Shown here piece after piece: positions 1 to 64,000 of a stretch of DNA of 64,000 bases. Each line of letters begins with the position of its first letter. The stretch's first letter is position 1. The stretch is taken from NCBI RefSeq assembly GCF_000217715.1, contig NC_015666.1:1562270-1626269 (forward strand), read 5' to 3'. The position numbers were made by a program, and so were the translations under genes. The notes under the pieces are model-generated. The model had not been told where the DNA came from. It saw only the letters and a list, made by a program, of their open reading frames with translations, and did not search any database. Source of the stretch: Halopiger xanaduensis SH-6 (GTDB lineage Archaea; Halobacteriota; Halobacteria; Halobacteriales; Natrialbaceae).

Positions 1-221
1 GGAACTACACAGCGACGGACCGCTCCGCAGGCGAGACAGCGCTGCAATCACTGCCATCTCTCCCGCTGCTGTGAATTCGTCGCACGGCTCGAGGGCACGA
101 CGTCGACTTAGTCCAGATCGCGATTTGCGGTGACTTCTCGGAAATTAATTCGGCTCATAACGGACCAATGGATGCGCAAACGCAACTCCCCTACTTTGCT
201 ACAGTTCAACGAAGAAGGAAG

Positions 222-295
222 TCCGCCCTCCCCGATTTGAACGGGGGACAAGTCGATCTACAGTCGACTGCTCTACCAGTCTGAGCTAAGGGCGG
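222..295 (-). tRNA. tRNA-Tyr (anticodon GUA)
   Basis: A complete cloverleaf reads on the minus strand. The acceptor stem CCGCCCT/AGGGCGG is perfect, the D-arm has GCTC/GAGC, the anticodon stem is GTCGA/TCGAC around loop CTGTAGA (anticodon GTA), and the T-arm is CCCCG TTCAAAT CGGGG. The discriminator base is A and CCA is not encoded. The C1-G72 pair is the known archaeal/eukaryal identity element for tyrosine, which supports the assignment. No intron is visible; the length is 74 nt. Confidence 0.96.
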
Positions 296-320
296 TCGCA
301 CTCATACGTAGCCGCCGAGG

Positions 321-332
321 GAAACATAAGGG
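321..332 (-). promoter_or_regulatory. TATA-like box of tRNA-Tyr
   Basis: On the minus strand the sequence CCCTTATGTTTC lies about 26-37 bases upstream of the tRNA 5' end, the usual distance for an archaeal TATA box. The assignment rests on position and base composition only. Confidence 0.45.
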
Positions 333-423
333 TTATCATTCGAACCGAACCCGAACCTGTCAGGACCGATGAACGGCAGAATGATTGATATGGGTGGCGT
401 TTCAATGTGGTAGTATCCGCCCC

Positions 424-1134
424 ATGAGCAAGATCACGTTCCGCGCCGACGACGACCTCGTCGAGGAACTCGAGGCGCTCGAGACCTCGAAGAGCGAGGC
501 GATGCGGGAGGCGCTTCGAGCGTACCTCGAGGAGGAGGAGGAGGTGAGCGGTACGTCGGTGCAGGACGGATCGGACGGGGCCGAAAACGAGAGCGCAGCG
601 CGCGCGAACGAAACCGCGATCGACGATCTGGTTCGCGAGCGCGTCGACGAACTCCTGACGGAGCGACTAGCGGAGATGGGATACAACGCGCACGGGCGCG
701 AGGGACAGCCGCGCCCGCAGTCGTCCCAACCGCAGGACGTAAACGTCACGATCGCGCTCGAGGACGGGCGGGCGCGGCGCGTCGACGAGGCCCAGGGTTC
801 GGCGTCGTCACACGCACGGCCACACACGCAGGCCCGGTCCGACTCGCGAGCGGGTCGCGAGAGCGAACACGGCCGCGATCGCTCGCAGCACCCGCAGGAC
901 GAGCCTCAGTCCCAGTCCCAGTCCCGAACGCCGAGCCGACAGCGCACGTGCGGCCAGTGCGGCGAGGACGTCGACGGCGAGCACGTCTTCTGTCCCAACT
1001 GCGGGGAGAAGGTTTCTCGCCGGTTGTTCTGCGACTGCGGCGACGAACTGCGATCGGACTGGGCGTTCTGCCCCAGCTGCGGCCGACGGACGGCGTCAGC
1101 GGACGTACTCGAGTCGAACAGTCAACGATCGTGA
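424..1134 (+). CDS. cdrL: CdrL: ribbon-helix-helix protein with two C-terminal zinc ribbons
   Basis: 236 residues. Residues 1-40 form a ribbon-helix-helix DNA-binding domain starting MSKITFRADDDLVEEL; the middle (about 40-170) is acidic, Arg/Ser/Gln-rich and probably disordered; two zinc ribbons follow with CxxC pairs at about 176-194 and 203-220. It lies directly upstream of cdrS and ftsZ2, the arrangement described for the haloarchaeal cell-division regulators CdrS and CdrL, and I name it on that basis. The ATG at 424 is preferred over an upstream TTG because the RHH strand begins there and a TATA-like ATTGATATG lies about 32-40 bases upstream. It probably binds DNA as a dimer and regulates division genes; the direct targets here are inferred. 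Confidence 0.85.
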   Translation: MSKITFRADDDLVEELEALETSKSEAMREALRAYLEEEEEVSGTSVQDGSDGAENESAARANETAIDDLVRERVDELLTERLAEMGYNAHGREGQPRPQSSQPQDVNVTIALEDGRARRVDEAQGSASSHARPHTQARSDSRAGRESEHGRDRSQHPQDEPQSQSQSRTPSRQRTCGQCGEDVDGEHVFCPNCGEKVSRRLFCDCGDELRSDWAFCPSCGRRTASADVLESNSQRS

Positions 1135-1138
1135 CTGT

Positions 1139-1331
1139 TGTAAGACAGTGAGAGTTGCGTCTGACGAAACTTTTATTATCCAAGACAGTATTGCGTTTAT
1201 TCGCGTAAGACGGTCGTCTTACAGCGGCCGACGGACGTCGGAAACCGCCCGATGTCGGGCGATTCCGGTGTAAGACACGTCGCGTCAGACAGGGGCGCGT
1301 TGCCGTCTTACCTCAACGGGGAATATCAACC
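1139..1331 (+). promoter_or_regulatory. cdrS-ftsZ2 control region with repeated GTAAGAC boxes
   Basis: The 197 bases between cdrL and cdrS hold five exact copies of the heptamer GTAAGAC: plus strand at 1140-1146, 1205-1211 and 1270-1276, minus strand at 1216-1222 and 1305-1311. Weaker copies sit at 1181 (CAAGACAG) and near 1285 (CAGACAG). AT-rich TATA candidates are TTTTATTATC (1171-1180) and GTTTATTC (1195-1202), so the transcript would carry a leader of roughly 100 bases, long for a haloarchaeon. Repeated short half-sites are typical of ribbon-helix-helix operators, so CdrS and/or CdrL are the obvious candidate binders; this is inference. Confidence 0.7.
1205..1222. promoter_or_regulatory. 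perfect GTAAGACG-GT-CGTCTTAC palindrome
   Basis: An 18-base inverted repeat with perfect 8-base arms and a 2-base spacer, located just downstream of the TATA candidates of cdrS-ftsZ2, where a bound repressor would block initiation. Its arms are the same GTAAGAC element repeated elsewhere in this region. Confidence 0.75.
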
Positions 1332-1511
1332 ATGGAGCGTGTGACACTGCGCATTCCGAAACAGCAGATCGAGGAGGTCGAACAGTTAGTTGACTCGGGC
1401 GAGTTCCCGAACCGGAGCGAGGCGATCCGGTCGGCCGTCCGCGAGATGATCAACGAAGAGTACGACGGACAGACCGAGCAGTCCCGTCAGCGTAATTGGG
1501 CCAAGGTGTAA
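1332..1511 (+). CDS. cdrS: CdrS: short ribbon-helix-helix cell-division regulator
   Basis: 59 residues beginning [20 protein letters not shown]. The protein is almost entirely one ribbon-helix-helix fold: beta strand VTLRIP, then two helices containing [15 protein letters not shown], then a short tail. Its stop codon lies two bases before the ftsZ2 start, so the two genes are almost certainly co-transcribed. CdrS is known in Halobacterium and Haloferax as the transcription factor that controls ftsZ2 and coordinates cell division. The repeated GTAAGAC boxes upstream suggest self-regulation (inference). Confidence 0.9.
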
Positions 1512-1513
1512 CG

Positions 1514-2713
1514 ATGCAGGATATCGTTCAAGACGCCCTCGAGAACGCCGAACAGGAAGCCCGGCAGATGGACGCCGACATGGACGATGACGAGTTCGGC
1601 GATCCGCGAATCGTCATCGTCGGCTGCGGCGGCGCCGGCAACAACACCGTCAACCGGCTGTACAACATCGGCGTCGACGGCGCTGACACCGTGGCGATCA
1701 ACACGGACAAGCAGCACCTCAAGATGATCGAGGCCGACACGAAGATCCTGGTCGGCAAGTCGCTCACCCAGGGACTCGGCGCCGGCGGCGACCCCTCGAT
1801 GGGGGAGCGCGCGACCGAGATGGCCCAGGGCACGATCAAGGAAGTGCTCGGCGACGCGGACCTCGTGTTCGTGACCGCCGGCATGGGCGGCGGGACCGGC
1901 ACCGGCGCCGCGCCCGTCGTCTCGGAGATCGCCAAAGAGCAGGGCGCGATTGTCGTCGGCATGGTCTCGACGCCGTTCAACGTCGAGCGCGCACGTACCG
2001 TCAAGGCCGAGGAGGGCCTCGAGAAGCTGCGCGAGCAGGCCGACTCGATCATCGTCCTCGACAACAACCGACTGCTCGATTACGTCCCGAACCTCCCGAT
2101 CGGCAAGGCGTTCTCGGTGATGGACCAGATCATCGCCGAGACGGTCAAGGGCATCTCGGAGACGATTACCCAGCCGTCGCTGATCAACCTGGACTACGCC
2201 GACATGTCCACGATCATGAACCAGGGCGGCGTCGCCGTCATGCTGGTCGGCGAAACCCAGGACAAGAACAAGACCGACGAGGTCGTCAAGGACGCGATGA
2301 ACCACCCGCTGCTGGACGTCGACTACCGCGGCGCCTCCGGCGGCCTGGTCCACATCACGGGCGGCCCCGACCTCACCCTCAAAGAGGCCGAGGGCATTGC
2401 GGACAACATCACGGAGCGACTCGAGGCCTCCGCGAACGTCATCTGGGGCGCCCGTATCCAGGAGAACTACAAGGGCAAGGTCCGCGTCATGGCGATCATG
2501 ACCGGCGTCCAGTCGGCGCAGGTGCTCGGCCCGACGACCCAGAAGCAGGCCGACAAGTCCCGCGCGAGCATCGAAGGGCTCGACGAGACCGACTTCGACG
2601 CGAGCAACAACGTCGAAACCGCGAGCTCGAGCACCGGCACCGGCTACGGTGCCCAGAGCGACGGCGGCCGCGAGGAAGTCGAACAGCAGAACGGCGTCGA
2701 CGTGATCCGCTAG
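1514..2713 (+). CDS. ftsZ2: FtsZ2 tubulin-like cell-division GTPase
   Basis: 399 residues. The tubulin signature GGGTGTG is at residues 125-131, the Rossmann-like VGCGGAGNN at about 37-44, and the synergy/T7 region NLDYADM at 225-231, all intact for GTP binding and hydrolysis. The N-terminal extension beginning [17 protein letters not shown] and the C-terminal disordered tail ending DVIR match the haloarchaeal FtsZ2 paralog, which constricts the ring assembled on FtsZ1. The ATG at 1514 is chosen two bases after cdrS; an upstream TTG inside cdrS is not needed. It acts at mid-cell with SepF as membrane anchor (family knowledge). Confidence 0.96.
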
Positions 2714-3077
2714 TCGGCACGTCGCCGTAACGCGGTTCGCTCTCGGATCCGCTTTCGAATACCTGTTTTCCGTACCGTTCTCAGTGGCACTGCCGAGCAG
2801 CGACGACGGTAATTCAGCCTCGAGATTGTGACGACGTTCTGTCCAGTACTGCGCGTTTACGGCCGTATACGCCCGTAATAGAGGTCAGCAAATTCCGGTT
2901 CTGCTCCTGACGCATCCGTCGTTGGGAGTCCGCAGCCCCGATCCAGTGTCGACGTGAGCGTCCACCGATAAAGATAGATCGGTGCAACGACAGGAATCCG
3001 GTATGTCCCTCCAGACCGGATTGTAGGTCGTCGGACTCCTCGCCGTCGGCTACCTCGTTTTCACGGGGCTGCTCGCG

Positions 3078-3476
3078 ATGGGACCGATCGGCTGGCTGGT
3101 CTTCGTCCCGATGCTGCTGATCGGCGGCTATCAGGCGCACCGCGAGCGGCGCGAGTGGTCCGAGGCCGAACGCGAGTGCGCTGCCCTCAACTACTGTCCC
3201 AACTGCGGATCGCCGGTCGATTCTGAGGGGTTCGACGCGATCGACGATTCGGAGGCCGACGAGGACGGTGACTGGCGGGTTCGCTACTGCTCGACCTGTG
3301 GGGCACCGCTCGAGTCGTTCCTGTCGCTTCGTTCTCGCGGCTCCGATACCAGTTCCGTCGACGAACGCTTCGAGACTGGCACCGATCGGTCGGGCACCGT
3401 GACGAACTGTTCGGACTGCGGCGCGCCCAACGATCCGGATCGAACGACGTGCAAGCACTGCGACGCCGAACTGTAA
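3078..3476 (+). CDS. Membrane-anchored double zinc-ribbon protein, possibly N-terminally disrupted
   Basis: 132 residues from the ATG at 3078: a hydrophobic start (GPIGWLVFVPMLLIGGY), then CPNCGSPV ... CSTCGAP as one zinc ribbon (about residues 42-75), then a second ribbon CSDCGAPN ... CKHCDAEL at the C-terminus. The same frame continues upstream for another hydrophobic segment (VVGLLAVGYLVFTGLLA) to an ATG at 3003, but a TAG at 3024-3026 interrupts it. So the natural protein may start at 3003 with two membrane segments, and this copy either uses 3078 or is damaged. No function can be assigned; many haloarchaea carry such short zinc-ribbon membrane proteins. Confidence 0.7.
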   Translation: MGPIGWLVFVPMLLIGGYQAHRERREWSEAERECAALNYCPNCGSPVDSEGFDAIDDSEADEDGDWRVRYCSTCGAPLESFLSLRSRGSDTSSVDERFETGTDRSGTVTNCSDCGAPNDPDRTTCKHCDAEL

Positions 3477-3599
3477 GACGGACTCGAGCCGTCGGTTACT
3501 ACTCGAACAACTGAGTGAGTCGTCGGGAACGCGACGTGAAGGTGGCTGCGATCGGAAGACGCGCGACGGGATAGAGCGTTTCGGGAAAAGAAGCCGTCC

Positions 3600-4565
3600 T
3601 CAAACCAGCGTCTCGAGCAGCGAGCACTTCCGACAGACGTTCCGCGTTGTCATCGAACCGCACTGTTCGCACTCCTGTAGATCCGCACCGTCCTCGTTGT
3701 CGCCGTTAAACTCCGTAGCCGCCATTTGGGCCAGTTCCTCGTACCCCGAGAGGATCGAGTGGCGGGTGCCGGGGTGGTTCTCCTCGAGATCGTAGAGTAG
3801 TTGCTGGATCTCGCCGCGGTAGGCCTCGCTGGCGTGGGGACATTCCGTGATGTGGGCCGGAAGGTCGTTGAGGTGCGCGTAGAGAGCGACCTCCTTCTCG
3901 GGGACGTCCCGCAGCGGCTTCGCGCGCGGGATGAAATCGTCCTGGTCCTCGCGCTCCGAGAGCGGCCCGAGGCTGGCGTCGAAGTGTTTGGCGATCTGGG
4001 CGACGTCGCCCTCGAGGAAGTTCATCAGCGCGGTCTGGGCCTCGTCGTCCAGATTGTGGCCCGTCAGCAGGAGATCGGCCCCGTATTCGTCGGCGTAGCG
4101 CTCGAGAATATCGCGCCGAAAGACGCCGCAGTAGGCGCAGGCGGCCATGTTCTCGGGATCGTCCTCAACGACGTCGTCCATTCGAACGCCGAACTCCTCG
4201 GCGTAGCTGACGAGTTCGTGGCGGATCTCGAGGTCGTCGGTGAGTTCGACGCAGGCGTCGACCGACTTGTCGCGGTAGCCCTCGATCCCTTCGTGGATCG
4301 TCAGCCCGACGAGTTCGATGCGCGGGTCCTCGGCGAAGGTGTCGTGGAGGATCTGCGTGAGGACGACGCTGTCCTTTCCCCCGGAGAGGCCGATGACCCA
4401 CGTTTCGGGGTCGTCGGGTGTGGCGTCCTGCGGAACGAGGTCGTCCCGTCGGACCCGTCGGCGCACCCGCTTCTCGACCGACTCGCGGAAGTGGTCCTCG
4501 CAGAGGTGTGCCCCCGAGTAGGCGGCGTGCATGACCGCCTCGTCGTCACACCGGTTACAGTCCAT
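3600..4565 (-). CDS. ncsA: NcsA/Ctu1-like tRNA 2-thiolation protein
   Basis: 321 residues. N-terminal zinc cluster (CNRCDDEA and LCEDH, residues 3-25), PP-loop SGGKDSVV at 61-68 that binds and adenylates the target uridine, an internal CAYCGVFRRD and the GHNLDDEAQT motif, and a C-terminal zinc ribbon CEQCGSM...CRKC. This is the TtuA/NcsA/Ctu1 architecture. It forms the 2-thio group of wobble uridine 34 in tRNA-Lys/Glu/Gln, with SAMP ubiquitin-like proteins as sulfur carriers in haloarchaea (family knowledge). The start is the ATG placing CNRC at residue 3. A long opposite-strand frame over it is a GC-composition shadow. Confidence 0.92.
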   Translation of the reverse strand: MDCNRCDDEAVMHAAYSGAHLCEDHFRESVEKRVRRRVRRDDLVPQDATPDDPETWVIGLSGGKDSVVLTQILHDTFAEDPRIELVGLTIHEGIEGYRDKSVDACVELTDDLEIRHELVSYAEEFGVRMDDVVEDDPENMAACAYCGVFRRDILERYADEYGADLLLTGHNLDDEAQTALMNFLEGDVAQIAKHFDASLGPLSEREDQDDFIPRAKPLRDVPEKEVALYAHLNDLPAHITECPHASEAYRGEIQQLLYDLEENHPGTRHSILSGYEELAQMAATEFNGDNEDGADLQECEQCGSMTTRNVCRKCSLLETLV

Positions 4566-4712
4566 CGGCGGATCCTTGCCGACGAGCGCGTATGTCCGTT
4601 TCGTCTCTCAGCCACTCTTCGTTCGACCGCTCCAGCGAGGACTCGAAGAGGAACCAGCCAACTGGACGTGTCAACCGGTACGCCTTTCGACGTCCTCCGA
4701 GAGGGTGTCCGC

Positions 4713-5456
4713 ATGGGAACGTACGATCGGTCGCCGTCGACGGGATATCGGCTCGTCGACGAGTTCGACGGCGGGTTCGGCTGGTTCGCACATCCCGACG
4801 AGGCGGGGTTGCGCGCGAGTCACGCTATCGTCGGAACGGGGGAGACGGGGACCGCCGCGTCCGACGCCACTTCGGACGCCGACGGCGACGTCTGGCTGTT
4901 CGACCCGCTCGAGGCGCCGGGCATCGACGACGAAATCGAATCGCTCGGCGACGTTGCAGGTGTCGTCGTCTGCTCCGACTACCACGCCCGCGACGCCGGC
5001 GCGTTCGCCCGTCGGTTCGACGTACCGGTCTACGTCCCGGCGTGGCTCGAGCGGGTTCCCGAGCGCGTCGACGCGCCGCTTGAGTTCGTCGACGGCGAAC
5101 TCGGGACGTCCGGGTTTGCGCTCCGCGAGTCGCGTCCGATGCCGGGCTGGCGGGAGGCGATCGCGCACCGCCGCGCGGACGCGACGCTGTACGTGCCGGA
5201 TCTCCTCGGCACTGCACCGCCGTATATCACCGGCGACGAGCGGCTGGCCGTCTACCTCCTCTGTCGACTTCGCCCGCCGACGGCGGCGTTCGAGGGCATC
5301 GCACCCGAGCGGATTCTGCTCGGCCACGGGTTCGGCGTCTTCGACGACGCGGCGGCCGTGCTCGCCGACGCGCTCGGGACGGCACGTCGGGGATTTCCCC
5401 GTGCGCTCGTTACGAACGGCCCGACGCAACTGCGGGCGCTTCTCGACGCGCTGTAA
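4713..5456 (+). CDS. Degenerate metallo-beta-lactamase-fold-like protein
   Basis: 247 residues. The layout resembles an MBL fold: LFDPLEAPGIDDEIESLG, then VVVCSDYHARDAGAFARRFDVPVYVP, then an RPMPGWREA region, LYVPDLLGT and a late LLGHGFGVFDD. The HxHxDH metal motif expected after VVVC is replaced by DYHARD, so metal-dependent hydrolysis is doubtful. The ATG at 4713 was chosen because the frame upstream lies antisense to ncsA and has no coding character. It is transcribed divergently from ncsA, with 147 bases between the starts. Function unknown; fold assignment is pattern-based and moderate. Confidence 0.75.
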   Translation: MGTYDRSPSTGYRLVDEFDGGFGWFAHPDEAGLRASHAIVGTGETGTAASDATSDADGDVWLFDPLEAPGIDDEIESLGDVAGVVVCSDYHARDAGAFARRFDVPVYVPAWLERVPERVDAPLEFVDGELGTSGFALRESRPMPGWREAIAHRRADATLYVPDLLGTAPPYITGDERLAVYLLCRLRPPTAAFEGIAPERILLGHGFGVFDDAAAVLADALGTARRGFPRALVTNGPTQLRALLDAL

Positions 5457-5484
5457 ATCGTACTGAAAACGACAGCCGACCGCT

Positions 5485-6219
5485 TCAAGCCGGTACCGCC
5501 GCTTCCTCGTCTTCCGCCGTCTCTTCGACGGCTTCGGCTCCCTCCTCGAGCGCGGCCAGCAGCGTGTCGACGTGGCGCTCCCGGCTCGCCGAGGAGAACA
5601 GTTCGTGGCCGCCGTTGTAGAGGACGACGTGCTCGGCGGGGACCCGCTCGCCGATCGGTCGGAGGTCGATGACCGGGTCGCGCAGCGAGCAGAAAACGAC
5701 CGCGTCGTGGTCGATCGCGAGCAGTTCCTCCTGGGCGTGGCGCGTCTCGCGGACGAACGCCGGCGACACCCAGCGGGGCAGCGTCGCGAGCTGGTGGTCG
5801 GTCGCCTTCTCGCCGAGCGCCGACCGGTCCATCTCGCCGACGGGGAGGAACGGGAACGTCGTCGGTACCTGTGAGACGCCCTCGAGAGCCAGGTCCGGGT
5901 AGGCGTTGCTGTACCCCCACCACGGGCTCAGGTAGACGTGGTTGTCCGCGCCGTCTAAGGCCTGCGCGACCAGCGCGCCGGCGCTGTGACCCAGCAGCTG
6001 GTACCCCTCGAGGTCGAGGACGTACTCGGCGATCGGCTCGAGCCAGTCGGCTTTGAAGTCGTCGATGTTGGTGGGGAGTTCGAAGGCGTGGACCCGGTAG
6101 CCGGCGTCGGTCAGCTTACCGATGAGCCAGCTGACGTTCTCGTGGGTCCAGCGGTTCCCCCAGCCCATGACGAAGACGAGTTCCTCGTCGCCGTCCTCGT
6201 TGAAGACGCGGTGTCGCAT
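5485..6219 (-). CDS. Alpha/beta-hydrolase family protein
   Basis: 244 residues beginning MRHRVFNEDGDEELVFVMGW. The nucleophile elbow GHSAGA lies at about residues 79-84, an acidic residue candidate is in SLRDPVIDLRP, and the catalytic His is in NGGHELF near residue 216, so a Ser-Asp-His triad is complete. The early GWGNRWTHENVSW corresponds to the oxyanion region. The C-terminal tail is poly-acidic and probably disordered. It is convergent with the MBL-like gene, 28 bases from its stop. The substrate is unknown; a carboxylesterase or lipase-like role fits. Start at 6219 avoids an Arg/Pro-rich non-coding extension. Confidence 0.85.
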   Translation of the reverse strand: MRHRVFNEDGDEELVFVMGWGNRWTHENVSWLIGKLTDAGYRVHAFELPTNIDDFKADWLEPIAEYVLDLEGYQLLGHSAGALVAQALDGADNHVYLSPWWGYSNAYPDLALEGVSQVPTTFPFLPVGEMDRSALGEKATDHQLATLPRWVSPAFVRETRHAQEELLAIDHDAVVFCSLRDPVIDLRPIGERVPAEHVVLYNGGHELFSSASRERHVDTLLAALEEGAEAVEETAEDEEAAVPA

Positions 6220-6341
6220 ATCCTTCCGTTCGTCGGGAAGCGATAAAAAGCCCCTCTCTTGACACGATTCGCGACAGTCACTGCGCCGGCGCGGACGAGC
6301 ACTGAGAAACGGTTTTGCGCCTCGAGACCCCAGTTCCGGTA

Positions 6342-7037
6342 ATGACTGGCTTTGACCGCAGCGACGCGGTCGATCGACTCGAGGAACTCGTCGACACCGT
6401 CGAGAACGAGCGGATGCCCGTGCCGGTGCGGGAGGTCTGGGCGTTCGGCGACGTCGCGCTCGGGCTCGACCCCGTCGAGCGGCTCGACGTCTACCTGACG
6501 AAGGACATCCTGATGCGCGACGACAGCGCAGGTGGGACATCCGACGGCTCCGACGAGACTGACCCCGAAACGCGGTTCCGCGAGTCCCACGGCATCGAGG
6601 GCGTCGGCAAGTCCGTCCGAGCCGACTGGGCCGCCGAGCACCCCGAGTACCTCCGGGCCAACGCCGCCGGCCACGCCGCGCCCGAGAAGTGTCTCGCCGC
6701 CCACCTGATCGGGGACGAGGAAGAAAACCAGCCGATCCACCTCGAGGTCTGTAACTCGCCGTTCGAAGACAACGTCACCCAGCGGCTGCGCGGCGCGAAG
6801 TTGCGCGACGACTACACGCAACTGCTCGATCCCCGCGGCGTCTGCCTGTGGGCCGACGGCGTGCGCAGCGACGAGGCGTTCCGCAAGCTCCGCGAGAGCG
6901 AACTCGCCCTCCCGACGCTCTCTTCCGCCCTCGAGATGCTCGGGATGGAGGCCGACGAAGCGTCGGCGGCGGCCGAAGAACTCCACGCCTGGCGCGAGGA
7001 TCAGGAGGGCGTCACGGTTCGGGGCGACGTCGTCTGA
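6342..7037 (+). CDS. Conserved haloarchaeal protein of unknown function
   Basis: 231 residues from MTGFDRSDAVDRLEELVDTV. Features that can be seen are a compact N-terminal segment with EVWAFGDVALGLDPVERLDVYLTK that faintly recalls a nucleotidyltransferase G-x-G...D-x-D strand pattern, a central HLEVCNSPFEDNVTQRL region, and a C-terminal helical part. There is no membrane segment or signal peptide. It is divergent from the hydrolase at 5485-6219. I do not recognise a function; the nucleotidyltransferase resemblance is weak and should not be used as a name. Confidence 0.8.
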   Translation: MTGFDRSDAVDRLEELVDTVENERMPVPVREVWAFGDVALGLDPVERLDVYLTKDILMRDDSAGGTSDGSDETDPETRFRESHGIEGVGKSVRADWAAEHPEYLRANAAGHAAPEKCLAAHLIGDEEENQPIHLEVCNSPFEDNVTQRLRGAKLRDDYTQLLDPRGVCLWADGVRSDEAFRKLRESELALPTLSSALEMLGMEADEASAAAEELHAWREDQEGVTVRGDVV

Positions 7038-7049
7038 TCGGGTACTCGG

Positions 7050-7448
7050 CTATCGGTCGTCCCGCTCTCGCTCGATCGGCGCGTCCTGCAGATTCGCGAC
7101 AGTCGCCTGAACGCGCTCGAGCAGCGCCGCGGTCGCAGCGCGATCGAGGTAGACGGCCCCGCTGTGGCGGTCGTACTCGACTACCCCGGCCTCGGCGAGC
7201 GCGGGAAGGTGACGGTGGTGAAGGTCCGTCTCGAGGGTTTGTCTGCTGCAGTCCTCCTCCTCCCCCTCGGTTCCGATCGCAGCCGTCGCTTCGTCGGCGA
7301 GATAGTCGACCAGTTCCTCGAACGCGACGATGTCCGCGTCCGTCCGTAGCACGTACCGACAGAGCGCCCGTCGGTACGGATCGCTCAGCGCGTCGAATCC
7401 CCTATCGATCGGTACGTCTCCGTCGTCCCCCGCGTTCCTCCCGGCCAT
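7050..7448 (-). CDS. Small winged-helix protein (DUF7344-like)
   Basis: 132 residues. The core FDALSDPYRRALCRYVLRTD...FEELVDYLADE...LETDLHHRHLPALAEAGVVEYD is the haloarchaeal winged-helix layout in which a degraded ArsR-like domain ends in HLPxLxxAGVVxYD. It ends 13 bases from the stop of the upstream plus-strand gene (convergent), and its start faces that of the Bat-type gene at 7583 across 134 bases. Probably a DNA-binding regulator; target unknown. A similar gene occurs at 40550. Confidence 0.82.
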   Translation of the reverse strand: MAGRNAGDDGDVPIDRGFDALSDPYRRALCRYVLRTDADIVAFEELVDYLADEATAAIGTEGEEEDCSRQTLETDLHHRHLPALAEAGVVEYDRHSGAVYLDRAATAALLERVQATVANLQDAPIERERDDR

Positions 7449-7582
7449 CGATCAGTACTGACCATGTCTATCGGATAGTTACCACACGTAAGTATTCACG
7501 CTATTTATTAGCACCCGAAATTCCCGCGGCGTAGGCCGAAACCCCGAAGGGAGGGTAGACCCTGGACAACGTACTTACAACG

Positions 7583-8275
7583 ATGATCTTTGCGACGCTT
7601 CTGGTCGACTATCCCATTCTACGCGGGACGCTCTCGCACGCGCCCGACGCGATCGTAACCTGGGAACAATCGGATCTCACCGGCGACGGCGCCCACCGGA
7701 TGCTCGTCTGGGTCGACGGCGACGACGACGCGATCGCGGCGTTCGACGACGCGCTCGAGGCCGATCCGACCGTGGCCGAACCCCTGCGCGTCGTCGACTT
7801 CGACGAGCGACGGCTCTACCACCTCGAACTCACGTGCGAAGGGCACCGGGAGAGCGTCTATCCGATCGTCGTCGAGGGTGGCGGCGTCTTACAGGACGTC
7901 ACCGCGACGGCCGAGGGGTGGTTCTTTCGCGTCGCGTTTCCGAGCGCCGAGACGTTCGGCCGATTCCACGAGTTCTTCGTCGAGCGGGATCTCGACGTCG
8001 AGGTTCGACAACTGTACGACGTGTCCGACCGGGCCGAGGACTCGAACGCCAGCCCGAACACGAATCCGCCGTCGCAGTTCGGCCTGACCGCCAGCCAGCG
8101 CGAAACGCTCGTCGCCGCCGTCGACGCCGGCTACCTCGACATCCCTCGCGCCTGTTCGCTGGCCGAACTCGCGGACCGGTTCGACATTTCCTCGAACGCG
8201 GCCTCGGAGCGGTTCCGCCGCGGCGTCCGGACCCTCATCGAGAACTCGATCTACCCGGAAGACCGCTCGCCGTGA
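7583..8275 (+). CDS. Bat/HTH_10-type transcriptional regulator
   Basis: 230 residues. The N-terminal half is a sensor-like beta-rich domain starting MIFATLLVDYPILRGTL; the C-terminal 60 residues carry the bacterio-opsin activator HTH_10 pattern: LTASQRETLVAAVDAGYLDIPRACSLAELADRFDISSNAASERFRRG. Many haloarchaeal genomes hold dozens of these. TATA-like CTATTTATTAG lies at about 7500-7510 in the divergent intergenic region. The signal sensed and the genes controlled are unknown. Confidence 0.9.
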   Translation: MIFATLLVDYPILRGTLSHAPDAIVTWEQSDLTGDGAHRMLVWVDGDDDAIAAFDDALEADPTVAEPLRVVDFDERRLYHLELTCEGHRESVYPIVVEGGGVLQDVTATAEGWFFRVAFPSAETFGRFHEFFVERDLDVEVRQLYDVSDRAEDSNASPNTNPPSQFGLTASQRETLVAAVDAGYLDIPRACSLAELADRFDISSNAASERFRRGVRTLIENSIYPEDRSP

Positions 8276-8368
8276 CCGCGCCCGCAGATACTCGAGGTGA
8301 ACATAGTCGGAAACGCGACCGCTCTCGACGGACGGGGAGGGTGTCCGAGCCGTCGTCGCCGCCTCGAA

Positions 8369-9163
8369 TCAGGCGATATCGCGCCGTCGAAACCACCACT
8401 GGCTCGCAGCCAGCAGGACGAGCGTCATCGCGACGAGCACGCCCGCATCGACGAGGTCGTAGCTGCTCTCGAGCAGGATTGCGTTCGGATCGAAGTACCG
8501 CATCGGTGCGATCGCGCCGACCGCCTCGTAGTCGGTGCCGGCGAGCAGCGACTCGAGCATGAACAGGCCGAAGGTGACCCCGAGCGCGAGCCGCTGGGCG
8601 ACGCTCGTTCGGTCGACGACGACGGAGGCGACGAGGCCGATCCCGGCGCAGGCGAAGAGGTAGGGCACGGCGAACGCGTGGAGGGCGAGCAGGTCCGCCG
8701 CCGAGACGGACTCGTCGACCAGCGCGGCCGCGACGTAGACGACGACCGGCACGACGGCATTGACGACGACGATCGGGACGGCCAACGAGGCGAACTTCTC
8801 CGCGACGGTTCGCGCCCGCGAAACCGGCATCGACAGCAGGATATCCATCCGCCCGTGCTCGACGTCGCCGGCGATCGTCCCGGCGGCGAGGTAGGCCAGG
8901 TAGAGCCCGAGCATGATCGTCCAGCCGAAGATGTAGAGTTCGAAGGCGAGAAACCCCTCGAGGACGGCCATCGTTCGGATGTCGAACATCTGGATGACCC
9001 CTTCGGGATACGCCTGCAGGAACTCCTCGTCGACGTCCTCGAACGAGCCGCTGAACGAGGGGTAGATCCAGATGACGACGACGGCCAGCAGCGACATCGC
9101 GACCGACAGGTAGAGACTCCCCGTGAGTCGGTGGCGACCGTCGTACCGGGCGAGTTCAAGCAT
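8369..9163 (-). CDS. ABC-2 type transporter permease
   Basis: 264 residues with about six hydrophobic segments: near residues 20-35 (SLLAVVVIWIYP), 75-98, 115-135, 150-165, 180-200 and 235-255. Between the second and third segments is the cytoplasmic loop VEHGRMDILLSMPVSRARTV, typical of ABC-2 exporters of the NosY/CcmB-like class. The start codon overlaps the end of the ATPase gene by 8 bases, so the two are translationally coupled. Substrate unknown. Confidence 0.9.
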   Translation of the reverse strand: MLELARYDGRHRLTGSLYLSVAMSLLAVVVIWIYPSFSGSFEDVDEEFLQAYPEGVIQMFDIRTMAVLEGFLAFELYIFGWTIMLGLYLAYLAAGTIAGDVEHGRMDILLSMPVSRARTVAEKFASLAVPIVVVNAVVPVVVYVAAALVDESVSAADLLALHAFAVPYLFACAGIGLVASVVVDRTSVAQRLALGVTFGLFMLESLLAGTDYEAVGAIAPMRYFDPNAILLESSYDLVDAGVLVAMTLVLLAASQWWFRRRDIA

Positions 9164-10178
9164 CGTCGGTCACCTCAGTTGCAGTGCCCGCGTTCTCTCG
9201 CTCCCCTGCCCGCGGCTCGAGCGCGGACGCGGACTCCGTCCCGCCGCCGTCGCCGTAAAACCGCATGAACACGTCCTCGAGCGGCGCCTCCTCGATCGAG
9301 AGATCCAGCAGCCGGTACTCGTGAAGCCGCTCGAGCAGGGCGTTGACGTCGCCGGTGAACGTGAACGTACACTCGGTGAACGCGTCGGCCGCGGCTTCTG
9401 ATTCGTCCCCAGTCGCGGAATCGGCGTCCTCGGAGCGTCCTCCCTCGAGGTCGTGCACGCCGGCGAGATCGACCGCCGCCATCGGGATCGGGTCGGCGGC
9501 GCGGAGGCGGACGACCTTGCCGCTCCGGTCGAGCAGGGCGTCGACCGGTTCGACCGCGACGAGGCGGCCGTTTCGGATGATGGCGACGCGGTCGCAGAGG
9601 CGTCGCACCTCGCTCAGGACGTGCGAGGAGAAAAACACCGTCACGCCGCGGTCCCGCTCGGCTCGGAGGAACTCGGCGAACCGCTGTTGCATCAGCGGGT
9701 CGAGTCCGCCCGTCGGCTCGTCGAGGACGACGAGGTCGGGGTCGTGCATGAACGTCGTCACCAGCCCGAGCTTACGAACGTTCCCGTGGGAGTACTCTCG
9801 AACCTCGCGATCCAGCGGCGGATCGAACAACTCGAGCAGTTCGTCGCTGCGCTCGTCGCCCTTGATCGACGCGTGCAGGTCGAGGATCTCCCGCCCGGTC
9901 GCCGACTCGTCGAACGCCGGATTGTCCGGCAGGTAGCCCAGGTTCCGTTTCGCCTCGAGCAGTTCCGACTCGTCGGTGACGTCGCGGCCGAGCAGCCGGG
10001 CGGTGCCGGCCGTCGGCGAGATGAACCCGAGCAGCGTGCGGATCGTCGTCGTCTTTCCCGCGCCGTTGGGCCCGAGGTAGCCGAAAATCTCGCCCGCCTC
10101 CACCTCGAACGTCACGTCGTCGTTGGCCAGCACCTCGCCGTAGTCCTTGGTCAACCCCTCGAGTTCGATGGCCGCCAT
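9156..10178 (-). CDS. ABC transporter ATP-binding protein (export type)
   Basis: 340 residues from MAAIELEGLTKDYGEVLAND. Walker A GPNGAGKTT at about 38-46, the Q-loop GYLPDNPAF, a signature YSHGNVRKLGL, Walker B LVVLDEPTGG and the switch SSHVLSEV. The divergent signature is common in ABC-2 exporters (DrrA/NatA-like). The C-terminal 100 residues include an acidic insert and a DUF4162-like end (LLERLHEYRLLDLSIEEAPLED). It pairs with the overlapping permease. The start at 10178 is preferred to an upstream start because the conserved beta strand begins right there. Confidence 0.92.
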   Translation of the reverse strand: MAAIELEGLTKDYGEVLANDDVTFEVEAGEIFGYLGPNGAGKTTTIRTLLGFISPTAGTARLLGRDVTDESELLEAKRNLGYLPDNPAFDESATGREILDLHASIKGDERSDELLELFDPPLDREVREYSHGNVRKLGLVTTFMHDPDLVVLDEPTGGLDPLMQQRFAEFLRAERDRGVTVFFSSHVLSEVRRLCDRVAIIRNGRLVAVEPVDALLDRSGKVVRLRAADPIPMAAVDLAGVHDLEGGRSEDADSATGDESEAAADAFTECTFTFTGDVNALLERLHEYRLLDLSIEEAPLEDVFMRFYGDGGGTESASALEPRAGERENAGTATEVTDDA

Positions 10179-10250
10179 ACCGACCGAAGGACGGCTACCA
10201 CCATGTAGCTCACCCCTCGTTGACACGACGGCGACCCTCGAGACCGGCGA

Positions 10251-11072
10251 CTACGGCTCGGATTCGGCCCCGTCGACGCGGCCGACGGTAACGAAGAACG
10301 GCACCGTCTCCTCGCGCTCGTACTCGCCGGTTTCCATCTGATCGACGACGTCGCGTCCCATCTCCCGCCACGCGCTGCGGAGGTCGTCGTACTCCGCTTC
10401 CGTCAACGCGCCCTCGAGCATCGTCTCGCGGTCGTCGGCCAGCCCCGCGCCAGTCGCCTTTCGGCGGGCTTCGAGCAGCGCCCCCTCGTCGTAGGGCGGC
10501 TCGACCGTCCGGACGTGATCGTACCGGCGCGTTGCGAGTAGCTCGAGGCCGGCGTCCTCGAACGCGTCGCGGGCGTCGGCCCCGAGCGCGACGTCGGTGT
10601 CCACGCCGTCGAGGTAGGCCCGCCGCGCCCGCCGCTCGAGGGCGTCCTCGCGGTCGACGCTCGAGTCGACGTCGACGGCGGCGTTGTTCGGCTCGACGGC
10701 GGCGACCAGGTCCGAGGAGACCCGGGCGAATTCGGACACTGCAGCCGCGGGGTCGGGCAGGTTGATCAACAGCGCCTGACAGACGACCAGATCGAAGGCG
10801 TCGTCCGCGAACGGCAGCCGCAGAGCATCGCCGGCGACGACCGGCACGTGTTCGCCGGCGAGCTCGAGAAGCGCTGGGTCGGCGTCGCAGCCGACGACCT
10901 CGCAGTCGGCCGGCGATTCGGCCGCGAGCACGCGACTCAGCTCGCCGGTGCCACAGCCGACGTCCAGAATCCGCTCGCGGGACGCGAGGTCGAGCGGCTC
11001 GAGGGCCTCTCGGGAGTCGTCCCACATTCCCCGTCGGGTCCGACGAAGATAGTCTTCGGAGAACTCGCGCAC
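10251..11072 (-). CDS. Class I SAM-dependent methyltransferase
   Basis: 273 residues. Motif I ILDVGCGTGELSRVLA lies at about 35-50, motif II VVGCDADPALLELA follows, and post-motif strand LPFADDAFDLVVCQALLINL is present, the Methyltransf_11 fold. The C-terminal 120 residues are helical and probably form the substrate cap. Starts at MREFSEDYLRRTRRGMW, with a TATA-like TTTTTACTCG upstream at about 11093-11103. Substrate not evident. Confidence 0.88.
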   Translation of the reverse strand: MREFSEDYLRRTRRGMWDDSREALEPLDLASRERILDVGCGTGELSRVLAAESPADCEVVGCDADPALLELAGEHVPVVAGDALRLPFADDAFDLVVCQALLINLPDPAAAVSEFARVSSDLVAAVEPNNAAVDVDSSVDREDALERRARRAYLDGVDTDVALGADARDAFEDAGLELLATRRYDHVRTVEPPYDEGALLEARRKATGAGLADDRETMLEGALTEAEYDDLRSAWREMGRDVVDQMETGEYEREETVPFFVTVGRVDGAESEP

Positions 11073-11168
11073 GGGGCGGAATAGTGACGTCTCGAGTAAA
11101 AACGGGTCGATTCGACGCGGAGTTGCCGATCGACGGCAGCAACTAACGCCGCAGACCGCCGTCCGCCG

Positions 11169-12038
11169 TTACTCCTCGCGCAGTTCCTTGACCTTCTGAA
11201 TGTTCCACTCGAAGCCGCGACCGTCTTCGGTCGGCGTCTCGAGCGCGAAGGGCAGGTCCCGCAGGTCGGGGTGGTTGACGATGGCCTTCATGCCGTCCTC
11301 GCCGATGTAGCCCTCGCCGATGTGGGCGTGTTCGTCCTTGTGCGTGCCGACGTCGTGTTTCGAGTCGTTGAGGTGGATGTACTCGAGGTACTCGAGGCCG
11401 ACCTCGTCGTCGAACCGCTGGACGGTCTCGTCGACGGCCTCGGGCGTCGTGAGGTCGTTGCCCGCGACGAGCGTGTGGGCGGTGTCGATGCAGATGCCGA
11501 TGTCCGTCTCGGTGCGGTCGATGATGCCCGCGAGGTGTTCGAACTCGCCGCCGAGCTTCGTCCCGCTGCCCGCGTCGGACTCGATGAGGATCTGAACGTC
11601 GTCGGGGACCTCGAGTTCGTCGATGAGACTCGCCGCGTTGTCGAGGCCGCCCTCGACGCCCGCGCCGGTGTGCGCGCCGAGGTGGACGTTGACGTAGGGA
11701 ATCCCCAACTGCGCGGCGGCGTCGAGTTCCGCCTGCATGCTCTCCTTTGACTTCCGCCGGAGGTCGTCCTTGGGGGTGCAGAGGTTGACCAGATAGGCCG
11801 AGTGGATCACCCACGGTCCCTCGAGTTGCTCCTCGGTTTCGTCCTGGAAGCCTTCGGCGGCCTCGTCGCTGATCTCGGGCTGGGCCCAGACCTGCGGCGA
11901 GGTGGTGAAGATCTGGCCGCAGTTGCCGCCGAACGCGCGCTGGCGGTGGACGGCGTTGCGGATGTCGTCGTACGGGGGCGTCTCGTCGTCGGAGGAGACG
12001 CGCGAGCCGGAGATCGAAACGTGTGCGCCGACCTTCAT
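11169..12038 (-). CDS. nfo: Endonuclease IV (AP endonuclease)
   Basis: 289 residues from [12 protein letters not shown] (an ATG two codons earlier is equally possible). A TIM barrel with the three-zinc ligands of endonuclease [57 protein letters not shown] and the final LETPTEDG. It cleaves DNA 5' to abasic sites in base-excision repair. Family length (280-300) is matched. Confidence 0.95.
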
Positions 12039-12117
12039 GGTCATGGATTCCCGTCAGTACCGGTTCGTGATAGGTACTTCGGACCCGATCGGCGCCGACG
12101 CGAGGCGCCGCCGCGCG

Positions 12118-13038
12118 CTACTGCTCGCCCGCCTCGAGCACCTCGCGATCGCGGATCCACGCGTCCGATCCGTACTTTCGGTCGGCCAGATCGCGGGCGG
12201 CCTCGAGTTCCCGATCCTGCCAGTCGCCCGCGTCGGCGTCGCACCAGTCTCGGAGCGCGTCGCCGATCGTTGCGACCGCCTCCTCGCGCGCGGTTTCGCC
12301 TCCCGTCTGCTCGCGGATGCTCGTCACGCGATCGGTAAACGTCGACGCCTCGAGGTCGGCGTCGAACGTTCCGACGTGGCGCTCGGGCTCGAGGTCGAAG
12401 CTGATCGAGCCGTGCTGGATGACGACGTCGCGCTGGCGGTACTGGGCGTTGCCGCTGATCTTCTTCGGCGCGGGGTTGCCGTCGTCCCCGCTCGAGTCTC
12501 CGCGCTCGTCTCCGTCATCGGTCGCGGCCGAAGACGCGGGTGCAACGATGTCGTGGGCCGGATGGATGTCCCGCAAGTAACAGGACGGCTGGTAGATCGC
12601 GTCCTGTTCGCTCGAGGCGAAGTCGGCGTCGACGCCCAGCCGCTCGAACGCCTCGAGGATCGGCTCGCAGAACAGCGCGTAGCAGTCCATCAGGTCGCCC
12701 GGCACCTCGTCGGCCGGGGCGACGATCGTGTAGGAGATGTCGACGCGGCGGTCGTGGTAGATCCCGCCGCCGCCGGTCTGCCTGCGGGTGACGTCGATCC
12801 CCTCGCGATCGCAGTAGTTCCAGTCGACCGTCTCGGCGTCCTGCCGGTAGCCCAGCGAGAGCGTGCTCGGCTCCCAAGCGTAGGTTCGGACGGTTCGAAC
12901 GCCGTCCTCGAGCGCCGTCTCGGCGGCGATCTCCTCGAGGGCCATTTGGGTCGCGCCGTCGCGGGGATCGTCGCGGATCAGCCGCCACTCCCGGTCGGCG
13001 AGGGCGTCGTGGTCGTCGCTGTCTGCGGCGTCGGTCAT
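12118..13038 (-). CDS. Lipoate-protein ligase A / lipoyltransferase family protein
   Basis: 306 residues. Motifs of the biotin/lipoate transferase fold: WEPSTLSLGYRQDAETV, RRQTGGGGIYHDRRVDISYT (lipoate-binding RRxxGGGxxxH), and KKISGNAQYRQRDVVIQHGSI with the catalytic-type Lys in KISGNAQ. Between them is a haloarchaeal acidic insert (about residues 165-190). It would attach or transfer lipoyl or octanoyl groups to E2 or GcvH proteins; which of these cannot be told. Convergent end-region neighbour nfo is divergently oriented but unrelated. Confidence 0.9.
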   Translation of the reverse strand: MTDAADSDDHDALADREWRLIRDDPRDGATQMALEEIAAETALEDGVRTVRTYAWEPSTLSLGYRQDAETVDWNYCDREGIDVTRRQTGGGGIYHDRRVDISYTIVAPADEVPGDLMDCYALFCEPILEAFERLGVDADFASSEQDAIYQPSCYLRDIHPAHDIVAPASSAATDDGDERGDSSGDDGNPAPKKISGNAQYRQRDVVIQHGSISFDLEPERHVGTFDADLEASTFTDRVTSIREQTGGETAREEAVATIGDALRDWCDADAGDWQDRELEAARDLADRKYGSDAWIRDREVLEAGEQ

Positions 13039-13230
13039 ACCCGTCTAGTCGCGCTCGACGGAATTAGGCTTAGGGGACTCGAGCGGGTGCCGACGTCCTA
13101 ATTACTCGTTGCGCTCGCGCCGCTCTCGCCGTCCCGCTGGACTCGGGGCCGGCGTCGTCGGGCGGCCGCGGTGCGATTTGCGTGGACCGAACGGTGAACT
13201 CGCGTACGGGTCCGGTCCACGCATACGGCG

Positions 13231-13365
13231 TCACTTCTCCGTGAAAAACCGAAGTGCGCCGCCGACGAGGATCAGGAGCGCGCCGAGCGCGATCCCCAGC
13301 GGCGGCGGGAGCGGGGTGAAGCGCACGATCCCGACGAGAATGATGACCGTGGAGAGTCGAACCAT
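13231..13365 (-). CDS. 44-residue membrane protein
   Basis: The minus strand encodes MVRLSTVIILVGIVRFTP, a Pro-rich turn (LPPPLG), and a second hydrophobic stretch IALGALLILVGGALRFF ending FTEK. Codon use has the G/C third positions of the neighbours, and the two-helix hairpin with central prolines resembles small haloarchaeal membrane proteins. It is separated by 48 bases from the downstream end of the epimerase gene on the same strand and may share its transcript. Function unknown. Confidence 0.72.
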   Translation of the reverse strand: MVRLSTVIILVGIVRFTPLPPPLGIALGALLILVGGALRFFTEK

Positions 13366-13413
13366 GTTCGCTCGTAGTCCGAGAACGCGGAAAAGGTCGC
13401 TGCGTGATTTACG

Positions 13414-14472
13414 CTACGAGCCGATGTGCTCGAGGAACTTCCCGATCGCGGTGTCCCACGCCTCAATAATTTCGTCGTCGTTCGCGCTGTCCCAGGGGTC
13501 GATCGCGTCGCGGGCCTCGAGATCCGCGATCGTTCGCCGCATCCCCTCCTCGAAGTCGATCGTGTACTCGAAGCCGAGATCGCGCCGCGCTTTCGCGTTG
13601 TCGAAGACGGTGCTGTACTGGAAGTGCGCCTTGAGCATGTCGGTGCGGTCGGGAGCCGCCTCGCGGAGTTGTTCGGTCGGGATGTGGACCAGTTCGGGGT
13701 CGGGCGCGTCCATCGCGTTTGCGACCCGTTGGTGGTACTGGTTCCAGGTGATTACCTCCTCGCTGGTGACGTGGTAGGCCTCGCCGTAGGCGGTCTCGTT
13801 GCCGACGGCGCCGACGAACGCGCGGGCGACGTCGTCGCGGTGGCAGGAACCCCACAGCGAGGTGCCGTCGCCGTGGACGACGATCGGCTTCCCCTTGCGG
13901 ATGCGGTCGAGGTAGTAGGTGCCGCTCCCGAAGGTGTGGAAGACCGATCCGCCCTCGCCGTAGGTGCTCCAGGGGCGGACGATCGTCGTCGCGAACTCGC
14001 CGTCCGAATCGGTGCCGGTGACGGATTCGGGGCCGTCGTGGGCCGCGAGAAAGACGTCCTCCGCGGCGGCCTTGTCCGCGCCGTACTCGCTGACCGGTTC
14101 GACGCCCTCGAGGTCCGACTCCCGCGGCGCGTCCTCGGTCGCCGGATTGCGCTCGAGCGGGCGGTGGTAGACGTCGACCGTCGAGCAGAAGACGTACTGT
14201 TCGATCGCGCCGCCGAAGGCGTCGACCGCCTCGCTCGCCTGCTCGGGCGTGAAACAGACCATGTCGACGACGCAGTCGGGGTCGGCCTCGCGGGCGGCCC
14301 GCTCGAGAGCCGCCCGATCGTTGCGGTCGCCGGTGACGAACTCGACCGCGTCGGGAACCGGCGCGTCGGTTTCGCCCCGCGTGAAACAGACCACCTCGTG
14401 GCCGGCATCGACCAGTTGCCGCGTGATGCCGGTGCTGATGACGCCCGTACCGCCGATACAAAGAACGCGCAT
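13414..14472 (-). CDS. NAD-dependent epimerase/dehydratase family protein
   Basis: 352 residues. The Rossmann start MRVLCIGGTGVISTGI binds NAD(P); the SDR active-site region is degenerate, with SCSTVDVYH-like FCSTVDVYHRP and a later YGADKAAAED in which Y and K are spaced YxxxK (YGADK). WSTYGEGG and SLWGSCHRDDVARAF follow. This extended-SDR type acts on nucleotide sugars in many pathways; no sugar-biosynthesis neighbours are present, so substrate is open. Confidence 0.88.
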   Translation of the reverse strand: MRVLCIGGTGVISTGITRQLVDAGHEVVCFTRGETDAPVPDAVEFVTGDRNDRAALERAAREADPDCVVDMVCFTPEQASEAVDAFGGAIEQYVFCSTVDVYHRPLERNPATEDAPRESDLEGVEPVSEYGADKAAAEDVFLAAHDGPESVTGTDSDGEFATTIVRPWSTYGEGGSVFHTFGSGTYYLDRIRKGKPIVVHGDGTSLWGSCHRDDVARAFVGAVGNETAYGEAYHVTSEEVITWNQYHQRVANAMDAPDPELVHIPTEQLREAAPDRTDMLKAHFQYSTVFDNAKARRDLGFEYTIDFEEGMRRTIADLEARDAIDPWDSANDDEIIEAWDTAIGKFLEHIGS

Positions 14473-14568
14473 GGGTCTCGGTCATGCCGGGCGCGCATAA
14501 ACCCGCGCACCGGCCCCGTCGCCCGCCGCGTCCCGAATGCTTTTGGACCGCTCGGTTCCACTGGGGCT

Positions 14569-15345
14569 ATGTCACAGCCGTTCGCGTTCGATCCCGGCGT
14601 CCAGAGCGTCGTCTTCGGCGACGACTCCGTCGAAACCGCCCTCGAGCGTCTCGCAGCGTCGCCGACCGAGCTCGCGACGCTCGAGCTCTGGGCCGAGCAC
14701 CGCCCGCCGACCGACGACGCGGCCGATCGGGCAGCGCTCCAGCGCGGGCTCGCCGGCGCCGGCGTCGACGTCCGCGGCTACGGGGTCGTCGATCTCGCGG
14801 ACACCGGCGAGGCCCGCGAGTACGTCGCGTTCGCGTCCCGACTGGGCGCCGACTACGTGACGGTCAACTACCCGCCGGACCGCGACGACATCACCGAAGA
14901 ACTGCTCGCCCTCGCAGCGGCGTTCGAGATCGACGTCGCGATCCACAACTACTCGTCGGTCCACCACGACGACCTCTCGCAGGTGTTCTCGTCGATCGAC
15001 GACGTGCGCGCGGTGCTCGAGCGCCACGACGATCCGCGGCTGGGCGTCTGCGTCGACACGGGCCACTTCCTCGTGGCGTCGGTCGATCCCGCGGCCGTCG
15101 TTCGGGAGTTCGGCGACCGCATCGTCGCCGTCCACCTCAAGGACACCTCCGACGCCGAGGTCGAGGACCTCCCCGGCGCCGGCGCACTCGAACTCGAGCG
15201 CGTCGTCGGCCTGCTCGACGAGCACGTCGATCGCGAGGTCCCGCTGCCGCTGATCATCGAGTACGAACTACCCGCAGAACGAGCGGTCGATGCGCTCGCG
15301 GAAGCCGAACGGAACGTTCGCGACTCGCTCGCCGCGCTCGAGTAG
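14569..15345 (+). CDS. Sugar phosphate isomerase/epimerase (xylose isomerase-like TIM barrel)
   Basis: 258 residues from MSQPFAFDPGVQSVVFGDDS. AP_endonuc_2-type barrel with DYVTVNYPP, IAIHN-like VAIHNYSSVHHDD, GVCVDTGHFLVAS, VAVHLKDTSD and LIIEYELP, all metal-ligand positions of this superfamily. The same frame continues far upstream antisense to the epimerase, but the ATG at 14569, about 30 bases after a TTTTGG promoter-like stretch, is the real start. Divergent from the epimerase; the two may act in one sugar pathway (inference). Confidence 0.9.
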   Translation: MSQPFAFDPGVQSVVFGDDSVETALERLAASPTELATLELWAEHRPPTDDAADRAALQRGLAGAGVDVRGYGVVDLADTGEAREYVAFASRLGADYVTVNYPPDRDDITEELLALAAAFEIDVAIHNYSSVHHDDLSQVFSSIDDVRAVLERHDDPRLGVCVDTGHFLVASVDPAAVVREFGDRIVAVHLKDTSDAEVEDLPGAGALELERVVGLLDEHVDREVPLPLIIEYELPAERAVDALAEAERNVRDSLAALE

Positions 15346-15369
15346 CGCTCCCTCGATCTGTCTGCGCGG

Positions 15370-16428
15370 TCAGTACGGCGCGCCGCACCGCGGACACATC
15401 GGCGGCGCGCCGTCGGGCAGGGCGAGTCCGCAGTGGGGACACTCGTCGTCGGCGTCCGGCGACGACACGGTCGCCGCGATCTCGTCGGTCGTCCGGCGAA
15501 TCGCGTCGATATTTCCGATCTCTCCAGTCTCGTCCGAGCTATCGATCGCCGGATCAGAGTCGGGTTCAGCGAGCGCGCGGGCCGCGTAGCGGGCGCGTTC
15601 GGCGAGAAACGCGGTATCGGCGTCCTCGAGCACCTCGAACTCCGCCTGCAGCACCGACGCTTCGACGTCGCTCTCGCTTTCGGCGCCGACCCCGTCCGCG
15701 CGAGCGAGCAGTCCCAGCGCCTCCGCGGCGCGGCCGCGGACGTAGTCGTTTTCGGCCTCGTCCTCGACTCGAGCCACGAGTCCGCCGCTGGCCTCGCCGA
15801 GTGCGCCGGGCCGCTCGCAGCCGATCGCGACGAGCGCCGTCGCGAGGTGGTACCGGACGAGTTCGTGCTCGTCGCCGAGGAACGCGGCGAGGGTTTCGAC
15901 GTGGTGGTCGAGCCGCGTCGGCTCGCCGATCGCCACGCACGCCAGCGCTTTCGCCAGCTTCGGCCGGACGTCCGTCTCGTCGAACGAGAGTCCGATCCGC
16001 AGATCCGCGAGGACGTCGGGCGAGGCGACCTCGTCGGGGTGCTCGAGCGCGACGTACCCGAGCGCCTCGGCACACCGCGCGCGGACGTAGTAGAACTCCG
16101 CGTCGTCGGCGAGACGCTCGCCGAGGGCGGGAACTGCCTCGACGACGGCGTCGGGTTCGTTCGCGGCGACGGCGACGAACAGTTTCGCGGTCGTCAGCCG
16201 AACCGCCCGTCCGTCGTCCTCGAGAAATCGTCGGAGCGTCGGAACGAGCGGCCGAACCCCCGCCCCCTGCTCGTCGACGAGCGTTCGGAGGTCCCGGAGC
16301 GCCGTCTTCCGAACCTCGGGGTCAGCGTCGGCGAGTCCTTCGAGACACGTCCGCGCAGCCGCGTGCTCGCGCTCCTCGACGAGGGCCGTCAGTCGATCCG
16401 CCGCGGGGACAGTTGTCGAATCGTCCAT
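15370..16428 (-). CDS. HEAT-repeat protein with C-terminal zinc ribbon
   Basis: 352 residues. Seven or so consecutive alpha-helical pairs of about 35-40 residues (for example DPEVRKTALRDLRTLVDE, DGRAVRLTTAKLFVAVAANE, YYVRARCAEALGYVALEHPD, ELVRYHLATALVAIGCERP, DYVRGRAAEALGLLA) form a HEAT solenoid over residues 10-280. A low-complexity linker leads to a zinc ribbon CPHCGLALPDGAPPMCPRCG at the C-terminus. A TATA-like AGTTAATAAATAC lies about 32-44 bases upstream of the start. Probably a protein-protein interaction scaffold; partner unknown. Confidence 0.87.
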   Translation of the reverse strand: MDDSTTVPAADRLTALVEEREHAAARTCLEGLADADPEVRKTALRDLRTLVDEQGAGVRPLVPTLRRFLEDDGRAVRLTTAKLFVAVAANEPDAVVEAVPALGERLADDAEFYYVRARCAEALGYVALEHPDEVASPDVLADLRIGLSFDETDVRPKLAKALACVAIGEPTRLDHHVETLAAFLGDEHELVRYHLATALVAIGCERPGALGEASGGLVARVEDEAENDYVRGRAAEALGLLARADGVGAESESDVEASVLQAEFEVLEDADTAFLAERARYAARALAEPDSDPAIDSSDETGEIGNIDAIRRTTDEIAATVSSPDADDECPHCGLALPDGAPPMCPRCGAPY

Positions 16429-16494
16429 CGATACGGTATCGTGTCACCGTTTTTTGTCGAGTAGTTAATAAATACTCCGCTCGAGAGCGGGCGC

Positions 16495-16770
16495 TTACCG
16501 GCGGACCCGAACCGGCCGCTCGGCCCGGAGGAACGGCTCCGAATCCGCGGACGCCGCGAACTCGAGGCCACCCGACGCGCTCGCGCGGACGTCCCACGCC
16601 GGGAGTTCGGGGATGCCGTACGCGGCCGGCTCGCGGTAGCGGTGTGCGATCGTCCAGCGACGGGCGAGCATCGACGACGAAGCGCCGACCGCGGTTTCCG
16701 AACCGGCTCCTGTCGATTCTGAAGTAGCCCCGCGATCGCGCTCGATATCGGCGCCGTCCCGCTTACTCAT
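16495..16770 (-). CDS. Unknown 91-residue protein coupled to the siderophore-binding protein gene
   Basis: 91 residues beginning MSKRDGADIERDRGATSEST. The first 33 residues are Ser/Gly/Ala-rich; the rest (LARRWTIAHRYREPAAYG, then IPELPAWDVRA and a tail ending RAERPVRVRR) looks folded. The ATG lies upstream of the stop of the preceding binding-protein gene, an 8-base overlap that implies translational coupling and iron-controlled expression. Codon use is that of a real haloarchaeal gene. No known domain is recognised. Confidence 0.68.
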   Translation of the reverse strand: MSKRDGADIERDRGATSESTGAGSETAVGASSSMLARRWTIAHRYREPAAYGIPELPAWDVRASASGGLEFAASADSEPFLRAERPVRVRR

Positions 16771-17935
16771 CGTCGAACGCCCCCGTGACGATATCCGCGA
16801 CCCGCTGGCGATCGAACAGTTGCTCGTCGCCGAACTCGTCGGGGTAGAGTCCCCGAGCGGCCCGCTCGAGCTGGAACAGGTGGATGATCGGTCCCTGGTA
16901 CGTGAGCCCGCCGTAGATGATCCGGTCGTTCTGGACCGCCTGCAGCTCGCTCGCGACCTCGTGATTACGCAGGTGCGAGGCGATTTCAGACTCGAAGTAC
17001 TCCTCGGTGATCTCCCCCTGCAGCCTGATCGCGAGGACGTCCGGATCGATCTCGAGCAGCGTTTCGTAGTCGATCTCGCCGCCGCCCGCCTGCGCGTCGG
17101 CGACGCCCTCGGCGGCGAGCGCGTCGCCGACCTCGAGGTCGCGCCAGTGCTTCGACTGGATACCGTCGCCGATCCGGTACGGGTAGAACGTCTCGGGCGG
17201 GACTTCGGCCGGGTACAACACGGCGACGTCAGGCGTCTCCGCGGGCAATCGCGACTGGACGTCCGAGAGCACCCCGTCGTGGAGCTGCTCGAACGCCTCG
17301 TAGCGAGCCCGCTCCTGGAATACCTCGGCGACCGTTTCGAAGGCCTCGTACAGCCCGTAGTACCGATACTCGTGCCAGTCGTAGACGCGCGTGAAACTCG
17401 TGTTTCCGATGAAGGGTCCGACTTGCGTGGCGATTTCGTCGACGTCACCCCGATCCCACTCGAGGCGGTTGATCATGAAGTTCGGGTCGATGAGGTGGAC
17501 GTCCGCCTCGAGTTCGTAGAAGCGTTCCTTTCCGGTGCCGTCCTGCCACAGTTCCGTGAGGTCGTCCTCCGCGACGGAAACGCCGGGGAGTTCGTCGTAC
17601 AGATGCGTGCCGAACCGCGCTCGGACGCCGATGCCGGTGAGGCCGTCGGCCTGCCCGAGCGCGACGCCCATGTCGGCGTAGTCGCCGGTGTAGGGGAGCC
17701 ACGTCTCTGGAACCGCATCAAACTCCACGGTGCCGACCGGTTCCATCGTCACGGAATACGACTCGTCCGACTCCGTCGCCGACTCGTTCGACGAGTCAGT
17801 CTCGTTCGACTCGCCGGGCGCATCCGTTCCGTTCCCACCGGTACAGCCCGCGAGGAGGCCCCCGCCTATGGCCGCGCCGCCGTACTTGATCGCGTCTCGC
17901 CGCGTCGGTGCGTCGGGCTGGCTCGCGTCGTCCAT
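16763..17935 (-). CDS. Iron-siderophore ABC transporter substrate-binding lipoprotein (copy 1)
   Basis: 390 residues. A Tat-type signal (TRRDAIKYGGAAIGGGLLAGC) ends in a lipobox, with a Ser/Glu/Asp-rich tether to about residue 58. The rest is a FepB/BtuF-type binding protein, with ALGQADGLTGIG, YDELPGVSV, VHLIDPNF, WRDLEVGDALAAEG and LLEIDPDVLAIR. A paralog of the same length lies at 19442. No permease or ATPase gene is nearby, so it must share transport machinery encoded elsewhere. Two iron boxes flank its TATA region, so it should be derepressed under low iron. Confidence 0.9.
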   Translation of the reverse strand: MDDASQPDAPTRRDAIKYGGAAIGGGLLAGCTGGNGTDAPGESNETDSSNESATESDESYSVTMEPVGTVEFDAVPETWLPYTGDYADMGVALGQADGLTGIGVRARFGTHLYDELPGVSVAEDDLTELWQDGTGKERFYELEADVHLIDPNFMINRLEWDRGDVDEIATQVGPFIGNTSFTRVYDWHEYRYYGLYEAFETVAEVFQERARYEAFEQLHDGVLSDVQSRLPAETPDVAVLYPAEVPPETFYPYRIGDGIQSKHWRDLEVGDALAAEGVADAQAGGGEIDYETLLEIDPDVLAIRLQGEITEEYFESEIASHLRNHEVASELQAVQNDRIIYGGLTYQGPIIHLFQLERAARGLYPDEFGDEQLFDRQRVADIVTGAFDDE

Positions 17936-17939
17936 GCTC

Positions 17940-17955
17940 TTTAGGCTCGCCTAAA
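17940..17955. promoter_or_regulatory. Iron box (DtxR/Idr-type), start-proximal, copy-1 gene
   Basis: TTTAGGCTCGCCTAAA has perfect 7-base arms around a 2-base centre, five bases upstream of the start codon of the minus-strand binding-protein gene. TTAGGC/GCCTAA is the core of DtxR-family iron repressor sites; haloarchaeal Idr/SirR proteins belong to that family. Confidence 0.85.
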
Positions 17956-17975
17956 CAATTAAATCGCTTTCGAAT

Positions 17976-17991
17976 CTTAGGTGGGCCTAAA
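17976..17991. promoter_or_regulatory. Iron box (DtxR/Idr-type), promoter-distal, copy-1 gene
   Basis: CTTAGGTGGGCCTAAA, a slightly imperfect version of the same palindrome, begins 36 bases from the first box. The AT-rich TATA candidate (minus strand GATTTAATTG, about 17956-17965) lies between the two boxes. Confidence 0.8.
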
Positions 17992-18234
17992 TTCGTCGCA
18001 GAGCGACTTCTCGAGGGGTGACGCGAATCCGTCTCCGAGATCGATTTCCCGGATTTAGTATAGCGCCTTATGATTTATACATGGGCTGCTACCGCCACAG
18101 TCTTCCAGAATCGGGCCTACGACCGCCCTACGACCGCCCTGTGATCGACACCCGATCGGTCCTACTCGAGCACGCATCGCGTGGCGCGAGCGCGCGTCAC
18201 GACGTTTTTACGTACTCGCCGGCTACCCGACGCT

Positions 18235-19146
18235 ATGGTGCGGAACGTTGCCGGGCTACTCCCGGAACTCGAGGAGGAAGACTTCTATATCCTGTCGGGG
18301 GTCGAACAGGGAATGCGCTTCTCGGAGTGGGTCCAGCGGGAGAAGCTCCCGGAGTTTGCGAACCTGACCGAGGAGGAGGTCGACTACCGCCTCGAGCGCT
18401 GTCTCAAACGCGGGTTGATCGAGAAGAAGACTATCCAGTACGAGGGATACACCCTCCAGTTCGAGGGGTACGATACGCTCGCGTTGCGAGCGCTCGTCCA
18501 GCGCGACACCATCTCGGAGTTCGGCTCGCCGCTCGGCGTCGGCAAGGAGAGCGACGTCTACGAGGTCCGCTCGTACAAACCGCTCGCGCTGAAGTACCAC
18601 CGCGAGGGCTACACCAACTTCCGAGAAGTCCACAAGGAACGCGACTACACCTCCGATCGGGAGCACGTCTCATGGATGTACACCGCCCGGAAGGCCGCCG
18701 AACGGGAGTTCGACATCCTCGAGGAGCTGTACCCCGACGTCTCGGTGCCGCGGCCGATCGACCAGAACCGCCACGCCATCGTCATGGAGAAGATGGACGG
18801 CGTCGAGCTCTCGCGGACGAAACTCGACGACGACCAAGTGCTGGGCGTCCTCGATCTGTTGCTCTCCGAGATCGCGCGCGCGCACGAACACGGCTACGTC
18901 CACGCGGACATGAGCGAGTACAACGTCTTCGTCAGCGAGGCGGGCGTGACGATCTTCGACTGGCCCCAGGCGGTCCCGACCGACCACGAAAACGCGGCGG
19001 AGTTCCTCCGGCGCGACCTCTCGAACGCGATCGGTTATTTCCGGCGCAAGTACCCCCAGCACGTTCCGGACGATCTCGACGAAGACGAGATTGCACGTGC
19101 GATCGAAGACGAGGCGTTCGAGACGATCACGGCGTTTACCGCCTGA
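18235..19146 (+). CDS. rio2: RIO2-type serine/threonine protein kinase
   Basis: 303 residues. An N-terminal winged helix (residues 1-90) typical of Rio2, then a RIO kinase domain: P-loop GVGKESDVYEV at 101-111, ATP lysine in ALKYHR at 120, hinge MEKMDGVEL, catalytic loop VHADMSEYN with Asp225 and Asn230, and metal-binding IFDWPQAV with Asp242. Rio2 acts in maturation of the small ribosomal subunit in archaea and eukaryotes. The ATG at 18235 follows a TTTTTACG promoter stretch; an upstream GTG in frame is not preferred. Confidence 0.95.
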   Translation: MVRNVAGLLPELEEEDFYILSGVEQGMRFSEWVQREKLPEFANLTEEEVDYRLERCLKRGLIEKKTIQYEGYTLQFEGYDTLALRALVQRDTISEFGSPLGVGKESDVYEVRSYKPLALKYHREGYTNFREVHKERDYTSDREHVSWMYTARKAAEREFDILEELYPDVSVPRPIDQNRHAIVMEKMDGVELSRTKLDDDQVLGVLDLLLSEIARAHEHGYVHADMSEYNVFVSEAGVTIFDWPQAVPTDHENAAEFLRRDLSNAIGYFRRKYPQHVPDDLDEDEIARAIEDEAFETITAFTA

Positions 19147-19386
19147 ACTACTGCTGCCGTTCGATCGACTCGAAACCCGGCGACGTTTGCGGTTAATTGC
19201 TCCCGGTCGGCCCGTCGCGCCGTTCTCGAGCGGAGAGTCGATTAGTGAGACGACGTTCCCGCACTCACGTCGAGCCGAGTAGCACGTCCGCCCGAGTGTA
19301 GAATAAATCGCATATCGGTATATAGAATCTCGGTGCGTCGGCTTGCGCATCCGGCGCTCGAGCCCCTACTGATCGTCCGCCGTATA

Positions 19387-19402
19387 TTTAGGCCGGCCAA
19401 AA
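19387..19402. promoter_or_regulatory. Iron box (DtxR/Idr-type), promoter-distal, copy-2 gene
   Basis: TTTAGGCCGGCCAAAA matches the iron-box palindrome with one mismatch in the right arm. It lies 55 bases upstream of the start of the plus-strand binding-protein gene, mirroring the layout of the copy-1 promoter. Confidence 0.78.
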
Positions 19403-19421
19403 ATAGAAATCGTTTTATTTC

Positions 19422-19437
19422 TTTAGGCAAGCCTAAA
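19422..19437. promoter_or_regulatory. Iron box (DtxR/Idr-type), start-proximal, copy-2 gene
   Basis: TTTAGGCAAGCCTAAA has perfect 7-base arms and ends four bases before the start codon. The TATA candidate CGTTTTATTT (about 19411-19420) is immediately upstream, between the two boxes, which are 35 bases apart. Confidence 0.85.
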
Positions 19438-19441
19438 ACCT

Positions 19442-20614
19442 ATGCCAACTGACGTTGACGCAGTTCAGGCCCCGACGCGGCGCGATTCGTTGAAATACGG
19501 CGGAACGGTCCTCGGCGCGACGTTGCTCGCCGGTTGTAGCAACGAGACCGATGATTCGCAATCGACGACCGAGGGGAAGAGCGATTCGAGTACGGACGAC
19601 GACCCGTACACGGTATCGATGGAACCGGTCGGCGAGGTCACCTTCGGGTCGGTTCCCGAACGCTGGGTCGCGTACGACGGCGGGTACGCGGACATGGCCG
19701 TCGCGCTCGGGCAGGCCGAGGGCATGACGGGCATCGGCGGCGCGGACCGGTACTACACCGACGTCTACGACGAACTGCCGGACGTCTCCGTCAACCGCGA
19801 GGCGATCGAGTCGTACCCCGAAGTCAGAACCCGGGAGGAGTTCTACGAACTCGAGAACGACGTCCACCTCTACGACCCGCAGATGCTCGTCAACTGGTTC
19901 GACTGGCGCGAGGAGGACGTCGCGGAGATCGCCGACAGCGTCGGGCCGTTCGTCGGGAATCTGATCTTCCGCCGGTCGGACGACTGGCACGAGTATCGGT
20001 ACTACACGCTCTACGAAGCCTTCGAGAAAGTCGCCGAAGTATTTCAGGAGCAAGCGCGCTACGAGGCCTTTGCGGACCTTCACGACGAGTTCATCGCCGA
20101 CATCCAGCGACAGCTTCCGCCGGCGGACGACCGCCCGAGCGTCCTGTTGACCTACGACGAAACGCTCGAGCCCGAGTCGTTCTCGCCGTACCGGTTGACA
20201 GACCGCGGGACGAGCAAGAAACAGTGGCGCGACCTCGGCGTCGAGGACGCCCTTGCGGGTACCGGGATCGACAACCTCAGCACGACCGATCGCGGGAAGC
20301 TCGACTACGAGGGGTTACTCGAGATCGATCCGGACGTCATCCTGCTGCGGGGCCACGAGCGGAAGTCGGCGACGGAGTTCCGGGAGACGGTCCTCGAATA
20401 CATGCGGGAGCATTCGTCCGCGAGTCGACTCACCGCCGTCCAGAACGATCGGGTCTATCGCGGCGGCTACCTCCACCAGGGGCCGATCCACAACCTGTTC
20501 CTGACCGAGCGTGCAGCACAGCAGCTGTATCCGGACGTGTTCGGCGACGTAACGAGCGATCGAGCGTTGTTCGATCGCCAGCGCGTCGCGGACATCATCA
20601 CCGGCGACTTCTGA
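19442..20614 (+). CDS. Iron-siderophore ABC transporter substrate-binding lipoprotein (copy 2)
   Basis: 390 residues, the same length as the paralog at 16763-17935 and alignable throughout, roughly half identical. Tat-like signal TRRDSLKYGGTVLGATLLAGC with lipobox Cys at about 31, a Ser/Asp-rich tether, then the FepB/BtuF-type domain with ALGQAEGMTGIGG, DWHEYRYYTLYEAFEKVAEV, SPYRLTDRGTSKKQWRDLG, LLEIDPDVILLRG and a C-terminal LFDRQRVADIITG. Its own two iron boxes predict Fe-repressed expression. No permease or ATPase accompanies it. Confidence 0.9.
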   Translation: MPTDVDAVQAPTRRDSLKYGGTVLGATLLAGCSNETDDSQSTTEGKSDSSTDDDPYTVSMEPVGEVTFGSVPERWVAYDGGYADMAVALGQAEGMTGIGGADRYYTDVYDELPDVSVNREAIESYPEVRTREEFYELENDVHLYDPQMLVNWFDWREEDVAEIADSVGPFVGNLIFRRSDDWHEYRYYTLYEAFEKVAEVFQEQARYEAFADLHDEFIADIQRQLPPADDRPSVLLTYDETLEPESFSPYRLTDRGTSKKQWRDLGVEDALAGTGIDNLSTTDRGKLDYEGLLEIDPDVILLRGHERKSATEFRETVLEYMREHSSASRLTAVQNDRVYRGGYLHQGPIHNLFLTERAAQQLYPDVFGDVTSDRALFDRQRVADIITGDF

Positions 20615-20857
20615 GAGCCGACGGACAGGATTCGCTTCGCTCGAGTGGCCGATCGATTGTGGTGTGCGGGACCACATCCCGTTTCGACGGTTCGAAGCGC
20701 TTATACGGGAACGCTGGGTACGTTCGGGCAACTCGCTGGGTCGCGGGCGCCAGCGGGCACCTGTTCACGCGGCGCTGCAGTGATGCGGCGCCGCCACAGG
20801 TCGGGATGTGATCTCGAAGTTCGGGATTGAACCAGGAAACGCCCGCAGGTGATAATC

Positions 20858-21448
20858 ATGGCACGGAGCTTCTACTCCCACATCAAGGACGCATGGAAGG
20901 ACCCCGACGACGGCAAGCTCGGGGAACTGCAGTGGCAGCGAAAGCAGGAGTGGCGCAAGCAGGGCGCCATCGAGCGCATCGAGCGCCCGACCCGTCTGGA
21001 CAAGGCGCGGGAACTCGGCTACAAGGCCAAGCAGGGCATCGTCGTGACCCGCGTGTCGGTCCGGAAGGGGACCGCCCGGAAGCAGCGCTTCAAGGCCGGT
21101 CGCCGATCCAAGCGCCAGGGTGTCAACCGCATCGGGCGGCGCAAGAACATCCAGCGCATCGGCGAGGAGCGCGTCTCCCGGAAGTACCCCAACCTGCGGG
21201 TGCTCAACAGCTACTGGGTCGGCGAAGACGGCTCCCAGAAGTGGTTCGAAGTGATCCTCGTGGATCCCGAACACCCGGCGATCGAAAACGACGACGACCT
21301 CAACTGGATCTGCGACGACGCCCACCAGAACCGCGCGTTCCGCGGGCTGACCAACGCGGGCAAGGACAACCGCGGCCTCAACAACCGCGGCAAAGGCGCC
21401 GAGAAGGTCCGTCCGTCCAACAACGGCGGTCAGGGTCGCGCGAAGTAA
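20858..21448 (+). CDS. rpl15e: Large ribosomal subunit protein eL15
   Basis: 196 residues beginning MARSFYSHIKDAWKDPDDGK. The very basic central segment (GIVVTRVSVRKGTARKQRFK, then AGRRSKRQGVNRIGRRKNIQ) and the conserved YPNLRVLNSYWVGEDG are diagnostic of eL15, which has no bacterial counterpart. The C-terminal RGLTNAGKDNRGLNN is also conserved. The start is the ATG at 20858; an earlier in-frame ATG would add only three residues. Family length (about 195) is matched. Confidence 0.97.
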   Translation: MARSFYSHIKDAWKDPDDGKLGELQWQRKQEWRKQGAIERIERPTRLDKARELGYKAKQGIVVTRVSVRKGTARKQRFKAGRRSKRQGVNRIGRRKNIQRIGEERVSRKYPNLRVLNSYWVGEDGSQKWFEVILVDPEHPAIENDDDLNWICDDAHQNRAFRGLTNAGKDNRGLNNRGKGAEKVRPSNNGGQGRAK

Positions 21449-21593
21449 CCCGCTTCGCATCGCCGAGCGGTCGGTTTTCGACGCCGCGACTCAATCTTCA
21501 ACCCACGATCTTCGATTTTTCGACCCCGCGTCGACTTCCCGATCAGTGCCAACCGTAGCAGGAACTTAAGTTCCGACCGCCGTAGTGTCAGAC

Positions 21594-22028
21594 ATGCCGA
21601 ACCACGTACTCGTCCCGATCGACGACTCGAGCCAGTCGACCGAAGCCCTCGAGTTCGCCTGTTCCGAGTATCCGGACGCGACGATCACCGCCTTGCACGT
21701 CCTCGACCCGGGCGATTTCTACGCCGCGACGGGCGTCGAGGGCGGGACGATGGCCAACTACGACCAACTGCAGGAACACCACGAAGAGCGAGCCGAGAAC
21801 TTGCTCGAGGGCGCCCGCGAGCGAGCCGCGGACCGCGGCGTCGAGATCGAGACGGATCACGTCGTCGGCGGCGTCTCGCGATCGATCGTCGACTACGCGG
21901 ACGAACACGACGTCGACCACATCGTGATCGGCAGCCACGGCCGAACGGGGGCGAGCAGAATCCTCCTCGGAAGCGTCGCCGAGACGGTCGCCCGGCGGTC
22001 GCCGGTGCCGGTGACGATCGTCCGCTAA
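21594..22028 (+). CDS. UspA-type universal stress protein
   Basis: 144 residues. HVLVPIDDSSQSTEALEFA at the start, ITALHVLDP, VDHIVIGSHGRTGASRILLGSVAE with the G-2x-G-9x-G(S/T) ATP-binding pattern, and a final SPVPVTIVR. Single-domain Usp proteins bind ATP and act in stress survival; the individual role is unknown. The ATG at 21594 was chosen over a GTG three codons upstream. Confidence 0.93.
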   Translation: MPNHVLVPIDDSSQSTEALEFACSEYPDATITALHVLDPGDFYAATGVEGGTMANYDQLQEHHEERAENLLEGARERAADRGVEIETDHVVGGVSRSIVDYADEHDVDHIVIGSHGRTGASRILLGSVAETVARRSPVPVTIVR

Positions 22029-22058
22029 CCCGGCGAACGACCGGCGTCGTACTCGAGG

Positions 22059-22778
22059 CTATCTGTCCGCGACCGTCGTCAGCGCGCCGACCGGCGCGTC
22101 CGTCCGCGCTCGAGCGCGTTCGATGCCGTCGTCGCCCGCCGCGATGAGCGCGAAGACGCCGGCGACGTCGGCCCTCGCGGTGGTGACGATATCGAGCAGG
22201 AGTTCCTGGGTCTCGCCCGAGCGGATGAGGTCGTCGACGACGAGCACGGACTCGCCGGAATCGATGGCCGACTCGGGGAGGTAGTAGGTGAGTTCGATTC
22301 CGGACTGGAGCCGCTGGCGGGCCTCGATGAACTCCTCGACGGCGGTTTCCTTGCTCTTTTTCGCGTAGGCGCAGCGGACGCCGTAGTAGCTCGCCAGCGA
22401 CGCCGCGAGGGTGATCCCGTCGGTCGCAGCCGTGAGCACGACGTCCGGGCGGTCGAACTCGAACCCCTCGGCGACGACGGGCGCGACGAGGTCGAGGAAC
22501 GGCTGGTCGAAGACCGCAGCGGAGTTGTCCACGTATCCCTCCTCGTCGACGCGGATGCGCGCGTTAAGTTCGGACGCGAGCGCGTCCCGGCCGAGATCCT
22601 CGACGATCTCGCGGGCGCGGTCGGTGCCGGGGAGGACGTGCCCGTTGACGTACCGGTTGAGATCGCCGGCGGGGAGCCCCGTCGTCTCCGCGAGTTCGTC
22701 GTACGTTCGCGTCTCCTTCAGCATTCGCAACACGTCGACGGCCCGCAACTGGAGGGCTGCCTTCTCTGCTCTGTTCAT
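22059..22778 (-). CDS. GfcR-like regulator: HTH plus phosphoribosyltransferase-like domain
   Basis: 239 residues. An N-terminal HTH (MLKETRTYDELAETTGLPAGDLNRYVNGHVLP, about residues 19-50) precedes a PRT fold with VVLTAATDGITLAASLA and the PRPP-binding-like VLVVDDLIRSGETQELL. This is the haloarchaeal orphan PRT regulator type to which GfcR, a glycolysis activator in Haloferax, belongs. It could sense a phosphorylated metabolite rather than catalyse. A 12-base palindrome lies just before the start codon. Whether it is the GfcR ortholog or a paralog cannot be decided here. Confidence 0.85.
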   Translation of the reverse strand: MNRAEKAALQLRAVDVLRMLKETRTYDELAETTGLPAGDLNRYVNGHVLPGTDRAREIVEDLGRDALASELNARIRVDEEGYVDNSAAVFDQPFLDLVAPVVAEGFEFDRPDVVLTAATDGITLAASLASYYGVRCAYAKKSKETAVEEFIEARQRLQSGIELTYYLPESAIDSGESVLVVDDLIRSGETQELLLDIVTTARADVAGVFALIAAGDDGIERARARTDAPVGALTTVADR

Positions 22779-22779
22779 A

Positions 22780-22791
22780 GTGCATATGCAC
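22780..22791. promoter_or_regulatory. GTGCATATGCAC palindrome at the gfcR-like start
   Basis: A perfect 12-base palindrome located two bases upstream of the start codon of the minus-strand regulator. The position suits an autoregulatory operator; binding is not shown. Confidence 0.5.
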
Positions 22792-22870
22792 GATCCTGCA
22801 ACTATGGGGGTTTCGATCGCCGTCGGAGTGTGAAATAGTCACATCCGTGCCCTCGTCGACCGGGTCAGCC

Positions 22871-23608
22871 TCAGCTGCGATCGGAGATTCCCGGTCCGCT
22901 CGCACCAGTAGGGACGTCCGTCTCGCCCTCGAGCAGGCCTCGCCCCCGCTGCTGGACGAGTCGCTGCATCACTCGCGCCTGCGCCTTCTGGAGCAATGTG
23001 GCGGCCGTACTCGAGGCGCAGCCCAGACGGTCGGCGACAACTTCGACGCCGGCCTCGCGGGGGACCTCGTAGTAGCCGACTTCGACGGCGGCCGCGACGG
23101 CCTCGAGTTGGCGTTCGGTAAGGTCGCCGGTCAGGGGCGCGTGATGGCGGTCGTACTCCCCGATCGCGCGAACGGTGACGTCGATCTCGTCGGGAAGCCC
23201 CTCGAGCATCGCCTGCAGGTCTTCGCCGGCGCCGACGACGGTCATGTAGAACGCTGCTTCGGAGTCGTAGATCACGGGCGGGACGATAACGAGGTCGAGC
23301 GCGGCGAACGACTGTCGCCAGCGGACGTCTTCCTCGCGGGTCTCCTGGCAGATGTAGACGTAGAACGAGTCGTCGTCGATCGGCGTCAGGTCGTACCAGC
23401 GGACCGAGTCGACGGCCTCGATGGCCTCGACGTACGCCTCCCGGTCGGCCTCGGCGTAGAACAGTTCGTACTCGCGGTCGCCCTCCGGACCGAGGATGTT
23501 CCACGTGCGCAGTTCCTCGTAGCGGACCGCGTCTTCCTCGCGGATGAACCGCTGCATCGGGTGGAGCATCCAGTCGGGTTGTCGGAGCCGAACGTCGAGG
23601 TACTTCAT
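22871..23608 (-). CDS. Bat/HTH_10-type transcriptional regulator
   Basis: 245 residues beginning MKYLDVRLRQPDWMLHPMQ. A sensor-like N-terminal part (residues 1-160), then HTH_10: LTERQLEAVAAAVEVGYYEVPREAGVEVVADRLGCASSTAATLLQKAQARV, in which the helix-turn-helix is intact. A 25-residue Gly/Pro tail ends the protein. A TATA-like ATAAATTC lies about 30-40 bases upstream. Target unknown. The start at 23608 avoids a long non-coding extension. Confidence 0.9.
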   Translation of the reverse strand: MKYLDVRLRQPDWMLHPMQRFIREEDAVRYEELRTWNILGPEGDREYELFYAEADREAYVEAIEAVDSVRWYDLTPIDDDSFYVYICQETREEDVRWRQSFAALDLVIVPPVIYDSEAAFYMTVVGAGEDLQAMLEGLPDEIDVTVRAIGEYDRHHAPLTGDLTERQLEAVAAAVEVGYYEVPREAGVEVVADRLGCASSTAATLLQKAQARVMQRLVQQRGRGLLEGETDVPTGASGPGISDRS

Positions 23609-23785
23609 CGCAGTAGGTGCACGGCAGCACGGGATCGCATATAAATTCCCTAGTGTGTCCGTGAGAAGCGACAGAGCGATCGCCGGCCGACATGGAGATA
23701 TGATGACGCTCGATCGAGTACGGGCTTCGAGAGGCGATCCAGTACGGGTACGGCCACTCGAGCCGCTAACGGCGGTGATGCACCG

Positions 23786-24415
23786 ATGACCGACGCGCTG
23801 ATGAGTGCCGTCTTCGCCGCGGGCGTCGGGCTCGCACTCGCGAACCTCGCGGGAATCGTCGCCAGCGCGCTGGGGCTGATCTCGTACTGGCCGCCCGGCG
23901 AGCGAGACTGGACCTACTACGTCCACTGGGGAATCTCGCACTCGCTCAACGTGGTCATGCTCGCGCTCACGTACCTCAGCTGGAACAGCCTCGGCCTGCC
24001 GCGGGGCCCGTCGCTTGCTGCGGGCGCCGTGCTGTTCGTCGGCGGCTACGCCGTCGCCATCGCGGCCGGGCTGGACCTCGGCGTCGAGGAGACGAAGGGG
24101 CTGGCCGGCGACCTGCGAACCGGCGGCTGGTACCGCTACTCGCGGAATCCCCAGTACGTCGGCTACATCGTTGCGACGGTCGGGTTCGCGCTGCTGGCGA
24201 ACTCCGCGTCCGTGGCCGTCGTCTGCGCGATCTACCTGTGCTGGTGGCTCTCGCTGCCGTTCGCCGAGGAGCCGTGGCTGCGCGAGCGGTACGGCGCAGA
24301 GTACGAGCGGTACGCCGAGCGCGTGCCGCGGTTCGTCGGGCGGGAAACGCTTCGCGCGCTGGTCGGCCGCGACGCGGGGACCGCGTCCGGAACGGAATCC
24401 GAGTCGAGGACCTAA
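23786..24415 (+). CDS. Integral-membrane methyltransferase, isoprenylcysteine/phospholipid N-methyltransferase type
   Basis: 209 residues with five to six hydrophobic segments (about residues 8-30, 48-65, 75-92, 128-150). The signature GWYRYSRNPQYVGYI (cofactor-site RNPxY) followed by EEPWLRERYGAEYERYAERVPRF is that of the ICMT/PEMT family, which methylates lipid or prenyl substrates with S-adenosylmethionine. Its stop overlaps the stop of the convergent lipoprotein gene (shared CTAA). Actual substrate unknown. Confidence 0.85.
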   Translation: MTDALMSAVFAAGVGLALANLAGIVASALGLISYWPPGERDWTYYVHWGISHSLNVVMLALTYLSWNSLGLPRGPSLAAGAVLFVGGYAVAIAAGLDLGVEETKGLAGDLRTGGWYRYSRNPQYVGYIVATVGFALLANSASVAVVCAIYLCWWLSLPFAEEPWLRERYGAEYERYAERVPRFVGRETLRALVGRDAGTASGTESESRT

Positions 24416-25731
24416 CCCCGTCCCTCGAGTCGCTCTTCGAAGACCGAGACTGCGTCCGGGATCGCCTCGAGTTGCGCGCCGACGACGACGTAGGCCGCGT
24501 ACTCGCTTTCCAGTTCCATTTTCCGGTTCCAGTCGATCAGGTCTCGGATTTGGCTATCGATTTGCTCGATCCGTTCGTACCCTTTCCCGAGGAAGTCGCT
24601 GCCCAGCGACGGCTCGTCGGGCTCGAACGGTAACTCGGCCGCGGTCTCGAGGGCGGATTCGCGAACTTCCCGGACGTCCTCAATCGTCTCGAGGGAACGG
24701 TGGGCGCCGTCTTCGATCCGGTCGCGTATCGTCTCGTACGCGCGTCGATTTCGCTCGAACGCGAGGGCGTTCCGGAGAGCCGTCGCCGCTTCCCCGTTCG
24801 ATGCGGCGTCGATCGTCCGTTCCGCCGCGTTCACGAACGGAATCGCCCCCTCGAGGGCTACTTTTTCGCCGATCGTATCCGAGACGTCGGCGTCGACGAG
24901 GTCCGTCGATTCGTCCGGAATGTCCGCCGCGTCTATCGAGTCGAGGGATCGATCGAGCGCAGTCTCGAACGAGTCTGCGAACGATCGCTCGTTCTCGAGC
25001 CGTTCTTCGTGTCGACGCTCGAGTTCTGCGGCGAACGAGGCCGCCGCTCGAGCGCGCTCGACGACGCCGCCGAGTTCTCCGACGACGAGTGCAGTGGACG
25101 TATCGCGGTCTGTCCACTCGTCGAGCCACCTCTCGGCGAGGGATAGTTCGCGCTCGAGCCGGTACTCGAGCAGCAGCGTTCGCTGTCGATCGTCGCCGAC
25201 GTGATCGACGGCGGCGCGTCGTTCCTCGAGTCGGGTTCGGACCTCCTCCCGCGCCGCTTCGACGTCTGCTCGGGAGCGATCGCCCTCGACCGCTTCGAAC
25301 GCGACCGCCGCTTCGCCGGCAGACTCGCGTGCACGGATGCTTCGTCGTAGGGTCCGAAATCGATCCGGTGACTCCGCGACCGCCTCGCGTCTGCTCCGCG
25401 CAGTCTCGTGTATTCGATCGATCTCTTTCCGGACGGCCTCGTTCGGAACGTCGTCGGCCGAAAGCGGCGCCGGTACGGCGTCGATCAGTTCTTCGAGGCG
25501 GTCGAGAGCATCCTCGACGGCTTTTTCGCTCGGCTGCACCGGCGCCGGCCGAACGACGTCCGGGACATCCGTCGAGAGGACTGACTCGAGTTCGTCGGCG
25601 TCGAACCGCTGCGGCGACTCGTCGGATCCGAGGAACCCGAAGTCGAGGCAGCCGGCCGTCGCGCCGAGGAAGCCCGATCCGAGCGTACCGAGTAGCGTCC
25701 GTCGCTTGCGGGACGTTCCGTTCCTCGTCAT
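24412..25731 (-). CDS. Coiled-coil Tat lipoprotein, haloarchaeal
   Basis: 439 residues. RKRRTLLGTLGSGFLGATAGC is a Tat-type signal with a lipobox Cys near residue 28. The remainder is highly charged and almost wholly alpha-helical, with long Arg/Glu/Ala stretches (for example DRSRADVEAAREEVRTRLEE, LELERRHEERLENERSFADS) predicting coiled coils. No catalytic domain is visible. It would sit on the outer face of the cytoplasmic membrane. A short in-frame ORF precedes it (25735-25815). Confidence 0.82.
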   Translation of the reverse strand: MTRNGTSRKRRTLLGTLGSGFLGATAGCLDFGFLGSDESPQRFDADELESVLSTDVPDVVRPAPVQPSEKAVEDALDRLEELIDAVPAPLSADDVPNEAVRKEIDRIHETARSRREAVAESPDRFRTLRRSIRARESAGEAAVAFEAVEGDRSRADVEAAREEVRTRLEERRAAVDHVGDDRQRTLLLEYRLERELSLAERWLDEWTDRDTSTALVVGELGGVVERARAAASFAAELERRHEERLENERSFADSFETALDRSLDSIDAADIPDESTDLVDADVSDTIGEKVALEGAIPFVNAAERTIDAASNGEAATALRNALAFERNRRAYETIRDRIEDGAHRSLETIEDVREVRESALETAAELPFEPDEPSLGSDFLGKGYERIEQIDSQIRDLIDWNRKMELESEYAAYVVVGAQLEAIPDAVSVFEERLEGRG

Positions 25732-25734
25732 TCG

Positions 25735-25815
25735 TCAGGTAGCAGCGTCGCGGCTACCGGTTGCGAGGTTGCTCGTATCGAGCGATTCGCGCCGCGGCGG
25801 GTGGAGGGCGGGCAT
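25735..25815 (-). CDS. Possible 26-residue upstream ORF of the lipoprotein gene
   Basis: ATG at 25815 opens a 26-codon frame (MPALHPPRRESLDTSNLA...) ending TGA at 25735, one codon before the lipoprotein ATG and in the same frame. A strong TATA-like GATATTTATC at 25837-25846 places the transcript start on this ATG, so it would be a leaderless uORF. It may be non-coding leader instead. Confidence 0.3.
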   Translation of the reverse strand: MPALHPPRRESLDTSNLATGSRDAAT

Positions 25816-25907
25816 ACGCGCAGTTGCGAGTAGTCGGATAAATATCTTGTCGCAGCAGTTGACAGAAGCGGCGAGAAAGTCGCAGTCGAACGTACTCGTC
25901 TAGCCCG

Positions 25908-27851
25908 TCAGTCCTGCAGGAAGTCCGGCTGAGTCCGCTGCTCCTCGAGTTCGGCCTCGAGGTGCTCTTTGAACTCGTCGATTTCGACGTCGTACTCCTG
26001 ATCCTCGAAGCGGTCCCGGACCGAGATGTTACCGGCCTCCTCCTCGTTGTCGCCGACGATGATCTGGTAGGGGACCCGGTCGTCGTGGGCCGCGCGGATC
26101 TTGCGCTCTAAGGTGCTGTCCCGGTCGTCGACCTCGACGCGGAAGTCGTCGAACTCGTTGGCCACCCGGTGAGCGTAGCCGAGGTTGTCGTCCGAAATCG
26201 GCAGCACGCGGACCTGCTCGGGGGCCAGCCACAGCGGGAAGCGACCCTCGTAGTGCTCGATGAGCATCATGAAGAACCGCTCGTAGCTGCCGTAGAGCGC
26301 GCGGTGGATCATGACGGGGCGATGTTCCTCGTTGTCCTCGCCGACGTAGTTCAGGTCGAACCGCTCGGGCATATTGAAGTCCAGTTGGACCGTCGGGCCG
26401 TCCCACGAGCGCCCGATGGCGTCCTCGAACGCGAAGTCGATCTTCGGGCCGTAGAAGGCGCCGTCGCCCTCCTCGACCTCGTACTCGTGGCCGTGATCCT
26501 CGAGGACGCTCTCGAGTTGCTCTTCCGCACGCTCCCAGATCTCGTCGGAGCCGACCGACTTCTCGGGGCGCGTTGCCAGCGCCATCTCGTACTCGAGGTC
26601 GAACGTCTCGAGGACGTCCGTGATCATGTCCATGATCTGTTCGACCTCCTGCTCGATCTGGTCGGGGCGGACGAACAGGTGGCCGTCGTCGATGGTGAAC
26701 GCCCAGACCCGCGAGAGACCGGAGAGTTCGCCGCGCTGCTCCTTCCGATAGACTTTGCCGTTCTCGGCGTAGCGGATCGGGAGGTCGCGGTAGCTCCAGG
26801 ACTGGTCCTGGAAGATGGCGGCGTGACCGGGACAGTTCATCGGCTTCAGGCCGAACTCGTCGTCGCCGACGTCGAAGATGAACATGTCGTCCTGGTAGTT
26901 CTCGTAGTGGCCCGACCGGTGCCACAGGTCCGTCTTGAAGACGTGGGGCGTCTCGACGTACTCGTAGCCCGCGTCCGTGTTGAGGTCCTCGACGAAGTCC
27001 TCGAGTTCCTTGAGGACGGTCTTTCCCGGCGGGTGATACAGCGGCAGTCCGGGGCCGGTGACGTCCTGGATCGAGAAGAGGTTCATCTCGTTGCCGATCC
27101 GGCGGTGGTCGCGCTTCTCGGCCTCGCGCTTGCGCTCGAGGAAGTCCTCCAAGTCGCTCTCGTCCTCGAAGGCCGTCCCGTAGATGCGGGTCTGCATCTC
27201 GTTTTCCTCGTCGCCGCGCCAGTAGGCGCCGGCGATCTCGAGCAGTTCGACGACGCCGATCTCGCCCGTCGAGTCGACGTGCGGGCCGGCACAGAGGTCC
27301 TCCCACTCGCCCTGCGAGTAGAAGGTGACGGTATCCGACTCCTCGGCGAACTCGGAGAGCAGTTCGAGCTTGTAGGGTTCGTCGGCGAGGCGCTCTTTGG
27401 CCTCCTCGATCGAGACTTCCTCGCGCTCGATCTCGTAGTCTTCCTCGATGATTGCCTCCATCTCGGCCTCGAGGTCCGCGAGGTCCTCCTCGTCGACGTC
27501 TAAGTTGTCGAAGTCGTAGTAGAAGCCCTCGTCGGTCGGCGGCCCGATCGCGAGGTCGACGTCGTCGTAGTGGCGCTCGACGGCCTGGGCGAGACAGTGG
27601 GCCGCGGAGTGGCGCATGACCTCGAGGTACTCGTCGGACCCGTCGGTGACGATCTCGAGTTCGGCGCCGTCGTAGACGGGTTCCTCCTTGGCGACGAGGT
27701 CGCCGTCGAGCTTGCCGGCGACGGTGTCGCTGCCGAGGCCCGGCCCGATCTCGTAGGCGCAGTCCTCGACGGTTGCGCCGGCGTCGACGTCGAGTTCCGA
27801 TCCGTCCGGCAGTACGACTGCGATCCGCTCCTGTGAATCTGATTCTGACAT
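25908..27851 (-). CDS. thrS: Threonyl-tRNA synthetase, bacterial-type with editing domain
   Basis: 647 residues from [20 protein letters not shown]. Order: TGS domain (1-70), N2 editing domain with HxxxH (HSAAHCLAQ) and CxxxH (CAGPH), class II catalytic core with motif 2 ([18 protein letters not shown]), motif 3 and a C-terminal anticodon-binding domain starting [11 protein letters not shown]. The editing domain is the bacterial/eukaryal kind, not the D-aminoacyl deacylase-like domain of most archaea; haloarchaea are known to use this form. Start at 27851 removes a spurious upstream extension. Confidence 0.96.
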
Positions 27852-28198
27852 GAGTGTGGTGTGGATGTGGCTGTGGCTATCGCTGTAACTGATCTGGGAA
27901 CTTCTGTGAGAAGTTCGGCGGGTGGTCCGCCCGGGCCGCTCGGCTCTGTCGGTCCTGCGACGACGACACAGCGAGCGGTAGGTGTTGGTGTGGATTAGAA
28001 GCGGGCAAACGCCCCTGTAAAGCGGACACCTACCATCGTGGATACGCGTAGTCTCGAGCAGGTTAAAAACATTGTGATGGTCTGCGAGCGCAGCGACGGC
28101 AGCCGTCGCGCTGTCGCGCCATCGTACGGTTGTTCCGTCTCGAGGCGGTCGGCGGCGAGACCGGTACTCGTTTCTCGTTGCCGTGCGACTGGTAGCGC
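27852..28198. other. 347-base intergenic region between thrS and the HAD gene
   Basis: The divergent promoters of thrS and the HAD gene must lie here. I see no ORF with coding character and no RNA gene. AT-richer patches are near 28055-28075, and a GC hairpin (arms GCGACGGC/GCCGTCGC) lies at about 28093-28109. Confidence 0.5.
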
Positions 28199-28918
28199 AT
28201 GGCAACCGCCGTGCTCTTCGACCTCGACAACACGCTCTACCCGTACCCGCCGTGCAACCAGGCGGGGAAAGCCGCCGCACTCGAGCGAGCGCAGGAACTA
28301 GGTTACGACTTCGACCACGAGTCGTTCGCCGAGTTCTATCAGGCGGGTCGCCGCGAGGTAAAACGCGACACCGGCGGCACCGCCGCTTCCCACGAGCGCT
28401 ACCTCTACTTCAAGCGCGCCCTCGAGCTCCACACCGGGTCGCCTCGGCCGGGCGACGCGCTGGCGCTGGGCGACGCCTACTGGAGCGCCTACCTCGAGGA
28501 GATGAGCCTTGTCCCCGATGCAAAGGAGACGCTCGAGGAATTACAAGAGCAAGGCGTCGATATCGCGATCACGACCAACCTCACGACGACGATCCAGCTC
28601 GCGAAACTCGAGCGACTGGGACTGACCGACTACGTCGATCTGGTGCTCACGTCCGAGGAGACCGGCCAGGAGAAGCCCGCGTCGGTCATGTTCACGCTGC
28701 CGCTCGCGCGACTCGACAGTCGGGCGTCGGAGGCGGTGATGGTCGGCGACGACCTCGAGGCCGACATCGCGGGCGCGAACGCGGTCGGCCTAGAGACGGT
28801 GCTGTTCGATCCGAGCGAGGAGTCGGACGCGACCGAGTCGGCGGACCGCGCCGCCACGGAACGGCAAGCCGACCACAGCATAGATACTCTCGGAGAGCTA
28901 ACCGATCTGGTATCGTGA
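28199..28918 (+). CDS. HAD-superfamily hydrolase (subfamily IA, pyrimidine-5'-nucleotidase-like)
   Basis: 239 residues. Motif [11 protein letters not shown] (residues 6-15) with nucleophile Asp, motif II ITTNLT, motif III Lys in [10 protein letters not shown], motif [19 protein letters not shown]. An alpha-helical cap of about 90 residues follows motif I, as in the haloacid dehalogenase IA class. The start ATG matches the hydrophobic strand. Its TGA overlaps the GTG of the aldolase gene, so the two are translationally coupled and probably functionally linked. Confidence 0.9.
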
Positions 28919-29574
28919 TCCTCGAGACCGAGCGCCGAGCAGTCGTCGAGCACGCGTCCGAGTTGGCCGACCTCACGCCGGGTCGGACGGGGAACCTGAG
29001 CGTTCGCGGTAGCGGTGACGACACCGACGCCGGCCCCGGAGACGCCTTCGCGATTACCCCGACCGGCGTCCCCTACGACGGGTTCGACGTCGAGGACGTG
29101 CCGGTCGTCGGCACCGACGGCGAGCGACTGGACGGCGAGATGGCACCCAGCAGCGAGGTGCCGATGCACAGCGCCATCTACCGGCGCGAGGACGTCGGCG
29201 CGATCGTCCACACCCACTCGCCGTGGGCGACGGCGCTCGCCGTCGCAAACCAGCCGCTGCCGCCGATCCACTACATGATCGTCGCCGTCGGCAAGCGGGT
29301 CCCCGTCGCCGAGTACGCTCCTTACGGCACCGACGAACTTGCCGAAAACATCGTCACTGCGATGACCGAAGCCGGCTCGACGGCGTCGCTCATCGAAAAC
29401 CACGGCCTCGTCGTCACCGCTCCCGACCTAGAGACCGCCCTCGAGAACACCCATCACGTCGAGAGCTTAGCGCGGCTCTACCTCGAGTCCCGTTCGGCGG
29501 GGCTGGAACCGCAGACGCTGACGGACGACCAACTCGAGACGGTGCTCGAGAAGTTCGAATCGTATGGGCAGTGA
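28915..29574 (+). CDS. Class II aldolase/adducin family protein
   Basis: 219 residues with a GTG start inside the HAD gene stop (GTGA). Motifs: [13 protein letters not shown] (substrate phosphate loop), [20 protein letters not shown] with acidic Glu, [12 protein letters not shown] zinc HxH, and [10 protein letters not shown] with a further His (THHVESLA). Fuculose-1-phosphate-type aldolase activity on a ketose-phosphate is expected. Together with a phosphatase it could act in a 5-deoxy-sugar-phosphate salvage route, but nothing in the window proves this. Confidence 0.88.
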
Positions 29575-29604
29575 GAGTTGGCGGAAACTACAATCAAGCG
29601 ACAG

Positions 29605-30108
29605 CTATTCTCGGAGGTGCGGTCGAAACAGGTCGTCTTCGTGCAGGTTCGGAGGCAACGTCTCGAACCACCGCGCCGCTCTGATTTCGCCCTGTTCGAC
29701 GCCCAGCCGCTCGACATCGGGAATCGATCCGTCCGCTCGAGCGTCGAACACGAGGAACTGCGCCGATAGTCGAGTCTCGCCGCCGTTCTCAGTTTCGGAG
29801 ACGTACGTCTGATCGATACCGAGCAGCGGCTCGTCGATCGTCGCCTCGAGGCCCGTCTCCTCGCGCACTTCGCGCCGCGCGGCGTCGGCGGGCGCTTCGC
29901 CGGACTCGACCGCGCCGCCGGGGACGATCCAGCCGTCGGACCAGCGGTTCTTGACGAGCGCGATCCGTCCGTCGGGATCGGTGATGCGGGCGGCGGCGGT
30001 TAGTCCGGTTCCCTCGACGGTCCACTCACGAAACGCCTCCACCTTTGACGGCGAGAGTTGGATCGTCTGCTGCTCTCGCGGAACGTGAGACGGAATATTG
30101 ACAGTCAT
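29605..30108 (-). CDS. Nudix hydrolase
   Basis: 167 residues. The Nudix box GGAVESGEAPADAARREVREETGLEA (residues 76-101; full consensus REVREETGLE) is intact, flanked by ALVKNRWSDGWIVPGG and a C-terminal beta segment AARWFETLPPNLHEDD. Such enzymes cleave nucleoside diphosphates linked to another moiety; substrate unknown. Its 5' end (30108) is 40 bases below the stop of pyrE (30149) on the same strand, so it may be co-transcribed behind pyrE. Confidence 0.92.
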   Translation of the reverse strand: MTVNIPSHVPREQQTIQLSPSKVEAFREWTVEGTGLTAAARITDPDGRIALVKNRWSDGWIVPGGAVESGEAPADAARREVREETGLEATIDEPLLGIDQTYVSETENGGETRLSAQFLVFDARADGSIPDVERLGVEQGEIRAARWFETLPPNLHEDDLFRPHLRE

Positions 30109-30148
30109 CGCTGATCGCTCGAGGGCATTGGAAACGAAGCTGCTGCAA

Positions 30149-30682
30149 TCAGTCCCGCTCCGCGTCCGCCAGCAGCTCCTCGGCTGTCACCAGCGCCTCC
30201 ATCTCGACGCCGGCGTCCTCGACGTTCTCGCGGCCGCCCTCCTGCCGGTCGACCACGACCAGCGCGCGCTCGACGGTCGCGCCCGCCTCGCGCAGCGCCT
30301 CGATCGCGTCGACGAGGCTCGTCCCCGTCGTCACGATGTCCTCTAAAACGACGACCTCCTCGCCCTCCTCGAGGCGGCCCTCGATCAGGTTGGCCGTCCC
30401 GTAGTCCTTGCGCTGCTTGCGCGCGATGACGTAGGGCGCGTCGGCGGCGACGCTCGTGGCGGCCGCGAGCGGGACCGCGCCGAGGGCGACGCCGGCGAGT
30501 TTGTCGCCCGGTTCGATCCGCTCGGCGAAGGCGTCGGCGATGGCCTCGAGGCAGGTCGGGTCGGTCTCGAAGAGGTACTTGTCGACGTAGTACTCGCTGG
30601 TGCCGCCGTGGGAGAGTTCGAACTCGCCGAACTTGACGGCCTCCGCGTCGCGCAGGGCGTCGATGAGTTCCTGATTCGTCAT
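30149..30682 (-). CDS. pyrE: Orotate phosphoribosyltransferase
   Basis: 177 residues from [40 protein letters not shown], the flexible loop [14 protein letters not shown] and the PRPP-binding motif [19 protein letters not shown] are all present, the standard OPRTase set. It makes orotidine monophosphate from orotate in pyrimidine synthesis. Family length (170-215) is met. The start ATG follows a region with no upstream in-frame coding sense. Confidence 0.95.
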
Positions 30683-30814
30683 TGCTCGGAGTGGCGTGCC
30701 CCGACGAAATAAGCGGTGTGGAACCGCGCCGACGGTAGTGCCACGACGGCGGCAGTCGATCTGCGAACTTCCGCGAAAGCCACATTTTACTCGCACAGCG
30801 GCGAGGTCTAGGTG

Positions 30815-31777
30815 ATGACACCGCAACGCGCCGACGAACCGCATCCCGACGTGCAGCGATTCCTCGAGCGCTACGAGTCGATCGAGGCGCTGTCGTTCGA
30901 CGAGGGCACCGTCGAGGACGCCAGGGGGATGTTCGAGAAACTGCGCAGCGGCGAGCCGGTCGTCGACCTCGAGTCCGTCGAGGACCGGGCGATCGAGGGC
31001 CCGCGCGGCGACGTTCCGATTCGGGTCTACGAACCGGGGACCGACGGCGAGGAGCGGCCGCTCGTGCTGTACTTCCACGGCGGCGGCTGGGTCGTCGGCA
31101 GCGTCGACACCCACGACGATACCTGCCGAAAGTTCGCCGACGAGACGGGGTATCCCGTGGTCAGCGTCGACTACGGACTCGCCCCCGAATATCCGTTCCC
31201 CGAGGGGCTGCTCGACTGCTACGCCGCCCTCGAGTGGGCCGCGGAGGCGGAGACGGCCGCCGAACTGCGCGCCGATCCCGACCGGCTCGTCCTCGCCGGC
31301 GACAGCGCCGGGGGCAATCTCGCCGCGGCGACCGCGCTGCTCGCCCGCGACCGCGGCGGACCCGACGTCGCGTACCAAGTACTGCTCTACCCCGTAACGG
31401 GAGATCCGCGGCCGACCGACGCCTTCGAAGAAAACGCGGAGGGCTACTTCCTCTCGGCCGCCGATTCGTCGTGGTTCGAGCGCCACTACTTCGCTCGCGA
31501 CGTCGACCGGGGCAACGTCTACGCGCTGCCGCGGCGCGCGCACGACCTCTCGGACCTGCCGCCGGCGACGGTCGTCACCGCCGGCTTCGATCCGCTGCGA
31601 GACGACGGCGCCGCCTACGCCGAGCGCCTCGAGGAGGCGGGCGTCCCGGTCAGCTACCACAACTACGAGGACATGATCCACGGCTTCTTCGGCATGATCT
31701 CGGCGCCGGTCGACGTCGACGTGGCCCACGAGGCCTACGCGCGGGTCGCGGCGGATCTGGAATCGGCGCTCGAGTGA
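30815..31777 (+). CDS. Alpha/beta-hydrolase esterase, hormone-sensitive lipase family
   Basis: 320 residues. The oxyanion motif HGGGWVVGS, nucleophile elbow [11 protein letters not shown], Asp in GFDPLRDDG and His in MIHGFFGM form the HSL-family catalytic set. The first 80 residues form a helical cap region. The ATG at 30815 is used; a GTG directly precedes it. TATA-like CATTTTACTC lies about 30 bases upstream. Works on short acyl esters in general; natural substrate unknown. Confidence 0.93.
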
Positions 31778-31858
31778 GCTGCCGAGCACGTCGAAAACCG
31801 AAAATCGCTCGAGTCGTCAGGGATCGGGCTGGGCCAGCAGGTTCGTTCTCCAGCCCGA

Positions 31859-32404
31859 CTACCAGGGTTCGTTCTTCAGTCCGAGCTTGTACGCGATCAC
31901 GTTCGTCGAGACGTGCAGGATCGGCGTGACGACGACGACGACCAGGATCACGTCCCACGTGAAGACGTCGCGGAACCAGTCGGTCGCGAGCAGCGCCGTC
32001 AGCGGCAGGGAGACGACCACGAAGTCGAGCTGGTCGAGTCCGGGGAACATCGCGCCGCGCTGGCGACCGGCTCGGCGCTTGAGAAAGGAGGCGAGGATGT
32101 CGCCGAGCATCGCCCCGGCGGCGAGGCCGAGCGCCGCGAGCGGCTCGAACGCGGGCACGTCGAAGCCGAGCGCGTCGCTGACGGCCGGTGCGAGGACGGT
32201 CAGGAGGGCCGCCAGCGCGAGCCCCGCGAGAATCCCCGTCGCCGTACCGCGCCAGGTCTTGCCGTCCCCGAGTACCCGTCTATCGCCCCACGTTCGACCG
32301 CCGTCGATCGGTCGTCCCCCGCCGGCTAGCACCGCGGCGTTGTTGGGAACGTAGGCCGGCAGCATCGCCCAGAAAGCGACGACGACAGTCTCGAGTAGCG
32401 TCAT
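31859..32404 (-). CDS. carS: CDP-2,3-bis-(O-geranylgeranyl)-sn-glycerol synthase (CDP-archaeol synthase)
   Basis: 181 residues with four to five membrane segments (about 1-20, 55-75, 85-105, 130-150, 155-175). PAYVPNNAAVLAGGG, DRRVLGDGKTWRG and LGDILASFLKRRAGRQRG, with FPGLDQLDFV, are the hallmarks of CarS. It activates unsaturated archaeol phosphate with CTP for head-group attachment in ether-lipid synthesis. The start ATG at 32404 is chosen over longer non-coding upstream frames. Confidence 0.95.
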   Translation of the reverse strand: MTLLETVVVAFWAMLPAYVPNNAAVLAGGGRPIDGGRTWGDRRVLGDGKTWRGTATGILAGLALAALLTVLAPAVSDALGFDVPAFEPLAALGLAAGAMLGDILASFLKRRAGRQRGAMFPGLDQLDFVVVSLPLTALLATDWFRDVFTWDVILVVVVVTPILHVSTNVIAYKLGLKNEPW

Positions 32405-32596
32405 ATCCGCGGGGACGAACCCCCGCGTCTTAATCGCCGGTGGTTTCTCGTCGCCGTCGCAGAGATCGTCGCGGCTCGGATCGCCCGCGAGCGACGGGCC
32501 GCGCTCGAGCGTAGCGCGGCCGCCGTCGGGACTGGTCCGTCGCACACACTTTCACGGACACCAAACACCTTACGTCCGGCCGTCGATGCCTCGAGT

Positions 32597-33439
32597 ATGA
32601 TTCCGCCCATCGCGGACCGGTTCGTCGCGGGCGAGTCCCCGGCGGAGGCCCTCGAGCACGTCCGCCGGCTCAACGGCCGCAACGTCAAGGCGATCGTCAA
32701 CCTGCTGGGCGAACACTACGACGAGCGCCCGCCCGTTCGCTCGGACGCGGCGGAGTACCGAGCGCTGGCCGGCGACATCGCGGGCTCGAACCTCGATGGG
32801 TGCATTTCGGTCAAACCCACCCAGTTGGGACTCGACCTCGGCGAAGACGTGTTCCGCGAGGAACTGGCTGGCGTCGTCGAGGCCGCAGCGGACCACGGCG
32901 TCTTCGTCTGGATCGACATGGAGGACCACACGACGACCGACGCGACTCTCGACGCCTTCGAGGACCTCGCACGCGAGCACGAGGGAGGTGTGGGGGTCTG
33001 CGTCCAGGCCAATCTCAAGCGGACCCGCGACGACGTCGAGCGGCTCGCCGACGTCCCCGGAAAGGTCCGGTTCGTCAAGGGCGCGTACGACGAGCCGGCC
33101 GACATTGCCTACAGAGACGCCGAGCGCGTGAACCGCGAGTACGAGGCCTTGCTCGAGTACGCCTTCGCCCACTACGACGACGGGCCGACGATCGCGGTCG
33201 GGAGCCACGATCCGGCGATGATCGAGCGCGCGATCGACCTGCACGAGGAGTACGGCACCGACTGCGAGTTCCAGATGCTCATGGGCGTGCGCGAGGATGC
33301 CCAGTACGACCTCGCCGCCAACTACGAGGTCTGGCAGTACGTCCCCTACGGCCCGCGCTGGAAGTCCTACTTCTACCGGCGCGCGATGGAACGGACGGAG
33401 AACCTCCGGTTCGCCCTGCGGGCGATCCTCGGCCGCTAA
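32597..33439 (+). CDS. Proline dehydrogenase (FAD-dependent)
   Basis: 280 residues. A TIM barrel of the PutA/ProDH family: ISVKPTQLGL, VWIDMEDHTTTDATLDAF, VCVQANLKRT, VRFVKGAYDEP, IAVGSHDPAMI, EFQMLMGVREDAQYDL and the signature YVPYGPRWKSYFYRRAMERTEN. It oxidises proline to pyrroline-5-carboxylate, passing electrons from FAD to the membrane chain. The length is that of stand-alone bacterial-type monofunctional enzymes. Confidence 0.95.
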   Translation: MIPPIADRFVAGESPAEALEHVRRLNGRNVKAIVNLLGEHYDERPPVRSDAAEYRALAGDIAGSNLDGCISVKPTQLGLDLGEDVFREELAGVVEAAADHGVFVWIDMEDHTTTDATLDAFEDLAREHEGGVGVCVQANLKRTRDDVERLADVPGKVRFVKGAYDEPADIAYRDAERVNREYEALLEYAFAHYDDGPTIAVGSHDPAMIERAIDLHEEYGTDCEFQMLMGVREDAQYDLAANYEVWQYVPYGPRWKSYFYRRAMERTENLRFALRAILGR

Positions 33440-33478
33440 AGGGAAGGGCTCATTAGCCCGTGGTGAGAGTCTCACGAC

Positions 33479-34168
33479 ATGGCTTCGTGGAAGCGGGACT
33501 TCGCGAGCGGGCTCATCGTCCTCGGCCCGATTCTCATTACCCTCTACGCTATTTACTGGCTCTACGGAATCGTCGCCGGCGTCACGCCCGGGATCATACT
33601 CAGGCCCGAAGCGCTCGAGCCGCTCGGGAACCCGCAAACTCGCGAACAGCTCGCGCAGTTCCTGCGCGTCGTCGTCGCGCTGACCGTCTTTACGATCCTC
33701 ACCTTTTCCGTCGGCTACCTCATGCGGACCACCGTCGGCAGCCTCGTCGAACGGCTCGTCGACAACGTCGCGAACCGCGTCCCCGTGATGCGGGTCATCT
33801 ACAACGCCTCGAAGATGGCCGCCGAAACCGCCTTCGGCGAGCAGGAATCGCTCCAGAAGCCGGTCAAACTCGAGGTGTGGGAGGGGCTCCGGATGACGGC
33901 GTTCAAGACGGGGAAAGTGACCGACGACGGGCGGGAGATCCTCTTTCTGCCGACGTCGCCGAACATCACGACGGGGTACGTCATCGAAGTCAAGCCCGAC
34001 CGGATCACCGAGCTCGACGAGGACGTCGAGGACGCGCTGACGCGGGTCTTAAGCGCCGGGTTCGGCGACGCGGATCGCCAGCGAGGGATGGACGCGGGAG
34101 TCTCGATCGACGTGGTCGACGAGACGACGAATCCGAACAAGAACGCGGAAGCGTCGGACGACGACTGA
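33479..34168 (+). CDS. DUF502 family membrane protein
   Basis: 229 residues. Two hydrophobic segments (GLIVLGPILITLYAIYWLYGIVAG near 9-32 and VVVALTVFTILTFSVGYL near 63-80), then a soluble domain with VPVMRVIYNASKMAAETAF and VFVPTSP-like LFLPTSPNITTGYVIEVKPD, the DUF502 pattern. Ends with an acidic DEALTR-to-DDD tail. Its role is unknown in any organism I can name. It lies 40 bases downstream of the proline dehydrogenase and may be in its transcript. Confidence 0.9.
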   Translation: MASWKRDFASGLIVLGPILITLYAIYWLYGIVAGVTPGIILRPEALEPLGNPQTREQLAQFLRVVVALTVFTILTFSVGYLMRTTVGSLVERLVDNVANRVPVMRVIYNASKMAAETAFGEQESLQKPVKLEVWEGLRMTAFKTGKVTDDGREILFLPTSPNITTGYVIEVKPDRITELDEDVEDALTRVLSAGFGDADRQRGMDAGVSIDVVDETTNPNKNAEASDDD

Positions 34169-34183
34169 CGACTACCGACGGCG

Positions 34184-34684
34184 CTACCGCTCGTCCCGGC
34201 GTCGTCCCTGCGTCATGAACGCGAGCGCCGCGCCGAACAGCGCGCCGTTCTTGAGGAAGTGGGTGAGTTCCTGCTGCTTTGTCTCCGGATCGTCCTCGTT
34301 CCAGAAGTCGTGCATCACGGGCGTCGTCCCTGCGAGGAAGCCGGCGATCGCGGCTGCGCCAGCCGCCGGCCGACGCCACAGCGCGACGCCGAGCCCGCCG
34401 GCCAGCAGCGCGGAGCTGACCGCGGGCACCGACCGTTCGGGCGCCGGTGCGTCCTTGGCGTCGGCGTACTGAACCCGCTCCTCCAAGTTCCGGAGGTTGT
34501 CCACCGCGGTGAACGCGAGAATGCCGCCGAAGATGGCGCGGCCGAGGCGAAACAGCGGGTCTTCGGCGATCGAGTCGGCTTCGGACCCCTTCCGTGTGGT
34601 CGTGCTCGCTCGTGAGGCGGTTTCGGTTTCCGGTTCGGATCGCTCTCGAGAACGCGAGCGCGGTAGCTGGAGTAGTGATCGCAT
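34184..34684 (-). CDS. DoxX-like small membrane protein
   Basis: About 166 residues with this start; the N-terminal 50 are Arg/Ser/Glu-rich and the exact start is uncertain (34729 is an alternative). The core LGRAIFGGILAFTAVDNLRN, SSALLAGGLGVALWRRPAAG, AAIAGFLAGTTPVMHDFWN and LKNGALFGAALAFM reproduces the four-helix DoxX pattern. Convergent with the DUF502 gene at 15 bases. Function unknown. Confidence 0.78.
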   Translation of the reverse strand: MRSLLQLPRSRSRERSEPETETASRASTTTRKGSEADSIAEDPLFRLGRAIFGGILAFTAVDNLRNLEERVQYADAKDAPAPERSVPAVSSALLAGGLGVALWRRPAAGAAAIAGFLAGTTPVMHDFWNEDDPETKQQELTHFLKNGALFGAALAFMTQGRRRDER

Positions 34685-34853
34685 CACTCGAGAGACGGCG
34701 ATCCGTCCGGTTAGCTTCCGGCGTGGCATTTGCGTGCCTGTAGGGGACGATAGCGTCTCGCTCGACGGCAAACAACGGTCGGCGTAGAAACAGACTTCGT
34801 CGAGGACACTCGAGCGGCCGACTAACGTCGTCCCCTGAAGCGAGTGAATCGGT

Positions 34854-35783
34854 TCAGACGTACTCGAACCACTCGTCGTACTCGTCGGTCTTACGCTCGA
34901 CGACCTCGAAGAACGTCGACTGGATGTCCTCGGTGATCGGCCCGCGGGAGCCGTCGCCGACGACGACGTTGTCGACCTTCCGGATCGGCGTCACCTCGGC
35001 CGCGGAGCCGGTGAAGAACAGCTCGTCGGCCGTGTGAAGTTCGCCCCGCGAGATCGAGACGTTGTCGTGGACCGTGTAGCCCAGATCCTCGGCGAGTTCG
35101 ATCACGGTGTCGCGGGTGATGCCGTCGAGGATCGACTCCGAGAGGCCGGGCGTGTAGATCTCGCCGTCGCGCACGAGAAAGAGGTTCTCGCCGGGGCCTT
35201 CGGCGACGTGGCCCTCCTTGTTGAGGACGATCGCCTCGGCGAAGCCGTTGCGCCGGGCCTCCTCGCCCGCGAGCATGCTGTTGACGTACAGTCCCGTCGT
35301 CTTCGCGTTCGTCGGAATCTGACTCGAGGCGTGCTTGCGCCACGAGGAGATCATCACTTCGATCCCGTTCTCTAAGGCGTCCTCGCCGAGGTAGGCGCCC
35401 CACGGCCAGACCGCGATGGCGGTCTTGGTCGGGCAGTCCTTCGGGCTCACGCCCAGCGAGTTGTAGCCGTAGAAGGCGATCGGCCGGATGTAACAGGACT
35501 CCAACTCCTGACGCTGGATGAGCTCCTTGGTCGCCTCGGTGAGCTCCTCCTTCGTAAAGTCGATGTCCATGTCGTAGGGCTTGGCGGACTGAAAGAGCCG
35601 CTCTAAGTGCTCCTCCCAGCGGAAGATCGCCGGCCCGTTTTCGGTGTCGTAGCAGCGCGCGCCCTCGAAGACCCCGCTCCCGTAGTGGAGGCCGTGGGTG
35701 AGCACGTGGACCTGCGCGTCGTCCCAGTCGACGAACTCGCCGTCCATCCAGATCGTGTCGACGTCCATCTCGTCGAATCCCAT
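34854..35783 (-). CDS. ilvE: Branched-chain amino acid aminotransferase
   Basis: 309 residues from MGFDEMDVDTIWMDGEFVDW. Fold-type IV PLP transaminase: THGLHYGSGVFEGARCYDT, YIRPIAFYG, TTGLYVNSMLAGEEARRNGF with PLP-binding Lys (NAKTTGLYVNS), EGPGENLFLVRDG, GITRDTVIELA and FFTGSAAEVTP. Interconverts leucine, isoleucine and valine with their keto acids. The catalytic and substrate-binding residues are intact. Ends the operon alone; the divergent neighbour is at 35894. Confidence 0.95.
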   Translation of the reverse strand: MGFDEMDVDTIWMDGEFVDWDDAQVHVLTHGLHYGSGVFEGARCYDTENGPAIFRWEEHLERLFQSAKPYDMDIDFTKEELTEATKELIQRQELESCYIRPIAFYGYNSLGVSPKDCPTKTAIAVWPWGAYLGEDALENGIEVMISSWRKHASSQIPTNAKTTGLYVNSMLAGEEARRNGFAEAIVLNKEGHVAEGPGENLFLVRDGEIYTPGLSESILDGITRDTVIELAEDLGYTVHDNVSISRGELHTADELFFTGSAAEVTPIRKVDNVVVGDGSRGPITEDIQSTFFEVVERKTDEYDEWFEYV

Positions 35784-35893
35784 GATCGGGAGTGTTAGAA
35801 GCCATCGTACTAAGTGTTCGCGATTTGCGGAGCGTAATCCCCGTTCGCCGGGTGGCGACGCGAGGACGAAAGGTGATGGGAACGAGAACGAGG

Positions 35894-36427
35894 CTACGCG
35901 GACTCCGACCCGGACGCGTCCTCGAGCAGGTCGTCGATAAGCCGCGTGAACCGATCGACCAGCCGGTCGGGAACGGTCGGCTCCACTTCCGAAAGCAACT
36001 CGCCGGTCCGGTCGGGCGCGGCGAGTTCCAGCGTGACCCGGTTCCGGTCGTCGTACCGCTTTTCGACGATACCGCGCTCGACGAGCCGATCGAGGTGGTA
36101 CTCGAGGGTGCTCCGGGCGATGTCGAGGGCGTCGGCGACCGCTCGGGGAGCGGCGGGTTCGTCGCCGATCAGGTAGACGACGATGTCGCGGCTCGTTTCG
36201 CGGCGGAACAGCGCCAGCGCGGCGCGCTCCCACTCGTCGTACTCCGGGGGATAGTAGTGGGTGCGGCCGTAGAACTCCTCGCGAACGAGGTCGTCCTCGT
36301 CGAGCAGCCGGCGGACGTGGTACTGGATCTGGCCCGGCGCGAACTCCGATTCGCGGACGAGTTCGTTGAAGTGGATTCCGGCGTTCGACTGGACGTGCGC
36401 TCGGATCGTACGTCGAGTATCGGTCAT
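35894..36427 (-). CDS. Tandem winged-helix transcriptional regulator
   Basis: 177 residues. The first winged helix has IRAHVQSNAGIHFNELVRES and GQIQYHVRRLLDEDDLVREE, the second RDIVVYLIGDEPAAPRAVADALDIARSTLEYHLDRLVERGIVEKR. A Tyr-rich linker (YGRTHYYPPEYDEWER) joins the two. This is the haloarchaeal membrane-adjacent tandem-wHTH family; a 116-residue membrane protein is divergently encoded next to it (36685), which may be its partner. Acts as DNA-binding protein; targets unknown. Confidence 0.9.
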   Translation of the reverse strand: MTDTRRTIRAHVQSNAGIHFNELVRESEFAPGQIQYHVRRLLDEDDLVREEFYGRTHYYPPEYDEWERAALALFRRETSRDIVVYLIGDEPAAPRAVADALDIARSTLEYHLDRLVERGIVEKRYDDRNRVTLELAAPDRTGELLSEVEPTVPDRLVDRFTRLIDDLLEDASGSESA

Positions 36428-36684
36428 GGCGGTGATCGCGGCTCCGGTCGGTACTCGCGGGTAGCGATGCCGGACTGATAACGGGTTCCGCCCGTTCCCG
36501 GTATTTGAGAACGGGTCGTACGACGGGTATCGGTGATGGTATCGAACTACGGAAACGGGGCTGATTGAGACGCGGCCTGCGAGTGCAGCCGGCAAGCGGA
36601 TCCGCCCGTTTCGGGCGGCGAGCGGCGCGATCCTGCTCGACCGAAGCACATACGTGACTCTCCCGCCGATGTAGGATAGCGGCG

Positions 36685-37035
36685 ATGGACCCTACGAACT
36701 CCTTCGATGTCGGGTGGCTGGACCCGAAACTCGCGCCGGTGTTACTCGCCGTCATCGTCCTGGCGGTCGTCGGGACGACGATCCTCTTCGCGTGCGGCGT
36801 CGTCGCGTACTCGCGGCGACGGTCGCGCCGGTACCTGCTGATCACGGTCGTTCTCGGCTTGCTCGTCGCGCGGTCGATCACCGGGCTCGGGACGGTGTTC
36901 GGACTCGTTCCGATGACTGCCCACCACCTCGTCGAACACAGCTTCGACTTCGCGATCGCCGTGCTCGTTCTCTACGCGGTCTACCGGAGCGGCTCCGACG
37001 CCGATCGGAGCGCGTTCGAATCCGAAGGCGACTGA
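36685..37035 (+). CDS. Small haloarchaeal membrane protein, wHTH-neighbour
   Basis: 116 residues. Three predicted membrane segments: PVLLAVIVLAVVGTTILFACGVVAY (17-41), LLITVVLGLLVARSITGLG (50-68) and a segment around FAIAVLVLYAVYR near 85-103. Basic linker RRRSRR sits on the inside. It is divergent from the tandem winged-helix regulator; in haloarchaea such pairs (a membrane protein and a wHTH) are common, but the job is not known. Confidence 0.85.
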   Translation: MDPTNSFDVGWLDPKLAPVLLAVIVLAVVGTTILFACGVVAYSRRRSRRYLLITVVLGLLVARSITGLGTVFGLVPMTAHHLVEHSFDFAIAVLVLYAVYRSGSDADRSAFESEGD

Positions 37036-37058
37036 CGCCGCCGCTTCCTCGCAGTCGC

Positions 37059-37802
37059 TCAGCCCAGCCGCTCGAGGACGTCCCGGCCCTCGAGGTAGGC
37101 GAAGTCGTGCCGGTTAGCGTAGGCGCGGGCGTCGGCCGGCGAGAGCGCCTCGCCGGTCTCGTCGTCTAGCATCTCGCAGACGACGACCGCGGGCGGGAGA
37201 TCGGCGGCGTTCGCGAGTGCGATGCCGAGTTCGGTGTGACCCTCGCGCTGGGAGAGCAGGTCGGGCGCGGCCTTCAGGAGGTGGACGTGGCCGGGAACGC
37301 GGAACTGGTCGGCGAAGTCAGTGTCTGCGGGCGCGGCGGCGGCCTCGCCGAGCGCCCGGATCGTCGTCGAGCGGTCGTTGTCCGTGATGCCGGTGTAGGT
37401 GTCGCGGTGGTTGACCGTCAGCGAGAACGACGAGCGGTCGTCGTAGCCGAGCTCGTGAGCCTCGGCCGCGGGGTGGTCGACTTCCTCGCCGTAGAAGGGG
37501 AGATCGAACGCCTCGGCGACGTCGTGGCCCAGCGCGACGCAGACGAGGCCGCCGGCGTCGTTGCGCAGGCGCGCGACGGCCTCGGGCGTGACGGCGTCGG
37601 CGTGGTAGATCAGGTCCGTCTCGCCCTCGCGGTCGGCCGCGTCGTGGACGAGGATCGGCTCGCCGGCTCGCAGCGCCTCGAGCGCCTCGTCGACGCCGTC
37701 GGCGTCGGCGGTATCGGTCGCCGCGCCCGCAGTTCCGCCGTCAGCGGTCGCGTTCGCGTTTGCGTTCGCGTTCGACCGCGGACCCGCGTGTCGACCCGTC
37801 AT
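37059..37802 (-). CDS. ribB: 3,4-dihydroxy-2-butanone-4-phosphate synthase
   Basis: 247 residues. An Ala/Asn/Thr-rich N-terminal linker (first 35 residues, coded by a hexanucleotide repeat) precedes the RibB domain: [84 protein letters not shown] and [11 protein letters not shown]. It converts ribulose-5-phosphate to the four-carbon unit of riboflavin. The start overlaps the ribK stop by four bases (ATGA), so the genes are translationally coupled. Confidence 0.95.
37744..37773. repeat. Tandem hexanucleotide repeat in ribB
   Basis: Five consecutive 6-base units (GCGGTC, GCGTTC, GCGTTT, GCGTTC, GCGTTC) encode the Asn-Ala linker near the RibB N-terminus. Slippage would change linker length without changing frame. 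Confidence 0.6.
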
Positions 37803-38506
37803 TCGCGATCACCCACCGAGACGGTGACGTGATCGCCGTCCTCGAGCCCGAGTTCGTCGCGCAGCTTGTCCGGCGCGATGACCTCGAGCTGGTCCTCGTC
37901 GTGGTGGGTGCGCTCGGGGGCGATCGTGTGGGCGCCGTCGTAGGTGTCGCCATCGCTGGTACTGATCGTCGCGGGGTAGCAGACGGCGGGGCCGTAGGTC
38001 CGGTCGTCGTCCTCCCAGCCGTCGATCGGCACCGGTTCGAGCGAGGAGACGGCGCTGCGCCGGCGGACGCTGTCCTCGCGCAGGTCGACGTTCAGCGTGC
38101 CCGGGAACGGCTCGTAGCCGAGGCGTTCCTCGAATTGGCGGTTGTAGCCCGGCAGCGAGATATAGTGGCGACCTTCCCCCATGCCGCTGGTGACGGTCCC
38201 CTCGAGGTCGACTTCGGCGTCCGTCTCGAAGATGCGGCGGTAGTCCTCGTACTCCGCGTGGAGGGCGCGCTCACCGTCGTCGGTGATCGCGACCCACTGG
38301 CCGTCGCTGACGGTGTCGCGCTCGAGCAGGTCCGCGCTCTCCAGACGCTGCAGCCGCCGCGAGGCGGTCTGGTTCGACGCGTCGAGCCGCTCCGCGAGGC
38401 GGGCGCAGGAAATCTTGACGTCGCCCTCGAGCCCGCCCTCGAGGGCCAACAGCTTGAGAACCGCAAGTTCGTCGTGGCCGACGGCGGACTCCGTTGTCAG
38501 TGACAT
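37799..38506 (-). CDS. ribK: CTP-dependent riboflavin kinase with N-terminal HTH (RbkR-type)
   Basis: 235 residues. Residues 1-90 form a winged helix ([30 protein letters not shown]); 100-230 are the archaeal CTP-dependent riboflavin kinase: [31 protein letters not shown] and [19 protein letters not shown]. The HTH-kinase fusion is the RbkR regulator/kinase described in archaea, which represses riboflavin genes and makes FMN. It is followed by ribB with a 4-base overlap. A palindrome at 38555 upstream of its TATA is a candidate operator. Confidence 0.93.
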
Positions 38507-38554
38507 GACTCAACGTTAGCCCCGGCTCCCCAAAAGGATATCGAATATGGGATG

Positions 38555-38572
38555 CGTAACACAACTGTTACG
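38555..38572. promoter_or_regulatory. CGTAAC-N6-GTTACG palindrome upstream of ribK-ribB
   Basis: CGTAACACAACTGTTACG has perfect 6-base arms. It lies just upstream of the minus-strand TATA candidate (CATATTCGATATCC, about 38537-38550). It is a good candidate for an RbkR operator; a functional link is inferred only. Confidence 0.55.
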
Positions 38573-38691
38573 TTGTTGTCGACGGTTCATTGCGTACTCC
38601 GAACCCGCAGGTGGAAAAGCCACCGGTTGTCCCGCCGCTTGCCGGTTTCCGTTGCGAGCGCGTCGGCTCCAGTTCGGCCAGCCTCCAGCAC

Positions 38692-39507
38692 CTACAGTTC
38701 GGTCGCTACATACGCTTCGAGGGCGGCGACGCGCTCCGGATCGAAGGTCCAGAAGCCGTCCCAGATCCGCGGTTCGGTCTCGAGGCACAGCAACGCCGCG
38801 GGATCCGGGTCGGCTATCGGATCGGCGGGATCGTAGACGACGAACCAGCAGTTTCGATACTCACCGTCCGTGCCGGTGTGGGTCGCAACGTCGAGGTCGC
38901 GGACCGCGGCCGATTCGTCGGTCGGTGGAGTGCCGTACACGTGGACGTCGACGGCCGCGCGCTCGAGTTCCGCGTAGACCGCCAGCGTGCCGACCTCGTC
39001 GTCGAGCCGCGAGAGCCGCTGGAACGCCGCGCGGAGCGTGCCGCCGTCGGCGACGTGGGCGCGTTGCTCGATGTACCGCGAGAGCAAAATGAGGACCAGT
39101 TTCTCGTTGTGGGCGAGCGGATACCCCCGCAGACGCAGGCGAGTGTCCGCGAGGTTCGCGAGCACGTCGGGGAGCTCGATCTCGCCGAGCGCGCGCGCGC
39201 CGGTCGTAAAGAGGTCGGAGTTAATCGCGAGCAGCGACTCGTAGAGTTCGTCCATCGTGGAGGCCGCGACCGGCGTCTCGTTCTCGAGTAACACGACGAC
39301 GGTGTCTTCTCCGGGATTCGCCTCGAGATCGAGCGCGGCGAGATCGGACGCTGCAACTGTCTCACCCGGTCCCCCTGACTCGATGTCGATCTGCGTCTCC
39401 GCGAACGTCTCCGCGAGCATCTCCTCGAGCGGCTCGGTCGCGTCGCCGACGACGGCCAGCGCGTGCTCCCTGGGCCCGACGGCGTCGAGAAACGATCGGA
39501 GACTCAC
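38692..39507 (-). CDS. DICT-domain sensory protein
   Basis: 271 residues starting with GTG (MSLRSFLDAVGPREHALAVV). The central VVVLLENETPVAASTMDELYESLLAINSDLFTTGA stretch and the later YIEQRAH...LSRLDDEVGTLAVYAELERAAVDVHVYG agree with the DICT sensory domain, which in haloarchaea is often stand-alone. GCWFVVYDP-like YRNCWFVVYDPADP follows. Thought to sense a small molecule and be linked to two-component or GGDEF systems; here no such partner is adjacent. A GTG start is used because no ATG precedes the conserved region. Confidence 0.8.
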   Translation of the reverse strand: MSLRSFLDAVGPREHALAVVGDATEPLEEMLAETFAETQIDIESGGPGETVAASDLAALDLEANPGEDTVVVLLENETPVAASTMDELYESLLAINSDLFTTGARALGEIELPDVLANLADTRLRLRGYPLAHNEKLVLILLSRYIEQRAHVADGGTLRAAFQRLSRLDDEVGTLAVYAELERAAVDVHVYGTPPTDESAAVRDLDVATHTGTDGEYRNCWFVVYDPADPIADPDPAALLCLETEPRIWDGFWTFDPERVAALEAYVATEL

Positions 39508-39635
39508 TCGCGGTGGATTCCGCCGTTTCGTCCTTAAGTCTTCTCGCCGCTCCGACCATTCGGGGCTGTCCGCTTGCCGATCAGTATAACCGGAGCCAAA
39601 TCGACTATGGTACTCGTCTGCGAACGCGGTGGCAC

Positions 39636-40460
39636 ATGGGGGACCCGACGGCGCCACGCGAACACATTGCGTTTCTCGTTCGGTCGGACGCGCGGATCGA
39701 CATCCTGACGCGGCTGTTCGAGTCGGGGCCGGCAACGCAACGCGAACTGCGGACGGAACTGGACAGTTCGCGGTCGACGGTCGCCCGGTCGCTCTCCGCG
39801 CTCGAGGAGTGCGGCTGGGTCGAGCGCCACGCCGACGGCCACCGGCTGACGCCCGTCGGCACGCTCGTCGCCGAGGGGTTTCTGGACTTCGTCGAGACCC
39901 TCCGCGCGGCGGAGGACCTCTCGCCGTTCCTCGAGTGGTTTCCGCTCGCCGAGTACGACCTCGAGATCGACCAGCTCGAGGGCGCGGCGATCACCCCCTC
40001 GACGCCCGGCGACCCGTACAAACCGGGCCGCGCACAGACGGAGTTTATGCGGTCGACGAGCCGATTTCGCGCGTTTCTCCCGTCGACCGAACTCGAGGGG
40101 ACCAAGCTCCTCCACGAACGGGTCACGAACGGCGACCTCGAGGCCGAACTGATCGTCTCTCCGGCGGTCGAACGGACGATCGAGTCGGCGTCGTTCGCCC
40201 CGCTGTACCGCGAGCAGCTACGGACCGATCGGATGGCGGTCTTCGTGTCCGACGAGCCGCTTCCGTTTTACCTCGGCATCGACGACGACTGGACGATTCA
40301 ACTCGGCGTGGAGGACGACGAGGGGTTCCCGCGGGCCCTGCTGGAAACGGCCGAGCCGTCGGTCGCGGAGTGGGCGACCGAACTGTACCGGGAGTATCGG
40401 TCGAACGCTCGGCGCAAACCCTCCGCGGCGTTCGAAGACCGGCTTGCTGGCGATCGGTGA
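39636..40460 (+). CDS. Winged-helix regulator with FilR1-type middle domain
   Basis: 274 residues. The N-terminal wHTH (RIDILTRLFESGPATQRELRTELDSSRSTVARSLSALEECGWVER) is followed by the FilR1-type sensing part: STRFRAFLPSTELEGTKLLHERV, ELIVSPAVERTI, FAPLYREQLRTDRMAVFVSDEPLPFYLGIDDDWTIQLGVEDDEGFPRALLETAEPSV. A paralog with the same order lies at 42756. Haloarchaea carry many; targets unknown. It is divergent from the DICT gene. Confidence 0.88.
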   Translation: MGDPTAPREHIAFLVRSDARIDILTRLFESGPATQRELRTELDSSRSTVARSLSALEECGWVERHADGHRLTPVGTLVAEGFLDFVETLRAAEDLSPFLEWFPLAEYDLEIDQLEGAAITPSTPGDPYKPGRAQTEFMRSTSRFRAFLPSTELEGTKLLHERVTNGDLEAELIVSPAVERTIESASFAPLYREQLRTDRMAVFVSDEPLPFYLGIDDDWTIQLGVEDDEGFPRALLETAEPSVAEWATELYREYRSNARRKPSAAFEDRLAGDR

Positions 40461-40549
40461 TCACCGGTCGTTCGTCGTGCACGCCCTGCAACAGTCTCAC
40501 CGGATAACATGATAAGCCCCTGCTGTAAACATCGGCCCGTCGATCGATC

Positions 40550-40885
40550 ATGGGGGACGCCAATCGGCTACGTCGGGACGAACTACACAGAATCGCGGCG
40601 AACGAGCGGCGGCGAGCGATCGTCGCGACGATCCGCGACAGGGGGGCCGTCACCGTCGACGAACTGGTCGCGACGGTCGCCGAGCGCGAACCGCAGCCGA
40701 CGACGTCAGGGTCGATCGATCGACGGACCGCGATCGAAGTCGAACTGCTGCACGTGCATATTCCGATGCTCCGTGCAGCGGGGGTGGTCGACTTCGATCC
40801 CACTCAGCGGAAGGTCACGCCCGGCAAGCACCTCGAGCGCGTCGACGAACTGCTGTCGGAAGAATACGCGCTGGCGTCTCCGTAA
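40550..40885 (+). CDS. Small winged-helix protein (DUF7344-like)
   Basis: 111 residues. LHRIAANERRRAIVATIRDRGAVTVDELVATVAERE and VELLHVHIPMLRAAGVVDFDPTQRKVTPG give the same HxPxLxxAGVVxxD layout as the gene at 7050, with a C-terminal helix ending EEYALASP. It sits 89 bases downstream of the FilR1-like gene, perhaps a co-transcribed accessory. Probable DNA-binding protein; function unknown. Confidence 0.82.
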   Translation: MGDANRLRRDELHRIAANERRRAIVATIRDRGAVTVDELVATVAEREPQPTTSGSIDRRTAIEVELLHVHIPMLRAAGVVDFDPTQRKVTPGKHLERVDELLSEEYALASP

Positions 40886-40950
40886 TACTGCGGATTGATC
40901 GCGCTCGAGAGAACGCAGACGGAAGGCCGGGGGTAGGCCGGTCCGATCGA

Positions 40951-41931
40951 TCAGTCGCTTGTCACCGGATCCCGCGCCCAGAAGTCGCTGTCTTTCTTCA
41001 GCTTGGGAACCCAGGTGTCCTCGGTCTTCGCGAGCAGGGCGACGCGGGACGGCGGCACGCCCTTGAGTTCGTCGAACTCGGGCATGTACTCCTGTACGTC
41101 CTCCGCGAACGCGACGACGTCCTCGTGGTCGGGCATCGACGACCGGTCGAGCCGCCCCTGCGAGTGGCCGACGTGCATGTACGCCTTCAGTTCGATGAAG
41201 TCGGGATCTGCCTGCTGGTAGAACCCCGCGTACCAGTCGGGGTGGTGCATGTTTTCGCCCTCGACCAGCGTCGTCCGCAGGACGGTCCGGGTTTCCTCTT
41301 TCTCCCGCAAGACGTCCATCGTCTCGAGGAGCCGGTCCCAGGCGTCGTCCTCGACGGCCTTGACCACCTGATCGAAGGTGTGGCGCTCGGGGGCGTCGAC
41401 GCTGACGTAGAGTTGGGTCGGATCGCACTCTCGGAGGACGTCGGGGTTGGTGCCGTTCGAGACGAGGAAGGTCGTGATGTCGCGGTCGTGGAAGGCCTCG
41501 AGCAGTTCCGGGAGATAGGGGTAGAGCGTCGGTTCGCCGTCCAGCGAGATGGCGACGTGGCGCGGTTCCATGGCTTCCTCGAAGCGCTCGCGGGGGACCT
41601 CGTCGTTGCCGCCGAAGCCCGAGAGGAGCTTCTTCTGGAGTCGGATCGAGGCGTCGGCGACGGCCTCGGGGTCGTCCCACTCGACGTCGTCCAGTTCGTA
41701 GGCGTGGCCCCGGTGGTCGCGCCAGCAGAAGACGCAGCGCTCGTTGCACTTGACCACGGGCGTCATCTGGATGCAGCGGTGGGACTCGATCCCGTACCAG
41801 ACGTTCTTGTAGCACCGACCCTCCCCGCGCAGGGCGTTCGCCGTCCAGCCGCAGGTCTGGGCGGCGGTGTGGTTCTCGCTGTGGTAGTCCGGCGAGTCGA
41901 CCTGCTTCGGACCACTTTCGGAGTCGCTCAT
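40951..41931 (-). CDS. taw1: tRNA 4-demethylwyosine synthase (radical SAM)
   Basis: 326 residues. Radical SAM cluster CNERCVFC (Cys62, Cys66, Cys69) follows three more cysteines at 27, 40 and 53 that would hold a second 4Fe-4S cluster, as in TYW1/Taw1. ISLDGEPTLYPYLPELLEA, NGTNPDVL and VSVDAPERHTFDQV follow, and HPDWYAGFYQQADPDFIELKAYMH. Taw1 condenses pyruvate with N1-methylguanosine 37 of tRNA-Phe to the tricyclic wyosine base. Archaeal lengths (310-340) are matched. Confidence 0.95.
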   Translation of the reverse strand: MSDSESGPKQVDSPDYHSENHTAAQTCGWTANALRGEGRCYKNVWYGIESHRCIQMTPVVKCNERCVFCWRDHRGHAYELDDVEWDDPEAVADASIRLQKKLLSGFGGNDEVPRERFEEAMEPRHVAISLDGEPTLYPYLPELLEAFHDRDITTFLVSNGTNPDVLRECDPTQLYVSVDAPERHTFDQVVKAVEDDAWDRLLETMDVLREKEETRTVLRTTLVEGENMHHPDWYAGFYQQADPDFIELKAYMHVGHSQGRLDRSSMPDHEDVVAFAEDVQEYMPEFDELKGVPPSRVALLAKTEDTWVPKLKKDSDFWARDPVTSD

Positions 41932-42085
41932 TGGAGCGGTCTAGAGAACCCAGGGCAATAATAACCGCGCTCGGACTCGCGGCGGTCGCCGCGGTCCGAT
42001 TTCGCGAGCGTCGCTACCGACTCCGACGGCGGCTGCGCCGCGTCGAAATGTGCCTCTCCGATCGAGTCGGCGCCGTCACGGGTGA

Positions 42086-42553
42086 CTACTGGTGCTGGTG
42101 GTTGTTGTTACTCTGCGCGAGATCGACGTCGCCGCTCCCGGGCCCGGTGCGGATGTCTGCGTCGTTATTTTGATCGACGTCTTGCTGCTGCTGACTCGGC
42201 GCGTGGTGCGATCCGTGCTGGTGCTGGTGGTTGTCGTTGTTCTGCTCGAGGTCGACGTCACCGCTTCCCGGACCGGTGTAGACGGTGGCATCGTTATCCT
42301 GATCGACGTCTTGCTGCTGCTGCTGACTCGGCGCGTGGTGTGACCCGTGCTGGTGCTGGTGGTTGTCGTTGTTCTGCTCGAGGTCGACGTCGCCGCTACC
42401 GGGGCCGGTGTAGACGGTGGCGTCGTTTTCCTGGTCGACGTCTTGCTGTTGGTGATTCGGAGCGTGGTGTGCGGCAGCGGCGGCGGCGAACCCGCCGACG
42501 AGCAGGCTGCCCGCGAGTGCCGCGGCCACCACGACTGTGAGCGCGCGTTTCAT
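42086..42553 (-). CDS. Secreted Gln/His/Asn-rich three-repeat protein
   Basis: 155 residues. An Ala/Val-rich signal peptide (residues 1-28, ending AAAAAA) precedes three tandem repeats: 29-71, 72-115 and 116-155. Each runs HHAP, a Gln run, DVDQxND, TGPGSG, DVDL, then xQxNxNHQHQ. Cysteine is absent. The Q/N-rich strand-turn-strand pattern recalls curlin-like amyloid repeats, or it may bind metal through clustered His and Asp; either is inference. It is divergent from taw1 (41931 is its neighbour's start) and lies after the FilR1-type regulator at 42756. Confidence 0.75.
   Translation of the reverse strand: MKRALTVVVAAALAGSLLVGGFAAAAAAHHAPNHQQQDVDQENDATVYTGPGSGDVDLEQNNDNHQHQHGSHHAPSQQQQQDVDQDNDATVYTGPGSGDVDLEQNNDNHQHQHGSHHAPSQQQQDVDQNNDADIRTGPGSGDVDLAQSNNNHQHQ
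42089..42469 (-). repeat. Three tandem ~130-base coding repeats
   Basis: Repeat 1 covers 42341-42469, repeat 2 42209-42340 and repeat 3 42089-42208 on the minus strand. Units 1 and 2 are about nine-tenths identical in DNA, unit 3 is more diverged. The repeat units correspond exactly to the protein repeats of the secreted protein. Confidence 0.85.
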
Positions 42554-42755
42554 GGCTCCGTTCGAGCGTTGGACGTTCTGGCGAATAACTTCGTGGAATG
42601 TTAACACATCTATCGCCGTCAATCGAACGCTCCACGTATCGACTACGGCGGGTGCGAATCCTACACCCGGTGAAACGCAGAGGGCGGTGAAAAACGAAGG
42701 CGGGGTGAAACGTAGCCGAAGCGCAATCACGAGCGTGCGTTCGGTTCGTCGACGA

Positions 42756-43562
42756 CTACAACGCGAGCGGCTCCGAGTGCTTTCGGTAGGACCGGTAGGT
42801 ACGAGTCGCCCACTCTCGAATCGCCTCCCGGTCGGTCTCGACCAGCGCCTGCGGCACGCCGTCGTCGTCCTGAACGCCGATCTGGATCCGCTCCTCGCAG
42901 AGCCCGAGGTAGTATCGAATCTCGGACTCGGCGACGCGCATTCGGCAGTTCTCACAGCCGTGCATGTCCTCGAGCAGTTCCCGGTACTGCGGATCCGTTC
43001 GCAGCGTCGACTGGACGTCCGGGCTGTAGATAATCTCCTGGTGCGTGCCTCGCTCGAGAATAGATTCCCGAGCGACCGTCATCGCCGGCAAGCCGACCAC
43101 GGGCAGCAAACAGCGAAACCGGTCGACGGTTTTCATCGCCTCGATGTGTCGGTTGACCGGCGCGTACGGGTTCGTCGACTCGGCGACGACGACCGTCGCG
43201 TCCGCGAGCGCGGTCACGTCGAACTCGAGTTCGTCTTCGGGGAACCAGCGGAGGAACGGCTGAATCGACTCGACGAACTCGACCGTCTCGAGCATCGTCT
43301 CGACCGCGTCGACGACGAGTTTCCCCGACGGCAGCAGCTCGTACTCCCGGACGTGATTGCGGATCCACGCTCGCTCCTCGAGGGCGTCGAGGTTGCGCGT
43401 CAGCGTCACCTGCGAGACGTCGAAGCGCTCCTTGAGCTCCGACTTGCGCAGCCGGTCGGCGTCGGACAGGTGTTTCAGTATCGCGACCCGAACGGGCGAC
43501 TGCGTGAGGAAATTCACCACCTCGATGGCGTCCGTCTCGACGCGCTGGCTGTCACCCCCCAT
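42756..43562 (-). CDS. Winged-helix regulator with FilR1-type middle domain
   Basis: 268 residues. The wHTH (SPVRVAILKHLSDADRLRKSELKERFDVSQVTLTRNLDALEERAWIRN) and the middle segment (VVVAESTNPYAPVNRHIEAMKTVDRFRCLLPVVGLPAM, EIIYSPDVQSTLR, YRELLEDMHGCENCRMRVAESEIRYYLGLCEERIQIGVQDDDGVPQALVETD) match the paralog at 39636. The CxNC motif (CENC) is a local oddity that could bind metal or sense redox. It is upstream of, and same strand as, the secreted repeat protein gene, so may control it (inference). Confidence 0.88.
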   Translation of the reverse strand: MGGDSQRVETDAIEVVNFLTQSPVRVAILKHLSDADRLRKSELKERFDVSQVTLTRNLDALEERAWIRNHVREYELLPSGKLVVDAVETMLETVEFVESIQPFLRWFPEDELEFDVTALADATVVVAESTNPYAPVNRHIEAMKTVDRFRCLLPVVGLPAMTVARESILERGTHQEIIYSPDVQSTLRTDPQYRELLEDMHGCENCRMRVAESEIRYYLGLCEERIQIGVQDDDGVPQALVETDREAIREWATRTYRSYRKHSEPLAL

Positions 43563-43773
43563 ACCTCGGCCGTACAGCTATCGCCGTGTTCAATCTAGCT
43601 CTCCGCTTCTGAATCGAACTGGTTAGAACGAATACCGGCCGCACGCGCCGCGATCGGCGTCACGTACTATCTCGCCTGTAGCCGACCGGACGGATCCGTC
43701 TCCGATCGACGCACACCAGTTCGTTCCGCGAGAGGTCGGCGGACGGAACCGTCCAGCCGTACTGAAAACTCGG

Positions 43774-44064
43774 TCACTTCTGGTGGGGCAACTCGCCCGG
43801 CTCGGGCGGATCGTCGTCCTCGAGCATGACCTCCCGTTCGAACGTGTATATCACCGCGCCGGTGTTGGCCGTCATGATCGTCCCGGTCGTCGGCACCGAC
43901 GCGAACAGGTACAGTCCGAGTCCGACCAGCACCGGGGCCGCTGCGATCGTCGCCCACAGCAGCGGGCGCCCCATCTCGACGTTCGTCGCGTCGCGGTAGA
44001 CGTACCCGAACACGCCGACCGTCGCGAGGAGTCCGAGGACGGCGATCGGTGACTCGAGGAGCAT
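43774..44064 (-). CDS. Small membrane protein with two transmembrane segments
   Basis: 96 residues. MLLESPIAVLGLLATVGVFGYVYRD (TM1, 6-23), then a loop and TM2 (LLWATIAAAPVLVGLGLYLFASV, 35-57), then a Thr/Gly-rich outer part and the tail ending PGELPHQK. The start codon overlaps a TACGTATACGTA palindrome at 44064-44075. No function recognised; divergent from the alcohol dehydrogenase gene. Confidence 0.72.
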   Translation of the reverse strand: MLLESPIAVLGLLATVGVFGYVYRDATNVEMGRPLLWATIAAAPVLVGLGLYLFASVPTTGTIMTANTGAVIYTFEREVMLEDDDPPEPGELPHQK

Positions 44065-44167
44065 ACGTATACGTAATCGTTCGACTGCCGGAGCAAAAGG
44101 GTTCTGTCGCGGGGCCGACCCCGGTTGCGGTCCCTGTGGGATGGGAACACTTTTGGCGGTGATCGGT

Positions 44168-45373
44168 ATGTATCCCGTCATGTTCGACGGCATCGGTTCT
44201 ATCCGCGACGTCAACGGCGTCGGCAGTCCGAACGATATCCGCTACGGGATGGGCGCAGCGGCCGAACTCGAGGCCTACGCCGGCGAGGAGGGCATCGATT
44301 CGGCGCTGCTCGTGACCGACGAGGGCGTGCTCGAGGCCGGGGCGGCCGACCCGGTCGTCGACGCGCTCGAGGCGGCGGGGGTCGAGGTGGCGACCTACGG
44401 CGGCGTCACGCCGGAACCGAAACTCGCACTCGCTGAAGCGGCAGCCGAGGAAGTCGCGGCGGTCGACGCGGACGTCGTGATCGGCGTCGGCGGCGGCTCG
44501 AGTATGGACACCGCGAAGCTTGCGTCGGTACTGGTCGAATACGACGAGCCGGTCCGCGAGATGCTCGGCATGGGGAACGTCCCAGGTCCCGGCCGGCCGA
44601 CGGTTCTGCTGCCGACGACCGCCGGCACCGGCAGCGAGGTGACCCACATCGGCGTCTTCGCGGATAAGGAAGACGGCGGGAACAAGAAGGTCGTCTACTC
44701 CGAACACCTCTTCGCTGATCTGGCGCTGGTCGATCCCGAACTGACCCGCTCGCTCCCGCCGCAGGTTGCGGCCGCGACCGGAATGGACGCGCTCACCCAC
44801 GCCGTCGAGAGCTACGTCTCGACGCTGCGGACGCCCTACACCGACGCGCTCGCTCTCCATGCGATCGAACTGATCGGCGACAACCTCCGCGAGGCGGTCC
44901 ACCAGGGCGAGCACAACGACGAGGCCCGTTACGCGATGAGCCTCGCCGCCACGCTGGCCGGCCAGGCGTTCGTCAACTCCGGGCTCGGCGCCGTCCACGC
45001 CCTCACCTACCCGCTCGGAACCGAGTGCGGGCTCGGCCACGGGCTGGCAAACGCCGTCCTGCTGCCACACGTGATGGAATACAACGTCCCCGCCGAACCC
45101 GATCGGTTCACCGAAATCGCGGGCCTGCTCGGCGTTCCCGAACGCGAGGACGAGTCGACGCTCGAGCGCGCTCACCGCGCCGTTGACGCCGTGAAAGCGC
45201 TGAACGACGATATCGGGATTCCGAACCAGATTCGCGAGGTCGGCGACGTCGACGAGTCGGAGTTCGATTCGTTCGCCGACATCGCGCTCGAGCACTCCCA
45301 GCACAATATCGACCGGAATCCGCGCCGGATGGAGAAGGAGGATATCGCCGACGTGTTCGAGGCGGGGTACTGA
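44168..45373 (+). CDS. Iron-containing alcohol dehydrogenase family protein
   Basis: 401 residues from MYPVMFDGIGSIRD; starts at 44141 or 44180 are also possible. Fe-ADH motifs: VIGVGGGSSMDTAKL (NAD loop), PTTAGTGSEVT, VDPELTRSLPPQVAAATGMDALTHAVE with metal Asp/His, and GLGAVHALTYPLGTECGLGHGLANAVLLP with further His ligands. It oxidises an alcohol or reduces an aldehyde; substrate not known. Group III metal-dependent fold; family length about 385-400. The gene is preceded by a TTTTGG promoter-like stretch about 25 bases before the second ATG. Confidence 0.9.
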   Translation: MYPVMFDGIGSIRDVNGVGSPNDIRYGMGAAAELEAYAGEEGIDSALLVTDEGVLEAGAADPVVDALEAAGVEVATYGGVTPEPKLALAEAAAEEVAAVDADVVIGVGGGSSMDTAKLASVLVEYDEPVREMLGMGNVPGPGRPTVLLPTTAGTGSEVTHIGVFADKEDGGNKKVVYSEHLFADLALVDPELTRSLPPQVAAATGMDALTHAVESYVSTLRTPYTDALALHAIELIGDNLREAVHQGEHNDEARYAMSLAATLAGQAFVNSGLGAVHALTYPLGTECGLGHGLANAVLLPHVMEYNVPAEPDRFTEIAGLLGVPEREDESTLERAHRAVDAVKALNDDIGIPNQIREVGDVDESEFDSFADIALEHSQHNIDRNPRRMEKEDIADVFEAGY

Positions 45374-45486
45374 ACGCGCTGCAACCGCCCAGACGACCGC
45401 CTGGGATCGGTCAGGACTCGGCGGTCGGTACAATCGGTATTTGACCTTCTAGAAGATACTCATCAAATCTATAATAACAATATCGT

Positions 45487-45993
45487 ATGGAACGACGAGG
45501 GTTTCTCGGTCTCACCGCGGGGTTTTCGATTTCCGGATTCGGGGGCTGTCTAACTGGGAGGGGTCCGTCCGGCGGGGAAGACGAACCGGAGGACGCGGGA
45601 GAGCAGGACACGAACCCCGGCCGTGATCCGGACGAGGAAAACGAAACCGAGGTGCCGACATATGACTGCCCGCGAATCGGTCATCTCGAGGTCTACGTCG
45701 CGCCCGACGTGCCGGCGGAGAAACCGGTACTCGACGCCGAGAAGGACGGACTCACCGATTCAAAGTACCTCTCCGATGCGCTCACTGCGGCGAGCGAGGC
45801 GTACGAGCCGGGAATGGAAGACGAAATTGCCCCCTCGGAACGAACAGATCCCGATAATCGACTCGCGGGGATCGATAGCGAGGAGCTGGCGGCCTCGGAT
45901 AACGTTACCGAGAAACTCGAGTACGGCGAGCCGACGTACGTCGAATACGAGGACGCGACGTATCTGCTTGTGTACGTCGAATCGGTGTGTTGA
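45487..45993 (+). CDS. Hypothetical lipoprotein
   Basis: 168 residues. MERRGFLGLTAGFSISGFGGC is a short Tat-like lipoprotein signal with RR at 3-4 and lipobox Cys at 21. A Glu/Asp/Pro linker follows, then a domain with CPRIGHLEVYVAPDVPAEKP and LDAEKDGLTDSKYLSDALTA, ending in a Cys. A TATA-like CTATAATAAC lies about 20 bases upstream. No known domain; the gene may be lineage-specific. Confidence 0.78.
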   Translation: MERRGFLGLTAGFSISGFGGCLTGRGPSGGEDEPEDAGEQDTNPGRDPDEENETEVPTYDCPRIGHLEVYVAPDVPAEKPVLDAEKDGLTDSKYLSDALTAASEAYEPGMEDEIAPSERTDPDNRLAGIDSEELAASDNVTEKLEYGEPTYVEYEDATYLLVYVESVC

Positions 45994-46090
45994 TCCGCTG
46001 CGAACCGTCGGTTTCGCGAACCCGCTTCCTCGTTAGCGTGTTCGAAGCGGCGTACTGAGCGGGACCGGCGACCGAGTTCGCGACGAGCCG

Positions 46091-46555
46091 TCACTGGCCA
46101 TTCTCCCGGACCGCGGACGGCGCCGGATACGACTGGTCGCGCGCGACGACCGTCTTTGGGACAAAACGGATGAGCCGGTAGTCGTCGGGACTCAGGTCCA
46201 CGAAGCCGTCCGGCCACTCGGATCGCTCGTCGCCAAGATACTTCGTCAGCAGCCGCTGGGCTCGATCCGGATCGTACGGCTCAACCGAGGACGTCCCGCG
46301 CATCCCGATGTGCTCGACACGGCCGGTACGGCGGTCGAAGTCGACGATCGCAACTGCCGTCTCCGGCCGTCGATCCGCTCGCTCGAGGTACGAGCGATCC
46401 GTCCGGGCGATGATCCAGAGCGACTCGTCCTCCCACAGGAACCACAGTGGCGAGAGTCGCGGCCCGGCGTCGATCGCTTGCGCGAGATAACAGAACAGCG
46501 GTCGCTCGAGGACGCTCTCGAGGTCCGTCTCGAGCGTGTTCTCGATGATTTCCAT
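46091..46555 (-). CDS. Pyridoxamine 5'-phosphate oxidase-like flavin-binding family protein
   Basis: 154 residues. Split-barrel pattern: VLERPLFCYLAQAIDAGPRLSPLWFLWEDESLWIIARTDRSYLERADRRPETAVAIVDFD followed by RVEHIGMRGTSSVEPYDPDRAQRLLTKYLGD and RLIRFVPKTVVARD. Such proteins bind FMN or F420 and reduce or oxidise small molecules; which cofactor is used here is not decidable. Reasonable length for the class (about 140-160). Confidence 0.82.
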   Translation of the reverse strand: MEIIENTLETDLESVLERPLFCYLAQAIDAGPRLSPLWFLWEDESLWIIARTDRSYLERADRRPETAVAIVDFDRRTGRVEHIGMRGTSSVEPYDPDRAQRLLTKYLGDERSEWPDGFVDLSPDDYRLIRFVPKTVVARDQSYPAPSAVRENGQ

Positions 46556-46595
46556 GCGAGCACGATGGCCTCTAACTACTTATATACGAGACATG

Positions 46596-47288
46596 TCACG
46601 TGTCCTCGCGAGTGCCTCGAACTCGCTCGAGCACCGACAGCGTCCCGTCGGCGTGGACGTCCTCGAGCACCTCGTCGGCCGCCCGCTTGGCCGCCTCGTC
46701 GGCGTTTTTGACGGCGAAGCTCCGGCCGGCGACCTCGAACGTCGAGACGTCGTTGATCGAGTCGCCGACGGCGACCGCCTCGGCGAGGTCGAAGCCGACG
46801 TGCTCGGCGATCACCTCGAGGCCCTCGCCCTTGTTGGGGTCGGCGTCCTTGACGTGGTAGGCGTAGCCGGTGTCGATCACCTCGAGGCCGTAGTCGGCCG
46901 CAATTTCGCGCAGCGGCTCGACGGGCTGCTCCAAGTTGACCGCGATCTCGGTTTCCCGCCAGCGGTTGACGGTGTCCTCTCGGCCCCAGCCGAGGTCGTA
47001 GCCGGCGGCGCGGTACTCCTCGGCGACGGCCTGGGCGGCCTCGCGGTCGGCGGTGAAGAAGACGTCGTCGCCGGTGTAGACGACGCCGCCGTTCTCGGCG
47101 ACGACGAGTTCCGGAACGCCGGCGAAGTGACAGAGTGCGACGGGATAGGGGAACGCCTTCCCCGTGGCGATCACGACCGGCGCGTCCCACTCGCGGATCG
47201 GATCGAAGACGCGCGGGTCGATGCCCCAGCCCTCGGGGCGGGTCAGCGTTCCGTCGATGTCGAGCACCAGCGGCGGATCGGCGGTCAT
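46596..47288 (-). CDS. Phosphoglycolate phosphatase, archaeal HAD type
   Basis: 230 residues. Motif I VLDIDGTLTRPEG, motif II VIATGKAFPY, Lys in ADPNKGEGLEVIA and motif IV VAVGDSINDVSTFEVAG: the Cof/SPP-type HAD fold, with C2-cap region between. The archaeal homologs are annotated as phosphoglycolate phosphatase; mannosyl-3-phosphoglycerate or sucrose phosphatases are alternative members. Ends with RGTREDT. The start ATG is directly before the conserved strand. Confidence 0.9.
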   Translation of the reverse strand: MTADPPLVLDIDGTLTRPEGWGIDPRVFDPIREWDAPVVIATGKAFPYPVALCHFAGVPELVVAENGGVVYTGDDVFFTADREAAQAVAEEYRAAGYDLGWGREDTVNRWRETEIAVNLEQPVEPLREIAADYGLEVIDTGYAYHVKDADPNKGEGLEVIAEHVGFDLAEAVAVGDSINDVSTFEVAGRSFAVKNADEAAKRAADEVLEDVHADGTLSVLERVRGTREDT

Positions 47289-47453
47289 ACCCCCACGTCG
47301 GGGACCTGTCGCCTAAACGGTTACTCGCGGGAGCGGCGGTCGACCGCATCGCGGACCGCATTCTACGGGGTGTGTCTATGATCGTCACAGTACGGCTGCG
47401 TGTCGCTCACAGCGATACGTTCCGCTCGGCGGAGATATGGTTAGTTCCTAGCA

Positions 47454-48860
47454 ATGTTCATTATCGCGCTGTCGAACCGAACACTCGTGACCCGAAACTC
47501 ACGCAGATCGGTGCTGCGCAACGGTGCTGTGGCACTCACCGGAAGCGTCGCGATGGCCGGCTGCCTCGACGCGCTGTCCGGCGGAGCAGAACCGGAGACG
47601 GACGCCGAACTCGAGTCCGAGCCGGACGAGGACGCGATCACCGTCTGGCACGCGATGGGCGGCGGGAACGGCGAGACGATGGAGGAACTGGGCGATCAGT
47701 TCCAGGAGGCGACCGGCATCGACGTCGAGATGGTCTACCAGGGGAGCTACGAGGACACCCTGAACCAGTCGTTCGCAGGCATCGAGGCCGGGACGATGCC
47801 GGAGGTCGTCCAGATCGACAGCCTCCACGCCAAGCAGATCCTCGATACCGACGCGTTCCAGTCGGTCGAGGGCATCCTCCCCGACGACTACCCGGTCGAC
47901 GACTTCCTCGATCCCGTGACGGACTTCTTTACCGTCGATGGCGAACTCTACTCGCTGCCCTTTAACAACTCGAACGCGATCCTCTACTACAACAAGGACG
48001 TCTTCGAGGAAGCCGGCCTCGATCCCGAATCGCCGCCCGAGACGCTCGACGAAGTCACGGAGTATTCTCGGTCGATCGTCGACTCCGGCGCGGCGGAGTA
48101 CGGCATCACCTGGCCGAACCACGTCTGGTTCATCGAACACTGGTACGGGCTAGCCGGCCAGACGCTCGTCGACAACGAGAACGGCTGGGCGGACGATCCG
48201 ACCACCGTCCACACCGAGACCGACGTCGGCGAGCAGCTCTGGTCGTGGTGGCGCGACATGGCCCAGGAGGACCTCTACACGAACCCCGGGATGGAGGCCT
48301 GGGGCGAGGCGACGGACCTCTTCTACGGCCAGAACGTCGGCATGCTGCTCACCTCGACGGCCTCCGTCGCCGGCGCGATCTCCCAGAGCGAGGAGCAGGG
48401 CTTCGAACTCGGCACCGGCTTCTACCCCGCCATCGACGGCCGCGAGGGCGTCGTCATCGGTGGCGCGTCGCTGTGGGTGCCCGAAGACATGTCGGACCAG
48501 CGCGCCGAGGAGGTCGGCCAGTTCCTCGAGTTCATGAGCCGACCCGAGAACCAGATCACCTGGCACAAGGAGACCGGCTACTACCCGGTCCGCGGCGATG
48601 CCGTCGACCAACTCGAGGAGGACGGCTGGTTCGAGGAGAGCCCCCACCACGGGACGGCCTTCGATCAGCTGCTGGCCAGCGAGCAGACGACCGCCACCAA
48701 GCGCATGCTCGTCGGCCCCGCGCGGCAGGTGGCCGTCCAGTTGCAGGAGGGCTCCGTCGAGATCTTCGAGGAACGGACCGACCTCGAAGACGGGCTCGCG
48801 GACATGAAGGAGGGAATCGAGGCCGAGATGGAGCGCTACGTCGAGGCCCGCGGCTCGTAA
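47454..48860 (+). CDS. ugpB: UgpB-like ABC transporter substrate-binding lipoprotein (glycerol-3-phosphate type)
   Basis: 468 residues. Tat-like signal NSRRSVLRNGAVALTG with lipobox AMAGC near residue 37, then the type 1 binding protein with ITVWHAMGGGNGETMEELGDQF, GSYEDTLNQSFAGIEAGTMP and LPFNNSNAILYYNKD. UgpB binds glycerol-3-phosphate (and its diesters); the downstream ugpQ-like gene and the glp cluster support this over a sugar role. The start ATG is followed by ugpA after 2 bases. Confidence 0.88.
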   Translation: MFIIALSNRTLVTRNSRRSVLRNGAVALTGSVAMAGCLDALSGGAEPETDAELESEPDEDAITVWHAMGGGNGETMEELGDQFQEATGIDVEMVYQGSYEDTLNQSFAGIEAGTMPEVVQIDSLHAKQILDTDAFQSVEGILPDDYPVDDFLDPVTDFFTVDGELYSLPFNNSNAILYYNKDVFEEAGLDPESPPETLDEVTEYSRSIVDSGAAEYGITWPNHVWFIEHWYGLAGQTLVDNENGWADDPTTVHTETDVGEQLWSWWRDMAQEDLYTNPGMEAWGEATDLFYGQNVGMLLTSTASVAGAISQSEEQGFELGTGFYPAIDGREGVVIGGASLWVPEDMSDQRAEEVGQFLEFMSRPENQITWHKETGYYPVRGDAVDQLEEDGWFEESPHHGTAFDQLLASEQTTATKRMLVGPARQVAVQLQEGSVEIFEERTDLEDGLADMKEGIEAEMERYVEARGS

Positions 48861-48862
48861 CG

Positions 48863-49897
48863 ATGGGGACGCGAGACACGAGAGAAATCTACGGCGGCTC
48901 CCTCGGCGTCGGCCGGTTCCTGCGCGATCGAGGCGTGCGGGGTACGATCGCGTACCTGCGCGAGCACGGCGTCCGCGGCGCCGTCGCGAACGCCCGCGAG
49001 GACGACCGCTCGCTGCTGGGCGAACTGCGGGGCATCTCCGTCGCGTACTTCCTGCTGGCCCCGACGCTGCTCGTCTCGGCGGTGTTCCTCTACTACCCGG
49101 CGCTCGAGGCGCTGGAGCTGAGCTTCCACCAGACGCTGTTTTTCGGCGGCCAGCGGACGTGGGTCGGGCTCGGCAACTACGAGACGCTGCTGTCTTCGTC
49201 GTCGTACCACCGGAGCGTCGCGATTACGGTCGCATTCGCGGCGGCGGTCGTCGTCGGCGTGATGACGCTCTCGCTGGTCGTCTCGTTCCTGCTGTACGAG
49301 GTCGACTGGGGCCAGTCGGGCTACCTGATCGCCGCGATCTGGCCCTACGCGCTGCCGCCCGCGGTCGCCGGCATCGTCTTCCTGTTCCTGATCCACCCTT
49401 CGATCGGGACGCTGACGGCGGTTCTCGAGGGGTACACAGGACTCGAGGTCGACTGGTTCAGCGACGGCCGACAGGCGTTCGTCGTGGTCGCGGTCGCGGC
49501 GATCTGGAAGCAACTCGGCTACAACGTCATCTTCACCGTCGCGGCGCTGAACAACGTGCCCGAGACGCTCCGGGAGGCCGCCGAACTCGACGGGATCGGG
49601 CGCTGGACCCGTCTGGTCCGGATCTACGTCCCGCTGATCTCGCCGACTCTCCTCTTTCTGGTCGTGATGAACACGATCTACGCGTTCTTCGGAACGTTCG
49701 CCTTCATCGACCTGATGACCCAGGGCGGCCCCGGTGGCGCGACCAACGTCATGATCTTCGACCTCTACCGCAACGCCTTCGAGTTCAACAACCACGGCCT
49801 CGCGTCGGCCCAGTCGGTCGTCCTGTTCGCCGTCGTGAGCGTCCTGATGTACGCACAGCTTCGCTTCTCGGACGAACGCGTGCACTACGGAGCCTAA
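48863..49897 (+). CDS. ugpA: UgpA-like ABC transporter permease
   Basis: 344 residues. An Arg-rich N-terminus (first 55 residues, longer than usual) is followed by six membrane segments (about 57-80, 120-150, 165-190, 207-225, 260-285, 315-335). The EAA loop is ETLREAAELDGIGRWTRLVRIYVPLI, which contacts the ATPase. ALNNVPETLREAAELDG is the UgpA/MalF type. Two bases separate it from ugpB, four from ugpE; one operon. Confidence 0.9.
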   Translation: MGTRDTREIYGGSLGVGRFLRDRGVRGTIAYLREHGVRGAVANAREDDRSLLGELRGISVAYFLLAPTLLVSAVFLYYPALEALELSFHQTLFFGGQRTWVGLGNYETLLSSSSYHRSVAITVAFAAAVVVGVMTLSLVVSFLLYEVDWGQSGYLIAAIWPYALPPAVAGIVFLFLIHPSIGTLTAVLEGYTGLEVDWFSDGRQAFVVVAVAAIWKQLGYNVIFTVAALNNVPETLREAAELDGIGRWTRLVRIYVPLISPTLLFLVVMNTIYAFFGTFAFIDLMTQGGPGGATNVMIFDLYRNAFEFNNHGLASAQSVVLFAVVSVLMYAQLRFSDERVHYGA

Positions 49898-49901
49898 CAC
49901 C

Positions 49902-50804
49902 ATGTCGCGACACTCGAATACCAATACGAACGCGGCCGCACAGTCGGCGAGCGAGTCGAGACGGCTCCCCGTCGCCCTCGAGCGCGGGCTGCCCGCCCTC
50001 GACGGCGCGACGCTGCGAGCCCACGCCGGCCTGCTACTCGCGGTCTCGCTGATGGCGCTGCCGCTGGTGATCGCGGCCCTGATCAGCTTCGGCACGCGGG
50101 CGACGTTCACCAGCTTTTCGGAGCTGTCGCTCGAGACGGCGGCGCAGAATTACCGCGACGTGCTGTTCCGCTACGACATGGGCCAGTACATGCTGAACTC
50201 GCTGATCATGTCCGTTATCGTCGTGATCGGCAAGTTGGCCGTCTCCCTGCTGGCGGCGCTGGCGATCGTCTACTACCGGTTCCCGTTCAAGAACGCGGTC
50301 TTCGCGGTCGTCCTACTGACGCTGATGCTGCCGGTGCCGGTCCGGATCGTCCCGCTGTTCCAACTGGCGGCCGATCTCGGCTGGGCGAACTCCTTCGCGG
50401 CGCTGACGATTCCCTACCTCGCGAGCGCGACGACCGTCTTCCTGCTGCGACAGCACTTCCTGTCGATTCCGGCCTCGCTCGTCGAGTCGGCGAAGCTCGA
50501 CGGCGTCGGCCCGCTTCGATTCCTGGCGTTCGTGCTGATTCCGATGTCGAAGGGCATGATCGCCGGCGTTTCCGTGATCATGTTCATCTACTCGTGGAAC
50601 CAGTACCTCTGGCCGCTGCTGATCGTCGACGACCAGTCGATGCAGGTCGCGCAGGTCGGCATCCGCCTCCTGCAGGGGGTCGTCGAGTCCGGCGAGATCG
50701 CCTGGCCGCTGCTGATGGCCGGCTCGATCGTCACGCTGTTACCGCCGTTGCTCGTCCTGATCGTCTTCCGAAAACCGCTGCTCGAGACCTTCGGGGTGCA
50801 ATAA
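49902..50804 (+). CDS. ugpE: UgpE-like ABC transporter permease
   Basis: 300 residues with six membrane segments (about 40-60, 108-130, 135-160, 170-190, 215-240, 270-290). The EAA-type loop is [26 protein letters not shown]. MalG/UgpE-like. The N-terminal 30 residues are Ser/Asn/Thr-rich. Directly precedes the ATPase gene (2 bases). It pairs with UgpA as the membrane channel for glycerol phosphates. Confidence 0.9.
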
Positions 50805-50806
50805 CT

Positions 50807-52003
<1,197 letters not shown>

Positions 52004-52008
52004 CGTCG

Positions 52009-52776
52009 ATGCGGCTCCGATCGCACCTGTCGCGCCGGCGGCTGTTGGCCGGCGGCGTCGTCGGCAGCGCCTCGCTGCTGTTCGCTACCGGCGTCCGTGT
52101 CCGCTCGGTCGACGTCATCGCCCACCGCGGCTTCGCCGCCGAACGCCCCGAGAACACCCTCGAGGCCGTCCGCTACGCCATCCCGCGGGCCGACGGCATC
52201 GAGGTAGACGTCCGCCGCTGCGGCTCCGGCGAACTCGTCTGCGTCCACGACGAGACGCTCGAGCGACTCACCGACGGCGCGGTGACCGACAGGGTCGGAC
52301 GGCTCGACTGGGAGCGGCTGCAGACCGTGTCGATCGGCTCGTCGGACGCTCGCGTCCCTCAGCTCGCGGACGTGCTCGAGGCGGTTCCGCCCGACGTGCG
52401 GCTGAACATCGAGCTGAAAGAGCGCGGGCTCGCGCCGGACCTGCTAGGGCTCCTCGAGGAGTTCGACGGCAGGGCGCTCGTCTCGTCGTTCGACCCGACC
52501 GCGCTGTGGCAGGTGCAGTCGCTGACCGACGGCGTGGCGCTCGCGTACATCTTCGGCGACGACCCCGACCGGGGGCTCGAACGGGCTGCGGATCTCGAAT
52601 GTGCCGCCGTTCACCCGTCGGCCGGATTGTGTCGCGAGACGGAAATCGTCGACCGCGCGCACGATCGAGGGTTCGCGGTGAACGCGTGGACGGTCGATTC
52701 GGGCCTCGAGACGGCGCGGCTGGCGCTTACCGGTGTCGACGGCGTCTTTTCGGACGTGTCGTTGCCGGGCCTCTGA
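52009..52776 (+). CDS. ugpQ: Glycerophosphodiester phosphodiesterase with Tat-like signal
   Basis: 255 residues (or 258 from the GTG at 52000, whose GTGA overlaps the ATPase stop). N-terminal SRRRLLAGGVVGSASLLFA is a Tat-like signal, so the enzyme probably acts outside the membrane. GDPD motifs: VIAHRGFAAERPENTLEA (His/Arg/Glu), GIEVDVRRC, VCVHDETLERLTDG and LNIELKERG. It releases glycerol-3-phosphate from glycerophosphodiesters for uptake by UgpBAEC. Confidence 0.92.
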   Translation: MRLRSHLSRRRLLAGGVVGSASLLFATGVRVRSVDVIAHRGFAAERPENTLEAVRYAIPRADGIEVDVRRCGSGELVCVHDETLERLTDGAVTDRVGRLDWERLQTVSIGSSDARVPQLADVLEAVPPDVRLNIELKERGLAPDLLGLLEEFDGRALVSSFDPTALWQVQSLTDGVALAYIFGDDPDRGLERAADLECAAVHPSAGLCRETEIVDRAHDRGFAVNAWTVDSGLETARLALTGVDGVFSDVSLPGL

Positions 52777-52842
52777 CGTGCGGTTCGTGAGAGCAGCGGC
52801 CCGGTTTCGAGGTCACAAGAAAAGTAAAACCGACGGCTCGGG

Positions 52843-53916
52843 TTAGAGTCCGAGGTAGCCCGCGTTCGGAAGCACGCCCACCAGGTACAGCACCCCGAGG
52901 ACGAACATGAACGCCGCGATGGCCATCGCCGGCGGGTCGACGTGGGTCCCGGAGTGGGAGTAGAACACCCGCTGGGAGAGTTCGCCGATGAGGGCGCTGA
53001 TCGCGCCGAACGCGCCGGCGACGAGCAGGATGACCGGATCGCTGCCGACGACCGACGCCGCGATCACCGCGCCCGTCGAGCCCAGCAGCGTGATGTGGTG
53101 GGTGACGGGAATCTTCTCGACGCCGAGGTTGAGGAACAGCAGGCTCATCGCCGAGATCGCGTAGCCCAGGAAGATGCTCCCGGTCTCGAGCCAGATGAAC
53201 CCGCCGAGGAGGCCGCCGACGACGCCGATGGTGGCGACGCCGGACCACTCGTACTGGTGGGGGAGCCACGGCTCGGTCGCCAGCCGGTCGGTCTCCACGC
53301 CACCGTCGGCCGCCACGCGCTTCTCCTCGCGCTCGAACGGCGACATGTCGAGGACGCTCGAGCCGCCGACCTTGCCGACGAGCGGATAGTCGAACACGAT
53401 TCGGGCTAGGAAGGCCGTGGCGACGACCGACAGCGCGATGTTGTCCGTGGGGAAGCCGACGCCGTCCATCACGCGGGTAAAGAGCATCCCGATGACGCCG
53501 AAGATCGCGCCGACTGCAAGGATGTCCGGCTTGGTCCCGAACGCGTACAGGATGTCCTTCCCGAAGTGGTAGTCCCAGCCGTCGGGCTCCATTTCGGGGT
53601 ACTTCTTCCCGGCGTAGGCGGTCGCGGCCACGCCGCCGGCGAAGGCGATATGGGGGCCGGTCACCGCGCCGAAGCCGATCGTGCCGGTGATGCCAGTCGC
53701 GATGTCGCCGGCGCCGATCGCCTCGGCGGCGCCGATTTCGCCCTCGAGGACGGCCAGGCCTTCCCCGAGGAAGACGACGAAGCCGGTGAAGACGAACGAG
53801 GGAAGCGCGCCCAGCGCCGCGCCGAAGGCGCCGCCGGCGAGGGCGGCGATCAGCAGGACGACGAAGGCTTCGAACTCCATGCCGATGACCGGCACCTGCA
53901 GCAGCGTTCCGTACAT
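52843..53916 (-). CDS. Putative glycerol facilitator, polytopic membrane protein
   Basis: 357 residues with about ten hydrophobic segments rich in Gly and Ala (for example VVLLIAALAGGAFGAALGAL, FGAVTGPHIAFAGGVAATAY, DILAVGAIFGVIGMLFTRV, PVILLVAGAFGAISALIGEL, PPAMAIAAFMFVLGVLYLVG). In Haloferax the gene following glpK in the same operon encodes a putative glycerol transporter (glpX); this gene is in the same place. It is not an aquaporin: no NPA motifs. The glpK stop directly abuts its ATG, so the two are co-translated. Confidence 0.75.
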   Translation of the reverse strand: MYGTLLQVPVIGMEFEAFVVLLIAALAGGAFGAALGALPSFVFTGFVVFLGEGLAVLEGEIGAAEAIGAGDIATGITGTIGFGAVTGPHIAFAGGVAATAYAGKKYPEMEPDGWDYHFGKDILYAFGTKPDILAVGAIFGVIGMLFTRVMDGVGFPTDNIALSVVATAFLARIVFDYPLVGKVGGSSVLDMSPFEREEKRVAADGGVETDRLATEPWLPHQYEWSGVATIGVVGGLLGGFIWLETGSIFLGYAISAMSLLFLNLGVEKIPVTHHITLLGSTGAVIAASVVGSDPVILLVAGAFGAISALIGELSQRVFYSHSGTHVDPPAMAIAAFMFVLGVLYLVGVLPNAGYLGL

Positions 53917-55458
53917 CTATTCATCACCGTCCCGCGCCCAGTCGCGCGCTCGGTCGACCGCGTCGTCCCACCGATCGTACCGCCGATCGGCGAGGTCGCG
54001 CTCCATCTCGGGCTTGAACTCCCGGTCGACGCGCCAGTTGTCGCGCAGTTCCTCGAGGTCGTTCCAGTAGCCGACGGCGAGCCCGGCCGCGTACGCCGAG
54101 CCGAGCGCCGTCGTCTCGTCGACGATCGGCCGGACGATCTCCGAGCCGATGATGTCCGACTGGAGCTGACAGAGGAAGTTGTTCTTGACCGCGCCGCCGT
54201 CGACCTTCAGGCTCGTCATCTCGATGCCGGAGTCGGCCACCATCGCTTCGGCGACGTCGCGGGTCTGGTAGGCGATCGACTCGAGCGTCGCGCGGACGAG
54301 GTGTTCCTTCCGCGTGCCGCGGGTCATCCCGACGATGGTGCCGCGGGCGCGCTGATCCCAGTGAGGGGCGCCCAGCCCGGTGAAGGCGGGGACGACGTAG
54401 ACGCCGTCCGTCGAGTCGACGCTGCGGGCCAGCTCCGCGGTTTGGGCGGGATCGTCGATCAGGTCGACGTCCTCGAGCCACTCGATAGCCGCGCCGGTGA
54501 CGAAGATCGAGCCCTCGAGGGCGTACTGGACCGGCTCGCCGGAGCGCTGGAAGCCGATCGTGGTCAGCAGGCCATGGTCGCTCTCGACGGCCTCGTCGCC
54601 GGTGTTCATGAGGAAGAACGACCCAGTGCCGTAGGTGTTCTTCGCGTCGCCGGCGTCGAAACAGGTCTGGCCGAACAGCGCCGCCTGCTGGTCGCCGAGC
54701 GCGCCGGCGACCGGCACCTCGGCCTCGAGGAAGCCGTCCGGATCGGTCGTCCCGTAGGTGTCCTCGTCGCTGGAGGGGCGGACTTCGGGGAGCATCTCGC
54801 GGGGGATGCCGAACTCCTCGAGGAGGTCGTCGTCCCACTCGAGGTCGTGGATGTTGTACAGCATCGTCCGCGAGGCGTTGGTGACCTCGGTGATGTGGTT
54901 CCCCGTGAGGTTGTAGATCAGCCAGCTGTCGATCGTGCCGAAGAGCACGTCGCCGGACTCCGCGCGGTCCTGGACGTCTTCCGGCCGCGCTCGCTCCATC
55001 TTGATTGGATCGCCCTCCTCGAGGAGCCACTCGGCCTTCGTCGCCGCGAAGTAGGCGTCGGGCTCGAGGCCGGTCTTCGACCGGATCGTCTCGGTCATCC
55101 CGTCCTCCTCGAGTTGCTCGACGCGCTCGGTGGTGCGCCGGTCCTGCCAGACGATGGCGTTGTGGACCGGCTGGCCGCTGTCTGCGTCCCACAGCACCGT
55201 CGTCTCGCGCTGGTTGGTGACGCCGATGGCCTCGAGCTGGTCGGGGCTGATTCCGGCCTGACTCAGCGCCTGCGTCGTGACCGCCTTGGTGTTCTCCCAG
55301 ATCTCCATCGGGTCGTGCTCGACCCAGCCCGGTTCCGGGTATATCTGTTCGTGCTTTTCGTATGCGTTGGCGACGACCTGCCCGCGGTGGTCGAAGATGA
55401 TGAACCGCGTCCCGGTCGTCCCCTGGTCGATCGCGCCGACGTACGTGTTCGCTGTCAT
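53917..55458 (-). CDS. glpK: Glycerol kinase
   Basis: 513 residues. FGGY kinase: YVGAIDQGTTGTRFIIFDH phosphate-1 site at the N-terminus, TNQRETTVLWDADSGQPVHNAIVWQDRRT, and a C-terminal ATPase domain with GGAVKNNFLCQLQSDIIG. It phosphorylates glycerol to glycerol-3-phosphate. Bacterial GlpK and haloarchaeal GlpK have this length. The adjacent glpABC and ugp clusters support the pathway. Start ATG at 55458; upstream there is an AT-rich divergent promoter region shared with glpA. Confidence 0.97.
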   Translation of the reverse strand: MTANTYVGAIDQGTTGTRFIIFDHRGQVVANAYEKHEQIYPEPGWVEHDPMEIWENTKAVTTQALSQAGISPDQLEAIGVTNQRETTVLWDADSGQPVHNAIVWQDRRTTERVEQLEEDGMTETIRSKTGLEPDAYFAATKAEWLLEEGDPIKMERARPEDVQDRAESGDVLFGTIDSWLIYNLTGNHITEVTNASRTMLYNIHDLEWDDDLLEEFGIPREMLPEVRPSSDEDTYGTTDPDGFLEAEVPVAGALGDQQAALFGQTCFDAGDAKNTYGTGSFFLMNTGDEAVESDHGLLTTIGFQRSGEPVQYALEGSIFVTGAAIEWLEDVDLIDDPAQTAELARSVDSTDGVYVVPAFTGLGAPHWDQRARGTIVGMTRGTRKEHLVRATLESIAYQTRDVAEAMVADSGIEMTSLKVDGGAVKNNFLCQLQSDIIGSEIVRPIVDETTALGSAYAAGLAVGYWNDLEELRDNWRVDREFKPEMERDLADRRYDRWDDAVDRARDWARDGDE

Positions 55459-55756
55459 GAGAGCTTACCCCAGATTCCACGCGACATCTTTACCGACGGT
55501 CGCGTGCTATCGGTAAACACATCCGACAATCATTATAAATGTTACTGTAATATGTGGAACTGAATAATTATCGTGAATAATACAAATTCGAAGAAACGAT
55601 TGATACTGGCCGTATACCGTCCGATAATCGATCATATCTCGAACTACCCATCACGGGTAGGGATGCGCTCGAGATTCGCCTCGATTCTCGTTATGGCCGA
55701 TTCGGCATCAGCGATAAAATAATGGTGCGGCGGAATAGTAGACCTATGTGAAGGGA
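55459..55756. promoter_or_regulatory. Divergent glpK / glpA promoter region
   Basis: 298 AT-rich bases between the starts of glpK and glpA. TGAATAAT occurs as a direct repeat at 55561-55568 and 55574-55581 (13 bases apart, near one helical turn). AT-rich TATA candidates include the ATTATAAATG stretch near 55532-55541 for glpK and the GATAAAATAATGG stretch near 55712-55724 for glpA. A tiny ATG-TGA pair at 55745 is not a gene. A regulator site is likely but not identified. Confidence 0.5.
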
Positions 55757-57484
55757 ATGGCACGGGACACCGAGGTCCTCGTAATCGGCGGCGGGTCGAC
55801 CGGCTGCGGCATCGCCCGGGATCTGGCGATGCGCGGCCTCGAGGTCACCCTCGTCGAGCGAGGCAATCTGACGGACGGCACGACCGGCCGAATGCACGGA
55901 CTCCTCCACAGCGGCGGCCGGTACGCCGTCTCGGATCAGGCGAGCGCGACCGAGTGCATCGAAGAAAACGAGATCCTGCGCGATATCGCCGGCCACTGCG
56001 TCGAGGAGACCGGCGGCCTGTTCGTCCAGCGGCCCGAGGACTCGGACGACTACTTCCGGGAGAAACTCGAGGGCTGTCGCGACTGCGGCATTCCGGCCCG
56101 CGTACTCTCGGCCCGCGAGGCCCGCGAGATCGAGCCGTACCTCGCGAAGGACATCAAGCGCGCGATCGAGGTTCCCGACGGTGCCGTCGATCCGTTCCGG
56201 CTCTGCGTCGCGAACGCGATCGATGCCGAGCGCCACGGCGCGCGCGTCGAGACCCACGCCGAGGTGATCGACCTCCTCCGCGAGGGCGACGACGTCTACG
56301 GCGTCGAGGTCCGCCACGACTCCGGCCCGGGCAAGCGAACCCACAAGGCGCCCGGAACCACCGAGGAGATCACCGCCGAGTACGTTGTCAACGCCAGCGG
56401 GGCGTGGGCCGGGCAGATCGGCGCGATGGCCGACTTAGACATCGAGGTTCGACCTTCGAAGGGCGTGATGACCATCATGAACGTCCGGCAGGTCGACACC
56501 GTCGTCAACCGCTGCCGGCCGAAGGGCGACGCGGACATCATCGTCCCCCACGAGACGACGGCCATCCTCGGCACCACGGACGAAGAGGTCGAGGACCCGG
56601 ACGACTACCCCGAGGAGCAGTGGGAGGTCGACCAGATGATCGACACCCTCTCGGAACTCGTCCCCATCCTCGAGGAGGCCCGGACGATCCGCTCCTTCTG
56701 GGGCGTCCGGCCGCTGTACGAGCCGCCGGGGACCGGCACGCAGGATCCGACGGACATCACGCGCGATTTCTTCCTGCTGGACCACGCCGACCGCGACGAG
56801 GTGTCGGGAATCTCGAGCATTGTCGGCGGCAAGTTCACGACCTACCGCGCGATGGCCGAGGAGATTTCGAACCACGTCTGCGAGAAGTTGGGCGTCGATG
56901 CGCGGTGTGCGACGGCCGAGGAACCGCTGCCCGGCAGCGAGGACCTGTCGGTGCTCGAGGAGGGTATGGACGACTTCGGCCTTCGGTCCCCGGTGGCCCG
57001 CCGTAGCAAGCAGCGGCTGGGGAGTCGCGCGAAGGAGGTACTCGAGGGCGACGGCGCCAACCCCGTGATCTGCCAGTGCGAGGGCGTCACGCGCGCGGAG
57101 ATTCGGGACGCGATCGAACAATCGGGCTCGGATTTGAACGCCGTGCGCATCCGGACCCGCGCCTCGATGGGCAACTGCCAGGGCGGCTTCTGCTGCCAGA
57201 ACATGGCCAACGAGCTTCACCCCGAGTACGACGAGGCGACGGTCCGAGAGGCGCTTGACGAACTCTTTCAGGAGCGCTGGAAGGGGCAGCGCCACGCGCT
57301 GTGGGGCGAGCAGCTCTCGCAGGCGATGCTCAACTACGCCCTGCACGCGACGACGATGAACCGGGACCGCGACCCCGCCGGCGCGTCCGCGTCGGGACCG
57401 GAGGCGGACGCGGAGGGGATCGAGTACGCCGCGTTCGACGGCGGTCCGAGGGAAACGACTCCTCGTGCGGACGGAGGGAACTGA
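55757..57484 (+). CDS. glpA: Glycerol-3-phosphate dehydrogenase, FAD subunit A
   Basis: 575 residues from [23 protein letters not shown]-binding GGGSTGCG at the start, [12 protein letters not shown], and [14 protein letters not shown] in the DAO domain, with a C-terminal BFD-like 2Fe-2S domain: [16 protein letters not shown] and [10 protein letters not shown]. The GlpA type of anaerobic G3P dehydrogenase. Oxidises G3P to DHAP and passes electrons through GlpB/C to quinones. A GTG three codons upstream is possible. Followed by glpB, 1 base apart. Confidence 0.96.
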
Positions 57485-57485
57485 G

Positions 57486-58808
57486 ATGGCGATCGAAGAC
57501 GACGTGCTCGTGATCGGCGGCGGCATCGCCGGTTCGATGGCCGCGCTAGTCGCCGCGGACCGCGGCGCGCGGGTTCGGCTGGTCACGCATAAGGAGAGCA
57601 CGCTCCGAAACGCCAGCGGACTGGTCGACGTGTTGGGGTACACGCCCGAGGGAGAGGGACCGCTCGCGGAGCCGTTCGACGCCCTCGAGGACCTCCCCGA
57701 GGAGCATCCCTACGAGCGGGTCGGAATCGACGCCGTCCGCGAGGCCTTGTCGGTTTTTGACGAGGTCACGGGCGACGCGTACGCGGGCGGTCACACCGAT
57801 ACGAACGCGCTCGTCCCCACCCACGGCGGCACCGTCAAGCCGACCGCGCGCTACCCCGCCTCGACGGCCGCCGGACTGGCGAGCGACGACCGGGACGCGC
57901 TACTGGTTGGCTTCGAGACGCTGCCGGACTTCGACGCCCCGCTGGCTGCGCAACACCTCGAGGCTGCGGGCGTCCCCTTCGAGGCCCGCGGCGCGACGGT
58001 AGCGTTCCCCGGCATCCGACGGGACGACGCGAAGGTGACGCGGTACGCACACCTGCTCGACCACGACGAAACCGTCGAGACGGGCGCCGGCGAGACCGGC
58101 GCGCGCGAGGCGCTGGCCGCGACCGTCGAGCACCTCCTCGAGGACGAGTCTCGCGTCGGCTTCCCCGCGATTTTGGGCGACGAGAACGCCGCTGAGGTGC
58201 GGGCCGACCTCGCCGAACGGCTCGGCGTCGACGTTTTCGAGGTCCCGATGGGACCGCCGAGCCTCCCCGGACTGCGACTCGAGGACCTGCTGTACGACGC
58301 GCTCGAGGACCGCGGCGTCCGAGTGACGTCGGGGGTGCCGGTGGTCGACTACGAGACTGGCGGTGAGGGAGCAGGCTCGAGTGCGAGCGTCAACGACGGC
58401 GACCGGATCGATCACGTCATCGTCGACCGCAACGGCACCGAGATCCCCCACCGCGCGGACCAGTACGTCCTCGCAACCGGCGGGCTGGTCGGCAAGGGCG
58501 TTCGCTCCGAGCGGGAGCGGGTGTTCGAGCCGATCTTCGACTGTTACGTCCCCCACGCCGACGACCGCTACGACTGGTTCGTCGACGACGCCTTCGGCGA
58601 GCAGCCCTACGCCCGGTTCGGCCTCGCGCCGGATCGGGAGCTTCGGCCCCTCGACGCCAATGACGAGCCCGAATTCGACAACCTGCGGGCGGCCGGCGCC
58701 GTGCTGGGCGGCTACGACTTCGCGGCCGAGAAATCCGGCGCCGGCGTCTCCCTCGCGACGGGCTACGTCGCGGGGCGGCAAGCGGCCGAGGAGGTGGAGC
58801 AGGCGTGA
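57486..58808 (+). CDS. glpB: Glycerol-3-phosphate dehydrogenase subunit B
   Basis: 440 residues. N-terminal flavin fold VLVIGGGIAGSMAALVAADRG, a second nucleotide motif region near 230 and a C-terminal FAD-closing AAGAVLGGYDFAAEKSGAGVSLATGYVAG. GlpB anchors the GlpA/C complex to the membrane in bacteria. Its start is one base after glpA and it ends 88 bases before glpC; a 30-codon ORF fills that gap. Confidence 0.92.
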   Translation: MAIEDDVLVIGGGIAGSMAALVAADRGARVRLVTHKESTLRNASGLVDVLGYTPEGEGPLAEPFDALEDLPEEHPYERVGIDAVREALSVFDEVTGDAYAGGHTDTNALVPTHGGTVKPTARYPASTAAGLASDDRDALLVGFETLPDFDAPLAAQHLEAAGVPFEARGATVAFPGIRRDDAKVTRYAHLLDHDETVETGAGETGAREALAATVEHLLEDESRVGFPAILGDENAAEVRADLAERLGVDVFEVPMGPPSLPGLRLEDLLYDALEDRGVRVTSGVPVVDYETGGEGAGSSASVNDGDRIDHVIVDRNGTEIPHRADQYVLATGGLVGKGVRSERERVFEPIFDCYVPHADDRYDWFVDDAFGEQPYARFGLAPDRELRPLDANDEPEFDNLRAAGAVLGGYDFAAEKSGAGVSLATGYVAGRQAAEEVEQA

Positions 58809-58900
58809 TGCCGATCAATCGGACTACAGCAGCGACCGACGCACGCGACTCGAACAACGACACGACGACTGATGACCGATCTACTCAGGTGATTCGATGA
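58808..58900 (+). CDS. Possible 30-residue bridging ORF between glpB and glpC
   Basis: MPINRTTAATDARDSNNDTT then DDRSTQVIR. It starts within the glpB stop (TGATG) and its TGA overlaps the glpC ATG (ATGA), exactly the coupling pattern of haloarchaeal operons. The composition (Asp, Thr, Asn, Arg) suggests disorder. It may be a translation-coupling spacer rather than a functional protein. Confidence 0.35.
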   Translation: MPINRTTAATDARDSNNDTTTDDRSTQVIR

Positions 58901-60237
58901 GCGACGCACAACGACCGACGGACGACCACGTACCGGGCGCTGACGAGGAGGAGTTCGAGCCGATTCAGGTCTTCCCCGAAGCGGAGGACATGGACCTCCG
59001 GCCGGGCGCCGACAACTGCTACAAGTGCTCGACCTGCGACACGGAGTGTCCCGTCGCCGAGGTCGACGACGAGTTCCCCGGACCGAAGTTCCAGGGGCCC
59101 GAGCAGTGGCGGCTCAAGCGCCAGGAGGACCACGACATCGACGAGTCGGTGATGAAGTGTTCGAACTGCATGCGCTGCGACGGCGCCTGCCCCTCCGAGG
59201 TCCCGCTCTCGCAGATGCACAACACCGCGCGAGCGGAGTACGTCGAGGAGAACATGAGCAAGTTCTCCCGCGAGTACTGGCGCAACCGCATGCTCGCGAA
59301 CTACCGCACCCTCGCGCCGCTGGGCTCGATGTTCCCGCGGACGGCCAACTTCGTGACGGGACTGTCGATCACGAAGTGGCTCGCCGAGAAGGTCATGGGC
59401 GTCACGAGCGAGCGGGAACTGCCCGAGTTCGCCACCGAGACGTTCCGCGAGTGGTGGGCGAAGCGAGGCGGCGCGAAGGTCGAGAACCCCGACAAGCGCG
59501 TCGCCTACTTCCACGGCTGCTACTCGAACTACAACACTCCCGAGGTCGCGAAGGCGCTCGTGCACGTCTACGAGCACTTCGGCTACGAGATCATGGTCCC
59601 CGACCAGCACTGCTCGGGCACGCCGATGTTCGCCAACGGCATGCTCGAGGACGCGCGCCGCGCGGCCGAGACGAACGTCCCCGAACTCGCCGCGGCGATC
59701 GACGAGGGGGCCGACATCGTCGCCTCCTGCAGCTCGTGTTCGATGTCGCTGCGCCAGGAGTACCCCGAACTGTTCGACTTCGAGGACACCGAGCGCGTCG
59801 CCGAGAACACCTGGGACGCCGTCGAGTACCTGCACGTCCACGAGGACTTAGAGGCCGCGCTCGAGGGCACCGAAGTCGAGGGCTTCGACGACTTCGCCTA
59901 CCACGCGCCGTGTCACGCCCGCAACCAGGGACTCGACGGCCAGACCGTCGAACTGCTGTCGCTCGTCGACGGCATCGAGGCCCACGACGTCGGCGACTCC
60001 TGTTCGGGCATCTCCGGCACCTACGGCTGGAAGGAGGAGAATTACGAAACCTCCATGAAAATCGGGGAGGAGATGTTCGAGCACATGGACGCCGCCGACG
60101 CCGAGCAGGGCCTGACGGAGTGTCCGACCTGCTCGATGCAGATGGAACACGGCACCGGCTACGAGATCACCCACACGCTCGAGGTCCTCGAGGCGGCGCT
60201 GGTCGGGGACGGAGCGGCGAACGCCGCGGAGCGATAA
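58897..60237 (+). CDS. glpC: Glycerol-3-phosphate dehydrogenase, iron-sulfur subunit C
   Basis: 446 residues. Two 4Fe-4S clusters near the N-terminus: CYKCSTCDTECPV and CSNCMRCDGACPS. Two CCG-domain regions follow in degenerate form: YFHGCYSNYNTPEVAKALV and YHAPCHARNQG, with CSSCSMSLRQEYPELF and CPTCSMQM. This is GlpC, the electron-transfer subunit to the membrane quinone pool. Same strand as glpA and glpB; the AAA-like gene begins 4 bases downstream. Confidence 0.95.
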   Translation: MSDAQRPTDDHVPGADEEEFEPIQVFPEAEDMDLRPGADNCYKCSTCDTECPVAEVDDEFPGPKFQGPEQWRLKRQEDHDIDESVMKCSNCMRCDGACPSEVPLSQMHNTARAEYVEENMSKFSREYWRNRMLANYRTLAPLGSMFPRTANFVTGLSITKWLAEKVMGVTSERELPEFATETFREWWAKRGGAKVENPDKRVAYFHGCYSNYNTPEVAKALVHVYEHFGYEIMVPDQHCSGTPMFANGMLEDARRAAETNVPELAAAIDEGADIVASCSSCSMSLRQEYPELFDFEDTERVAENTWDAVEYLHVHEDLEAALEGTEVEGFDDFAYHAPCHARNQGLDGQTVELLSLVDGIEAHDVGDSCSGISGTYGWKEENYETSMKIGEEMFEHMDAADAEQGLTECPTCSMQMEHGTGYEITHTLEVLEAALVGDGAANAAER

Positions 60238-60241
60238 GCGC

Positions 60242-61423
60242 ATGGACCTCCGCGAACGCATCGCTCGGCGACGCTCCGCTCACCGGACGCGGGGCCTCGT
60301 CGTCGACCGCGACCACCTCAGCCCGACCGTCCACCGACCCGAACCCGTCGGCCGCGGCCCCGTCCTCGAGGAACTGCTGGACGTCTTCGAACCGGTTTTC
60401 GAAGGTTCGATTCCCGACTCCGTCGCGGTGGTCGGCCCCGCCGGCGCGGGAACGTCAGCGGTCGTGACGGCGCTGTTCGATGCGTTGAACGACAGTGTCG
60501 ACACCGGGAATCGACCGATCGGAACGACGACCCGCGCGGGCTCTGCGGACCTTGGCACGCGGTTCGTCTACGTCGACGCCCGCCGCACCGAGAGCGCCTT
60601 CGCCTTCTACCGAACCGTCCTCGCTGAGATCTCGGCCGAGCCGGTTCCCGAAAGCGGCGTCGGTACCGACGACCTACGCGACAGAGTTCGCGAACGGCTC
60701 GAACGACGCGACCGGCGGGCGGTCGTCGCGATCGATCACCACGACGAACCCGAGGCCCTCGCCTACGATCGCGCGACGGAGCTGCTCGAGCCGGTCGCCG
60801 AGAGCGTGGCGACCGTCGCCGTCGGCCAGCACGTACCCGAGGACTGGTCCGGGCGAGTCGTCCGCGTACCTGCTTACCGCGACCACGAACTCGTCGACGT
60901 GCTCACCGACCGCACCTCGACGGGGCTGGCCGCGGGCGGTATCGACCACGAACTCGTCCGGCAGGTTGCCGACTGGGGCGACGGCAACGCCCACGACGCG
61001 CTGGCGGCGCTGTTCGGCGCCGCAGTGGTTGCGAGCGAGGCCGACGCCGACCGGATCGCCGACCAGCACGTCGAGCGAGCGACCGAAGCCGTCCCCGAAG
61101 ACGGCGTGCACGTCGACCGCGCGCTCGTCCTCGCGGAGACGCGACAGCGCGTGCTCGCACACCTGATCTCGATCGACAGCCGCGATCGACCGATCCGCGA
61201 CGTCGCCGAGGAAATCGCCGAGCGGTCGTCGCTGACAGCCGGGACGGTCAAGCGGTTCCTGTACGAACTCGCGGATCGCGGCGTGATCGAACGCGTCCCG
61301 CTCACGGTAACCGACGGCGGGAGCGGCCGCCGGCCGAGCGGACTCGAGCCACGATTCCCCCAACTCGTGTTTCGGTCGCTGAGCGCCGTCGCAAACGAGA
61401 CGCTGTCGGAGGGTGATTCGTGA
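60242..61423 (+). CDS. Orc1/Cdc6-like AAA-family protein with degenerate Walker A
   Basis: 393 residues. An Orc1/Cdc6-style order: N-terminal basic helix, PEPVGRGPVLEELLDVFEP, P-loop-like VVGPAGAGTSAVVTALFD (65-81), Walker B-like AVVAIDHHDE (160-169), sensor-like VAVGQHVPEDW and the lid GNAHDALAALFGA, then a C-terminal winged helix (about 305-345: ISIDSRDRPIRDVAEEIAER, VKRFLYELADRGVIERVP). The conserved Walker A Lys is Thr71, so ATP hydrolysis is doubtful. It begins 4 bases after glpC. Not a standard origin initiator; role unknown. Confidence 0.8.
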   Translation: MDLRERIARRRSAHRTRGLVVDRDHLSPTVHRPEPVGRGPVLEELLDVFEPVFEGSIPDSVAVVGPAGAGTSAVVTALFDALNDSVDTGNRPIGTTTRAGSADLGTRFVYVDARRTESAFAFYRTVLAEISAEPVPESGVGTDDLRDRVRERLERRDRRAVVAIDHHDEPEALAYDRATELLEPVAESVATVAVGQHVPEDWSGRVVRVPAYRDHELVDVLTDRTSTGLAAGGIDHELVRQVADWGDGNAHDALAALFGAAVVASEADADRIADQHVERATEAVPEDGVHVDRALVLAETRQRVLAHLISIDSRDRPIRDVAEEIAERSSLTAGTVKRFLYELADRGVIERVPLTVTDGGSGRRPSGLEPRFPQLVFRSLSAVANETLSEGDS

Positions 61424-61520
61424 CTATGATCGTAACAGCGACCCGGAGACCGGCAAATTGGCGCGACGGTATCCTTTTGACGATACGCGCGAATAACGTT
61501 CATATCCGCTGAGAGGAGTT

Positions 61521-63590
61521 ATGACGATCACTTTCGACGAAACGACGGAGCCGGTCGGCCTCGAGATTCACGACGCAATCGAACAGCGGTATCTGTCGAT
61601 CGAGTCGACGGCGCCCGTCTCTATCGATGCGTCCGAGACGACCGACTTCTGTTTCCCGGTCGATCGAACCTGCGGGATCGAGACTGACGGGCTTCGGTTC
61701 GATCAACGCTACTCGGTGACGATCCACGACAGTTCGGGCCGGACCGAGCAGGCTGTCACCGGCGCCCAAACGGTCCACCTCGAGGACCGACCGCAGTTCG
61801 TCGGCCTCAGCGCGCCGATCAAACTCTACTTTCGTATCGACCCCGCGGCGACGATCGACGTCGGCCTCTCGTCGGTCCGGATCTCGCTGGACCGCGAGGC
61901 GACGATCGATCTCGGTGCACGGTCGCTCCACGACCAGCCCGCGGGGACGATCACGACGCCGCCGGATCTCGACTCGATGCTGCAGGCTATCTCGGCGCTC
62001 CCGTCTGCGCTGAAGACCACGTCACCAGAGCGAACGTGGCCGACGCTGCGCGGCCATCCGCCGCTGATCGAACTCGGAGAGCGCCTCGAGATCCCGTCGG
62101 CCGTCGACGCGCCGAACAACGACATCACGCTCGTCGTTCCGCCGGAGCATCTGGCTGCGTATCAGGCGGCCCCGCTGGCGTTTTTCCTGGGTGCGACGGT
62201 TCGATCCGGCCGGAATCCGCGACTCGAAACGCCGCAGTTCGAGCGATCGCTCGCGGTGGAGTCCTTCGGTGACGAAATTGCCGATCTCTTACGGCGATTC
62301 TTCTTCTGTGATTGCCTCACGCGAACGGAGGGACTCTTCCGGTACGAACTGCTCGAGCGGTCGGTGATCGAAGACGACCTACCGTTCGATCTCGCGGCGA
62401 CGTACGACGAACCGCTCTCGGTTCGACTGGAACGCTACCTCGAGGTACCGTTCGACCTCATCGAGCCGCACCTGCCCCGGTGGCCGCTGACGGCACACCT
62501 GCCGTCGGACCCGGAAAGCGTCGAGGTCGTCCCGTTCGTCGTCAACGAACTCGGTCTCGTTCGCGAAGCGCGCGGTCGGACGCCGACCAACGTTCCGCAG
62601 ACGGAGGCGACGAGCGCGCAACTGGTCCGCTCCGCGTCCACGTATCGGTCGTCTGCACCGCCGAACCCGTCCGAATTCGTGGTTCCGGCGGTAACCGGTG
62701 AGTCGATCGAGCACGCGTGGTTCGGCGACGGAATCCCGCAGCACGCGTCGAAAGCCACGATCGAAGCCTATCGCAGCGAACTCGATCGCGGCGCTCGGAA
62801 CGACTCGATCAAAATCCTGCTCGTCTGTAACGACGTGCGGATGCTCGACGAACACGACCTCCTCGGCGACGCGTACGGAAACCGTGAAGCACTGCCGTTC
62901 GACGTCCACTCCGAGTTCGGCGTCGATTCGGACCAGCTCGCGTCCCTGCTGACCGAGGGCGGCTACGACTTCCTCCACTACATCGGCCACGCGACCGAAG
63001 ACGGCATCCGCTGTACCGACGGCGAACTCGACGTTCGAACGCTCGAGTCGGTCGATCTGGGCGTCTTCTTCCTGAACGCCTGTCGCTCCTACGAACAGGG
63101 ACTCGCGCTGACCCGTCGCGGTGCGTTCGGCGGTGTGAGTACGTACAGCGACGTCATCAACGAGGACGCCGTCGAAGCCGGCGAAATCATGGCGCGACTG
63201 CTCAACCGGGGCTTCCCGCTTCGCGGGGCGCTCGAGATCGTCCAGGAGAACGCGGCGCTGGGCGACCAGTATTTGATCGTCGGCGACGGCTCGACCGATA
63301 TCGCCCAGTCCGACGGCGGGTCGCCCGGGATCATCGAACTCGAGGATCACGACGACGACACGTTCGGGTTTGCGGTGCGATCGTATTCGACGAAGGAGTA
63401 CAAGCTCGGAACTTCAAGTACATCGAATCTCGCTACTGTCGCGGACCGTCACCTGACTCCGGGCATAACGCCACCATCTAGCGTGGATAAGCAGTCGCTC
63501 CAAGAGTATCTGACGTGGACCGAACTTCCGTTTCTGATCGACGATCAACTCCACTGGAACGACGGTATCACTCCAGACCCATTTACATAA
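61521..63590 (+). CDS. CHAT-domain (caspase-like) protein
   Basis: 689 residues. Residues 1-425 form no known domain; the first 140 look beta-rich. The CHAT peptidase fold begins near 428 (SIKILLVCNDVR) with YDFLHYIGHATEDG, placing catalytic His at 490, then GVFFLNACRSYEQG, placing Cys at 521. GAFGGVSTYSDVI and AALGDQYLIVGDG complete the fold, followed by about 100 variable residues. The dyad is intact, so a regulated cysteine protease is likely. An SD-like GGAG (61515-61518) and a TATA-like GAATAACG about 30 bases upstream support an own promoter. Substrate unknown. Confidence 0.85.
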   Translation: MTITFDETTEPVGLEIHDAIEQRYLSIESTAPVSIDASETTDFCFPVDRTCGIETDGLRFDQRYSVTIHDSSGRTEQAVTGAQTVHLEDRPQFVGLSAPIKLYFRIDPAATIDVGLSSVRISLDREATIDLGARSLHDQPAGTITTPPDLDSMLQAISALPSALKTTSPERTWPTLRGHPPLIELGERLEIPSAVDAPNNDITLVVPPEHLAAYQAAPLAFFLGATVRSGRNPRLETPQFERSLAVESFGDEIADLLRRFFFCDCLTRTEGLFRYELLERSVIEDDLPFDLAATYDEPLSVRLERYLEVPFDLIEPHLPRWPLTAHLPSDPESVEVVPFVVNELGLVREARGRTPTNVPQTEATSAQLVRSASTYRSSAPPNPSEFVVPAVTGESIEHAWFGDGIPQHASKATIEAYRSELDRGARNDSIKILLVCNDVRMLDEHDLLGDAYGNREALPFDVHSEFGVDSDQLASLLTEGGYDFLHYIGHATEDGIRCTDGELDVRTLESVDLGVFFLNACRSYEQGLALTRRGAFGGVSTYSDVINEDAVEAGEIMARLLNRGFPLRGALEIVQENAALGDQYLIVGDGSTDIAQSDGGSPGIIELEDHDDDTFGFAVRSYSTKEYKLGTSSTSNLATVADRHLTPGITPPSSVDKQSLQEYLTWTELPFLIDDQLHWNDGITPDPFT

Positions 63591-63657
63591 TCGCCAACCG
63601 AAATCCTCTTCGCGACGAAAATAGCACTCAGTAGTCGTCAGTACGTTTCACGAATTG

Positions 63658-63792
63658 TTACGGCCCGACCTGACTGCTGATTCCCGCCGCAACTGTGCCC
63701 GTTTGACTCAAGAGGACAAACAGTGTGAACAGGACGCCGATCATTCGTGGGTGCTGTGCGAGGTAATCTTGCATGCTGGTATCGTCTGACAT
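63658..63792 (-). CDS. 44-residue single-pass membrane protein
   Basis: MSDDTSMQDYLAQHPRMIGV precedes a hydrophobic stretch LFTLFVLLSQTGTVAAG, then a short outer tail ending SQVGP. It resembles the small haloarchaeal family DUF7503 (recalled; not checked). A TATA-like TAATTATAAGAT lies 35-45 bases upstream (63826-63840). It converges on the CHAT gene (68 bases between stops), and I infer that they may belong together, though not on one transcript. Confidence 0.65.
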   Translation of the reverse strand: MSDDTSMQDYLAQHPRMIGVLFTLFVLLSQTGTVAAGISSQVGP

Positions 63793-64000
63793 TGCATGCT
63801 GATGGACATCGCCACTGGAAATAAAGTTATCTTATAATTACATATAGAACGTGATGGAATTGCAGTATCAGTCTACTATACCGTGACTCGGGAATATACT
63901 ACATTCTGACCGGTTATAATTTCACCAGGCTATCAGAATATTACAATATGTGCGGCTTTTGTCACTGGAATTGTGGTTGCGAACGATATCGGCCTAATGA
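63793..64000. other. AT-rich end region
   Basis: Notably lower GC than the rest of the window, with TATA-like tracts (ATAAAGTTATCTTATAATTA, about 63821-63840). No frame with coding character and no RNA gene is seen. It serves at least as promoter of the 44-residue gene; the AT-rich stretch may mark an element or island edge outside the window. Confidence 0.4.

Follow-up and report, generated by a model that had tools for sequence, protein, structure and literature searches.

The gene directly behind glpC in the 64,000-nucleotide stretch of Halopiger xanaduensis SH-6 DNA analysed here (hereafter the window) probably encodes a transcription regulator dedicated to glycerol catabolism, derived from Orc1/Cdc6 and working without ATP hydrolysis. 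That this Orc-like protein regulates the glp genes is in our estimate very likely, and there are good grounds to think that it does so through an inverted repeat, TTTACYG-N15-CRGTAAA; that it acts there as a repressor is the direction we favour, with some reserve. The features concerned are collected in Table 1.

Table 1. Features of the glp region, in window positions, and of the Orc-like protein, in residues
Feature	Position	Strand	Evidence and remarks
357-aa ORF directly behind glpK	52843..53916	-	ORF; no Pfam match
glpK, glycerol kinase, divergent from glpA	53917..55458	-	TIGR01311, 714.7 bits (cutoff 590.35)
Candidate glpK operator	55489..55517		TTTACCG-N15-CGGTAAA (14/14); between glpK and its TATA-like element
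TATA-like element of glpK	55531..55541	-	CATTATAAATG on + strand; putative TATA role
Weak candidate glpA operator	55690..55718		10/14; right half overlaps glpA TATA-like element
TATA-like element of glpA	55712..55724	+	CGATAAAATAATG; putative TATA role
glpA	55748..57484	+	TIGR03377, 745.5 bits (cutoff 552.8)
glpB	57465..58808	+	PRK05329.1-5, 743.9 bits (cutoff 349); start codon per ORF finder
glpC, anaerobic glycerol-3-phosphate dehydrogenase subunit C	58897..60237	+	NCBIfam PRK11168, 586.8 bits (cutoff 278)
glp-linked Orc1/Cdc6-like gene	60242..61423	+	393 aa; ORF, profile and model evidence
Domains of the Orc-like protein	residues ~18-200; 219-282; ~297-391		AAA+; Cdc6-type lid; C-terminal winged helix
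Motifs of the Orc-like protein			Walker A GPAGAGTS; Walker B D165-H166; Q196 at sensor-1 position; H251 at sensor-2 position

By its fold, consisting of AAA+ domain, Cdc6-type lid and winged helix, the protein belongs to the Orc1/Cdc6 superfamily, as the first-pass annotation had recognised from the reading frame. Pfam matched AAA_16 (6e-14), AAA_22 and Cdc6_lid (1.3e-6), the lid being found in 43 of 47 family members at E 0.01, and the orc1/cdc6 initiator model TIGR02928 scored 83.9 bits, under its curated cutoff of 181.3. A profile comparison reached 2qby_A at 1.4e-28. The AlphaFold2 model, built with 47 relatives, had a mean pLDDT of 92.3; its best solved matches in Foldseek were archaeal Orc1/Cdc6 proteins (2qby_A, 9.6e-17), and VIA-align superimposed 333 residues on 2v1u_A with Z 23.5 and rmsd 5.6, other families starting only at Z 14.8. 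The stretch at VPESGVGTDDLRDRV corresponds in the alignment to VPFTGLSIAELYRRL of S. solfataricus Orc1-1, which we take to be the initiator-specific motif (ISM), a region that is retained. An unrelated AAA regulator, which had been named as the alternative, or a STAND NTPase finds no support for the ATPase part, as nSTAND1 matches weakly and Orc1/Cdc6 structures rank first; the C-terminal winged helix, for its part, looks nearer to that of bacterial-type transcription factors than to Cdc6_C. Besides, the alignments to 2qby_A and 2v1u_A leave a gap opposite an insertion at residues ~90-105. This loop, in which T95, T97 and R98 are invariant in 47 aligned members, follows the P-loop helix, is modelled with low confidence (mean pLDDT 57 for residues 91-100) and is a candidate ligand loop.

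A winged helix is indeed present in the model, as had been claimed, but it does not match the domain expected of an initiator. At E 0.001, where the complete listing comprised 15 families, Cdc6_C (PF09079) was matched by none of the 47 members; it was absent among the best 25 of the 33 families matched at E 0.01, and was not found in the window protein even at E 10; five of the seven paralogues from the same genome match it, four of them above cutoff. Instead, weak matches of the 47 members fell to HTH_IclR (20), HVO_A0261_N (16), MarR (8) and Crp (7) at E 0.01, and to the same four families in 12, 3, 2 and 1 members at E 0.001, so that the winged helix seems to resemble, if weakly, transcription regulators of the IclR/MarR kind. 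Its recognition helix, TVKRFLYEL, carries an arginine, R338, that is invariant in 154 of 154 members.

Set against 16 other Orc paralogues, seven of them from the same genome, these 154 members reveal a loss of ATPase residues that is older and broader than the missing Walker A lysine first noticed. For the other positions, which were set by alignment, we assume that the names Walker B, sensor-1 and sensor-2 apply. The window protein has Thr at residue 71 within its Walker A, GPAGAGTSA; of the 154 members, 83 have Lys at this position and 71 have Thr, whereas all 16 paralogues keep Lys. The Walker B had been described as HHDE-like; the catalytic Glu is gone, but Asp165 is kept and the motif proper is D165-H166, which lies opposite the canonical D-E in a profile alignment to S. 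solfataricus Orc1-1: the residue after the Asp is His in every one of the 154 members, but Glu in 15 paralogues and Asp in one, the second His (167) being a feature of the Thr clade (68/71). At the sensor-1 position the members have Arg (86), Gln (53), His (6), Thr (4), Ala (3), Ser (1) or Cys (1) and never the Asn of 14 of the 16 paralogues, and at the sensor-2 position His (148), Tyr (3), Asn (2) or Gly (1) and never the Arg common to all 16. To judge from these residues, the glp-linked Orc family is unlikely to hydrolyse ATP, in line with the first-pass annotation.

In a tree of 60 members and the 16 paralogues, calculated by a quick method with SH-aLRT support and no bootstrap, the Orc-like family forms one clade (SH-aLRT 100) apart from the paralogues, and within it the Thr rows again form a single clade (SH-aLRT 100), corresponding to one change from Lys to Thr. 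Every named Thr row is from Natrialbaceae; one Natrialbaceae row (L085) is placed elsewhere and has Lys. By this sequence comparison the Walker A Lys was lost once, within Natrialbaceae, and since the Walker B and sensor residues are gone family-wide, the Walker A change is a late step of an older loss. A sequencing error or a pseudogene was ruled out, as the Thr is common to 71 of the 154 members in one clade and the pocket residues stay fixed. Because they do so even where the Walker A Lys is gone, the former ATP pocket is probably still used, and it was probably retained as a conserved pocket for a ligand.

The first-pass annotation regarded a metabolic operon as an odd place for an initiator relative, a view that did not survive: position beside glp genes is the rule for this haloarchaeal family and no oddity of this genome. 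A glp gene lay within the fetched flank in 79 of 80 named loci, the exception (L078) being a 4.3-kb contig. Here the Orc-like gene stood behind glpC (46), more than 400 bp behind glpK (25), directly behind glpK (1), before glpK (3), convergent with glpC (2) or divergent from glpA (1), two loci not being sorted; in the Haloferax-type locus L166 it is divergent from a glpABC-glpK row. Gene order varies, and the linkage is therefore not a single inherited arrangement. In the window, 4 bases separate glpC from the Orc-like gene, as noted earlier, and the order of glpC then Orc-like gene on the same strand recurs in the 46 loci with 3-87 bases between the end of the glpC alignment and the start; the two genes are thus probably co-transcribed, as had been proposed. 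As the 80 named loci are the closest relatives, we also sampled low-scoring genomes, hand-picking 80 from the subset with a best E of 3e-81 or weaker. A linked copy was present in 74 of these 80 genomes, and of the 94 places in them, 80 were at most 10 kb from glpK, with a median gap of 1.26 kb. Among the six others, glpK is cut at a contig end in L174, L175 and L185, a glpK-like kinase adjoins the gene in L172, L171 adjoins an ABC transporter only, and L173 is a fragment. Two copies, each adjoining its own glpK or glpK-like gene, occur in G155, G232, G243, G336 and G359, with the exceptions that one glpK is cut by a contig end (G232) and one is 50% identical (G359). Unlinked extra copies were found in G041, G059 and G114 and in the Haloferax-type genomes G040, G152, G190 and G266.

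Across the class, we surveyed 391 genomes with limits of 1e-15 for the Orc-like gene and 1e-120 for glpK. The former was found in 299 and the latter in 342; glpK was present in all 299 Orc-bearing genomes, stood alone in 43, and both were missing from 49 (Fisher 4.6e-37, ignoring kinship). The 43 glpK-only genomes contain solely weaker Orc relatives of at most 80 bits by profile, against at least 389 bits for full-length members. A plasmid origin of the family was rejected, with a relative in 4 of 72,556 plasmid records. As to relatives outside haloarchaea, 53 of 392 genomes of the phylum matched at 1e-30, all 53 in the window's own order.

Several neighbouring genes and diverged copies deserve mention in their own right. 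Downstream of the Orc-like gene lies a 689-aa ORF (61521-63590, + strand) that matched neither Pfam nor NCBIfam and whose homologues follow the Orc-like gene in many Natrialbaceae loci; its LHYIGHA and FLNACRS motifs are, to our eye, reminiscent of a CHAT-type protease. As for origin repeats, of which the first-pass annotation saw none here, a general repeat search between 59500 and 62500 gave only short, diverged families of 2-4 copies among the 20 of 21 families listed. A membrane protein for putative glycerol uptake is described beside glpK in Haloquadratum (PMC5496347), and the 357-aa ORF directly behind glpK may, judged by position only, be its counterpart; L056:4811-5935 and L166:1235-2278, likewise directly behind glpK and free of Pfam or NCBIfam matches, could by position be of the same type. 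One copy, L181 (G266:C1:85722-87935), is in two matched parts with ~1 kb unmatched between them, in a genome that also has a full-length glp-linked copy. L169 and L170 (genus g44) are diverged second copies of 36-37% identity away from glp genes; neighbours of the former include a solute-binding protein and a membrane protein of the MgtC/DUF4010 type. In genus g32 (L171, L172, L173, L178, L179), family copies lie near ABC-transporter genes, of which the binding protein was scanned in all but L173; a glpK-like kinase is also nearby in L172, L178 and L179, of the FGGY family in L172 and L179.

The first-pass annotation missed the candidate operator in the glp promoters, a 29-bp inverted repeat that was read from the divergent glpK/glpA regions. 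The motif was seen in a discovery set of 61 gene-bearing and 10 gene-lacking regions, in which a threshold of 12/14 was reached by 58 of the 61, by none of the 10 and by 17 of 305 shuffles, with a spacing of 15 or 16 in 74 of 78 sites. Its outer TTTA/TAAA is invariant in 42 Natrialbaceae intergenic regions, over which both TATA-like elements are largely conserved. In the window, the glpK site lies 31-59 bases upstream of glpK, counted from the first base of its start codon, on the transcribed side of the TATA-like element and 13 bases from it. It is the sole perfect repeat in its genome, where the scan gave no site with one mismatch and 21 with two, against 5 in the reversed control. The idea that the glpK leader forms an RNA hairpin (inner repeat 55478-55506) was dropped, the pairing being just 55% over the 42 regions.

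Fixed after discovery and before further promoters were scanned, the motif was found in the promoters of 12 of 17 glp loci outside the discovery set, several of which are near relatives of each other; their promoters, 7.9 kb in all, held 14 sites, versus 5 in 211 kb elsewhere (reversed control 0 and 1). Up to 400 bp upstream of glpK, it occurred in 21 of 49 promoters with the gene versus 0 of 43 without (reversed control 0/92), a count that ignores kinship, and up to 300 bp in 19 and none. Excluding 10 of the 43 that had already been seen, and two of the 49 whose contigs are equal in length to those of the discovery loci L079 and L082, the comparison becomes 20/47 versus 0/33 (p 3e-6, kinship ignored). 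Within the mixed genera g37, g41 and g51, gene-bearing regions score at least 12 and gene-lacking ones at most 10, the g41 bearer being a discovery species; in g47 the scores are 10-11 with the gene versus 9-10 without, and in g69 they are 11 and 13 versus 10. A site at threshold was absent from 28 of the 49 further gene-bearing glpK promoters, including most of genus g30, which has a 10/14 variant in common, and the Haloferax-type glp locus, a deep branch, had no site at glpK or between glpA and the Orc-like gene. Among gene-lacking genomes, L195 (88% complete) has a 13/14 site just upstream of glpA, whose start was extrapolated, and G282 an 11/14 site; as the latter genome is 91% complete with glpK on an 11.8-kb contig, the gene's absence there may be an assembly gap.

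Candidate sites also occur at copies outside the main glp cluster. In the Haloferax-type second copies L167, L182 and L183, which are not independent because they come from one genus, a site lies 107 bp upstream of the Orc-like gene itself. Of these, the L182 and L183 copies (genomes G040 and G190) each adjoin a class 1 fructose-bisphosphatase and have a site that scores 12/14, an arrangement that possibly links the Orc copy to gluconeogenesis from glycerol. In L168 a site precedes a second glpK by 29 bp, and in L171 and L172 a site covers the start of the ABC-transporter binding-protein gene. L169 and L170 had sites only away from gene starts, and the scan of the locus found none in L173, L174, L175, L176, L181, L184 and L185.

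The computations show the fold, the missing catalytic residues, the linkage and co-occurrence with glp genes, and the conservation of the repeat together with its association with the Orc-like gene; from these we infer how the protein could act, its DNA binding, dimer, repression and ligand included. Most likely it would form a dimer, whose winged helices would read the two halves of the repeat at the glpK and glpA promoters, and the bound protein would block initiation at both until glycerol enters the cell. In archaea the TATA element usually precedes the start by ~25 bases, and the glpK operator, 13 bases from the TATA-like element, thus covers the expected transcription start; given this position and the overlap with the glpA TATA-like element, a bound protein should block initiation. 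Since the Orc-like gene is the last of glpABC-orc, its product would regulate its own level as well. The former ATP pocket, having lost hydrolysis, would probably hold a ligand, perhaps a nucleotide in members with Lys; that a phospho-metabolite such as glycerol-3-phosphate or DHAP takes this place, above all in the Natrialbaceae lacking the Lys, is a guess that we regard as doubtful. Only a little less tentatively, one may picture an initiator ATPase turned one-component metabolite sensor, in which a glycerol metabolite in the dead pocket switches a winged-helix dimer on the 29-bp operator, with the same design in other haloarchaeal copies. The sensing pocket would then be composed of the fixed His166 and Asp165, the near-fixed His251, the P-loop glycines and the T95/T97/R98 insertion. 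If true, the copies in ABC-transporter/kinase clusters and those linked to fructose-bisphosphatase would work likewise, and 'orphan' Orc proteins would constitute a novel class of metabolic regulators in archaea.

The same promoters could be read in the opposite sense, with the Orc-like protein recruiting TFB/TBP or RNA polymerase in the presence of glycerol. The glpA repeat lies upstream of its TATA-like element and overlaps it, a place also used by activators in archaea. Orc1-2 activates DNA-damage genes (PMC9738581). Yet at glpK the repeat covers the expected start, downstream of the TATA-like element, and a protein bound there should act as a block; moreover, 43 genomes keep glpK without the Orc-like gene, and the site is missing from all of their glpK promoters, so that we think activation unlikely, if worth serious attention. 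A different doubt concerns the reader of the repeat, which could be another glycerol regulator, the Orc-like protein being an enzyme partner or effector without sequence-specific DNA binding. Some gene-bearing promoters do without the repeat; however, the repeat tracks the Orc-like gene rather than glpK (L195, with its site at glpA, notwithstanding), it recurs at Orc copies outside the main cluster, and the winged helix has been retained with strong conservation, R338 included, which together render this reading improbable.

A replication initiator left dormant after mobile elements had orphaned it is another reading, one that would agree with a review in which the 12 non-origin Orc proteins of H. 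volcanii, of unknown function, are held to be most likely dormant (PMC7776575); the Orc1/Cdc6 fold and the ISM region are retained, and orc15 is listed among the H. volcanii initiators (PMC2841640). A gene that occurs in 299 of 391 genomes, in association with glp genes, hardly fits dormancy, and neither do residues that were swapped rather than left to drift, the Walker B Glu for one fixed residue and the sensor-2 Arg nearly so, nor the failure of Cdc6_C to match in 47 members; we consider this explanation very improbable. Passive hitchhiking of an ordinary paralogue that chanced into an ancestral glp cluster is the least credible: one ancestral linkage could be inherited, but the link persists in varied gene orders and with the genes on the same or opposite strands, second copies adjoin second glpK or glpK-like genes in the two-copy genomes, and the Orc-like gene is in none of the 49 genomes without glpK.

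Our preferred reading, a glp-specific regulator, finds its nearest precedent in Orc1-2 of Saccharolobus, a non-initiator Orc1/Cdc6-type protein that likewise has AAA+ domain, ISM region and winged helix and that controls transcription (PMC9738581), a role that the glp-linked family would share. Orc1-2, however, is described as a global DNA-damage-responsive regulator using ATP binding and hydrolysis, its hydrolysis mutant being inviable (PMC9738581), whereas the glp-linked family has lost the hydrolysis residues throughout, and in Natrialbaceae the Walker A Lys too, and is local to metabolic genes. The oriC-linked Orc1/Cdc6 initiators of haloarchaea (PMC3528665) share the AAA+ domain and the Cdc6-type lid with the glp-linked family. 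In H. volcanii, orc15 is HVO_1537 (PMC2841640, Table 4), four locus tags from glpK, HVO_1541 (PMC12366361), and measures 400 aa by its printed coordinates. The glp-linked copy of L166 has the same length, and its genus bears the printed H. volcanii glpK start; the two differ in that the orc15 coordinates ascend as printed, whereas the L166 gene is divergent from glpA. We provisionally take the L166 copy as the orc15 orthologue, from printed length and position.

As far as we know, the haloarchaeal metabolic transcription regulators GlpR, GfcR, TrmB and TbsP are unrelated in architecture to the Orc-like protein. They act on sugar and central-metabolism genes (PMC12366361; GlpR and GfcR also PMC12853182), and none is named for the glpK or glpABC promoters in the accessible portions of these two articles. 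Likewise, in the open-access literature searched we noticed no paper that assigns a regulatory role to a glp-linked Orc. Glycerol is reported as a main carbon source in the Haloquadratum habitat (PMC5496347), and our results point to a local regulator of its use in haloarchaea. Haloarchaea carry many Orc/Cdc6 genes without origins, and one widespread group among them would now get a concrete, quickly testable function. We know of no earlier initiator-derived transcription regulator that works without ATP hydrolysis, and this one would be the first; if our reading is true, it would also be the second case, after Orc1-2, of a replication initiator turned transcription regulator.
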